Assembly (NCBI GenBank): GCA_963169235.1
Contig: CAUJCX010000001.1
Location: 1 to 42,299 of the forward strand
Source of the DNA: Actinomycetota bacterium
GTDB lineage: Bacteria; Actinomycetota; Thermoleophilia; Miltoncostaeales; Miltoncostaeaceae
Length of the DNA: 42,299 nt
Direction of reading: 5' to 3'
The notes under the pieces were generated by a model. That model was given only the letters and a program-made list of their open reading frames with translations, was not told the origin of the DNA and did not search any database. Each line of letters opens with the position of its first letter. Position 1 is the first letter of the stretch. Made by a program: the position numbers and the translations under genes. Positions 1 through 42,299 of this stretch are shown here, piece by piece.

Positions 1-135
1 GATCGCCAGGTCACGTCGCACTTCGTCTTTCAGCTGCTGCCAACCGGTGCCTTCATCGTCCAGGCGACGGCGCAGGGTGGCGGGCGACAGGCCGAACTGC
101 GCGGCCAAGGCCTCCAGCGTGGGTCCTTCGCCCGG
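1..135 (-). CDS. AraC-family regulator, HTH fragment (probably a chimeric contig end)
   Basis: Read on the minus strand from about 135 down to 1, the sequence encodes GPTLEALAAQFGLSP followed by ATLRRRLDDEGTGWQQLKDE and VRRDLAI. This is the first helix-turn-helix of an AraC/XylS regulator of the OruR-like type (LEALA..LG(V/L)SP.TL.RRL..EGT.(F/W)..L.DEVRR.LA). The frame runs off position 1, so only about 40-45 residues are present. Codons here (GAT, GAA, AAA, GGT, CGT) are less GC-biased than in the rest of the window. Read upstream past about 140, the frame loses all AraC character exactly where the plus-strand WecA-type frame becomes meaningful. The simplest reading is a foreign piece joined to the contig. 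A genuine rearrangement truncating both genes is the alternative. The family call is firm; the origin (pseudomonad-like codon use) is inference. Confidence 0.6.
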
Positions 136-138
136 TGA

Positions 139-1029
139 CGATGGGCCAAGCTGGCCGGCCAGGTGGCGTGCGCGGCCGTCCCCGTCTCGGCGGGTCTCAC
201 CATCGACCACATCACGGTGCCGCTGGTGGGCGTCGGCAACCTGGGGCTGCTGCAGTACCCGGTCACCATCGTGTGGTTCGTCGCCATCGTGAACATCATC
301 AACTTCATCGACGGCATGGACGGCCTGGCGGCCGGCGTCACGGGGCTGGGCGCCGTGACGTTCGCGGTCATCGCCGCGTCGCTCAACCGTCCCGAGGCCG
401 CCATCGCGGGCGCCGCCATCGCGGGCGCGTGCGCCGCGTTCCTGGTGTTCAACTTCCACCCCGCCACCATCTTCATGGGCGACTCGGGCGCCATGTTCCT
501 GGGGTTCATGACCGCGGGCATCTCGGTGAGCGGCGTGATGAAGACGACCGCCACGGTGGCGGTGGTGATCCCGCTGCTGGTGCTCGCCATCCCCATCCTC
601 GACACGTCGTTCGTGGTGCTGAAGCGGCTGAAGCACGGCCTGCCCGTGTACGCGGCCGACCGCTCGCACTTCCACCACCGCTTCTTCACCATCGGCTGGG
701 GGCAGCGCCGCACCGTGCTGACGTTGTACGCCTGGTGCGCGCTGATGGGGACGGTGGCCATGGCCATCCACTTCGTGCCGTACCGCGACCCGACCGGCGC
801 GCCGCAGGCCGCCGGCATCGCGGTGCTGGTGGCGGGAGCGCTGCTGGCGCTGGGGTGCGCGGCGTACCTGGTGTACGTGCTCGAGATCCTCAAGTGGCGC
901 AACACGCCGGTGGTGTCGATCGTGCGCGAGGGCAGGGCCGTGCGGGCCGAGCGCAGGCGGGCCGGGGCCGAGGGCGCGCCCCCGGACGGCGCCGAGCGGC
1001 GACGCCCGGCGGACCGTTCGCGGAGGTGA
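139..1029 (+). CDS. wecA: WecA/TagO-type undecaprenyl-phosphate sugar-1-phosphate transferase, 5' truncated
   Basis: Polytopic membrane enzyme of the MraY/WecA superfamily. It transfers a phospho-(N-acetyl)hexosamine from a UDP-sugar to undecaprenyl phosphate, the first step of many cell-envelope polymers. Visible signatures: RWAKLAGQ just after the join (139-162), NIINFIDGMDGLAAG (from 292), FNFHPATIFMGDSG (from 448), and ADRSHFHHRF (from 655), the histidine motif seen in WecA rather than MraY enzymes. Hydrophobic helices fill the spaces between. The N-terminal part, with its first helices and Asp-rich catalytic motif, is missing: the frame has a TGA at 136-138 and upstream sequence belongs to another gene. 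The C-terminal tail is long, basic and low-complexity (Arg/Ala/Gly). In many actinobacteria this gene lies just upstream of the atp operon, as here. Activity cannot be inferred for this fragment. Confidence 0.85.
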   Translation, partial: RWAKLAGQVACAAVPVSAGLTIDHITVPLVGVGNLGLLQYPVTIVWFVAIVNIINFIDGMDGLAAGVTGLGAVTFAVIAASLNRPEAAIAGAAIAGACAAFLVFNFHPATIFMGDSGAMFLGFMTAGISVSGVMKTTATVAVVIPLLVLAIPILDTSFVVLKRLKHGLPVYAADRSHFHHRFFTIGWGQRRTVLTLYAWCALMGTVAMAIHFVPYRDPTGAPQAAGIAVLVAGALLALGCAAYLVYVLEILKWRNTPVVSIVREGRAVRAERRRAGAEGAPPDGAERRRPADRSRR

Positions 1030-1340
1030 GGACGAAGGGTCCTCCACGGGGGGACGAGTGGCCCCGCACTAATGCGTAATCGACGATATCGCCACTGAAT
1101 CTTCGTGGAACGAGCAGTCCGCTGGTGACGTCGCGGGCGCCCGTCGTCGCTCCGCCGCCACCCCGCCCGCACCTCGTGGCAGTCGTCTCAAGCGGGCCGC
1201 GGGACGCGCTGCGGGGGTGGGCACCGGCCATCGCGAAGCTGGCATACTGCCGCCGAGCCCCGGGCCCGCCGTTCGTGCCGGGCCTTGACGCACGCGCCAG
1301 GAGCTGACTCGCGCCCTCCGATGAACCCCACCGCCCACAG
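1030..1340 (+). promoter_or_regulatory. Intergenic region upstream of the atp operon
   Basis: There is no convincing gene in these about 310 bases. A 6-bp hairpin (GAGGAC 1028-1033, GTCCTC 1039-1044, 5-nt loop) overlaps the stop of the transferase gene and could weakly attenuate transcription. A possible -10 hexamer CATACT (1243-1248) and an isolated TTGACG (1285-1290) lie in the second half, but they are not properly spaced relative to each other. The atp operon promoter is expected somewhere here; its exact position is unresolved. Confidence 0.35.
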
Positions 1341-1772
1341 ATGACCACGGCCGTCTACCCGTCACCGCGGGAGGGCGCGCTGCCCTTCACGGCCGCCATC
1401 CTGGGCACCATCGTCGCGCTGATCGCGCTGCCGGTGGTGCTGCTGGCGGGTGGCCCGCTGGCCGGGTGGATGCTGGGCTTCGGGTTGTGGGTCGCCAACT
1501 GGCTCGCCGTGCTCGCCACCAGCAAGTTCTCGCTGACCGCCTCGCCGACCACGGCCGTGGGCGTCACCGGCATCTCGCTGATGGCCCGCGCCTGGATCGT
1601 GGCGATCGTGCTGTTCATCGTGGCCATCCGCGTATCGGAGACCATCGCGCTGACCGCGGCGTTCGTCTTCCTCGCGGCCTTCACCTTCGACCTGGCGGGG
1701 AGGGCCCTGCTGTACGCGCTGCAGGCCGACCGCGCCGCCAATCCTTCTGCCGGGGACCGTTCCGAGTCATGA
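1341..1772 (+). CDS. AtpI-like small membrane protein at the head of the atp operon
   Basis: A 143-residue protein with four hydrophobic segments (roughly 18-36, 38-58, 76-98 and 101-128) and no soluble domain. Position and topology match ATP synthase protein I (AtpI), which helps assemble the c-ring or aids Mg2+ supply in other bacteria. Sequence similarity to AtpI is not strong enough to see by eye, so the assignment rests mainly on context. The ATG at 1341 is the only usable start, since an in-frame TGA lies at 1305-1307; no good ribosome binding site precedes it. The stop codon overlaps the atpB start as ATGA (1769-1772), implying translational coupling. It could alternatively be an unrelated membrane protein fixed in this position. 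Confidence 0.65.
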   Translation: MTTAVYPSPREGALPFTAAILGTIVALIALPVVLLAGGPLAGWMLGFGLWVANWLAVLATSKFSLTASPTTAVGVTGISLMARAWIVAIVLFIVAIRVSETIALTAAFVFLAAFTFDLAGRALLYALQADRAANPSAGDRSES

Positions 1773-2668
1773 CGCGACGCTCATTCCGTTCGGCCTATCT
1801 CGCGGCCGTCGTCACGCTGCTCGCAGCGCCGGCGTACGCGTTCGCGTCCGAGGGCGAGAAGTTCGACCCGTCCCTCGAGTTCAAGACGGCGCCGTACTTC
1901 GGTGAGCTGAAGGTCGGGCCGTTCGACTTCTCGATCAACAAGGCCGTCGTCTACCTGCTGCTGACCACGGTGATCCTGTGCGTCGGCGGCATCTGGGTGG
2001 TGCGCGGCGGGCTGAAGATGAAGCCCACCAAGGGTCAGAACGTCGTGGAGATGATCTACGAGTTCACCGAGAACCAGGTGGTACGGCCGGTGGTGCCCCA
2101 GAAGGGCGCGAAGCCCGGCATGCCGCGCTGGTTCCCGTACCTGGCCACGCTGTTCCTGTTCATCGCGGTCAACAATCTCATCAGCTTCATCCCGATGCCG
2201 ATGGGCCACGAGACCGGTACGTTCCCCGCCGGCCTGCCCGACCTCGGCCTGTACGCGGCGACGGCCAACATCAACGTGACGCTGACGCTGGCGATCATCA
2301 CGTTCCTCGCGACGCACGTGGTCGGCATCAAGACCCACGGTCCGTTCGGCTACTTCAAGACGTGGGTGCCGCACGGCGCTCCGGCTCCCGTGAAGCCGTT
2401 CGTCGCCAGCATCGAGGTGCTGTCGCAGCTCTTGCGGCTGGTCAGCCTCTCGGTGCGTCTGTTCGCCAACCTGCTGGCGGGCCACCTGCTGATCATCATG
2501 GCCGGCGGTTTCGCGGTGCTGGTCGGCAGCCTCATGGGTGCGCTGGGCATCCCGTTCGCCCTGTTTTTCTACGTGTTCGAGTGGGTGCTTGTGGCTGGGC
2601 TGCAGGCATTCATCTTCGCCCTGCTCTCGGGCGTGTACATCGGGTACGCGATCGAAGCCCCCCACTGA
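1769..2668 (+). CDS. atpB: F1Fo ATP synthase subunit a
   Basis: Subunit a of the Fo sector, forming the two proton half-channels facing the c-ring. The protein has 299 residues starting at the ATG overlapping the previous stop. The essential arginine lies in LSVRLFANLLAGH (Arg230 by codon position 2456-2458), equivalent to E. coli Arg210. Several transmembrane helices follow the usual pattern (about 60-80, 121-142, 165-187, 215-240, 243-270, 272-295). The N-terminus (MTRRSFRSAYLAAVVTLLAA then PAYAFAS) looks like a cleavable signal peptide before a periplasmic-side stretch, not present in E. coli AtpB but common in some other phyla. It is followed by atpE after 33 bases. The assignment is secure. 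Confidence 0.97.
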   Translation: MTRRSFRSAYLAAVVTLLAAPAYAFASEGEKFDPSLEFKTAPYFGELKVGPFDFSINKAVVYLLLTTVILCVGGIWVVRGGLKMKPTKGQNVVEMIYEFTENQVVRPVVPQKGAKPGMPRWFPYLATLFLFIAVNNLISFIPMPMGHETGTFPAGLPDLGLYAATANINVTLTLAIITFLATHVVGIKTHGPFGYFKTWVPHGAPAPVKPFVASIEVLSQLLRLVSLSVRLFANLLAGHLLIIMAGGFAVLVGSLMGALGIPFALFFYVFEWVLVAGLQAFIFALLSGVYIGYAIEAPH

Positions 2669-2683
2669 TCACCACTGACGTAA

Positions 2684-2953
<270 letters not shown>

Positions 2954-2978
2954 AGCACAGGCCGGGAGGTCGCGAGAC

Positions 2979-3527
2979 ATGGGTACCCCGCTTGCCGAGG
3001 TGCACGCACAGCACGCCGAGAACGTGCTCCTGGCTCCCAGCCCGGGGCTGATGATCTGGACGCTCGTCACGTTCGGTCTGTGCCTGTTCATCCTGACCAA
3101 GTACGTGTTCGGTCCCGTCGGGGCGATGCTCGAGAAGCGTCGTGCCGAGGTGGCCCAGAGCATCGACGAGGCCACCCGCAGCCGCGACGAGGCCGTCGCG
3201 CTGCTGGACGAGTACAAGGTGCGGCTGGCCGAGGCGCACAAGGAGGCCGACGCGCTGCGTGAGCGGGGCCGCAAGGAGGGCGAGCGCCGCGGGCACGAGA
3301 TCGTGGGGCAGGCTCAGGAGCAGCGCGAGCGCGTCCTCGCCGACACGCAGACGCAGCTCGACGCCCAGGCGCGCAGCGCCGCGTCCGGCCTGCGCGACGA
3401 CGTCGTCGGCCTGGCGATCGCCGCCGCGGCCAAGGCCACGCGCGGTGCGCTGAGCGAGGCCGACCACCGTCGCCTCATCGAGCAGGCCATCGACGAGGCC
3501 GACCTGTCGCGGCTGTCCCGGTCGTAG
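2979..3527 (+). CDS. atpF: F1Fo ATP synthase subunit b
   Basis: Peripheral stalk subunit b, 182 residues. A short N-terminus is followed by one membrane helix (about residues 25-47, PGLMIWTLVTFGLCLFIL then TKYVFGPV). A long charged helix rich in Glu, Arg, Ala and Gln (about 50-160) is expected to dimerise as a right-handed coiled coil. The C-terminal part contacts subunit delta. The gene starts at ATG 2979 with GGGAGG (2963-2968) upstream. Only one base separates its stop from the atpH start, so the two stalk proteins are coupled. Unlike mycobacteria, b and delta are separate genes here. Confidence 0.96.
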   Translation: MGTPLAEVHAQHAENVLLAPSPGLMIWTLVTFGLCLFILTKYVFGPVGAMLEKRRAEVAQSIDEATRSRDEAVALLDEYKVRLAEAHKEADALRERGRKEGERRGHEIVGQAQEQRERVLADTQTQLDAQARSAASGLRDDVVGLAIAAAAKATRGALSEADHRRLIEQAIDEADLSRLSRS

Positions 3528-3528
3528 C

Positions 3529-4083
3529 GTGAGCATCGCGACCACATACGCCGAGGCGCTGTACGAGGCGGCCCGCGACAGCGACGTCGTCGGCGACGTG
3601 GCGACCCAGTTGGGCGAGCTGCGTCAGGCCGTCAGCGACGTGCCGGAGCTCGCGCGCCTGCTGGGTGACCCGGACGTCGACACCGCCACGAAGAAGCGCA
3701 CGCTGGGCGCGCTGACCGAGGGCGCGACGCCGCTTGTGGCCAACTTCATGCAGGTGCTGCTCGACCGTGGCCGCGCCGACCTCATCGAGCCCATCGGCCG
3801 CGAGTTCGACGCGCGCGTCGCCCACGAGCAGGGGCGCCTGCGCGTGGTGGTGCGCACGGCCATCCCGATGCCGGACGACCTCACGCGCGACGTCATCGGC
3901 CGCCTCGAGCGCAACGCGGGGGGCCCCATCGACGTCGAGACGGTGGTCGACCCCTCCATCGTCGGCGGCGTGGTCATCGAGACCGAGACGGCCCGCGTGG
4001 ACGCCTCCGTGCGCCAGCGCCTGGACGCGATGAAGCTGTCGATGGCCCGTGCGTCCGTTCACGACGCGGTCGCGGCCGAGTAG
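3529..4083 (+). CDS. atpH: F1Fo ATP synthase subunit delta
   Basis: The 184-residue delta subunit (OSCP homologue) caps the F1 head and links it to the b stalk. The N-terminal helical domain begins SIATTYAEALYEAARD and the C-terminal domain contains RLRVVVRTAIPMPDD and VVDPSIVGGVVIETE, the typical delta signature (hDPsiiGGv). It starts with GTG at 3529, one base after the atpF stop, so translation probably depends on coupling. A 54-base gap with a purine-rich stretch leads to atpA. Confidence 0.96.
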   Translation: MSIATTYAEALYEAARDSDVVGDVATQLGELRQAVSDVPELARLLGDPDVDTATKKRTLGALTEGATPLVANFMQVLLDRGRADLIEPIGREFDARVAHEQGRLRVVVRTAIPMPDDLTRDVIGRLERNAGGPIDVETVVDPSIVGGVVIETETARVDASVRQRLDAMKLSMARASVHDAVAAE

Positions 4084-4137
4084 GCCCCTCCCAGTTCACA
4101 CGATGATTCATCCCACGGAAAGACGAGGACGCGACAG

Positions 4138-5742
4138 ATGAAGCTGCGACCCGACGAGATCACCAAGGTCCTGCGCGATCAGATCGAGCACTACCAGGAC
4201 CAGGTGGACGTCGAGGAGGTGGGTACCGTCCTGCAGGTCGGTGACGGTATCGCCCGCGTCCACGGCCTGCAGTCGTGCGTCGCGCTCGAGATGCTCGAGC
4301 TGCCGCACGGCGTCATGGGCCTGGCCCTCAACCTGGAAGAGGACAACGTCGGCGTCGTGCTGCTGGGCGACGACACCCTCATCAAGGAGGGTGACCAGGT
4401 CAAGCGCACCGGCAAGGTCATCCAGGTACCCGTGGGCGAGGCGCTGCTGGGCCGCGTGGTCGACCCGCTGGGCAACCCGCTCGACGACATGGGCCCCATC
4501 GAGACCGAGACGTACCGGCCGGTCGAGTTCAAGGCTCCCGGCGTGGTGCAGCGCCAGCCGGTGAACGAGCCCCTGCAGACGGGCATCAAGGCCATCGACG
4601 CGCTCATCCCCATCGGCCGTGGCCAGCGCGAGCTGATCATCGGCGACCGTGGCACGGGCAAGACGACGATCGCGGTCGACACCATCATCAACCAGCGCGG
4701 CCAGGGCGTGAAGTGCTTCTACGTCGCCATCGGCCAGAAGGCGTCCACGGTGGCCCAGGTGGTCGCCCGCCTGAAGGCCGCAGGCGCCATGGAGTACACC
4801 ACCGTGGTGGTCGCGTCGGCGTCCGCGTCGGCGCCGCTGAAGTACCTGGCCCCGTACTCCGGCTGCGCGATGGCCGAGCACTTCCTGTTCGACGGCCAGC
4901 ACGCCCTGTGCGTGTACGACGACCTCTCCAAGCAGGCCGACGCCTACCGCCAGATGTCGCTGCTGCTGCGGCGCCCGCCCGGCCGTGAGGCCTTCCCCGG
5001 CGACGTGTTCTACCTGCACAGCCGGCTGCTGGAGCGCGCCTGCAAGATCAACGACGCGCTGGGCGGCGGCTCCATCACCGCGCTGCCCATCATCGAGACG
5101 CAGGCCGGTGACGTGTCGGCCTACATCCCGACCAACGTGATCTCCATCACGGACGGCCAGATCTTCCTCGAGGCCAAGCTCTTCTTCTCGGGCGTGCGGC
5201 CCGCCGTGAACGTGGGCATCTCGGTGTCGCGCGTGGGTGGTTCGGCCCAGGTGAAGGCCATGCGCTCGGTGGCCGGCCGCCTGAAGCTCGAGCTGGCCCA
5301 GTACCGCGACCTCGAGGCGTTCGCGCAGTTCGGGTCCGACCTCGACGCGTCCACCCAGGCCACGCTGGCCCGCGGTGCCCGCCTGGTCGCCACGCTCAAC
5401 CAGCCGGCGTACAACCCGTGGCCGGTGGAGGAGCAGGTCGCCATCATCTACGCGGCCGGCAACGGCTACCTCGACACCGTCGACCCCGCGGACGTGCCGC
5501 GCGTCAACGAGTCGTTCCGCGACGCCCTGCGCGAGGAGGGCACCATCCTCGCCGCCATCCGCGACACGAAGCAGCTGAGCGACGAGACCACCGGCAAGCT
5601 GGACGAGCTGCTGAAGCGCGTCGCCGGCGACATCATCCCCAAGGGGTCCGACGTCACCGCGCAGCAGGCCGAGGCGGACGAGGCCGTGGACACCGCGCAG
5701 GCGGAGGCCGAGGCGGACGTGGCCGAGAAGGACGAGGTCTAG
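4138..5742 (+). CDS. atpA: F1Fo ATP synthase subunit alpha
   Basis: Non-catalytic nucleotide-binding subunit of the F1 hexamer, 534 residues. Walker A is GDRGTGKT (169-176), and the arginine finger that completes the catalytic site is in [10 protein letters not shown] (Arg365). The N-terminal beta-barrel ([18 protein letters not shown]) and the C-terminal helical domain ending [13 protein letters not shown] are standard. Past residue about 505 there is an acidic Ala/Glu/Asp tail to the end, with low-complexity sequence absent from E. coli. Actinobacterial alpha subunits often carry such extensions, and in mycobacteria the extension suppresses ATP hydrolysis; whether this one does is unknown. 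The gene is preceded by a weak GACGAGG ribosome site. Confidence 0.98.
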
Positions 5743-5749
5743 CCCGGCC

Positions 5750-8072
<2,323 letters not shown>

Positions 8073-8076
8073 GCCG

Positions 8077-8508
8077 ATGTCGACGGCCACCGGTGATCGC
8101 AAGGTTCTGGGGGTGAGGCTGCTCACCCCCGAGGGCATCGTGTTCGACGACCAGGCCACCATGGTGGTGGCCCCGGGCGTCGCCGGCGAGGTGGGCCTCC
8201 TGGCCCGCCACGAGCCGCTGGTCGCCGCCCTGCGCTTCGGTGAGACCCGCATCCACGTCAGCGAGGGCGAGACCCGCACGTTCGCGACGTCGGAGGGGTA
8301 CCTCAGCATCGGCGAGGACCGCGTGTTCATCCTGGTCGAGCAGGCCGAGGAGCTGGGTCAGATCGACGTGGCGCGGGCCGAGAACGCCCTGCGCCGCGCG
8401 CAGGAGAACCTCGAGGGCGCAGGCGACGACGAGGCCGCCCGCGACGTGTACCAGGCGGCGCTACGCCGGGCCGAGAACCGCCTCAAGGTGGCGCAGAAGA
8501 GCAGGTAG
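8077..8508 (+). CDS. atpC: F1Fo ATP synthase subunit epsilon
   Basis: The 143-residue epsilon subunit closes the operon. The N-terminal beta-sandwich (VRLLTPEGIVFDDQATMVVA, GEVGLLARHEPLVAAL) binds the rotor and c-ring. The C-terminal helical hairpin (from about residue 92: IDVARAENALRRAQENLEGA and onward) is full-length, so it could act as the inhibitory element on ATP hydrolysis. ATG 8077 lies four bases after the atpD stop. A strong hairpin follows 12 bases after the stop. Confidence 0.96.
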   Translation: MSTATGDRKVLGVRLLTPEGIVFDDQATMVVAPGVAGEVGLLARHEPLVAALRFGETRIHVSEGETRTFATSEGYLSIGEDRVFILVEQAEELGQIDVARAENALRRAQENLEGAGDDEAARDVYQAALRRAENRLKVAQKSR

Positions 8509-8520
8509 GCGCGGTGCGCA

Positions 8521-8552
8521 CGCGGCCCGGGAGCACTCCTCCCCGGGCCGCG
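8521..8552. terminator. Hairpin terminator between convergent atpC and propeller gene
   Basis: A perfect 11-bp GC stem: CGCGGCCCGGG (8521-8531) pairs with CCCGGGCCGCG (8542-8552) across a 10-base loop. No T-run follows on either strand. It sits 12 bases after the atpC stop and 51 bases from the end of the opposing gene, so it could serve both strands. Lack of a U-tract leaves the mechanism open. Confidence 0.7.
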
Positions 8553-8603
8553 CGCATCGCTGTCATCGGCGTGTGGCGGGGCCGCGGGGCGACCGGGGTC
8601 CCG

Positions 8604-11600
8604 TTACTTTTGGGCGCGGTAGACGGGGCCTTCGGGGGTGGTGAGCAGGGCGCGGACGCGGGTTGCCTTGGGGGCGCGGCGGGCGGTGTTGAGGGTGACG
8701 CGGATGTGGGCTCCGGCGCGGACGGGGATGACCACGACGTTGCGGGCGCGGCGTAGTTTGGTGGTGCCGATGGTGGTGCCGCGCTGCATGGCGACCGTGT
8801 GTCCGCGTTTGTCGATGAGCACGATGCTGAGGCGTCCGCCGAGGACGGCGTTGACGGTGGCGCTGACGCGGCTGCCCTTTTTGCCGCGGCGCGTGATTTT
8901 GGTGGTGGTGGGCATGGTGATGGCGTCGGTGCACGTGAGGGTGCGGGGCATCTTCTGGGTGGTGGCGATGCGGCTTGACAGGCGTCGCTTGATGCCGGTC
9001 TTGGTGGTGAACCTCACGGTGACGCGGGCTTTGCGTGACAGGCGGGCCTTGGTGCGCAGGCTCATCAGCACGGGCTTGGTGGTGCGTTGCATGCGGATCT
9101 GGCGGGAGCCGGTGTGCAGGGTGACGCGTCCGATGCGGGAGTTCTTGGTGAGCCTGATGCGGCGGTTGCCGTCGGTGAGGATGATCACGGGGCGGGCCTT
9201 GGTGGCGCCGAGGGCGACGCTTGCGGTGATGGTTTTGCCGCGCAGGCCGCGCCGCCAGGGCTGGATGATCCAGTTACCTCCGCCCTTGGCCTTCGCACCG
9301 TTGACCAGGCACGACGTGTCCTTGGACACGGGGGCCGGGGCCCCGCCGCCGTCCGTGGAAGGGGCGGGAGTCGGGGTACCGCCACCCGTGCCGTCCGTGG
9401 AAGGGGCGGGAGCCGGGGTGCCGCCACCGCCGCCGTCCGTGGGCGGGGTGGGAGCCGGGGCATTGCCGCCGTTGTTGCCCCCGTTGTTGCCGCCGTTGTT
9501 GTTGCCGTTGCCAGGGTCGGTGGCCTTCTTGGCCTCCACCGGGTTGCCCGGGGGCGACAACAAGATCACCGGGTCGCTGCCGTCGACGTTGGCGCTGCCG
9601 ATGGTGGCGAACCGGATGACGTGACCGACGTCATCGGCGGTGGTGGTGTACGTGGTGCCGGTGGCACCGCTGATCTCCACGCAGTTCTTGCCGTCCTTGT
9701 CGCAGCGCATCCAGCTCTGGCGCGTGGTCGCCGGCGCGGGGGTCGCCCAGGTGCCGGGGGTGGCCGTCAGCTTGTCGCCCTCCGTCGTGCCGCCACTGGT
9801 CGACCCGGACGTGCCGTTCGAGACCGCGGGGTCGGAGGCGGCCTCGGGCCAGGCCAGGTCGTCGACGGCGGCGACGCCGGTTGCGGCCGTTCCGTTACTG
9901 GAGCCGAACAGGCCGCCCAGCCACACCTGGCCACCGCCGACGAACATCGCCTGAGGGGCGGACGTGGTGGTCGGGGTCCACGTGGGGTGGAGGGTGCCGG
10001 ACGCCGACACGGCGGCGAGCCTCTTGCGGGCCTGGCCGTTGACCTGCGTGAAGTTGCCCGCCAGGTAGACGGTGTCACCCGAGAGGCCGATCATGGTCAC
10101 GTCCGCGTTCGCGCCGGGATCCCACGACGTCGCGACGCCCGTCGTGGCGTCGACGGCGGCGACGTGCGACCGCGCCACGGGGCTGCCCGAGCTGGCCTTC
10201 AGCTGGGTGAACGCCCCGCCGAGGTAGACGGTGCTCCCCATCGCCCTGACCGCCAGCACGCTGGACGCGGTGTCGGAGGGGTCGGGGTCCCACGCGGTCG
10301 CGAGACCCGTGGTGGCGTCGACCGCGCCCACGCGCATGCGCGGCTGGCCTCCGACCGCGGTGAAGTCCCCTGCGAGGTACACCACCCCGTTGGCGACATC
10401 GAGCGCCCGCACGGGCGTCGGGAGGAAGCCGGCCGTCTTCACCGGGTTCGGGTCCCAGTTCGTGGCCGCACCCGTCGTGGGGTCCACGGCGGCCAGGCCG
10501 GCACGGTTTGTCGTGCCGATCTTTGTGAAGTCGCCCCCCAGGTACACGGTCGTGCCCGTCGCCTTGATGGTGGTGAGGCTGCCGCTCACGTTGGGGTTGA
10601 ACGCGGTGACGTTGCCACTGGTGAGGTCCACGGCGGCCGCCCGGTTGCGGGTCACGCCGCCCACCTTGGTGAAGGAGCCGCCCAGGTACCACGTGTTCCC
10701 CACGCGGCTCGTCGTCATCACGTTCCCGTCGGCGCCCGGGTCCCAGGCCGTCGGCGCACCGGTGTTCGCGTTCATCGCCGCCAGGTGGTCACGCGCGACG
10801 CCGTCGGCGACCCCGGACGCATCCGTGGCGTACACGCTGTTGCCCGAGGCCACCACCGTGCCGAAGCTCCCGAGCTGGTTGGTCCAGCCCTTGGCCCCCG
10901 TGGCGGCGTCGTACGCGCTGATCGTTGTGGGGTTGAGGAAGCGGACGTAGACCGTGGAGCCCGACACGGCGATGCCGCTCCCCTGGCCGGCCGCGCCGTT
11001 GTTGACCTGCCACGTGGCGTCGAGCGCCCCCGTCGCGGCGTCGACCCGCGCGGCACCGCCCCGCTGGTAGAGGGGGCTCGACAGGACGCCCCCGCCGGCG
11101 ACGTAGACCTGCGATCCGTCCAGGGCCAGCTGGGTGACGGTGAGGCCGCTGCTGGTCCAGTTCCAGGCGCGGCGCAGCGTGCCGTCGGTACCGATCTTGG
11201 CGAGGCCGAAGCGGCTGGCCGAGTTGATCGCGGTGAACGTCCCGCCCAGGATGAGGTCGCCGTCCGGCGCGACGACCATCGACGACACGCTGCCGGTGCC
11301 GGACGAGTTGGACGTGTCGGCGCTCCATCCGTTGTCCACGGTGCCGTTGGTGTCGTCGACCTTCGCGACCGACGTGTGGCCGGCGCCGCCGACCTGGGTG
11401 AAGTTCCCGCCCAGGTACACGGCGCCGCCGCTCACGACGATCGCGTTGACGGTCGTGGTACCGGAGTCGGTCGCGACGTCGGGAGCCCACGCGTCGAGCG
11501 TGGTGGCGCCGAGGTCGATACGGGCGGCGTGCGCCCGCGGCTGGCCGTCGACCTGGGTGAACAGGCCCCCGATGTAGAGCTTGCCGCCGTCGACGGCCAG

Positions 11601-12026
11601 TGCCGTCACCTTGCCGTTCACCGCGGGGGGGTTCCACGTGGCGTCGAGGGTGCCGTCGGCGTTGATGTGGGCCAGGTGCGGGGCGGACAGGGTGGTGTCG
11701 CCGACGGTGTCGAAGAGACCGCCGATGTAGTACCCACCCTGGCCGTCGGGAACCGCGGTGGTCACCGCTTGTGAGTTCGTCGTGCTGTAGCCGACGCGCG
11801 ACTCGAAGCCCTTGACCGACTTGCCGGTCGTGGCGTCCACCATGACGCCCCCGCCCACGTTCGTGCCGACCGTCGTGAACGCGCCGGCGAGGTACACCGT
11901 GTCGCCGGAGCGATACGCCCCGTAGACGGTGTTGTTGGTGGCGTACTTCAGCGGGGCGGCAATGGCGGAGCCGCCGAGCGCGACGGTGACGAGGGCGGCA
12001 CAGCACAGGACGCGGGCACGGCGCAT
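8604..12026 (-). CDS. Secreted multi-blade protein with delta-60-type repeats and basic C-terminal domain
   Basis: A 1140-residue exported protein of unknown function. MRRARVLCCAALVTVALGG-SAIAAP is a signal peptide. From about residue 30 to 740, around 13-14 repeats of about 55 residues share GxxVYLGGxFTxVGG...R...AAVDxxTG...WxP, the delta-60/WD-like pattern that folds as beta-propeller blades; some blades are degenerate (for example VYVRFLNP). Next is an Ig-like segment (TPGTWATPAPATTRQSWMRC, then a paired cysteine), a low-complexity linker (NNGG and PAPAPSTDGG repeats) and a basic C-terminal region of about 210 residues with Arg/Lys-rich beta strands starting near SCLVNGAKAKGGGNW. No catalytic motif, LPXTG signal or membrane anchor is visible. 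The start at 12026 has a modest AAGG upstream. It is convergent with the atp operon and divergent from the MFS gene. A role at the cell surface (adhesion or glycan binding) is a guess. Confidence 0.85.
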   Translation of the reverse strand: MRRARVLCCAALVTVALGGSAIAAPLKYATNNTVYGAYRSGDTVYLAGAFTTVGTNVGGGVMVDATTGKSVKGFESRVGYSTTNSQAVTTAVPDGQGGYYIGGLFDTVGDTTLSAPHLAHINADGTLDATWNPPAVNGKVTALAVDGGKLYIGGLFTQVDGQPRAHAARIDLGATTLDAWAPDVATDSGTTTVNAIVVSGGAVYLGGNFTQVGGAGHTSVAKVDDTNGTVDNGWSADTSNSSGTGSVSSMVVAPDGDLILGGTFTAINSASRFGLAKIGTDGTLRRAWNWTSSGLTVTQLALDGSQVYVAGGGVLSSPLYQRGGAARVDAATGALDATWQVNNGAAGQGSGIAVSGSTVYVRFLNPTTISAYDAATGAKGWTNQLGSFGTVVASGNSVYATDASGVADGVARDHLAAMNANTGAPTAWDPGADGNVMTTSRVGNTWYLGGSFTKVGGVTRNRAAAVDLTSGNVTAFNPNVSGSLTTIKATGTTVYLGGDFTKIGTTNRAGLAAVDPTTGAATNWDPNPVKTAGFLPTPVRALDVANGVVYLAGDFTAVGGQPRMRVGAVDATTGLATAWDPDPSDTASSVLAVRAMGSTVYLGGAFTQLKASSGSPVARSHVAAVDATTGVATSWDPGANADVTMIGLSGDTVYLAGNFTQVNGQARKRLAAVSASGTLHPTWTPTTTSAPQAMFVGGGQVWLGGLFGSSNGTAATGVAAVDDLAWPEAASDPAVSNGTSGSTSGGTTEGDKLTATPGTWATPAPATTRQSWMRCDKDGKNCVEISGATGTTYTTTADDVGHVIRFATIGSANVDGSDPVILLSPPGNPVEAKKATDPGNGNNNGGNNGGNNGGNAPAPTPPTDGGGGGTPAPAPSTDGTGGGTPTPAPSTDGGGAPAPVSKDTSCLVNGAKAKGGGNWIIQPWRRGLRGKTITASVALGATKARPVIILTDGNRRIRLTKNSRIGRVTLHTGSRQIRMQRTTKPVLMSLRTKARLSRKARVTVRFTTKTGIKRRLSSRIATTQKMPRTLTCTDAITMPTTTKITRRGKKGSRVSATVNAVLGGRLSIVLIDKRGHTVAMQRGTTIGTTKLRRARNVVVIPVRAGAHIRVTLNTARRAPKATRVRALLTTPEGPVYRAQK
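9349..9474 (-). repeat. Three tandem 42-bp copies in the linker of the propeller protein
   Basis: CCGTCCGTGG starts at 9349, 9391 and 9433, giving an exact 42-base period over three copies with a few substitutions in the third. Each encodes 14 residues of a Pro/Ala/Gly/Ser/Thr linker. Next to it (about 9460-9510) lies a GTTGTT-rich stretch encoding NNGG repeats. These are in-frame coding repeats of a flexible linker, likely to vary in copy number, not a CRISPR or regulatory array. Confidence 0.85.
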
Positions 12027-12126
12027 GGGGGGCCTTATGGGTGGTGGTCGGTCGGTGACGTGCCGGCTCCTAGCGGCCCGGCGCGCAGGATCTTGAGCGC
12101 TGCCGTCCCCACCGGCCGCCGAGAGG

Positions 12127-12132
12127 TAGCCT
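12127..12132 (+). promoter_or_regulatory. Candidate -10 box (TAGCCT) for a leaderless MFS mRNA
   Basis: TAGCCT at 12127-12132 is followed by 7 bases and then the GTG start at 12140. This is the TANNNT-N6/7-start arrangement that places transcription start at the initiation codon. No ribosome site lies between. No convincing -35 box was seen. Confidence 0.5.
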
Positions 12133-12139
12133 GGCCCTC

Positions 12140-13357
12140 GTGCCGCGCGTTCCGACCGTCCTTCACACGCCCGGGTTCCGCAACGTGTGGGTGGCCAGCC
12201 TGGCGTCCAACTGCGGCAGCTGGCTGCAGGTGATCGCGGCGGGGTGGATGGTGCTGGTGCTCACCGATTCGCCGGCGGCCGTCGGAGCCCTGGCGTTCGC
12301 GGCCCGCGGCCCGGCGTTCGTGCTGTCCACCCTCGGCGGCCAGCTCGCCGACCGCTTCGACCGGCGCTGGGTGGGCATGGCGACGTTTGCGCTGCAAGGG
12401 CTGGCGGCGGCCGGGATGGCCGTGCTGTCGTGGGCGGGCGCCCTCACCACGCCGCTCATCTTCGTGCTGACGTTCGCGCTGGGCGTCGGCTTCGCGCTGG
12501 GCCTGCCGGCGATGCTGGTGCTGATCCCCGAGCTGGTGCCGCCGCCCCAGCTGCCGCAGGCGGTGGCGCTGAACGCGGCCGGCATCAACGTGGCCCGGCT
12601 GGCCGGGCCCGCCATCGGGGGCGTGCTGTTCGACACCGCGGGGCCCACGTGGTGCTTCGCCGTCAACTCGCTGTCGTTCGTGGCGCTGATCGTGGCCCTC
12701 GCGTACGCCCGCCCCCGTACGACCGACCGGGCCGCTCGGGGCGCCGCGGGCATGCGCCGCGCGCTGGGCGTCGCGTGGCGCGACCCGGCCATCCGGCGCC
12801 TGCTGGTGGGCATGACGGTGTTCGCCACGTGCGCGTCGCCCATCCAGGAGCTGGCCCCCGTGGTGGCCGACCGCCTCGACGCCGGACCGCGCGGCCTGGG
12901 CTTCCTGCTGGGGGCGATGGGCACCGGGGCGCTGGTGGGCACGTGGGTGCTGGCCCAGCTGCGGCGCGCGGGCGTGCCCCGCAGCACCACGCTGCCGAGC
13001 GCCATCACGGCGTCGGCGGCGGGGATGGCCGTGCTGGCGGTGTCGGGCCACCTGCCGCTGTCGCTGGCCGCCATGGGCTTCTGCGGGGTGTTCTGGATCT
13101 GGATGTTCATCGACACCAACACCGCCATCCAGCTGCGCGCCCCGACTGCGATGGTGGGGCGCCTGCTCGGCCTCTACCAGCTGGCCGTGGTGGCGCCGAT
13201 CGCCGTGGGGGCGGCGTCCGCGGGCCTCATCGCCGACGTCTGGGGCATGCGTGCCGGCCTTCTGACGGGTGCCGTGGGACTGGCCGCGTTCGGCGTGTGG
13301 GGGCTGGTGCGGCGCGAACCGCTGATCGACGCCGGGCGGCTGGAGGCCGGGGGCTAG
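12140..13357 (+). CDS. Major facilitator superfamily exporter (EntS-like, MFS_3)
   Basis: A 405-residue inner-membrane transporter with about 11-12 hydrophobic segments. The opening RNVWVASLASNCGSWLQVIA and the first-loop motif GGQLADRFDRRWVG (MFS motif A, here after helix 2) match the EntS/MFS_3 group of proton-driven drug or siderophore exporters. A longer basic loop (about residues 190-215) separates the two halves. The substrate cannot be told from sequence. GTG 12140 is chosen because a TANNNT box lies 7 bases upstream and no other start gives a better context. It is divergent from the propeller gene and followed after 39 bases by the M20 peptidase, which has its own putative promoter. 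Confidence 0.85.
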   Translation: MPRVPTVLHTPGFRNVWVASLASNCGSWLQVIAAGWMVLVLTDSPAAVGALAFAARGPAFVLSTLGGQLADRFDRRWVGMATFALQGLAAAGMAVLSWAGALTTPLIFVLTFALGVGFALGLPAMLVLIPELVPPPQLPQAVALNAAGINVARLAGPAIGGVLFDTAGPTWCFAVNSLSFVALIVALAYARPRTTDRAARGAAGMRRALGVAWRDPAIRRLLVGMTVFATCASPIQELAPVVADRLDAGPRGLGFLLGAMGTGALVGTWVLAQLRRAGVPRSTTLPSAITASAAGMAVLAVSGHLPLSLAAMGFCGVFWIWMFIDTNTAIQLRAPTAMVGRLLGLYQLAVVAPIAVGAASAGLIADVWGMRAGLLTGAVGLAAFGVWGLVRREPLIDAGRLEAGG

Positions 13358-13384
13358 CCGGGGTCTCGCGACCGCGGCAACGGG

Positions 13385-13390
13385 TATCCT
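13385..13390 (+). promoter_or_regulatory. Candidate -10 box (TATCCT) for a leaderless M20 peptidase mRNA
   Basis: TATCCT (13385-13390), six bases, then ATG 13397. No Shine-Dalgarno sequence separates them. The spacing equals that of the ComF gene and is one base shorter than at the MFS gene. Confidence 0.5.
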
Positions 13391-13396
13391 CGCCCG

Positions 13397-14488
13397 ATGG
13401 ACGAAGTCACCCTGGCGGAGGCGCTGATCGCCGTCGACACCTCCCACCAGGCCGGCATCGACACCGTCCTCGAGTACATCGACGGCTGGTGCGGTGGGCG
13501 CGGCCTGCCGGTGCAGGAGGTGGTGTTCGGCGACCGCCGGTGCCTGCGCGTGTCGGTGGGGGACGGACCCTTGCGCGTGATGTTCAACGGCCACGTCGAC
13601 GTGGTGCCGGGGGCGCCCCACCAGTTCCGCCCGCAGCGCCAGGACGGGCGCCTGTACGGCCGCGGCGCGTACGACATGAAGGCCGCGGTCGCCACCATGA
13701 TGCTGGCGATCGCCGACCTGCAGCGCCTCGACGTGCCCGGCGTGCAGATCGACCTGCTGGTGGTGCCCGACGAGGAGCGCGCCAGCCCCGGCGCCAACTG
13801 CAGCGAGCTCATCGTGGCCGACGGCTACCGCGCCGATTTCGTGATCTGCGGCGAGCCCACCGACCTGCACGTGGGCGTGCACGCGAAGGGCGTGGCCATC
13901 TTCGAGCTGCGCGTGCCGGGTCTGGCCGCACACTCTTCCACCCCATGGCTGGGCCGCAATGCCATCGTACGTGCCGTGGAGATGGTGCCGCGCATCGAAC
14001 AGTGCCCGTTCATGTCCTCCCAGGGAGAGCTGCTCGGGCCCCCGACCGTGAACCTGGCCACCATCACGGGTGGCGAAGCGTTCAATTGCGTCCCCGCGGC
14101 GTGCCGCGCGGTCTTGGACGTGCGCTATCCGCCGGGCCAGAGCGTTGACGAGATCATGCAGCAAATCGTCGACATTGACCCTGAGGTAGAGGTTGAGCTG
14201 ATGATCTCGCGGCCGCCTGCCGACCTCGCCCCCAGCGATCCGTTCGTGGTGTCGCTGCTGGACGCCGCCCGCGAGCAGTCCGCGGAATCCCGCCCCGTGG
14301 GCCGCGACGGCTCCAGCGACGCGGTCGCGTTCCTGGCCGTCGGCACGCCCGCGGTGGAGTTCGGCCCCGTGGGCGCGGGCCACCACGGTCCCGAGGAATG
14401 GGTGTCCATCGAGAGCCTCGGCCGCTACCGCCAGGCCCTCGTCTCGTTCGTGGGCGCGCTGGCGCATCCCCCGGCGGCGGCCGCGTGA
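13397..14488 (+). CDS. M20-family metallopeptidase/deacylase (DapE/ArgE-like)
   Basis: A 363-residue cytoplasmic zinc amidohydrolase of the M20/M28 clan, which removes acyl or amino-acid groups from small substrates. Metal and catalytic motifs are intact: GHVDVVP (His66, Asp68), YGRGAYDMK (bridging Asp93), PDEER (general base and ligand Glu126/Glu127), GEPTD, and the C-terminal ligand in GAGHHGPEEW. The lid (dimerisation) domain lies between about residues 165 and 275. The substrate is not identifiable; succinyl-diaminopimelate, acetylornithine or a glycan-linked amino acid are all possible. Its stop overlaps the LCP gene as GTGA, so the two are co-translated. Codons between about 13925 and 14205 are less GC-biased (CAA, ATT, GTA, GTT, AAT) than on either side. 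Confidence 0.85.
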   Translation: MDEVTLAEALIAVDTSHQAGIDTVLEYIDGWCGGRGLPVQEVVFGDRRCLRVSVGDGPLRVMFNGHVDVVPGAPHQFRPQRQDGRLYGRGAYDMKAAVATMMLAIADLQRLDVPGVQIDLLVVPDEERASPGANCSELIVADGYRADFVICGEPTDLHVGVHAKGVAIFELRVPGLAAHSSTPWLGRNAIVRAVEMVPRIEQCPFMSSQGELLGPPTVNLATITGGEAFNCVPAACRAVLDVRYPPGQSVDEIMQQIVDIDPEVEVELMISRPPADLAPSDPFVVSLLDAAREQSAESRPVGRDGSSDAVAFLAVGTPAVEFGPVGAGHHGPEEWVSIESLGRYRQALVSFVGALAHPPAAAA

Positions 14489-16371
14489 GCACGAACCCCG
14501 GCAACGAGCCGCCCGCCCACCGCGACGCCGCGTATTACCGGGTGACGCGGCGGCGCGGCTGGCTACGGCCCACCGTCGGCTGGGTCGTGTGGCTGGTGGC
14601 GTCCGTGGGTGCGGCCGTGGGGTTCGGGGCGTACGCGTTCGTCGACGAGGCGATCTCGGGCGCCAACCTCAGCGTCAACAGCTCGCGCGAGCTCGAGAAG
14701 GTGGTCGCGCCCGTCGATCCGGGCGAGCCCATGAACGTGCTGCTGCTGGGCAGCGACAGCCGCGAGAAGACGGGCGGTGACGCCCGCAGCGACTCCATGA
14801 TCCTGGTGCGGCTCGACACCCGGCAGGGCTTCATCTCGATGATGAGCTTCCCGCGCGACAGCTGGGTCAGCATCCCCGGCCACGGCATGGGCAAGCTCAA
14901 CTGGGCGTACTCGTTCGGCGAGCAGGACGCGAAGGACGGCGGGCCGGCGCTGGTGGTGAAGACCATCACCGAGCTCACCGGCCAGAAGATCAACTACTTC
15001 GCGAACATCGACTTCAAGGGCTTCGTCAGCGTGGTCAACGAGCTGGGCGGCGTCTACATCGACGTCGACCGCGGCTACTTCCACAAGAACGTGCCGGGCG
15101 GGCCGCAGTACTCCGAGATCAGCATCGCCCCGGGCTACCAGAAGCTCAACGGCACCGACGCGCTGGCGTTCGTGCGCTACCGGCACGCCGACAGCGACTT
15201 CGCCCGCATCGCCCGCCAGCAGATGTTCTTGTCGGAGCTCAAGCGCCAGCTCAAGAGCGGCATCGGCAACGCGCTCAAGGCGCCGCAGATCGTGCGGGTG
15301 ATGCTGGACAACGCGGCCATCAGCATCCCCAAGGACCGCCGCCTCGACGTGATCCGCTTCGCCATCGAGACGCCCGACAGCCGGGTGTTCCGCATCATGC
15401 CCGAGAGCACGACGGGCATGGAGGGCGACCAGTCGGTGGTGTACGTGTCCAGCGCGTCCATGGCGAAGGCCGTGCAGCTGTGGCTGCAGCCGCCGTTCAC
15501 CAACGTCGTGCAGAAGAAGGTCGACCCCAAGACGGTCACCGTGCACGTGCTGAACGGCTCCGGCCGCGGCATGGTGGCCGACCAGGTGGCGGCGCAACTG
15601 CGGGCGAAGGGCTACCGGGCCGAGACGGGCGGCAACGCGAAGGACTTCAGCTACGCCAGCTCGGTCGTGCTGTTCAACGGGGCCACGCCGCGGGGATCGT
15701 CGCTGGCGATGGCGCTTCAGCCCCAGCTGGGCCCCAGCACCGGCCTGTCGGCCGTGAAGCCCGCGTCGCTGGGCGGCAACGACGCCGTCGTGGTGGTGGG
15801 TGCCGACTACCCGGGCGCGCTGGTCACGCCGCCCAAGCCGGTGAAGGAGAAGGAGGTGGCGGACGTCGTCTCCACCACCGCCCTGGTCGAGAAGTTCCGC
15901 GAGATCCAGCGCAAGACGGGCATGAAGCTGATGGTGCCCACGCGCCTGGCGCGCAACTCGGCCGTGCGCGACGTGTACGTCTACCGCGTGGGCGACAAGA
16001 AGCGCGGGCCGTGGGCCGTGAAGGTGGTGCTCGAGCTCCCCTCCAACGGCAGCTTCCCGCGCTACTGGGGCATCCAGGCGACGGCCATGCGCAACCCGCC
16101 CATCATGGCCAACCCGGTCGGCACGTGGAAGAAGGGCGACGGCCTGGTGGCCCCGCAGACCTACTACAACGGCAAGGTGTTGCTGCGCGACGCGTTCACG
16201 CGCAACGGGGTCTCGTACTGGGTCTCCAACACACTCGACACCAGCGCGCCGCTGTCGAGCACCACCATCCATTCGATCGCCCAGTCGTTCCGGCCGCTCA
16301 AGAGCGCCAAACTCCCCAAAGGTACGGTCGATACCCGCATCACCATCAGCGACGATCCCGAGACGCCCTAG
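14485..16371 (+). CDS. LytR-CpsA-Psr (LCP) family glycopolymer ligase with extra C-terminal domain
   Basis: A 628-residue membrane-anchored enzyme that attaches undecaprenyl-linked polymers to peptidoglycan or related acceptors outside the cell. There is a short basic cytoplasmic N-terminus and one membrane helix (about 31-54). The LCP domain (about 75-260) has the expected pyrophosphate- and Mg-binding residues: LLLGSDSRE (Asp91), ARSDSMILVRLD (Arg101, Asp103), FPRDSWV (Arg124, Asp125), and RYRHADSDFARIARQQ (Arg231, Arg233). A LytR_C domain follows (about 351-440, VTVHVLNGSG). A third domain (about 461-615) holds AVKVVLELP, YWGIQATAM and YWVSNTLDTSAPLSS, a module I associate with LCP proteins of deep actinobacteria. 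GTG 14485 overlaps the previous stop. Position before three sugar-nucleotide genes supports a role in surface glycan assembly. Confidence 0.93.
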   Translation: MSTNPGNEPPAHRDAAYYRVTRRRGWLRPTVGWVVWLVASVGAAVGFGAYAFVDEAISGANLSVNSSRELEKVVAPVDPGEPMNVLLLGSDSREKTGGDARSDSMILVRLDTRQGFISMMSFPRDSWVSIPGHGMGKLNWAYSFGEQDAKDGGPALVVKTITELTGQKINYFANIDFKGFVSVVNELGGVYIDVDRGYFHKNVPGGPQYSEISIAPGYQKLNGTDALAFVRYRHADSDFARIARQQMFLSELKRQLKSGIGNALKAPQIVRVMLDNAAISIPKDRRLDVIRFAIETPDSRVFRIMPESTTGMEGDQSVVYVSSASMAKAVQLWLQPPFTNVVQKKVDPKTVTVHVLNGSGRGMVADQVAAQLRAKGYRAETGGNAKDFSYASSVVLFNGATPRGSSLAMALQPQLGPSTGLSAVKPASLGGNDAVVVVGADYPGALVTPPKPVKEKEVADVVSTTALVEKFREIQRKTGMKLMVPTRLARNSAVRDVYVYRVGDKKRGPWAVKVVLELPSNGSFPRYWGIQATAMRNPPIMANPVGTWKKGDGLVAPQTYYNGKVLLRDAFTRNGVSYWVSNTLDTSAPLSSTTIHSIAQSFRPLKSAKLPKGTVDTRITISDDPETP

Positions 16372-16383
16372 AACGAGGTGAGT

Positions 16384-17724
16384 GTGACGAAGGGAAGCCC
16401 GGGCCGCACGCCCGTCGGCGTGATCGGCGGGGGATACGTGGGCCTGGTGACCGGCGTGTGCTTCGCCGCGCTGGGCCATTCGGTGACCATCCGCGACATC
16501 GACGCCGCCAAGGTGGACGCGCTCAACAGCGGGGTGCCGCCCATCTACGAGGACGGCCTGGCCGACCTGATGCGCCGCCACGCCGAGAACCTCACGTACA
16601 CCCTGTCGCTGCCCGACATGCTCGACGCGTCCGAGGTGGTGTTCATCGCGGTCGACACGCCGCCCACCCACTCGGGCGACGCCGACCTGTCGCGGGTGAT
16701 GACGGTGGTCGACGAGCTGGCCGCGGCCGGCGCCACCGACAAGGTGCTGGTGATGAAGAGCACGGTGCCGGTGGGCACGGGCGCCCGCGTGAGGGCCGCC
16801 CTCGACGCGCACGGCCTGCACGACGTCGCGTACGCCAGCAACCCCGAGTTCCTCAAGGAGGGCGTCGCGATCGCCGACTTCACCCACCCCGACCGGGTGG
16901 TGATCGGCTCGTGGGACGAGGCCACCGGCGACCGCGTGGCCGCGCTGTACGCGCCCATCGACGCGCCCGTGGTGCGCACGTCGGTGGAGACGGCCGAGAT
17001 GATCAAGTACGCGTCCAACGCGTTCCTGGCCACCAAGATCAGCTTCATCAACGAGATCGCGAACGTCTGCGAGGAGGTCGGCGCCGACGTGGGCCAGGTG
17101 GCCGAGGGCATGGGCTTCGACCGCCGCATCGGCCGCGCGTTCCTCAACGCCGGCATCGGCTTCGGCGGCTCGTGCTTCCCCAAGGACGTCTCGGCGCTGA
17201 AGCAGCTGGCCGGCAACTCCGGCTACCACTTCCAGCTGCTCACGTCGGTGATCGAGGTGAATGAGCTGCAGAAGCGGCGGGTCATCGGCAAGCTCAAGCG
17301 GCACCTGGGTGACCTGGCCGGGCGGCGCATCGCGCTCTTGGGGCTGGCGTTCAAGCCCGGCACCGACGATATGCGCGAGGCCGCCAGCCTGGTGCTGTCG
17401 GGCCGCCTGGTGGCCGAGGGCGCGGTGGTGGTGGCGTGGGATCCCGTGGTCGACGAGCACCACCGGGCCCTGCACGGCGTGACCCGCATGGCGACGCCCG
17501 CCGAGGCCCTGGCCGGGGCCGACGGCGCCGTGGTGGTGACCGAGTGGCCCGAGGTGGTGGGCATCGACTGGGCCGCCGCCCGCGCGTCGATGGCCACGCC
17601 GCTGGTGATCGACGGCCGCAACGCCTTGGACCCGGAGGTGATGGTGCGACACGGCTACGCGTACGAGGGGATCGGGCGCCTGCCCGCCCGGCAGGCGCCG
17701 TCGGGCGCGGAGGTGGCGCGATGA
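16384..17724 (+). CDS. UDP-glucose/GDP-mannose 6-dehydrogenase family enzyme
   Basis: A 446-residue NAD-dependent dehydrogenase that oxidises a nucleotide sugar at C6 in two steps to a uronic acid. The N-terminal Rossmann motif is GVIGGGYVGLVTGVCFAALG. The central domain contains ASNPEFLKEGVAI and the catalytic cysteine in GFGGSCFPKD (Cys264). The C-terminal domain begins near GLAFKPGTDDMREAAS. The substrate is more likely UDP-glucose than GDP-mannose on general frequency, but the motifs do not decide it. GTG 16384 is preferred over GTG 16378 because GAGG (16375-16378) then has proper spacing. The stop overlaps the next gene as ATGA, in one operon with the LCP, pyrophosphorylase and isomerase genes. 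Confidence 0.92.
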   Translation: MTKGSPGRTPVGVIGGGYVGLVTGVCFAALGHSVTIRDIDAAKVDALNSGVPPIYEDGLADLMRRHAENLTYTLSLPDMLDASEVVFIAVDTPPTHSGDADLSRVMTVVDELAAAGATDKVLVMKSTVPVGTGARVRAALDAHGLHDVAYASNPEFLKEGVAIADFTHPDRVVIGSWDEATGDRVAALYAPIDAPVVRTSVETAEMIKYASNAFLATKISFINEIANVCEEVGADVGQVAEGMGFDRRIGRAFLNAGIGFGGSCFPKDVSALKQLAGNSGYHFQLLTSVIEVNELQKRRVIGKLKRHLGDLAGRRIALLGLAFKPGTDDMREAASLVLSGRLVAEGAVVVAWDPVVDEHHRALHGVTRMATPAEALAGADGAVVVTEWPEVVGIDWAAARASMATPLVIDGRNALDPEVMVRHGYAYEGIGRLPARQAPSGAEVAR

Positions 17725-18797
17725 AGGCCGTCGTGCTGGTCGGCGGCCAGGGCACCCGCCTGCGTCCCCTCACCGACACCCGCCCGAAGCCCATGATGAA
17801 CCTGGTGGACCGTCCGTTCGTGGAGCACCAGATCGACCTCCTGGCCCACCACGGCGTGCGCGACATCGTGTTCTCGTGCGGCTACCGTCCCGACGCGCTG
17901 CGCGAGCACTTCGGTGACGGCACCGCGCACGGCGTGCGCATGCGCTACGTCGTCGATCCCGAGCCGCTCGGCACCGCGGGCGCGGTGGCCAACGCCGGGG
18001 ACATCATCGGCGCCGACGAGGTGCTGGTGCTCAACGGCGACATCCTCACCGACCTCGACCTCGGCGCGGTCATCGCCGCGCACCACGCCCGTGGGGCCGA
18101 GGCCACCATCGTGCTGACGCCGGTGGAGGACCCCAGCGCATACGGACTGGTCCGTCTGGACGCCGATCAGCGCGTCACCGAGTTCCTCGAGAAGCCCACG
18201 CCCGACCAGCTCATCCCGGGGGAGCCGTTCCTCATCAACGCCGGCACGTACGTGCTGTCGCCGGCGGCCGTGGCGCGCATCCCGCGCGGACGGGCCTCGT
18301 CCATCGAGCGCGAGACGTTCCCCGTCATCGCGCGTGAGGGCGGCCTGTACGGCTACCCGTCCGACGCGTACTGGCGCGACATCGGCACCCACGGCTCGTA
18401 CCTCGACGCGCACGCCGACGTGCTGGCCGGGCGCGCCCGCACGCAGACTGCCGTGAACGGCGGCGCCCACGCCGGTGAGGGCGTGGACGTGCACGACGAG
18501 GCCGACGTGCACGGGCACACCGTGCTGGGCGGCGGCACCCGGGTGCGCAAGGGCGCGCGCGTGACCGACAGCGTGGTGGGCGCGGGTGCCGACGTGGGCG
18601 AGGGCGCCCGCGTCGAGCGGTCGATCCTGGGCGACGGCGTGCGCGTCGGCCGCGACGCGAGCATCACCGGCCTCATGGTGATCGGAGACGACGCCGTGGT
18701 CGCCGACGGCGCCCGCCTGGAGGGCCCGGGCACGGTGCCCACGGGGGGACGGGTCGACGAGACCGGACGGGTATGGCCCAACGAGGAGGTGGCATGA
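17721..18797 (+). CDS. NDP-sugar pyrophosphorylase (mannose/glucose-1-phosphate nucleotidyltransferase type)
   Basis: A 358-residue nucleotidyltransferase that makes an NDP-sugar from a sugar-1-phosphate and an NTP. The nucleotide-binding loop is GGQGTRLRPLTDTRPKP, with LGTAGAVANA, LNGDILTDLDL, VTEFLEKPT, INAGTYVLSP and YWRDIGTHGSY. All are hallmarks of the GMPP/RmlA-like fold. The C-terminal third (about 245-340) is a left-handed beta-helix of hexapeptide repeats (DVHDEADVHGHTVLGGGTRV and onward), as in GDP-mannose pyrophosphorylases. Together with the neighbouring isomerase, GDP-mannose is the likeliest product, but UDP-glucose feeding the adjacent dehydrogenase is also possible. It is translationally coupled on both sides (ATGA overlaps). 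Confidence 0.9.
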   Translation: MKAVVLVGGQGTRLRPLTDTRPKPMMNLVDRPFVEHQIDLLAHHGVRDIVFSCGYRPDALREHFGDGTAHGVRMRYVVDPEPLGTAGAVANAGDIIGADEVLVLNGDILTDLDLGAVIAAHHARGAEATIVLTPVEDPSAYGLVRLDADQRVTEFLEKPTPDQLIPGEPFLINAGTYVLSPAAVARIPRGRASSIERETFPVIAREGGLYGYPSDAYWRDIGTHGSYLDAHADVLAGRARTQTAVNGGAHAGEGVDVHDEADVHGHTVLGGGTRVRKGARVTDSVVGAGADVGEGARVERSILGDGVRVGRDASITGLMVIGDDAVVADGARLEGPGTVPTGGRVDETGRVWPNEEVA

Positions 18798-19855
18798 CCG
18801 CGCTTGACGACGCATCCGCATTCGGCATCGACTCGCTGGGGCTCATCCCGGCGATGGCGGGGTCGGTCGCGGCGTTCGACGAGGCCCGCATGGGGGCCGA
18901 GAACGCCGACCTGCACTGGAAGCCCGGCATGTTCCGCAACGTCGCGGTGTGCGGCATGGGCGGCTCGGCCATCGCGGGCGACCTGGTGCTGGGGGCCTGG
19001 CGCGAGCGGCTGCGCATGCCCGCGCAGGTGCTGCGCGACTACTACCTGCCGGCGTGGGTGGGCGAGGACACGCTGGTGGTGGTCTCGAGCTATTCGGGCG
19101 ACACCGAGGAGACGCTGACCGCGGCCCACCAGGCCACCGAGAACGGCGCTCCCTGCATCGGCATCACGTCGGGCGGCAAGCTCAACGGGCGCTACCGCGA
19201 CATCGGCGTGCCCATCATCGACCTGCCCCCGGGGCTGCAGCCGCGCGCGGCGCTCTTGCGGCTGCTGGTGCCGCTGGTGGTCATCCTGTCGCGCCTCGAG
19301 GTGGTGGGACCCGCCGACGCCGACCTGGACGACGGCCGGGCATCGGTGGCGCGCGCCGTGGCCGAGTGGGGGCCCGAGGTGCCCACCGAGCGCAACCGCG
19401 CGAAGCAGCTGGCGTTCGAGCTGCTCGACACCGTCCCGGTGTTCTGGGGCGCCGAGGCCACGGCCGCCATGGCCCAGCGGTTCAAGGGGCAGATCAACGA
19501 GAACGCGAAGGCGCCGGCGTACTGGGCCGTGCTGCCCGAGGCCGACCACAACGAGATCTGCGGCTTCGAGGGCAACGGGGCGTTCTCGTCGCTGTGCCGC
19601 CTGGTGATGTTGCGCGATCCGCGCCAGCACCGCCAGGTGGGTCGCCGGTTCACACTCACCCGGGAGATCGTCGAGAAGTACACGTCCGGGGTCATCGAGG
19701 TGGAGGCGCGGGGCCAGACGCCGCTGGGCCGCCTGCTCGACCTGGTGATGCTGGCCGACTACGCGTCGCTGTACCTCGGCATCCTGCGCGGCGTCGACCC
19801 CGGCCCCGTGGAGGCCATCGGCACGCTCAAGGAGCGCCTCAGCACGACACCCTGA
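18794..19855 (+). CDS. Bifunctional phosphoglucose/phosphomannose isomerase
   Basis: A 353-residue SIS-fold isomerase of the archaeal/actinobacterial PGI-PMI family, interconverting fructose-6-P with glucose-6-P and mannose-6-P. Sugar-phosphate loops are CGMGGSAIAGDLV (GMGGS 54-58) and SSYSGDTEETL (98-108). ITSGGKL, and NENAKAPAYWAVLPEADHNE with its Glu and His, supply the conserved active-site residues. ATG 18794 is chosen because GAGGAGGT (18783-18790) lies just upstream and the codon overlaps the previous stop; an upstream in-frame ATG at 18773 has no such site. It links central metabolism to the nucleotide-sugar enzymes encoded upstream. Confidence 0.93.
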   Translation: MTALDDASAFGIDSLGLIPAMAGSVAAFDEARMGAENADLHWKPGMFRNVAVCGMGGSAIAGDLVLGAWRERLRMPAQVLRDYYLPAWVGEDTLVVVSSYSGDTEETLTAAHQATENGAPCIGITSGGKLNGRYRDIGVPIIDLPPGLQPRAALLRLLVPLVVILSRLEVVGPADADLDDGRASVARAVAEWGPEVPTERNRAKQLAFELLDTVPVFWGAEATAAMAQRFKGQINENAKAPAYWAVLPEADHNEICGFEGNGAFSSLCRLVMLRDPRQHRQVGRRFTLTREIVEKYTSGVIEVEARGQTPLGRLLDLVMLADYASLYLGILRGVDPGPVEAIGTLKERLSTTP

Positions 19856-19904
19856 CGGCGCACGGGCGGCACACGGCGGGCGCGTGCGGTGACAGGCGCG
19901 CCCG

Positions 19905-19910
19905 TAGCGT
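19905..19910 (+). promoter_or_regulatory. Candidate -10 box (TAGCGT) for a leaderless ComF-like mRNA
   Basis: TAGCGT (19905-19910), six bases, then ATG 19917, with no ribosome binding site between. Same geometry as the box before the M20 gene. Confidence 0.45.
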
Positions 19911-19916
19911 GCGGCC

Positions 19917-20606
19917 ATGCATCCCGTCGTCGCGGCGCTGTGTGACCTGGTGGCCCCCGAGCGGTGCGTCGGGTGCGGGGCCGCGGGCGACGTGTGCTGC
20001 CCGGCGTGCCTGGCGTCGATGCCGTGGACGCCTGCGGTGCGGTGCGCCCGCTGCGGCATGGGCACGCCGGTGGCGACCGACCGCTGCCCCGACTGCCCGC
20101 CGGGCATCGCATGGGGGCGCCAGGCCTGCGCGTACGCGCCCACGTCCCGCGCGCTGGTGACGGCGCTCAAGGACGACGGGCGGCGCGCGGCGGCCGCCGT
20201 GATGGCGGCGGCCATCGTGGTGCGCTGCGCACCGCCCGCGCCGGGGTGCGTGCTGGTGCCCGTGCCCCCCGGACCACGGCGGCGCCGGCGGGGCGGCGAC
20301 CACGCGGGCCTCCTGGCGCGGCGTCTGGCGCTCCTGTGGGGCGTGCCCGCGTGCGCTGCCCTGCGACGCACGCACGACGCACCCGCCCAGCGGGGCGCCT
20401 CACGCGACGCCCGCCGCCGCCAGGTGGCCGGCGCGTTCGGCGCCGCGGGCGCCGTGCCCGCCCACGCGTGCCTGGTGGACGACGTCGTCACCACGGGCGC
20501 GACGCTCAGTGCGTGCGCGCACGCACTGCGGCGCGCGGGGTGCCGGCGGGTGGAGGCCGTGGCGTTCGCCCGCACGCCGCGCGACAGCGCGATTGGCCTT
20601 CCGTGA
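19917..20606 (+). CDS. ComF/GntX-like phosphoribosyltransferase-fold protein
   Basis: A 229-residue protein of the ComF family. The N-terminal zinc ribbon has paired cysteines (CVGCGAAGDVCCPACL, then CARCGMG and CPDCPPG). The PRTase domain shows the entry VPVPPGPRRRRRRGGDHAG and the PRPP-binding loop CLVDDVVTTGATLSACA. In competent bacteria ComF works in DNA uptake; in most other bacteria its role is undefined, and no other competence gene is in the window. The gene is followed within 50 bases by hpf, and the hpf promoter appears to lie over its last codons. It is extremely Arg- and Ala-rich. Confidence 0.88.
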   Translation: MHPVVAALCDLVAPERCVGCGAAGDVCCPACLASMPWTPAVRCARCGMGTPVATDRCPDCPPGIAWGRQACAYAPTSRALVTALKDDGRRAAAAVMAAAIVVRCAPPAPGCVLVPVPPGPRRRRRGGDHAGLLARRLALLWGVPACAALRRTHDAPAQRGASRDARRRQVAGAFGAAGAVPAHACLVDDVVTTGATLSACAHALRRAGCRRVEAVAFARTPRDSAIGLP

Positions 20607-20621
20607 CAAGCCGGTTACCAT
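20593..20621 (+). promoter_or_regulatory. Candidate promoter of the hibernation factor gene
   Basis: TTGGCC (20593-20598) and TACCAT (20616-20621) are separated by 17 bases, a good sigma-70-type arrangement overlapping the end of the ComF gene (stop 20604-20606). A leader of about 27 bases with AGGAGG (20643-20648) leads to ATG 20655. It could allow hpf to be induced apart from ComF. Confidence 0.5.
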
Positions 20622-20654
20622 GAGGCACGTCAAATCGCGACCAGGAGGCGTTCG

Positions 20655-21224
20655 ATGCAACTCCAGGTCAAAGGCAAGAACATCCCGGTCACGGATGCGC
20701 TGCACGAGCACGCCGAGCGCAAGCTCCAGCGCCTTGCCAAGGTCCTTCCACAGTGGGACGAGCCCCCGCTGGTGGAGCTCGAGCTGTCGGTCGAGCGCAA
20801 CCCGAAGATCGACCGACCGCAGATCGCCGAGATCACGGTGCGCACCAAGGGCACGGTGCTGCGGGCGTGTGAGTCGGCCACCGACATGTACGCGGCCATC
20901 GACCAGGCCTCGCGCAAGCTCGAGCGCCAGGCGGTGCGCTACCGCGAACGGCGCCGCAAGCGCCGGCAGGGGTCCGATCACGAGCTTGAGCGCATGGCGC
21001 CGCTGCCCGACGACCTGGTGATCCACGTCGACGAGCCCGCGCCGTCGCTGGTGAAGCGCAAGGAGTTCGCGCTGAAGCCGATGTCGAGCGACGATGCCGC
21101 GCTGCACATGGACATGCTGCACCACGACTTCTTCGTGTTCCGCGACGCGGACTCGGGTGAGGTGAACGTGGTGTACCGGCGCAAGAACGGCGGTTTCGGC
21201 CTGATCGTGCCGCTTTCGGCCTAG
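20655..21224 (+). CDS. hpf: Long-form ribosome hibernation promoting factor
   Basis: A 189-residue HPF/RaiA-family protein that binds the 30S decoding site and, in the long form, dimerises ribosomes into inactive 100S particles during stress. The N-terminal S30AE domain (about 1-100) begins MQLQVKGKNIPVTDALHEHA. A linker of about 30 residues follows. The C-terminal dimerisation domain (about 130-189) contains KEFALKPMSSDDA, ALHMDMLHHDFFVFRD and VVYRRKNGGFGLI. AGGAGG lies six bases before the ATG. In many bacteria secA follows hpf directly; here about 6 kb of other genes separate them. Confidence 0.96.
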   Translation: MQLQVKGKNIPVTDALHEHAERKLQRLAKVLPQWDEPPLVELELSVERNPKIDRPQIAEITVRTKGTVLRACESATDMYAAIDQASRKLERQAVRYRERRRKRRQGSDHELERMAPLPDDLVIHVDEPAPSLVKRKEFALKPMSSDDAALHMDMLHHDFFVFRDADSGEVNVVYRRKNGGFGLIVPLSA

Positions 21225-21235
21225 CCCGGGGGAAC

Positions 21236-21269
21236 GTCCCGGCGCGCGCGGAGGACGCCGCGCCGGGAC
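21236..21269 (+). terminator. Hairpin terminator after hpf
   Basis: GTCCCGGCGCG (21236-21246) pairs perfectly with CGCGCCGGGAC (21259-21269), an 11-bp stem with a 12-base loop, starting 12 bases after the stop codon. No T-run follows. The remaining bases to the next gene (21270-21370) hold no visible gene. Confidence 0.65.
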
Positions 21270-21375
21270 GCGGCCCGGCACGGCATCGGTCGCCAAGGGG
21301 CCATTCCGCACGCGTCCGCACGCCGGACGACACGTGTGACGCGTCCGGGCTTGCGCGGACACCCCCGGATCGTGA

Positions 21376-21381
21376 CATGCT
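21376..21381 (+). promoter_or_regulatory. Candidate -10 box (CATGCT) before the phosphate transporter
   Basis: CATGCT (21376-21381) is six bases before ATG 21388, one mismatch from TANNNT. TTGCGC (21351-21356) lies 19 bases upstream. No ribosome site is present, so a leaderless start is possible. Weaker than the other examples. Confidence 0.3.
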
Positions 21382-21387
21382 CGCGCC

Positions 21388-22605
21388 ATGAGCCCGGAGT
21401 TGATCGTGCTGTGCCTGGTGGTGTTCACCGCGCTGGCGTTCGATTTCACGAATGGATTCCACGACACGGCCAACGCCATGGCCACGTCCATCGCCACGGG
21501 CGCGCTACGTCCCAAGACCGCCGTGGCGCTCTCGGCCGTGCTCAACCTCATCGGCGCGTTCCTGTCGGTGGAGGTGGCGCTCACGGTCACGAACGCCGTG
21601 ATCAAGGTGCAGGACAAGACGGGCGCGCCGCGGGAGGCGTTCACGGCGCACGGGGGCGAGGCCCTCCTGGCCATCCTGCTGGCCGGCCTCGCCGGGGCCA
21701 TCGTGTGGAACCTGCTGACGTGGCTCGTGGGCCTGCCGTCGTCGTCGTCGCACGCGCTCTTCGGCGGCATGATCGGCGCCACCATCGCCAGCGTGGGATG
21801 GGCCGGCGTGAAGTGGTCGGGCGACGGCACCAAGCTGGACGGCGTGGTGGGCAAGGTGATCCTGCCCGCGCTCGCGTCGCCCGTCATCGCGGCCGTCATC
21901 GCCATGTGCGGCACGTGGATGATCTACAAGATCACCGCGCGGGTGGCCGATCGCTACCGCGAGACCGGCTTTCGCTGGGGGCAGATCGGCAGCGCGTCGC
22001 TGGTGTCGCTGGCGCACGGCACCAACGACGCGCAGAAGACCATGGGCATCATCACGCTGGCGCTCATCGGGTCGGGCCACTGGACCGACACGGCCAGCAT
22101 CCCGCTGTGGGTGAAGGTGGTGTGCGCGTTCGCCATCGCCAGCGGCACGTACCTGGGGGGCTGGCGCATCATCCGCACGCTCGGCAAGGGGCTCGTGGAG
22201 ATCGCCTCCCCGCAGGGCTTCGCGGCCGAGAGCGCCGGTGCCGCCGTGATCCTCGCGTCCAGCCATCTGGGCTTTGCGCTGTCGACCACCCACGTCGCCA
22301 CCGGGTCCATCCTCGGCTCGGGCCTGGGCAAGCGTGACGCCGAGGTACGCTGGGCGGTCGCCGGGCGCATGGCCACGGCGTGGGTCATCACGCTGCCGTG
22401 CGCCGGCGTCGTCGCGTTCGCCATGTGGCACATCGGCGACGTGTTGCCGCCGCTGGCGGGGGCGCTGCTGGTGTTCGGCCTGCTGGTCGCCGCGTCGGGG
22501 TACATGTATCTGCACTCGCGCAAGCAGCCCGTGGGCCACCACAACGTCAACGACGAGTGGGCCGGCGACGGCGGCCACAAGCCGTCCGCGCGGGTCGTCG
22601 CGTAG
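21388..22605 (+). CDS. pitA: PiT-family inorganic phosphate transporter
   Basis: A 405-residue membrane protein that imports phosphate (as a metal-phosphate complex with protons in characterised members). The two inverted PiT signatures are both present: DFTNGFHDTANAMATSIATG (19-38) and LAHGTNDAQKTMGIITLAL (Thr212-Asn213-Asp214), plus WLVGLPSSSSHALFGGMIG and LSTTHVATGSILG. About ten membrane segments are visible, with a loop near residue 75-95. No DUF47/PhoU-like partner gene adjoins. Instead two small genes follow in the same direction, an arrangement I recall from mycobacterial pitA loci. Confidence 0.95.
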   Translation: MSPELIVLCLVVFTALAFDFTNGFHDTANAMATSIATGALRPKTAVALSAVLNLIGAFLSVEVALTVTNAVIKVQDKTGAPREAFTAHGGEALLAILLAGLAGAIVWNLLTWLVGLPSSSSHALFGGMIGATIASVGWAGVKWSGDGTKLDGVVGKVILPALASPVIAAVIAMCGTWMIYKITARVADRYRETGFRWGQIGSASLVSLAHGTNDAQKTMGIITLALIGSGHWTDTASIPLWVKVVCAFAIASGTYLGGWRIIRTLGKGLVEIASPQGFAAESAGAAVILASSHLGFALSTTHVATGSILGSGLGKRDAEVRWAVAGRMATAWVITLPCAGVVAFAMWHIGDVLPPLAGALLVFGLLVAASGYMYLHSRKQPVGHHNVNDEWAGDGGHKPSARVVA

Positions 22606-22631
22606 AGACCCCCGACGCAGGGAGCGGATTC

Positions 22632-22931
22632 ATGGACAATCTGAGATTCGCGCTCGAAGGCGCCTGGAAGGTGCTCGCCATCGGCCTCGTCGTGGGCGCG
22701 GGCGTGCCCGTCGTGTTCGCGCTGGGCATCCGCTCGCTGGCGTTCGGCGCCGGGGGGGACGCCGAGACCGACCACGCCGCGCCCCACCCGCTGGGCCGCG
22801 TGCTGGCCACGCTGTGCTTCGTCGTCGTGGTGGCCGTGGTCGCAATCGGCCTCGCGATCATCGTCGCGTCCGGGCTGGGCAAGGAGGTCAGCTTCGACCA
22901 CGTGTTCCCGACGTTCGCCGACAAGAAGTAG
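22632..22931 (+). CDS. Small two-helix membrane protein downstream of pitA
   Basis: A 99-residue protein, MDNLRFALEGAWKVLAIGLV..., with two hydrophobic helices (about 13-36 and 58-80) joined by a short acidic/His loop (GGDAETDHAAPHPLG) and a short polar tail. There is no catalytic motif. GGGAG (22619-22623) upstream supports ATG 22632. It lies 26 bases after pitA and 9 bases before the DUF3349 gene, so all three are probably cotranscribed. Mycobacteria carry a comparable small membrane protein gene between pitA and a DUF3349 gene (recalled from M. tuberculosis Rv0543c-Rv0545c). A role in phosphate-transporter function is inference from that synteny. Confidence 0.75.
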   Translation: MDNLRFALEGAWKVLAIGLVVGAGVPVVFALGIRSLAFGAGGDAETDHAAPHPLGRVLATLCFVVVVAVVAIGLAIIVASGLGKEVSFDHVFPTFADKK

Positions 22932-22940
22932 GAGGAGCCC

Positions 22941-23252
22941 ATGCCCGTCGGTCGCATCCAGGACATGCTCGGCCGCGTCATCGGATGGCTGCGCGCCGGC
23001 TACCCCGAGGGGGTGCCCAACAACGACTACGTCGCCCTGCTCGGCATCCTGCGCCGCCGCCTCACCGCCGACGAGGTGGAGCAGATCGCCGGGGCGCTCG
23101 CGGAGGCCTCGGCCCCCGGAGACCCCATCGGCGAGGACGACATCCGCGACATGATCCGCTCGAGCGTGCTCGAGACGGCGTCCGACGATGACGTGGCGCG
23201 CGTGTCGGCGCACCTCGCCGCGGGTGGCTGGCCGCTGGCCGACGTGGAGTAG
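22941..23252 (+). CDS. DUF3349-family protein
   Basis: A 103-residue soluble, acidic, helical protein. WLRAGYPEGVPNNDYVALLG and ILRRRLTADEVEQIA, then the repeat-like IGEDDIRDMI and VARVSAHLAAGGWPLAD, match DUF3349, an actinobacterial family of small helical proteins of unknown function. A GGAGG site (22932-22936) precedes ATG 22941. It forms a probable operon with pitA and the small membrane protein. The family name is given from recognition of the GYPEGVP...DY..LL..LRR.L pattern; the function is unknown. Confidence 0.8.
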   Translation: MPVGRIQDMLGRVIGWLRAGYPEGVPNNDYVALLGILRRRLTADEVEQIAGALAEASAPGDPIGEDDIRDMIRSSVLETASDDDVARVSAHLAAGGWPLADVE

Positions 23253-23279
23253 TGCCGGCCGCCTGACATCATCCCGGCC

Positions 23280-23918
23280 ATGGTCGACCTCTACTTCCTT
23301 CCGGGCTCCGCGTCGATGGCCCCGCACGCCGTTCTGATCGAGACGGGCACCCCCCACCGCCTCGTGCGGGTGGAACGCGGTGGCGACCCGGATCCCGCGT
23401 TCCTCGCGGTGAGCCCCGCGGGCCGGGTGCCCGCCGTGCGCGACGGCGACCTGACGCTCACCGAGTCCGCCGCGATCTGCATGCACTACGCCGACCGGGC
23501 CCCTGCGGCCGGGCTGGCGCCGCCGGCGGGCTCGGACGCCCGCGCCCAGTGGTACCGCTGGCACTGCACGCTCACCAACACCGTGCAGGAGGCGTTCTAC
23601 CGGGCGTTCGCGCCCGGCCGCTTCGTCGACGACGACGGGCGCGCGTCGGTGATCGCCCACGCCAACGACACGCTGGCGTGGTGGCGCGAGCGGCTGGCGG
23701 GCGAGCTGGCCGGCCGGCCGTACCTGGTGGGCGACGCGTGCACGAGCGCCGATCTGTACCTGTGCATGCTCATTCGCTGGACCCGGCGCATGCCCGAGCC
23801 GTACTGGGACGACCCGGTGCTGGCCGCCTATTTCCGGCGCATCGCCGACCGGCCGTCGTACCGCGAGGTGTGGCAGACCGAGGGGCTCGACCGCGACGGG
23901 GAGCCCGCGCCACGCTGA
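23280..23918 (+). CDS. Glutathione S-transferase-fold protein
   Basis: A 212-residue protein with an N-terminal thioredoxin-like domain (VDLYFLPGSASMAPHAVLIE, VSPAGRVPAVRDGDLTLTES, AAICMHYADR) and a C-terminal helical domain (about 88-205, with the hydrophobic-staple-like LVGDACTSADLYLCML). This is the GST beta-class-like layout. Most actinobacteria make mycothiol rather than glutathione, so the true thiol partner is uncertain. The start is ATG 23280; an ATC-rich box (CATCAT, 23267-23272) lies just upstream. It is convergent with the following propeller gene across a long hairpin. Confidence 0.85.
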   Translation: MVDLYFLPGSASMAPHAVLIETGTPHRLVRVERGGDPDPAFLAVSPAGRVPAVRDGDLTLTESAAICMHYADRAPAAGLAPPAGSDARAQWYRWHCTLTNTVQEAFYRAFAPGRFVDDDGRASVIAHANDTLAWWRERLAGELAGRPYLVGDACTSADLYLCMLIRWTRRMPEPYWDDPVLAAYFRRIADRPSYREVWQTEGLDRDGEPAPR

Positions 23919-23989
23919 CCACCCACCCCCGCGCGTCGCCGCACGGGGGTCGCGTGGCCGGGGGGCTTCACCGCCGAGTAGGCGACCCC

Positions 23990-24026
23990 CCCGTCCTCGC
24001 CGTCACGTGCGGACGGCGAGGACGGG
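23990..24026. terminator. Bidirectional hairpin between convergent genes
   Basis: A perfect 15-bp stem, CCCGTCCTCGCCGTC (23990-24004) with GACGGCGAGGACGGG (24012-24026), and a 7-base loop. It lies 7 bases beyond the end of the minus-strand gene and 71 bases after the GST stop. The plus side is followed by CGCGTTCTAT, a weak T-containing tail. Confidence 0.75.
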
Positions 24027-24032
24027 CGCGTT

Positions 24033-25799
24033 CTATCCGGTGACCCGGGGGGCCCGCGCAGGGGCGGGGCGCCGGCTCGCCTTCACGCGGAGTGTCACCC
24101 GGCGGGTGACCCCGGCGATGGTGACCCGCGTGACCCGGCTGGCGCTGCGCGACGTCGCACTCACCCGCAGGGTGAAGCGCACCCGGGCAGAGCGTCCCGG
24201 GCTCAGCGCCGCAACCCGCTGGCAGGCCCGCGTGCCACGGAGGGTGACGCCGGGTTGGCTGACCACCGTCATCCCGGCGGGGACCGTCATGCACACCTGC
24301 GACGGCATGCTGGCGGCCGTGCCGCGGTTGGTCACCGAGGCCTGAACGACCGTGGTGCCGCCCGGCGAGATGGCCAGCGACGACACGCTCATCGCGGTCA
24401 CCAGGCGGGGTTTCCCGGTCGGTGTCGCGGACGGCGTACCGGGGGTCGGTGTCGCGGACGGCGTACCGGGGGCCGGCGTCGCGGCCGTTGCCGAGACGAC
24501 GGTGTACGTGACCTGCGCGGTGCCGGTGAGCCCGCCCACGCTCGTGGCCGTCACGGTGTACGTGTGGGTTCCCAGGGTGCTGGTGTCCAGGGTTCCGGTG
24601 CCGCCGGTGGCACCGCGGCTGTCGACGCACGAGGTGACGTTGGAGGCGCCATTCTCGTGGGAGCACGAGAAGCTGGTGGCGACGGTGGCACCCAGCGTGA
24701 CGACGGCGTCCTTCGCCGGGGCCGCGATGGTGGCCTTGGGAAGCGCGACCCGGAAGATCTTGTTGGTGTACAAGGCGGCGATCCAGAACCTGCCGTCGGT
24801 GTCCATGGCGATTCCGAACAATCCCTGGGCAGTTCCATTCATTCCGACGGGAGCGTCCGGAAGGGCGTACCGGGTGACCGCGCCGGTCGCCACGTCGATC
24901 TTGCCGATCCGGTTACCGTCCGGCTCGGCGAACCACAGGGTGCCGTCCGCCCCCTTGGTCAGCAGCATCGGACCCGCAGCGGGGAGCGCGATCGGGTACT
25001 CGGTGATCACGCCGGTCGTGGGATCGATGCGGCCGACGCGGCCGCCGGCGTATTCGGTGAACCACACGTTGCCGTCCGATCCCACGGCGATGCCGTACGG
25101 GCGCGAGTCGGCGTTGGGAAGGGGGTACTCGGTGATCACCCCGGTCGTCGGATTGATGCGGCCAACCCGGTTGCCCAGGTACTCGGCGAACCACAGGTTG
25201 CCGTCCGGCCCGGCCACGATGTTCATCGGATTGCCACCGGAGGTGGGGATCGGATAGTTGGTGATCACCCCGGTCGTGGGGTTGATGCGGCCGATCCGGT
25301 CGGCGAACTGCTCGGCGAACCAGACGTTGCCGTCCGGGCCGGCGGTGATTCCCCGCGGGATGCCCGAGGAGGTGGCGAGGGCGTATTCCGTGGTGGCGCC
25401 CGTCGCCGGGTCGACCTTCCCGACGCGGCCCTTCAGGTCCGTGTACCAGATGTTGCCGTCGGGGCCCACCGCGATGGCGAACGGTTGGCCGCCTGCGGTG
25501 GGGACCGGATACTCGGTGATGGTGCCGGTCGCCGGGTCGATCTTCCCGATGGAGCTCGTGCCATACAGGGCAACCCAGAGATTGTTGTCGGGGCCACGCA
25601 CGATCTGCCTCGGGGCGGAGCTGCCGGTGGGATGGAACTCGGTGAACGGCACCGTCTGGCCGAGCGCCGCGGACGCCATCGCGACGAGGAGCACAGGCAC
25701 CATGAGCGCCATGCTCCACCACCGCGTGGCTGCCCGTGACCGGGTCGAGGAGCGTTCGGCCCCGCCCCCGTGTACGCCGGTGTGAACTGATTCGTGCAT
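24033..25799 (-). CDS. Secreted streptogramin-lyase-like (Vgb-fold) beta-propeller protein
   Basis: A 588-residue exported protein. A signal peptide-like helix (MALMVPVLLVAMASAALG) follows a basic 29-residue N-terminus, so ATG 25712 is a rival start. About seven blades (about 50-350) repeat GPDGNxWFxE..GNRIGRINPTTGVITEYP, the virginiamycin B lyase propeller. The lyases need active-site histidines, usually seen as PHGI or similar. Here those positions read PRGI, PMNI and PYGI, and the propeller core contains no histidine, so lyase activity is unlikely. An Ig-like domain with paired cysteines (about 355-435), a Pro/Thr linker with two exact 9-residue repeats, and a C-terminal CARDB-like, Arg-rich beta domain follow. 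It shares this layout with the larger propeller protein encoded at 8.6-12.0 kb. Confidence 0.82.
   Translation of the reverse strand: MHESVHTGVHGGGAERSSTRSRAATRWWSMALMVPVLLVAMASAALGQTVPFTEFHPTGSSAPRQIVRGPDNNLWVALYGTSSIGKIDPATGTITEYPVPTAGGQPFAIAVGPDGNIWYTDLKGRVGKVDPATGATTEYALATSSGIPRGITAGPDGNVWFAEQFADRIGRINPTTGVITNYPIPTSGGNPMNIVAGPDGNLWFAEYLGNRVGRINPTTGVITEYPLPNADSRPYGIAVGSDGNVWFTEYAGGRVGRIDPTTGVITEYPIALPAAGPMLLTKGADGTLWFAEPDGNRIGKIDVATGAVTRYALPDAPVGMNGTAQGLFGIAMDTDGRFWIAALYTNKIFRVALPKATIAAPAKDAVVTLGATVATSFSCSHENGASNVTSCVDSRGATGGTGTLDTSTLGTHTYTVTATSVGGLTGTAQVTYTVVSATAATPAPGTPSATPTPGTPSATPTGKPRLVTAMSVSSLAISPGGTTVVQASVTNRGTAASMPSQVCMTVPAGMTVVSQPGVTLRGTRACQRVAALSPGRSARVRFTLRVSATSRSASRVTRVTIAGVTRRVTLRVKASRRPAPARAPRVTG
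24421..24474 (-). repeat. Tandem 27-bp repeat in the Pro/Thr linker
   Basis: GGTGTCGCGGACGGCGTACC occurs at 24421 and again at 24448, a period of 27 bases (nine residues), with a third partial copy beginning near 24475. In-frame coding repeat of the interdomain linker. Confidence 0.8.
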
Positions 25800-25931
25800 G
25801 TCTGCGGCCGCCCCTGGTGTCGGTGAGGATGCGGCACCATATACCTCGAACGTCGCGTCGCATATACCTGGAAGCGTCGCGTGCCGGCGGGGTTCCCGGA
25901 CGATCCCGGTGGCCCCGCCGGCACGCGGGTA
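25800..25931 (-). promoter_or_regulatory. Upstream region of the Vgb-like gene with two 20-bp direct repeats
   Basis: CATATACCT starts at 25838 and at 25861, and the similarity continues for about 20 bases (CGAACGTCGCG and GGAAGCGTCGCG), giving a 23-base period, about two helical turns. On the minus strand each copy reads CG(A)CG(C)TTC.AGGTATATG, placing a TATATG hexamer about 40-65 bases before ATG 25799. The sequence is unusually AT-rich for this genome. It may be a double operator or overlapping promoter elements. Confidence 0.5.
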
Positions 25932-27155
25932 CTACGTGCCCAGCGCGCTGATCTCCTCGGCGGCGTTCGCGACCGACTGCGCCATCTGGCGCAGCTCGTC
26001 GGACGATCGCGACACCACGGTGACGCCCTCCACGATCTGGGTGAGCGCGGCGGCGGTCTGACCCACGGCCTCATCGATCAGCTCGAACCGGTCGTTGGCC
26101 TCGCTGGTGCGCTGCGCGGCTTCGCCCGCCTGCGCCGTGCTGGTCGTCACCGACACCTTGACGGCCTCGATGGCCTCCGCGGACGTCTGGTTGAGCGACG
26201 CGATGTCGTTGAGCGACTTGTGCGTGGTGTCGGCGAGCTTGCGCACCTCCTCGGCCACCACCGCGAAGCCACGGCCGTGCTCGCCGGCCCGGGCGGCCTC
26301 GATGGCGGCGTTCAGCGCCAGCAGGTTCGTCTGCGCCGCGATGGCGTTGATGCCCTCGACGATGCGACCGTTCTCGTCCAGCGCGGCGCGTAGCCGGTCG
26401 ACCTCCCCGGCGATCGACTCGACGGTCGACTGCATGCGGTGCGCCGCGTCGCTGGCGTCCGACACGGCCGACCGGCCCTGCCGGGCGCGCTCGAGGCAGT
26501 CGTCGATGGCGGCGCGACCGGCATCGACGTCGGCCGACACGCGCTGCGAGACGTTGTTCATCTCCTCGGCCGACGCCGTGCTCTGCTGCGCCACGGCGGC
26601 CAGCTGCTCGGCACGCGTGGCCATCTGCCGACCGATCTCCTCGACGCGCCGGTCCTGCGAGAGCTCCATCTCCATCACCTTGCGGTCGTGGATGTCGCGC
26701 AGCCCGCCCACGACGCGCAGCGGCACGCCCTTGGCGTCGCGGGTGGTCGAGCCGGAGGCCTGGAACCACCGGTACTCGCCGTTCTTCAGCTGCAGCATGT
26801 ACTCGACGTCGTACGGCGTACGGCCCGAATGGTCGGTGAGGTGCGCGGCGAACGCGTTGATGGTGGGCTCCAGGTGGTCGGGGTGCAGGCGGCTCGACCA
26901 CGAGTCGAGGCGGTTCGGGAAGTCCGACTCGTCGCGGAAGCCCAGCATGTGACGGAACTCCTGCGACCAGATGAACTCGTTGTTGGGGCTCACCGGGTTA
27001 CCGGCGTCCACCGTCATGTCCCACAGCGCCATGTGTGCGGCGCGCAGCACCAGGCCGAGCCGCAGCAGCGCGTCGTCCGCGCGTGCGTCGGCAGTCATCG
27101 GGAGCGGGGCCAAGGGAATCTCCTCAAGCGGGGGGCGGGTGGTGGGCGCCGTCAT
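25932..27155 (-). CDS. Soluble PAS-domain methyl-accepting chemotaxis-type signal transducer
   Basis: A 407-residue cytoplasmic sensor counted from ATG 27155; an in-frame TTG at 27197 would add 14 residues and ATG 27098 would remove 19. The PAS/PAC domain (about 35-165) contains [53 protein letters not shown] and [12 protein letters not shown]. It is followed by a long alpha-helical MCP signalling domain with the hairpin tip [20 protein letters not shown] and [19 protein letters not shown]. There is no membrane helix, and the cytoplasmic domain is short. The PAS fold suggests heme, flavin or small-ligand sensing, undetermined. No che genes are nearby, so it may couple to a distant chemosensory array or to another output. 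Confidence 0.88.
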
Positions 27156-27197
27156 GCGCGTTGCCCACAGCACCACCGTCGGCCGCGGCCGTCCCAA

Positions 27198-27369
27198 GGT
27201 GATAGATGTGGACGCAATTTATTGAATGTGTGACGCATGACATGGAGGTAGACGTGATTTCGTCTCGGCCCGCCACGACGCCCGGCGCCGGGGCCACCTC
27301 GTCGCCGTTGCTACGATTCGCCGGTGCAAGGCCGCCCACCCCGGCGCGCTCGTCTACGCGTGAGGCTCC
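27198..27369 (+). promoter_or_regulatory. Divergent promoter region upstream of secA
   Basis: No gene here. TACGAT (27312-27317) is a good -10 candidate. The start would fall near the G at 27324, giving a leader of about 46 bases with GAGG just before the secA ATG. On the minus strand a short AT-rich island (CAATTTATTGAATG, 27215-27228) and TATCAC near 27200 could drive the chemoreceptor gene. Confidence 0.4.
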
Positions 27370-29991
27370 ATGTCGACCGACCTCCTGAACAAGGTCCTTC
27401 GCTTCGGCGAAGGTCGCCAGATGAAACAGATGGTCCAGCGCGCCGCCAAGGTGGGCGAGCTGGAGTCGAAGTTCGAGCCGCTCTCGGACGAGGAACTGCT
27501 GGCGGCCAGCGCGTCGCTGCGTGAGCGCGCCACCGACCCCGACGCGCTCGACGGGCTGATGATCGAGGCGTTCGCGCTCACCCGCGAGGTGGGCAAGCGC
27601 AAGCTGGGGCTGCGGCTCTACGACGTGCAGCTGGTGGGCGCGCAGGTGCTGCACGCCGGCAAGGTCGCCGAGATGAAGACCGGCGAGGGCAAGACGTTCG
27701 CGGGCGTCCCCGCCGTGTTCCTCAACGCCCTGCTGGGGCGCGGCGTGCACGTGGTCACGGTGAACGACTACCTGGCCCGCCGCGACAGCGAGTGGATGCA
27801 GCCGGTGTACGAGGGCCTGGGCCTCACCGTGGGGGTCATCGAGGCCAACATGGACCCCGAGGCCCGGCGCGCCGCGTACGCGTGTGACGTCACGTACGGC
27901 ACCAACAGCGAGTTCGGGTTCGACTACCTGCGCGACAACATGGCGGTGCGGCTCGAGGACTGCGTGCAGCGCGACCACTTCTTCTGCATCGTGGACGAGG
28001 TCGACTCCATCCTCATCGACGAGGCCCGCACGCCCCTCATCATCTCGGGCATCCCCGAGGCCGCGGCCGACACGTACTACCGCTTCGCGCGCATCGTTCC
28101 CACGCTCAAGAAGGGCGCCGACTACGACGTCGACGAGAAGCAGCGGTCGGTGTCGCCCACCGAGTCGGGCGTCGACAAGGTCGAGAAGGCCCTGGGCATC
28201 GACAACCTGTACCTCGACGTCAACGGCGCCCTGGTCAACCACCTCATCCAGGCGCTGCGGGCGCATGCGCTGTACCGGCTCGACAAGGAGTACATCGTCC
28301 GCGACGGCGAGGTGCTGATCGTCGACGAGTTCACCGGCCGCGTGCTGGAGGGGCGCCGCTACTCGGAGGGCCTGCACCAGGCCATCGAGGCCAAGGAGGG
28401 GCAGCAGATCCGCGAGGAGAACCAGACGCTCGCGACCATCACGCTGCAGAACTTCTTCCGCATGTACGAGAAGCTCTCGGGCATGACGGGCACGGCGGCC
28501 ACCGAGGCCAACGAGTTCGCCAAGATCTACAAGGCCGACGTGGTCAGTATCCCGACGCACCGGCCGATCGCCCGCATCGATGAAGACGACTTCATCTTCA
28601 AGACCAAGGACGGCAAGTACAACGCGGCCATCGAGGACATCGCCGATGCCCACGACCGCGGCCAGCCGGTGCTGGTGGGCACCATCTCGGTGGAGATCTC
28701 CGAGATGCTCTCGGGCCTGCTGACGAAACGCGGCATCCCGCACAACGTGCTGAACGCCAAGCAGCACGACCGTGAGGCCGAGATCATCAAGGACGCGGGC
28801 CAGAAGGGCGCCGTCACCATCGCCACCAACATGGCCGGCCGTGGGGTCGACATCAAGCTGGGCGACGGGGTCGGCGACGTGGGCGGCCTGTACGTCATCG
28901 GCACGGAACGCCACGAGAGCCGCCGCATCGACAACCAGCTGCGCGGACGCTCGGGCCGCCAGGGCGACCCCGGTCGCACGCGCTTCTACCTGTCCGCCGA
29001 GGACGACCTCATCCGCATCTTCGCCGGCGACCGCATCTACAAGATCCTCGACCGCCTGGGCGGCGGTGACGACCTGCCGATCGAGTCGAAGATGCTGTCG
29101 CGCACCATCGAGGGCGCGCAGAAGAAGGTCGAGGAGATGAACTTCGGCGTGCGCAAGCGCGTGCTCGACTACGACGACGTGCTCAACAACCAGCGCACCG
29201 TCATCTACCGCGAGCGCCGGGCCGTGCTGAAGGGGCAGGACCTCGACGAACACGTCAAGGACTGGCTCGCCGAGGTGGTGGTGGACGTGGTCGACCAGCA
29301 CGCCGTGCCCGACTCACCGCCCGTCGACTGGGACCTCGACGGCCTGTTCTCGACGCTCGGCACGTACTGGCCGCTGTCGTTCGGCCCTACCGACCTGCCG
29401 CTCACCGACTCGGCGTTCTCGCGCGACGAGCTGCTCGACCGCCTCGAGGACGACGTGATGGACGCGTACGAGCGCCGCGAGGTCGAGATCACGCCCGAGA
29501 TCATGCGCGAGGTCGAGCGCTGGGCCATCCTGCAGCGCGTCGACTCGCACTGGCGCGAGCACCTGTACGCGATGGACTACCTGCGCGAGGGCATCCACCT
29601 GCGCGCGCTGGGTCAGAAGGACCCGCTGTCCGAGTACCGGATGGAGGGCCACACGATGTTCGACGAGACCATGTCGCTCATCAAGCAGGACTTCGTGCGC
29701 ACCATGTTCCAGGTGCAGGTGCAGGCCCCGCCGCCCCCGATGGAGGCGCCCGACACCGAGAACCTCGACTACAGCTTCCAGGACGAGCCCATCCAGAGCG
29801 TGGCCGCCGCCGCGGCCGAGGCCGCCGAGGAGGGCTTCATCCCGGGTGACGACGGTGAGATGGAGGAGCCGGCGCCGGTCGTGCAGCAGCGCACGGTGGC
29901 CGAGCACGAGCGCATCGGCCGCAACGATCCCTGCTGGTGCGGCTCGGGCAAGAAGTTCAAGAAGTGCCACGGGGCTGAACAGGCCGAGTGA
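27370..29991 (+). CDS. secA: Preprotein translocase ATPase SecA
   Basis: An 873-residue motor of the Sec export pathway. Walker A is MKTGEGKT (102-109), and the DEAD-like box lies in [19 protein letters not shown]. Other helicase motifs are [16 protein letters not shown] and [11 protein letters not shown]. The two-helix finger/scaffold region follows. The C-terminus ends in a zinc-binding SecB/phospholipid-interacting motif, [17 protein letters not shown], after a flexible acidic linker. The zinc tail marks this as the housekeeping SecA1 type. ATG 27370 is preceded by GAGG. The stop overlaps prfB (GTGA), a conserved secA-prfB pairing in many bacteria. Confidence 0.98.
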
Positions 29992-31121
29992 GCGTCGCCG
30001 ACCTCGATGCGCTCGCGCAGGCCGTCTCGCGGCTGCGTGAGCGCACCAAGAACCTGTCGGCGTTCGTCGACACCCAGGCGCTCGAGACCCGGCAGGCGGA
30101 GCTCGAGGACCAGATGCAGGCCCCGGGCTTCTGGGACGACCCCGCGGCCGCGTCCAAGGTGGGCGCCGAGCACGCCGCGGTGCGCGACCGGCTGGCGGGG
30201 TTCCTGGCCCTCGACGGCGACCTGTCGGACCTGTCCGAGCTGATCGCGGTGGCCCGTGAGGGCGACGAGGCCGACGACCCCGAGTTCATCGCCGAGCTGG
30301 GCGACGGCGTCGCCCGGGTGGACGACCAGCTGGGGCGCCTGGAGGAGGCGCGCCTGTTCTCGGGCGAGCACGACGGCGGCGCCGCGATCGTCTCGATCAA
30401 CGCGGGGGAGGGTGGCACCGACGCCCAGGACTGGGCCGAGATGCTGCTGCGCATGTACCTGCGCTGGGCCGAGGCGCGCGGGTTCGGGGCCGACGTGAAG
30501 GAGTCTCAGGAGGGTACGGAGGCGGGCCTCAAGAGCGTCACGTTCACGGTGGACGGCCAGAACGCGTACGGGCTGCTGTCGGCCGAGCGGGGCGTCCACC
30601 GCCTGGTGCGGCTGTCGCCGTTCGACTCGGCGCACCGTCGCCAGACGTCGTTCGCCGCGGTCGACGTGGCGCCCATGGTCAGCGACGACGTCCAGGTCGA
30701 CATCGACGACAAGGACCTGCGCGTCGACACGTTCCGCGCGTCCGGCGCGGGCGGCCAGCACGTCAACAAGACCGACTCGGCCATCCGCATCACGCACCTG
30801 CCCACGGGCATCGTGGTGCAGTGCCAGAACGAGCGCTCGCAGATGCAGAACCGCGCCACCGCCATGTCGATGCTGCGCTCGCGGCTGGTGCAGGCCGAGC
30901 TGCAGCGGCGCGAGGAGGAGGCCGCCAAGGCGCGTGGCGAGTCGATGACCATCGGTTTCGGCAGCCAGATCCGCAGCTACGTGGTGCACCCGTACACGAT
31001 GGTGAAGGACCTGCGCACCAACCACGAGGTGGGCAACGCACAAGGCGTGCTCGACGGCGATCTCGACGGCTTCATCCGGGCCGAGCTGGAGCGCCGCGCC
31101 GCGCCTGCGCCGCGCGATTAG
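29988..31121 (+). CDS. prfB: Peptide chain release factor 2
   Basis: A 377-residue class I release factor for UGA and UAA. The stop-codon recognition tripeptide SPF is in [15 protein letters not shown]. The catalytic GGQ is in [17 protein letters not shown] (255-257), which triggers peptidyl-tRNA hydrolysis and is normally methylated at the Gln. The N-terminal helical domain 1 (about 1-110) is intact. The gene is a single uninterrupted frame: there is no internal CTTTGA-type programmed frameshift like that used for RF2 autoregulation in E. coli. GTG 29988 overlaps the secA stop. Confidence 0.97.
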
Positions 31122-31133
31122 TGCCGTCCGGTT

Positions 31134-31156
31134 CCGCGGGTGGGAAGGACCCGCGG
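31134..31156 (+). terminator. Hairpin after prfB
   Basis: CCGCGGGT (31134-31141) pairs with ACCCGCGG (31149-31156), an 8-bp stem with a 7-base purine loop, 12 bases after the prfB stop. It has no T-run. Likely ends or attenuates the secA-prfB transcript before ftsE. Confidence 0.5.
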
Positions 31157-31347
31157 CCCGGGCGGCGAACCCGTAGCGGTGCCAGCACGACTGCACCAGA
31201 CGCACGGGTGGACACACCCATGAGAGCCTTCGGGAACATGCAAGCAGGCGGAGACCTTCGTCCTTTGCCACCATGCCCCCACGGCTCCCCGCGACGGTGC
31301 GGCGACGAGCCGGCGCGCGAACGGCGTATCCGCGGGAGACACACCGC
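31157..31347 (+). other. Non-coding leader region upstream of ftsE
   Basis: About 190 bases without a convincing gene. A small GGGTG-GACA-CACCC hairpin (31206-31219) and a purine-rich GGGAGA (31334-31339) ribosome site before ATG 31348 are present. I could match it to no known riboswitch class. TATCCG (31327-31332) is a poor -10 candidate. Confidence 0.3.
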
Positions 31348-32202
31348 ATGAGCACAGGCGCAGAGCCGGACCAGGCACAGGTGCCTACCACCGAGCCCGA
31401 GATGATCACCCAGGAGGAACGGCGCCAGCGGCGCCGCGACGGCGAGCGCCGCATCGACCGGCGCAGCCTGTTGCGTCCCGGCGACGGGCCCATGGTGATC
31501 CTCGACAAGGTGACCAAGCGCTACAACGAGAGCTCCGTGGCGTTGCGCGACGTGTCGGCGTCCATCGAGGCCGGCGAGTTCGTGTTCCTGGTGGGGCCGT
31601 CCGGTTCGGGCAAGTCGACGTTCATCCGCCTGCTGACCCGCGAGGTGGTGGCCACCTCCGGCAGCGTCATCGTGGGCGGGCGCGACCTGCGCAAGCTGCG
31701 GCGCTCGAAGGTGCCCATGCTGCGGCGCGGCATCGGCTGCGTGTTCCAGGACTACAAGCTGCTGCCCGGGCGCACGGTGTACGAGAACGTGGCGTACGCG
31801 CTGCAGGTGACCGGCGACGACCAGCGCTCGATCCGCCGCAAGGTGCCCGAGATCCTCAGCCTGGTGGGCCTGGCCGACAAGGGCGAGCGCCACCCCAACG
31901 AGCTGTCGGGCGGCGAGCAGCAGCGGGTGTCGATCGCGCGCGCGTTCGTCAACCACCCGCGCCTTCTGATCGCCGACGAGCCCACGGGCAACCTGGACCC
32001 CGAGACGTCCATCGACATCATGCAGCTGCTTTACCGCATCAACCGCACGGGCACGACCGTGGTGATGGCCACCCACGACCGCGAGCTGGTGGACAAGATG
32101 CAGATGCGCGTGATCGCCCTGGAGGACGGCCGCATCGTGCGCGACCAGCGCCGTTCGCGCTACGCCCGGGCCGAGACGCCGGCCGGCGGGGGTGACGAAT
32201 GA
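31348..32202 (+). CDS. ftsE: Cell-division ABC ATPase FtsE, with N-terminal extension
   Basis: ATPase of the FtsEX complex, which transmits division signals to peptidoglycan hydrolases. It has Walker [10 protein letters not shown], the Q-loop in [12 protein letters not shown], signature [15 protein letters not shown], Walker [13 protein letters not shown] and the H-loop in MATHDREL. Counted from ATG 31348 it has 284 residues. The usual FtsE begins at [11 protein letters not shown] (ATG 31492), so about 48 extra residues precede it, including a basic Gln/Arg-rich stretch ([18 protein letters not shown]). ATG 31348 is favoured by GGGAGA eight bases upstream; no ribosome site precedes 31492. The stop overlaps ftsX as ATGA. 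Confidence 0.94.
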
Positions 32203-33110
32203 GGCCCGGTTTCTTCGTGATGGAGGCTTTGCGCTCCATCCGCAACAACGTCGCCATCGCGGTGGCGGCCATCGTCACGGTGATGATCGCCGTGTTCATC
32301 CTGGGCACGTTCATCCCGTCGTTCCTGTACGTGCAGTCCACCGTCGACCGGCAGAAGCAGCGCCTCGACGTGAACGTGTACATCTCGGACGGCGCCACCG
32401 ACCAGCAGGTCGCGGGCCTCCAGTCGGGCATCAAGCAGCTCCAGACCGAGGGGCTGGTGAAGTCGTTCACGTACATCTCGAAGAACGAGGCGCTGGCCAT
32501 CCTGCGAAAGCGCATGAAGGACCCGACGGTGCTGGACCTGCTGCCGAAGAACCCGCTGCCCGCGTCGTTCAAGCTCACGTCCACCGATCCCAAGCGCAAC
32601 GCCGAGATCCGCGAGCGGCTGATCGACAACCCGGCCATCGACAAGACCATGGGCGAGCCGGGTGAGCAGGGCATCAGCTGGGCCAAGGAGACCACCGACC
32701 GCCTGCTGACGATCGCGAAGTTCATCCAGTACGCGGGCATCGCGCTGATCGGCGTGCTGATGGTGGCGTCGGTGCTGCTCATCGGCAACACCATCCGCCT
32801 GTCCATCTTCGCCCGCCGGCGCGAGGTGGAGGTGATGCGCCTGGTGGGGGCGACCAACTGGTTCATCCGCTGGCCGTTCGTGATCGAGGGCGTCATCTGC
32901 GGCGTCATCGGCGCCGCCATCGCCATCGCCCTTCTGTGGGGCGCCAAGGTGGGCGTGGTCGACCAGTTCGTGCAGGACAACGGCGGCCTCACCAAGGGCG
33001 AGGCCGGGCCCATCGGGTTCGTCACCCTGGCCGCGCTGCTCATCGTGTCGGGCGGCGTCGTGGGTGCGGTCGGTAGCGGCGTCACGCTGCGGCGGTTCCT
33101 GAAGATCTAG
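32199..33110 (+). CDS. ftsX: Cell-division ABC permease FtsX
   Basis: A 303-residue integral membrane partner of FtsE. A cytoplasmic N-terminus with [20 protein letters not shown] leads into the first membrane helix. A large extracellular domain (about 50-170: [48 protein letters not shown]) recruits a hydrolase in known systems. Three more helices follow (about 180-205, 228-250, 270-293), with the family motif [20 protein letters not shown] between helices two and three. No peptidoglycan hydrolase gene adjoins directly; a decayed gene region and an S41 protease follow. Confidence 0.96.
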
Positions 33111-33175
33111 CCGCCTTCGTGCGTGGCCGCCTCCGCTATCGGGGGTGGCCCCGCGATCTCCGCCAAGCACATGGG

Positions 33176-33388
33176 CTACGGGGGGTTTGCCCCGGCAACG
33201 GCGGCCACGATGCCGATGTCGGTGGTGGCACGCGAGGAAGGGCGCCCGGCCAGTAGCTCATGGACGACGACCGTCTGCGCGCCGACGACGCACCAGTCCT
33301 CCGGTACCGCACGCGCGAGCCCGATCACCTGACTCCACGCGCGGTCGAGAGGCGGGCTGATACCCGGTGCAATCTGGCCGCGCGTCGT
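33176..33388 (-). pseudogene. N-terminal stub of a nucleotidyltransferase (AbiEii-like toxin type)
   Basis: On the minus strand the frame reads PPLDRAWSQVIGLARAVPED, then WCVVGAQTVVVHELLAGRP, then SSRATTDIGIV, and stops at 33176 after a few unrelated residues. This resembles the start of minimal nucleotidyltransferases (GWxLVGGQMVALH...RxTxDxD) paired with HTH antitoxin genes in actinobacteria. Only about 70 residues remain of a domain usually more than 200 long. The catalytic DxD has become D-I-G, and no plausible start codon sits just before the conserved part. It lies directly downstream of the HTH remnant, the normal antitoxin-toxin order. Non-functional. The family call rests on motif recognition only. 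Confidence 0.6.
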
Positions 33389-33401
33389 CCCCCGCCTTCC
33401 C

Positions 33402-34125
33402 TCGTGTCGGGGTGCCTGCCAGAAGTGCGAGCGCCAGCTGACGGGCTGCGGTGTCGGCGCGTGGCTCACACGAGTCGATCATGTCGGCGATCGCCACCGC
33501 CGCGGGGACCGCGCAGCCTCGTTCGAGGCCGTGGGGCCACGGGTTGGGAACGTGGACCGTGAGATTGGATTCGCGCGGCGTGATGTCCATGTGGATCCCG
33601 TAACGGGCGATCACCGCGTCGAGGTCCCCGGCGGCCGACGTACACCTCGAGCGGGTCGCGGTCGTGGTGGGCGAGGTCGGCGCCGTGGAGAACGCCTGCT
33701 CGTACGCCGCCGAGGCTGACCTGGGGATCGGTCGAGAGGGCCTGCCACAGGCCGGGATGGCAGTGGCCGCGCAGTGCCCTCGCGCGGCGCGACACGACAC
33801 CAGGCGCCATGAACGCAAGGCACTCCCGGCGTGCTCGCGCCCTTGCTTTTTCCGACCGGGAAGGGTCCCGCCCACCGAAGCCGAGGATCGCCCACGCCGA
33901 CCGGGCCGACAGCGGTCGGCCTGCTGTGCCGAAACCGCGGCGCAGCATTGCGGTGGGAGGGACGGTCTCGGGGGACGCATCCTGGTGTGATGCCGCCGTC
34001 GAATGGGCCGAGGCTGCGGTGGTGCGCGCACCTGTCCGCTTGGTGAGCCACAGGTCGAGGTCCGCGTCGTCGACGACCCAGTGACCCTCGATCTGGCGGG
34101 CGTGGACGACGCCTCGATCTCCCAC
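33402..34125 (-). pseudogene. Frameshifted HTH antitoxin-like gene (AbiEi-like/DNA-binding)
   Basis: Two minus-strand frames join into one plausible protein. From 34125 the first frame reads DRGVVHARQIEGHWVVDDAD-LDLWLTKR (second half of an excisionase-like HTH plus wing), then RPLSARSAWAILGFGG, and ends near DRDPLEVYV. The next frame continues AAGDLDAVIARYGIHMDI, LTVHVPNPWPHG, CAVPAAVAIADMIDS and RQLALALLAGTPTR. One extra base near 33635-33638 (minus-strand GTCGGCCGCC where GTC GCC GCC is expected) explains the shift. The first helix of the HTH is missing because a TGA lies immediately upstream. The pattern matches actinobacterial antitoxin-like HTH proteins found beside nucleotidyltransferases. 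Codon use is less GC-biased than in flanking genes. Confidence 0.6.
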
Positions 34126-34161
34126 TCACCGGGGGATCCAGGGTCCGGGCTGCGCGCTGGC

Positions 34162-34167
34162 TACAAT
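34162..34167 (+). promoter_or_regulatory. -10 box TACAAT for the S41 protease gene
   Basis: TACAAT (34162-34167) is the best -10 hexamer in the window, eight bases before GTG 34176. No ribosome site lies between, so the mRNA is leaderless or nearly so. It gives ctpA-rnr a promoter separate from ftsEX, consistent with the inserted decayed module between them. Confidence 0.6.
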
Positions 34168-34175
34168 CGGCGGCC

Positions 34176-35393
34176 GTGACCACGAAGCCCCAGGGATCCC
34201 GGCGCGGAGCCCGCCGCGTGCTCCTCGCCCTCGCCGGCCTGGTGCTGATGATGATGGTGTTCGTCGCGGGCATCGTCGTGGGGGGACACCCGCGCGCGAC
34301 GGGGCTCACCGACCTGCCGCCGGTGCTGCGCGACACCGTGCTGGGGGCCAATGCCGACCCCACCGCGTCGGAGGTGCTGACGCTGCTGGAGGACGGCTAC
34401 TACCGCGATGTCGACGGCACCACGCTGGCACGCGCGTCGGTGGACGGCATGCTGAAGTCGCTGGACGATCCGTACACGTACTACATGGACGCGTCCGAGT
34501 ACGCGCTGATGCAGAAGCACCTCGACTCGACGCTCACCGGTATCGGCATCTCGGTGGGCCAGCGGCCCCGTGGCGTGACCATCTTGGAGGTGTACGCGGG
34601 CGGGCCCGCCCAGAAGGGCGGCATCCGGCGCGGCGACGTCATCACCACCGTCGACGGCAAGGCGGTGACGAAGCTCGACAAGGTGGTCGAGGGCATCCGC
34701 GGCCAGGAGGGCACCCAGGTGCGCGTCGGCATCCGCCGCAAGGGTGAACCCGACAAGGTGTACACGTTCACCCGCGCCCAGGTGCGCATCCCGCTGGTGC
34801 GCTCGCGCGTGATCCAAAGCGGCGGCACCAAGATCGGTTACCTGCGGCTGTCGGAGTTCGACCGCCGCGCCGGGGCGGAGGTGCGCGACGCGGTCGGCAA
34901 CCTCGATGGCAAGGGCGTGAAGGCCATCGTGTTCGACCTGCGCGGCGACCCCGGCGGCCTGGTGGACGAGGCCGTCGGCGTGGTCAGCGCCTTCGTGCCC
35001 AAGGGCAGCCCGGTGGTCACCACGCAGGGGCGTGAGCGCGGCAAGGTGACCCTGCGCACCGACGACGCCCCGCGCACGTCCCGCCCGGTGGTGGTGCTGG
35101 TCGACCGCAACAGCGCCAGCGCCAGCGAGATCGTGGCGGGCGCGCTGCGCGACGACGACAAGGCCACGCTGGTGGGCACCCGCACGTTCGGCAAGGCGCT
35201 GGTGCAGACCACCCGTCCGTTGCGCAACGGCGGGGCGCTGCGGTTCACCACGGCGCGCTACCTCACCCCGTCGGGCTTCGACCTGGCCACGCGCGGCCTG
35301 CCGCCCGACGTGGCGGCCGTCGACAACGCCAAGACCCCCGCCGACGAGGCCCTCGACAAGGCCGTCGCGGTCGCCGTGAGCAAGTCCCGGTGA
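34176..35393 (+). CDS. ctpA: S41-family C-terminal processing protease (CtpA/Prc type)
   Basis: A 405-residue exported, membrane-anchored serine protease. It has one N-terminal helix (about 14-36), a helical cap segment (LTLLEDGYYRDVDGTTLARA, LDDPYTYYMDASEY), a PDZ domain (about 115-200: GIGISV, AGGPAQKGGIRRGDVI) and the S41 catalytic domain. The latter contains IGYLRLSEFD, DLRGDPGGLVDEAV, the nucleophile region NSASASEIVAGAL (serines 313, 315 and 317) and the general-base lysine in GTRTFGKALVQT (Lys340). Such proteases trim envelope proteins or peptidoglycan hydrolases, often tied to division, in keeping with ftsEX nearby. The stop overlaps the RNase gene as GTGA. Confidence 0.95.
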   Translation: MTTKPQGSRRGARRVLLALAGLVLMMMVFVAGIVVGGHPRATGLTDLPPVLRDTVLGANADPTASEVLTLLEDGYYRDVDGTTLARASVDGMLKSLDDPYTYYMDASEYALMQKHLDSTLTGIGISVGQRPRGVTILEVYAGGPAQKGGIRRGDVITTVDGKAVTKLDKVVEGIRGQEGTQVRVGIRRKGEPDKVYTFTRAQVRIPLVRSRVIQSGGTKIGYLRLSEFDRRAGAEVRDAVGNLDGKGVKAIVFDLRGDPGGLVDEAVGVVSAFVPKGSPVVTTQGRERGKVTLRTDDAPRTSRPVVVLVDRNSASASEIVAGALRDDDKATLVGTRTFGKALVQTTRPLRNGGALRFTTARYLTPSGFDLATRGLPPDVAAVDNAKTPADEALDKAVAVAVSKSR

Positions 35394-37189
35394 GCCGGGG
35401 CGGCACGTCGTTCCAGTTCGTCGCCGAGATGGTGGGGGCGGGGCGGGGCGCCGCCGCCCAGGCGGCGTTCGCGCCCGGCGAGCCGGTGGCGCTGTCGGGC
35501 AAGCAACGGGGCGACGCCCGGGTGGGCGACCTGGTGATGGTGACGGTGAAGGGCCGGCAGGGACGGGTGGTGGAGGTGTTCGGGCCCGCCCGTTCGCCCG
35601 CCGTCGTGATGCGGGCCCTGCTGGCCGACGCGGGCAAGGGGTGGGGCCTTCCCCGCAAGGTCGACGCGGCCGCGGCGGCCATCGTCGATACCGACCCCCT
35701 GTCCGACCCCGAGCGCCGCGACCTCACCGCGCAGGCCGTCGTCACCATCGACCCGGAGGGCGCGAAGGATCACGACGACGCCATCGCGGCCCAGATCGAG
35801 GGCGACGACGTGCGCCTTTGGGTGCACATCGCCGACGTCACCCACTACGTCACGCCCGGCGACCCGGTGGACGTGGAGGCCCAGCGCCGCGGGTGCTCGG
35901 TGTACCTGCCGGGCACCGTCGACCCCATGCTGCCCACGCGGCTGTCCAACGACCTGTGCAGCCTGCGCCCGGGCGTGGTGCGCCGGGTGGTGACGGCCGA
36001 GATGGTGGTGGCCCGCGATGGATCCGTGAGCGGCGAGCGGTTCTACCGCTCGGCCATCCGGTCGGAGTGTCGCCTGACCTACCCCGACGTCGACCGCTAC
36101 ATCGACGGGGAGCCGCTGCCCGCCGAGGGCCTGGCCGGCACGGTGGACGCGGCCCGCGAGGCGGCCCGGCGGCTGCGGGCGCGGCGCGACGGCAAGGGCG
36201 GCCTCACCGTCGGGGCGGGCGAGCCCCAGTTCGTGCTGGCGCCCGACGGCGTCACCGACGTGCACATCGAGCATCAGACCGAGTCGCACCGCATCGTCGA
36301 GGACTGCATGGTGGCGGCCAACGAGGCGGTGGCGCGGCACCTGATCGCGAAGGGCGTGCCGGCCCTCTTCCGCCATCACCCCGACCCCGATCAGGCCCGG
36401 GTGGAGCGCCTGTACGAGCGGCTGGCGGCCCTCGACGTGTCCACCCCCGCGCTGCCCGAGCACGAGATGGGCCCGGCGGAGTGCCGGGCGGCGGTGACGG
36501 CGGCCGGCGACGCCGTGGCCCGGCACGTCGCGGCCCTGGGCGCGCGCGGCGACCATCGCGCGGGCGCGGGCCTCTGGACGCTGGTGCTGCGCGCCCTGGC
36601 GCAGGCGTTCTACACGCCCCTTCACGTCACCCACTCGGGCCTGGCGAGCCCCGCGTACTGCCACTTCACGTCGCCTATCCGCCGCTACCCCGACGTGGTG
36701 GTGCACCGCGCCCTCCTGCACTCCCTGGGCGCTGACGTGGCCCTGGCCGGCCGCGACGAGCTGGAGGTGGTGGGGCAGGAGTCGTCCGACCGCGAGCGCG
36801 ACGCGGCCGCCCTCGAGCGTCGCGGTGATCGGGTGTGCGCCGCCATGTACGTCACGCGCCTGGTGCGCGAGGACGCGCAGCGGGTGTTCTCGGGTGAGGT
36901 GACTGGGGTGCTGCCGGGCGGCGTGTTCGTGTCGTTCGGGCCGGCCCTGGAGGGGTTCCTGCCCGCCCGCCGCATCAGCGACGAGACGCTGGTGCTGGAC
37001 GCCCTGGAGGTGGCCCTGCTGGGCGAGCGCTCCGAGCGCGGCCTGCGCCTGGGCGACGCGGTCGACGTGCGGGTACACGACACGGAGCCCCTGCGCGGGC
37101 GGGTGTCGCTGGTGTGGGTGAACGAGGCGGCGCCCCGGGTGGTGGGCGTCTCCCGGGCGCGGCGGCGGACGGTGAGCCGGCGCAGGTAG
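35390..37189 (+). CDS. rnr: RNase II/R-family exoribonuclease (short form)
   Basis: A 599-residue 3'-5' exoribonuclease. The catalytic core carries IDPEGAKDHDDAI with the four metal-binding aspartates (121, 127, 129, 130), HIADVTHYV, YLPGTVDPMLPTRLSNDLCS, HRIVEDCMVAANEAV and FTSPIRRYPD. An S1 RNA-binding domain (about 500-580, GVLPGGVFVSFGPALEGFLP) and a short Arg-rich tail follow. It is shorter than typical RNase R (700-800 residues): the N-terminal HTH is absent and the cold-shock region is reduced to about 100 residues. Structured-RNA decay and tmRNA-linked turnover are the known roles of the family. No smpB or ssrA follows. Translation is coupled to ctpA. Confidence 0.92.
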   Translation: MSRGGTSFQFVAEMVGAGRGAAAQAAFAPGEPVALSGKQRGDARVGDLVMVTVKGRQGRVVEVFGPARSPAVVMRALLADAGKGWGLPRKVDAAAAAIVDTDPLSDPERRDLTAQAVVTIDPEGAKDHDDAIAAQIEGDDVRLWVHIADVTHYVTPGDPVDVEAQRRGCSVYLPGTVDPMLPTRLSNDLCSLRPGVVRRVVTAEMVVARDGSVSGERFYRSAIRSECRLTYPDVDRYIDGEPLPAEGLAGTVDAAREAARRLRARRDGKGGLTVGAGEPQFVLAPDGVTDVHIEHQTESHRIVEDCMVAANEAVARHLIAKGVPALFRHHPDPDQARVERLYERLAALDVSTPALPEHEMGPAECRAAVTAAGDAVARHVAALGARGDHRAGAGLWTLVLRALAQAFYTPLHVTHSGLASPAYCHFTSPIRRYPDVVVHRALLHSLGADVALAGRDELEVVGQESSDRERDAAALERRGDRVCAAMYVTRLVREDAQRVFSGEVTGVLPGGVFVSFGPALEGFLPARRISDETLVLDALEVALLGERSERGLRLGDAVDVRVHDTEPLRGRVSLVWVNEAAPRVVGVSRARRRTVSRRR

Positions 37190-37235
37190 CCCCGTCGGAG
37201 GGGTACGCGGCTCCCCGGCACCCCACCGGACGTTG

Positions 37236-37260
37236 CGCAAACGGGTGCGAATCCGTTGCG
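37236..37260. terminator. Imperfect hairpin between convergent rnr and a membrane protein gene
   Basis: CGC-A-AACGG (37236-37244) pairs with CCGTT-GCG (37253-37260) with one bulged A and an 8-base loop GTGCGAAT. It lies between the rnr stop (37189) and the end of the minus-strand gene (37361), so it may end both transcripts. The rest of 37190-37360 holds nothing recognisable. Confidence 0.4.
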
Positions 37261-37360
37261 AACCATGGTGTGAGTGCTTTCCGCGGGCCCTCGTCTCAGC
37301 GTCCGGCAGGCCGGTGAGGTGAGGGCCGGCCCCGACGCGCATCGTGGCCGGTGGCCGTGC

Positions 37361-37780
37361 TCACCGCTCCGTGCGCCGGTCCACGAATCGCGACAGGACG
37401 TAGAGAAAGACCCACAGGAGGACGGCGACGCCCAACGCTTCCAGGACGGCATCCCGCAGCGAAGCGTCTCCACTCCCGTAGATCCAGCAGCCCCGGATGA
37501 CGCCCATGAGGCCCGCGGCGGCGGCCACCCGCACGGCAAGCGGAGCCTCACGGAGTCGCGCGGGATTGCGGAGGGTCACGGCGATCGCGCCGGCGAAGAT
37601 CAGCGCGAAGACGACGAACCCCCAGCGGTGAACGCCGCGCGCACCGATCGCCATCGCAATTCCCACCACCACACCACAGACGCCTACGAGGGCCCATTCG
37701 CCGCGTCCGGTCTGCGCCCGCCACGACCGCCTCCTTCGGTGTCGCTCCCAGGTGAGACCCACCGCTGAGGTCAGCCTCAC
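37361..37780 (-). CDS. Small four-helix membrane protein, unrecognised
   Basis: A 139-residue protein counted from GTG 37780. It has a basic N-terminus (TWERHRRRRSWRAQTGRG), then four hydrophobic segments (about 29-47, 52-70, 82-100 and 112-131), and ends RFVDRRTER. The two halves look loosely similar in length and spacing. No family was recognised. The start is uncertain: GAGG lies only three bases before GTG 37780, and GTG codons a few residues downstream are possible. It is divergent from the large regulator gene and convergent with rnr. It could be a target of that regulator, but nothing shows it. Confidence 0.55.
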   Translation of the reverse strand: MRLTSAVGLTWERHRRRRSWRAQTGRGEWALVGVCGVVVGIAMAIGARGVHRWGFVVFALIFAGAIAVTLRNPARLREAPLAVRVAAAAGLMGVIRGCWIYGSGDASLRDAVLEALGVAVLLWVFLYVLSRFVDRRTER

Positions 37781-37985
37781 GACCTCAACGCCACGCTGCT
37801 GCTCACGGTGCGACGGCCGCCCCGACCGTCCCGCCGCCAGCTCCGACCTGCCTCCGCCGAGATGCGTTGCGTCTCGTACGGATGGCAATGGCGGCTGGTG
37901 ACGACGGCCACGGTGTCGGCGGCCATCCCTGCGTGGCACTGTAGACCCCACGTGCTCGCAGGCCCTCGAGGGGTGGGGCAACACG
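37781..37985. promoter_or_regulatory. Divergent intergenic region with an imperfect palindrome
   Basis: CGAGATGCG-T-TGCGTCTCG (37858-37876) is a 19-base imperfect palindrome with 7 of 9 symmetric positions, a possible operator between the divergent membrane-protein and regulator genes. TAGACC (37934-37939) is a weak -10 candidate for the plus-strand gene. GGGGTGGGG (37970-37978) precedes GTG 37986. No gene is visible here. Confidence 0.35.
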
Positions 37986-40900
37986 GTGCAGGACCGCTGG
38001 CCCATCGTTGCGACCAAGACCCGGATCCCCGGGCGCCCCACGCTGTGCGTCGACCGGCCCCGGGTGACCGCCCTGCTCAACGAGAACGCGCAGCGGTACC
38101 CGGTGATCACCGTCGTGGGGCCGCCCGGGTACGGCAAGACCACGGCCGTCGTCGCGTTCGCCCACCAGCGGCCGGGGCGCTGCGCGTGGCTCACCCTGGG
38201 TGAGAACGACACCACGGCGGGGCGCCTGGTGATGTACCTCGCGGCGGCGGTGGCCCCCCTCGACGCCGGCCTCAGCGCCCGCGTGTCGGGGTTCCTGTCC
38301 GACGGCCTGCCCCCCACCGATTGCGCGTCACTCCTGGCGGAGGGGCTTCCGCCGGGCAGCGTCCTCGTCCTCGACGACGTGCACGCCGTCGAGATCCGGG
38401 CCCCCGCCATCCGCATCCTTCATCGGCTCGTCGACGATCTCGCCGTCGGCTCGACGCTGGTGGTCATCAGCCGCCGGCTGATCCACCTTGACCTCACCAA
38501 GGCGGTCATCGCGGGCCGGGTGGGCCGCATCGACGAGCGTGACCTCGCCCTCGACGCCGCCGAGGTCGCAGAGGTGCTGCGTGCGCGTGGGCTCGACGCC
38601 GATCCGCTCGCGGTGATGGCGGCGTCGGGAGGCTGGGCGGCCGGCGTGGTGTCGGAGGCGATGGGCACGGGCCGGTACCCGCCCGACGCCAGCGCCGAGG
38701 ACCCGTTCTTCGCGTACCTCGGCTCCGAGGTGCTGAGCGGCATCGAGGCGCCGCTGCGCGATGCCGTGGTGTCGAGCGCGGTGCTCGACGTGGTGACCGC
38801 CCCGGGCGTCGCCGCCGTGGAGGGACTCGACGCGCGGGCCGCCCAGCGGGCCTTCGGGCGCATCGTGTCGCACCACCTGCCGGGTGTGCGCGAGGCCGAC
38901 GGGTTCCGCTACCACCCGCGCTTCCGGGAGTTCCTCCTGTCGCTGCTGGACGGGGACGATCCGGGCCGGGCGGCACGCGTGCGGGCGCGCTGCGCCCGCG
39001 CCCTCGCCGACGATGGGCACGTGGAGGAGGCCGTCGACCAGTTCCTGGCGGCCGGCCACGGGGACGAGGCCGTCCCGGCGCTGCTGCGGGCGGCGCCCAC
39101 CCTGATGCGGCGCGGCGACTGGGACAAGCTCCTGGCCTGGCTGGATGCCGTGGGGGAGACGCGCATCACGGGCGCCAGCGCGTTGCGCGGCGTCCAGATC
39201 CGGGCCCTGATGATGAGCCGGCGCCAGCAGGACGTGCCTCCCCTGGTGCAGCGGATGCGCGCCAGCGGCGAGTTCGACGCGCACCTCCGCGACGACCCCG
39301 ACGTCGCGGCCTGGGCGGTGTGGGCCCTGCACGGTGCCGGTGGCCTGCCGGAACTGCTCGGCATCGCCCCGGACGCGACCTCGTCGCGCAGGTGCCAGGC
39401 GGTGCGCTACATCCTGGAGACCCTCGCGGGGGACTCGCCGCCCCGGCCGTGGCCCGACGGCGCGTTCGACCGGGTGCAGCCGCTCCACGTCGCGCTGCAG
39501 TCGGCGGTGTACTACCGGGGGCGCTTCGCCGAGGTGGAGCAGCTCGCCGCCGCGGCGGCCACGCGGGGACCGGTCACCGCCGTGCTGGCGCGCATCTACC
39601 GCGTCGCCGCGCTCACGTTCGCGGGTGACCTCATCGAGGCCAGGCGCGAGCTCGACGCGGCCACCCCGCGCATCCGGGAGTCACGGTTCATCGAGTTCTG
39701 GCAGCAGGTCAGCGCCGAGCTGGCGTTCGAGGAGGGCGACCGGGACGCGGGGCTGCAGCTGATGCGGGACGCCCGCGCCACGTCGCGCGACCACGGCTAC
39801 CGCCTCACCGACCGCGGCGCGTTCCCCACCCTCGAGGGCAAGATGCTCGTGCGCATGGGGCGCAGCCCCGAGGCGTCGGAGGTGCTGGAGGCGGCCCGCT
39901 GGTGGTGCGCCCACCACGGGGCGCGCTGCTTCGGGGAGTGGGCTGACACGTGGTACGCGGCGGCGCTCCTGGACCTGGGCGAGGACGCGCACCGGGCCGG
40001 CGCCCTGCTGCGCGGCGCCGTCGCCTCGATGCGCGCCGCGGACCGCGTGCTGGAGCTGGTCCCGGCGCTCGTGCTCGAGGCGGAGGCGGCCTGGCGCACG
40101 GGGGACGAGGACCGCCACGACGCGGCGATGGACGACGCGTACGCCGCATCGCTGCGGCTGGGCACGCTGGTGCCGATGATCCGCACGCTCGCGCTGGTGC
40201 CGGACACGCTCGCCCGCCGCCTCGATGCGGCCACGGGCGACTCCGCCGCGCGCTGGCGGGCGGTGGCGCAGGCGCGCACCGGGCCGGGGGAGGGGGGGTC
40301 TTCGGGAACCCGGGTGCTCACCATCCGGACGATGGGCGCGGCGGTCGTGGTGGCGCCCGGAGGCGCGCAGCTGGCCGTGCCGGCGCGCGGCGTCGAGCTC
40401 GCCGCCATCCTCGCGCGTGCGGGGCCCGAGGGTGCCGAGCGCGGCGCGGTGATCGATGCCCTGGTGCGGTCCAGCGCCGACGGTGCGGCGTACCTGCGCC
40501 AGATCCTCAGCCGCCTCAGGCGAGCCCTGCCGGCCGGCGTCGATGTCGTATCGCAGGACGGGCGCCTGGCGTGGCGGCCTGCGGACGCGGTGGTCACCGA
40601 CGACCAGACGCTCGAGTCGCTCGTGACCGGGGCCCGCCGCAAGACCGGTGCCGTGCGCCGCGAGATGCTCGAGGGAGCCCTGGCGATCGCCGACGGCGGG
40701 GACTACATGCCGGGGGGAGACGCCCCGGACACCGTCGCGCGCCGGGCGGACGTCGTGCGGTACGTCGTCGAGGCCCGTCGCGCCCTGGGGCACCTGCAGC
40801 TGGCCCGTGGATGGGCCAACGATGCGGAGCACCACGCGCGGCTGGCGGTGGCCGGCGAGCCGTACGACGAGGACGGCTGGCGCCTGCTGATGCGCGCGAC

Positions 40901-41024
40901 GGCCGCGGCGCGCGGACCGTCGGCCGTGCCCCAGATCCTGCGCGAATGCGAGGGCAGGCTCGCCGAGATCGGGTTGCGGCCGTCGGCGGAGACGGTGCGG
41001 CTGGGCGAGCGCCTGCGGGGCTGA
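37986..41024 (+). CDS. Large STAND ATPase transcriptional regulator with C-terminal winged-helix/BTAD module
   Basis: A 1012-residue putative signal-integrating regulator. The N-terminal MalT-like STAND NTPase (about 1-330) starts WPIVATKTRIPGRP and has Walker A GPPGYGKTT (45-53) and Walker B VLVLDDVHAV (Asp130/131). A long alpha-helical TPR-like middle follows (about 350-750). After a Gly/Ser linker, a winged-helix-like segment begins near 776 (RVLTIRTMGAAVVVAPGG, AYLRQILSRLRRALPAG), and a BTAD-type TPR domain runs from about 850 to the end (AEHHARLAVAGEPYDEDGWR, LRECEGRLAEIGLRPSAET). This equals the LuxR/MalT architecture but with an AfsR/OmpR-type DNA-binding end instead of a C-terminal LuxR HTH. 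The ligand is unknown. The acetoacetate-decarboxylase-family gene 89 bases downstream is an obvious candidate target. Confidence 0.85.
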   Translation: MQDRWPIVATKTRIPGRPTLCVDRPRVTALLNENAQRYPVITVVGPPGYGKTTAVVAFAHQRPGRCAWLTLGENDTTAGRLVMYLAAAVAPLDAGLSARVSGFLSDGLPPTDCASLLAEGLPPGSVLVLDDVHAVEIRAPAIRILHRLVDDLAVGSTLVVISRRLIHLDLTKAVIAGRVGRIDERDLALDAAEVAEVLRARGLDADPLAVMAASGGWAAGVVSEAMGTGRYPPDASAEDPFFAYLGSEVLSGIEAPLRDAVVSSAVLDVVTAPGVAAVEGLDARAAQRAFGRIVSHHLPGVREADGFRYHPRFREFLLSLLDGDDPGRAARVRARCARALADDGHVEEAVDQFLAAGHGDEAVPALLRAAPTLMRRGDWDKLLAWLDAVGETRITGASALRGVQIRALMMSRRQQDVPPLVQRMRASGEFDAHLRDDPDVAAWAVWALHGAGGLPELLGIAPDATSSRRCQAVRYILETLAGDSPPRPWPDGAFDRVQPLHVALQSAVYYRGRFAEVEQLAAAAATRGPVTAVLARIYRVAALTFAGDLIEARRELDAATPRIRESRFIEFWQQVSAELAFEEGDRDAGLQLMRDARATSRDHGYRLTDRGAFPTLEGKMLVRMGRSPEASEVLEAARWWCAHHGARCFGEWADTWYAAALLDLGEDAHRAGALLRGAVASMRAADRVLELVPALVLEAEAAWRTGDEDRHDAAMDDAYAASLRLGTLVPMIRTLALVPDTLARRLDAATGDSAARWRAVAQARTGPGEGGSSGTRVLTIRTMGAAVVVAPGGAQLAVPARGVELAAILARAGPEGAERGAVIDALVRSSADGAAYLRQILSRLRRALPAGVDVVSQDGRLAWRPADAVVTDDQTLESLVTGARRKTGAVRREMLEGALAIADGGDYMPGGDAPDTVARRADVVRYVVEARRALGHLQLARGWANDAEHHARLAVAGEPYDEDGWRLLMRATAAARGPSAVPQILRECEGRLAEIGLRPSAETVRLGERLRG

Positions 41025-41032
41025 GGCGGCCC

Positions 41033-41070
41033 TGTCACGGGCGTGTCACGGCGACCGGCCTAGCGTGACA
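41033..41070 (+). promoter_or_regulatory. Promoter with TGTCACGG direct repeats before the ADC-family gene
   Basis: TGTCACGG occurs at 41033-41040 and at 41044-41051, an 11-base period (one helical turn). An inverted half GTGACA lies at 41065-41070, overlapping the end of the -10 candidate TAGCGT (41061-41066). A transcript from about 41073 would have a leader of about 40 bases with GAGGAG (41104-41109) before ATG 41114. The repeats sit where an activator would bind. Confidence 0.5.
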
Positions 41071-41113
41071 TCACCACCGCGGCGCCCGCCGCCGCCGAAC
41101 CCAGAGGAGTCCC

Positions 41114-41932
41114 ATGCCCGGTATCGAAGGTCGCCTCCGGCCCGATCAGTTCGGTTTCTCCATGCCGCCCGGCGACCCCCCGTTCGACAAGCCGCCGTAC
41201 TACTACCGCGGCATCGAGATGATGGCGTTCGCGTACGAGACCGACGATGACGCCGCCGCGGCGATCGTGCCGGAGGGGCTCGTCATCGCCCACTCGCCCG
41301 CCATCGCCCAGCTCATCTTCACCAACTTCCACTTCTCGACGCTGGGTGCGTACACCGAGGCCATCCTCGGCGTCAGCTGCCTGTGGGAGGGCGAGCCGGT
41401 CACGTACTGCACCAACCTGCTGGTCACCAACGAGGTCGGCCTCATCGGCGGACGCGAGCCCTACGGCTTCCCGAAGCTGTTCGGTGAGGTGGAGTGGGTC
41501 AAGGAGCACGAGATCATCTCGGCGTACGCCGAGCGGCCCAAGGGCAAGCGCATCTGCACCGGCGTCATGCGCCCGCGCGACATCCTCGCGCCCGACGACG
41601 TGGTCACGCCGCCGCTCGTGACGCTGAAGATCATCCCCAGCCCGGAGGAGAACGCCCCGCCCGAGGTGTGCGAGCTGGTGCGCACGCCCTTGGAGTTCGA
41701 GTTGATCGTCGGATCGGACGGGCGCGGCGAGGGCTTCGCCGGCCCCGGCAACGTCACGTTCGACTCCCCGTCCGCCGTCGACCCGTGGCACCGGATGCCG
41801 GTGCGGCGCATGGTCGCCAGCAGCTGGGGGCGCTACAACTTCGTGCTCCCGTACGGCGAGGTCATCAAGCGCTACGACGTCACCGAGACCGCCCAGCCGG
41901 TCGAGCCGCCTCCGGTCGCCGCCCAGGCGTGA
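41114..41932 (+). CDS. Acetoacetate decarboxylase-family protein
   Basis: A 272-residue member of the ADC superfamily. Characterised ADC converts acetoacetate to acetone and CO2 through a Schiff-base lysine. Here GREPYGFPKLFGEVEW places that lysine at Lys121. The neighbouring lysine that lowers its pKa in the clostridial enzyme (Lys116 there) is replaced by Leu122. That makes simple acetoacetate decarboxylation uncertain and fits the broader ADC-like group, which includes aldolase/dehydratase-type enzymes. Other family features: YYYRGIEMMAFAYETD, VTYCTNLLVTNEVGLIGG and PVRRMVASSWGRYNFVLPYG. GAGGAG precedes the ATG. It is monocistronic, between the regulator gene and a strong hairpin. Confidence 0.88.
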   Translation: MPGIEGRLRPDQFGFSMPPGDPPFDKPPYYYRGIEMMAFAYETDDDAAAAIVPEGLVIAHSPAIAQLIFTNFHFSTLGAYTEAILGVSCLWEGEPVTYCTNLLVTNEVGLIGGREPYGFPKLFGEVEWVKEHEIISAYAERPKGKRICTGVMRPRDILAPDDVVTPPLVTLKIIPSPEENAPPEVCELVRTPLEFELIVGSDGRGEGFAGPGNVTFDSPSAVDPWHRMPVRRMVASSWGRYNFVLPYGEVIKRYDVTETAQPVEPPPVAAQA

Positions 41933-41937
41933 CCCCC

Positions 41938-41981
41938 CGCTGTGCGGCTCCCGGTGCGCTGGCGCCGGGAGCCGCACAGCG
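41938..41981 (+). terminator. Long hairpin terminator after the ADC-family gene
   Basis: A perfect 17-bp stem: GCTGTGCGGCTCCCGG (41939-41954) with CCGGGAGCCGCACAGC (41965-41980), extended by a C-G pair at 41938/41981, and a 10-base loop. It begins six bases after the stop codon. No T-run follows. This is the longest perfect inverted repeat noticed in the window. Confidence 0.75.
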
Positions 41982-42091
41982 CGCACCCACCAGCTGCGTC
42001 GACCACCTCCCGGGCCACCTCCCCGAGCGACGGTCGCTCGCGGCCGCGTGACGGGTGGCCCGACGCGGTGCGGAGGGTTCGCGTCCTGGCG

Positions 42092-42097
42092 TACAGT
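42092..42097 (+). promoter_or_regulatory. Candidate -10 box TACAGT for the last gene
   Basis: TACAGT (42092-42097) lies 26 bases before ATG 42124, with GGAGG (42114-42118) between. This would give a short leadered mRNA. No clear -35 box. Confidence 0.4.
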
Positions 42098-42123
42098 CGG
42101 GGGACGCGACGCGGAGGCACGTG

Positions 42124-42299
42124 ATGAAGGTCGGCGCGCGGTACCTGAAGGGGCACCCCGCCGTCGCCGCGGGGGATGAGGCGGATGGCGAGCTGGTGTT
42201 CGACGAGGCCACGGGGGCGCTCGCGTTCGGCCTGCTGGTGCGCGTGAGCAGCAGCCCCACCGACCTGCGGCGCACCCCATCCGAGCGTTTCCGGCTGGA
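42124..42299 (+). CDS. Start of an unrecognised gene, truncated by the window edge
   Basis: An open frame of 58 codons from ATG 42124, running off the right edge, begins MKVGARYLKGHPAVAAGDEA and continues with GELVFDEATGALAFGLLV. GGAGG (42114-42118) at good spacing and the upstream TACAGT box support it. The GELVFDEATGALAF stretch resembles the opening strands of PH-like or GRAM-like small domains, but this is too little to name a family. Confidence 0.55.
   Translation, partial: MKVGARYLKGHPAVAAGDEADGELVFDEATGALAFGLLVRVSSSPTDLRRTPSERFRL

Follow-up and report, generated by a model that had tools for sequence, protein, structure and literature searches.

A conserved direct-repeat box before an ADC-family gene as the probable target of an adjacent regulator with a MalT-like part and a SARP domain

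Introduction

Between the end of a regulator gene (41024) and the start of an ADC-family gene (41114), the stretch of DNA analysed here (42,299 nt in length and referred to as the window) carries two exact copies of the 8-mer TGTCACGG at 41033-41040 and 41044-41051, confirming the 11-base period that had been noted in an earlier reading made from the letters of the sequence (the sequence-only reading). This arrangement raises the question of whether the repeats form a binding site, which protein would read them, and what their occupation would mean for the gene behind them. To our knowledge, the targets of the group of regulators to which the upstream gene belongs were not previously known. 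The features of the locus are compiled in Table 1.

Table 1. Features of the regulator-ADC locus, in coordinates of the window
Feature	Position	Strand	Basis or remark
Predicted regulator gene (product of 1012 aa with a MalT-like STAND ATPase part, a helical part and a SARP domain at the C-terminus)	37986..41024	+	Pfam, NCBIfam, full-length AF2 model
Predicted MalT-like nucleotide-binding part, residues 8-423	38007..39254	+	NCBIfam NF003420; Foldseek 8bob_C
Predicted SARP domain, residues 774-1012: winged helix, then BTA domain (BTAD ~40620-41018)	40305..41021	+	AF2, AfsR fold match, Pfam BTAD
Upstream direct repeat, 11-mer TGTCACGGGCG (first 8 bases TGTCACGG)	41033..41043	+	Bases 2, 5, 6 and 7 of the 8-mer identical in 4/4 ADC promoters
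Downstream direct repeat, 11-mer TGTCACGGCGA (first 8 bases TGTCACGG)	41044..41054	+	Bases 3, 5, 6 and 7 of the 8-mer identical in 4/4 ADC promoters
Gap of 6 nt separating the 22-bp box from the -10 element	41055..41060	+	Equal length in 4/4 ADC promoters
-10 element TAGCGT	41061..41066	+	Identical and equally spaced in 4/4 ADC promoters; without a -35
Likely ribosome-binding site AGAGGAG	41103..41109	+	Sequence only
ADC-family gene (acetoacetate decarboxylase-like), proposed target	41114..41932	+	Pfam PF06314, E 1.9e-47
20-bp hairpin just after the ADC stop	41938..41981	+	-49.2 kcal/mol, z -6.68; perfect, no T run

Results

Repeats and promoter elements before the ADC-family gene

Within the window the pattern TGTCACGG N3 TGTCACGG had this pair as its sole exact match, and single copies of TGTCACGG occurred at the expected frequency (three observed, shuffle mean 2.96). 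Taken alone, the exact pair is mildly unusual and of little weight, because shuffles of the leader reach it: of 5000 shuffles of the 150 nt leading up to the ADC start, 30 (0.6%) produced an exact 8-mer repeat with a period of 11, and 218 (4.4%) one with a period of 10-12 or 21-23. These frequencies lend something to the view that the repeats are a product of chance in a GC-rich leader and were kept by shared ancestry only, a view on which the comparison of relatives presented below bears directly.

Upstream of TAGCGT a -35 element was sought at spacers of 15-19, and each of the eight sites studied had at most two of six matches to TTGACA; likewise, a consensus scan returned no sigma-70 pair at the ADC promoter. 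One way to account for a promoter of this kind would be an ECF-type sigma factor using TGTCAC as its -35, since in ECF41 promoters a -35 resembling TGTCAC precedes the -10 by about 16 nt. Here, however, the distance from TGTCACG to CGTG is 13 nt for the downstream and 24 nt for the upstream copy, the half-sites of the relatives read GTAAC or TTAAC, and a single sigma site leaves two repeats unexplained. An ECF41-type promoter was rejected on the two spacings, and the chance that an ECF-type sigma factor reads this promoter appears vanishingly small. The box also overlaps the place of a -35 and the spacer, as would suit a neighbouring regulator that binds it and represses by covering the promoter, but there is no -35 at any of the eight sites to be repressed, the regulator carries a BTA activation domain, and in the case of AfsR the same placement activates (excerpts of PMC10936776), which together make repression highly unlikely.

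Downstream of the ADC-family gene, the hairpin listed in Table 1 may mark the end of its transcript; a terminator scan by a method that needs a T run returned none at this gene end.

Conservation among the ADC promoters of the family

The comparison covered 42 genomes of the family, with G000 as the window's own genome, and a search at the level of the order returned the same number. A close ADC gene was found in four of the 42 (G000, G016, G025 and G012), in each of which a related regulator lies directly upstream of it. All four ADC promoters have in common a pair of repeats, 11 bp apart, that share NACG, and in all four the distance from the third base of the second repeat to an invariant TAGCGT is exactly 15 nt. 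When the promoters were anchored on TAGCGT, their mean pairwise identity was 69% in the upstream and 73% in the downstream 8-mer, 67% in the three bases between the 8-mers and 100% in the -10 element, compared with 40% over the 32 bases that precede the box, 43% over the 9 bases that separate the second 8-mer from the -10 and 35% over the 20 bases that follow the -10. Between columns -32 and +10, G2, A5, C6 and G7 of the upstream 8-mer and T3, A5, C6 and G7 of the downstream 8-mer are invariant, as are TAGCGT itself and three single C positions, of which one lies between the repeats and one each before and after the -10; counted over both half-sites of the four promoters, T3 is present in seven of eight and A5, C6 and G7 in all eight. 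From the -10 element to the start codon the distance varies between 34 and 47 nt, and therefore the box and the -10 are kept as one block while the distance of this block to the gene is not.

When the full composite drawn from G000 was sought in the leaders of the relatives, 0, 0 and 1 of 5000 shuffles did as well for G016, G025 and G012, respectively; for the repeats without the rest of the composite the corresponding numbers were 1, 22 and 1457. The repeats of G012, which taken alone match at 10 of 16 positions, are thus non-significant, and it is the full composite that stands out. Loss of the repeats in relatives that keep both genes, which the sequence-only reading had named as the outcome that would speak against it, was not observed, as half-sites, 11-bp period and distance to the -10 are retained in all four genomes. 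Its expectation of conserved repeats upstream of orthologous gene pairs held in that two half-sites are present in every case, and was borne out less fully in that G025 and G012 have a weak upstream half-site. Flanks that have drifted to 35-43% identity while the half-site cores and the -10 stay, together with a full composite that shuffles so rarely reach, render chance repeats kept by shared ancestry extremely unlikely.

An inverted GTGACA, which occupies 41065-41070 and shares the last bases of TAGCGT, had been counted as part of the array in the sequence-only reading. The element is present, but it is conserved in only two of the four ADC promoters, the bases after TAGC being GTGAC in G000 and G016, GTCCC in G025 and GTCGC in G012, and it was rejected as a part of the operator. 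Of the operator-like array proposed earlier, the repeats are retained and the inverted element is not, and the geometry indicates an activator box that replaces a -35.

The more distant ADC genes of G364 and G221, with 36-40% identity, lie in loci that had no site by the composite rule, and an ADC homologue on a Variovorax plasmid (57% identical) has neighbours that differ from those in the window.

Occurrence of the site across genomes

In the genome of G000 (2.94 Mb, 96% complete) the strict composite GTNACG N5 GTNACG N10 TANNNT had one match, the ADC promoter. With at most one mismatch allowed, the ADC promoter was the single genome-wide match in G000, G016 and G012 and one of three matches in G025, and over the 42 genomes there were 12 matches against 16 for the reversed control, which amounts to no overall enrichment. 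The case for the composite rests on position, in that the ADC promoter is found in all four ADC genomes, and not on the total count. For the bare repeat TGTCACGG N3 TGTCACGG with up to three mismatches, G000 had 41 matches where the reversed control had 15 (18 against 15 in G016, 29 against 22 in G025 and 22 against 11 in G012). A wide regulon was nevertheless rejected, since in G000 the stricter composite with its -10 finds the ADC site only.

The composite rule was also applied to 13 regulator-bearing loci (204,883 bases), where it gave eight matches: the four ADC sites from which the rule was drawn, one before the G025 regulator, and three at the targets of two paralogous groups, b and c, described below. 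Three other loci (39,003 bases) gave none, a control of 57 other loci (191,626 bases) gave one, and a Markov simulation of the rule gave a mean of 0.2 and a largest value of 3 matches in 40 runs. Sorted by repeat spacing from 7 to 45, rule matches fell at 11 (five), 32 (two) and 33 (one), with one each at 30, 39, 42 and 45; sorted by the gap to the -10 (gaps of 8-29, at spacings of 11, 22, 32 and 33), they fell only at 14 (four) and 15 (four). The match before the G025 regulator is a candidate autoregulation site (L056:6222-6260; CGCAACGG ccc GGTAACGC, 8 nt, TATCGT). A site of this type precedes only one of the four regulators, and its pattern had 6 matches in the 42 genomes against 14 for the reversed control.

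A different repeat, mostly of the CTCACG type and with an 11-bp period, was seen 14 nt before TANNNT at three places in G025 and at one place each in G015 and G001 (around position 1501 of L118, L119, L121, L122 and L123), and probably belongs to another OmpR-fold regulator. A pattern that catches these sites had no match in G000.

Could such a protein, for example a response regulator of the PhoB/PhoP type, bind the repeats in the window and leave the SARP protein a bystander? Response regulators of this kind favour 11-bp repeats in general, and the CTCACG-type repeats of G025, G015 and G001, with their similar distance to TANNNT, suggest that other proteins may read similar sites; moreover, PhoP sites overlap those of AfsR in Streptomyces (excerpts of PMC10936776 and PMC10972967). 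Unlike what a global regulon would leave, however, the strict composite is single-copy in G000 and the pattern for the CTCACG type is absent there. The sites recur near three groups of the regulators studied here and rarely elsewhere, and the ADC gene and a SARP regulator occur together in all four genomes. Binding by another OmpR-fold protein is therefore considered unlikely.

Domain organization of the adjacent regulator

In the regulator upstream of the box, the Pfam BTAD family was above its cut-off at residues 882-1011, AAA_22 and AAA_16 were below theirs near the N-terminus, and Trans_reg_C had no match in the window protein and a weak one in the regulator of G050. The NCBIfam MalT model NF003420 matched residues 8-423 with an E value of 1.5e-23 and 82.8 bits against a cut-off of 537, a score that leaves the protein outside the MalT equivalog. 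The full-length AF2 model (pLDDT 85.7, pTM 0.64) has a helical part at 311-764 and a poorly ordered linker at 765-775. In a Foldseek search this model had as its best match 8bob chain C (E 4.7e-13, TM 0.80 by target, with the aligned range not printed), an entry whose title refers to negative regulation of the maltose system and whose chain C we take to be MalT; AfsR stood lower in the list (TM 0.76 by target, ranges again not printed). The SARP domain modelled on its own (residues 774-1012) reached a pLDDT of 95.2, and its best PDB match was AfsR 8k60_J (Z 20.2, rmsd 2.5 A over 233 residues), with EmbR (2fez) at Z 18.4. In line with these results, a profile of the C-terminal domains of 13 regulators matched AfsR over positions 5-236 of 243 (E 7.4e-11), and in the window regulator an OmpR-type winged helix is directly followed by a BTA domain, the arrangement that defines the SARP family. 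The earlier assignment as a BTAD/winged-helix regulator of the SARP/AfsR type is thus upheld, by profile and by fold, for the C-terminus. Because of the profile and fold matches to MalT in the N-terminal and to AfsR in the C-terminal part, the protein is, as modelled, a MalT-like ATPase with a SARP output domain.

A P-loop, GPPGYGKT, lies at residues 45-52, of which G48, G50, K51 and T52 are invariant in nine regulators. Together with the MalT fold match and the helical part of the model, it provides the P-loop NOD and the sensor repeats expected of a STAND ATPase, and nucleotide binding is predicted. The AfsR contact residues R87, T88, R92 and R94 align with R, Q, R and R of the window group; among the 13 regulators, the residues at the R87, T88 and R94 positions do not vary, and the one at the R92 position is nearly invariant. 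By analogy with AfsR, the Gln at the T88 position may face the invariant A5 of each repeat, which makes it an appealing candidate for base reading.

Compared with the window's regulator, that of G016 is 52% identical over its length, and those of G012 and G025 are 55% and 53% identical over residues 7-766 and about 46-48% in the C-terminal part; between G012 and G025 the identity is 64-70%. The ADC copies of the three relatives are 92-95% identical to that of the window. Rates along the locus are very unequal, the ADC proteins being 93-96% identical in the three pairs compared and the adjoining regulators 46-56% (window against relatives). The ADC-linked regulators of G012 and G025 are each divided over two frames, with the break in the linker that precedes the SARP domain (L055:8075-8282 and L056:8572-8598); the frame shift differs between the two genomes, and the linker that is split corresponds to the poorly ordered residues 765-775 of the window model. 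Between G012 and G025, dN/dS was about 0.34 in one half of the regulator and about 0.43 in the other, values that do not choose among gene fission, frameshifting, early or recent decay and sequencing error, any of which may underlie the split. The coincidence of a split regulator with weaker repeats, seen in two genomes of one genus, would fit relaxed selection.

Paralogous regulators and their putative sites

By neighbourhood and likeness the regulators were sorted into group a (before ADC; n=4), group b (n=4), group c (n=4) and a distant one in G050. In a tree of the SARP domains, group b is set apart from the rest by a single branch and so is group c, and group a forms one clade in only 4% of bootstrap trees. 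An alpha/beta-hydrolase gene accompanies all four group-b regulators, adjoining them in G013, G015 and G006 and standing about 0.8 kb off in G000, and all four hydrolase leaders (L058:12342-12450, L032:1166-1260, L060:11188-11280 and L061:1-92) contain two TAACG copies 32-33 bp apart. The pair is followed after 14 nt by TANNNT in the hydrolase leaders of G000 and G013; the hydrolase promoters of G015 and G006 have no TANNNT at the expected place. Beside the group-c regulator of G025, a LysR-type gene is preceded by a TAACG pair 32 bp apart and 14 nt before TAGCGT (L059:11437-11560), which raises the possibility of a regulator cascade. The other three of the four group-c regulators, in G006, G019 and G022, had no site by the rule, the G022 locus being short (5.7 kb). 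TAACG-type repeats with an 11-bp period were seen about 2.6 kb downstream of the group-c regulators of G019 and G022 (L065:3339-3370 and L063:500-540), where the usual place has no -10.

Searched over the 42 genomes, TAACG N27-28 TAACG N9 TANNNT had three matches, namely the hydrolase leaders of G000 and G013 and the LysR leader of G025, each less than 2 kb from a group-b or group-c regulator, and the reversed control had none. The support from the paralogues is partly post hoc, because the spacing of 32-33 bp was noticed by looking before the genome-wide test was made and lies outside the quoted SARP rule of 11 or 22.

Discussion

A dedicated activator-target pair is the best reading of this locus. 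We consider it very likely that the repeats are a SARP-type activator box, and this assessment draws on the sequence and its conservation, the spacing, the missing -35, the predicted SARP fold and the recurrence near paralogous regulators, all of which were observed or computed. Each of the two 11-bp repeats would hold a SARP domain of the adjacent regulator, the two domains being neighbours in the place of a -35, and the pair would bring RNA polymerase to the TAGCGT -10 and thereby turn on the ADC-family gene. An Arg would read T3 and a Gln A5 of each repeat, and the MalT-like ATPase together with the helical part may gate activation by an inducer and ATP. The regulator-target pair that had been called plausible in the sequence-only reading is supported by the conserved spacing in all four promoters and by the SARP domain, with binding by the regulator predicted.

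Beyond this locus, we favour the view, with less assurance, that MalT-type STAND regulators with a SARP output form a small family in which each paralogue serves mainly a nearby gene. Its members would share a T-N-A-C-G half-site code, with an Arg that is conserved and a Gln that is invariant to read it, in repeats that stand one helical turn (ADC) or three turns (hydrolase and LysR) apart. This provides a testable site code for the regulator group, and it suggests that an operator may be predicted from the domain class of its regulator and the comparison of a few genomes.

Comparison with known systems

According to the excerpts of PMC10936776, the repeats of a SARP promoter are spaced by 11 or 22 bp, the -10 being 8 bp away from the last of them. 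In the afs box there are two 11-bp repeats at -40 to -19, with the first 8 bases of each contacted, and AfsR contacts base 3 of the repeat by R92 and base 5 by T88; from the coordinates in the same excerpts we infer -12 as the first position of the -10 hexamer of afsS. The present promoters follow this scheme with a period of 11 in G000 and all three orthologous promoters (the upstream repeat being weak in two), with a distance from the 3' repeat to TAGCGT of 9 nt from the 8-mer or 6 nt from the 11-mer, a figure that depends on the limits set for the repeat, and with the poor or absent -35 of all eight sites. Hence the order of two 11-bp repeats, 6 nt, a -10 and a poor -35 is the same as at the afs box of the afsS promoter of Streptomyces coelicolor (8k60, 8hvr), as far as that is described in these excerpts, and so is the 15-nt distance that separates the -10 from base 3 of the downstream repeat (-27 to -12, taking -12 as above). 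The proteins likewise share the SARP fold (Z 20.2) and the aligned arginines of the recognition helix. In contrast, the repeat sequence differs (TGTCACGG here), the T88 position is an invariant Gln, the ATPase is N-terminal and the SARP domain C-terminal, in reverse order to AfsR, and the target is an ADC-family enzyme gene. Large Streptomyces SARPs carry the SARP domain at the N-terminus and NB-ARC/NOD and TPR parts at the C-terminus (excerpts of PMC10972967), and the window protein, with the MalT-like part at 8-423 and the SARP domain at 774-1012, falls outside that definition.

With MalT the window protein shares the N-terminal part, by profile (8-423) and by fold (TM 0.80 by target), and the C-terminal position of the DNA-binding domain. 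It differs in its output, which is a SARP domain here and a LuxR-type helix-turn-helix in MalT, and its 82.8 bits are far under the MalT cut-off of 537. EmbR (2fez) has the same winged helix and BTA fold (Z 18.4) but a C-terminal FHA domain (excerpts of PMC10936776), in place of which the window protein carries a STAND part at its N-terminus. The PHO box of PhoP, as presented in the excerpts cited, resembles the site in its 11-bp direct repeats, whereas here there is no wide regulon and one strict composite site in the genome.

Among the literature matches listed, none had a C-terminal SARP domain on a MalT-like protein, a result that does not establish its absence from print. The kind of site is a known one, and what appears to be new is the MalT-SARP order of domains, the half-site code and the enzyme target. 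The geometry of SARP activation, known from antibiotic regulation in Streptomyces, would extend to enzyme genes and to a further lineage of actinobacteria, with the sensing part at the opposite end of the protein.
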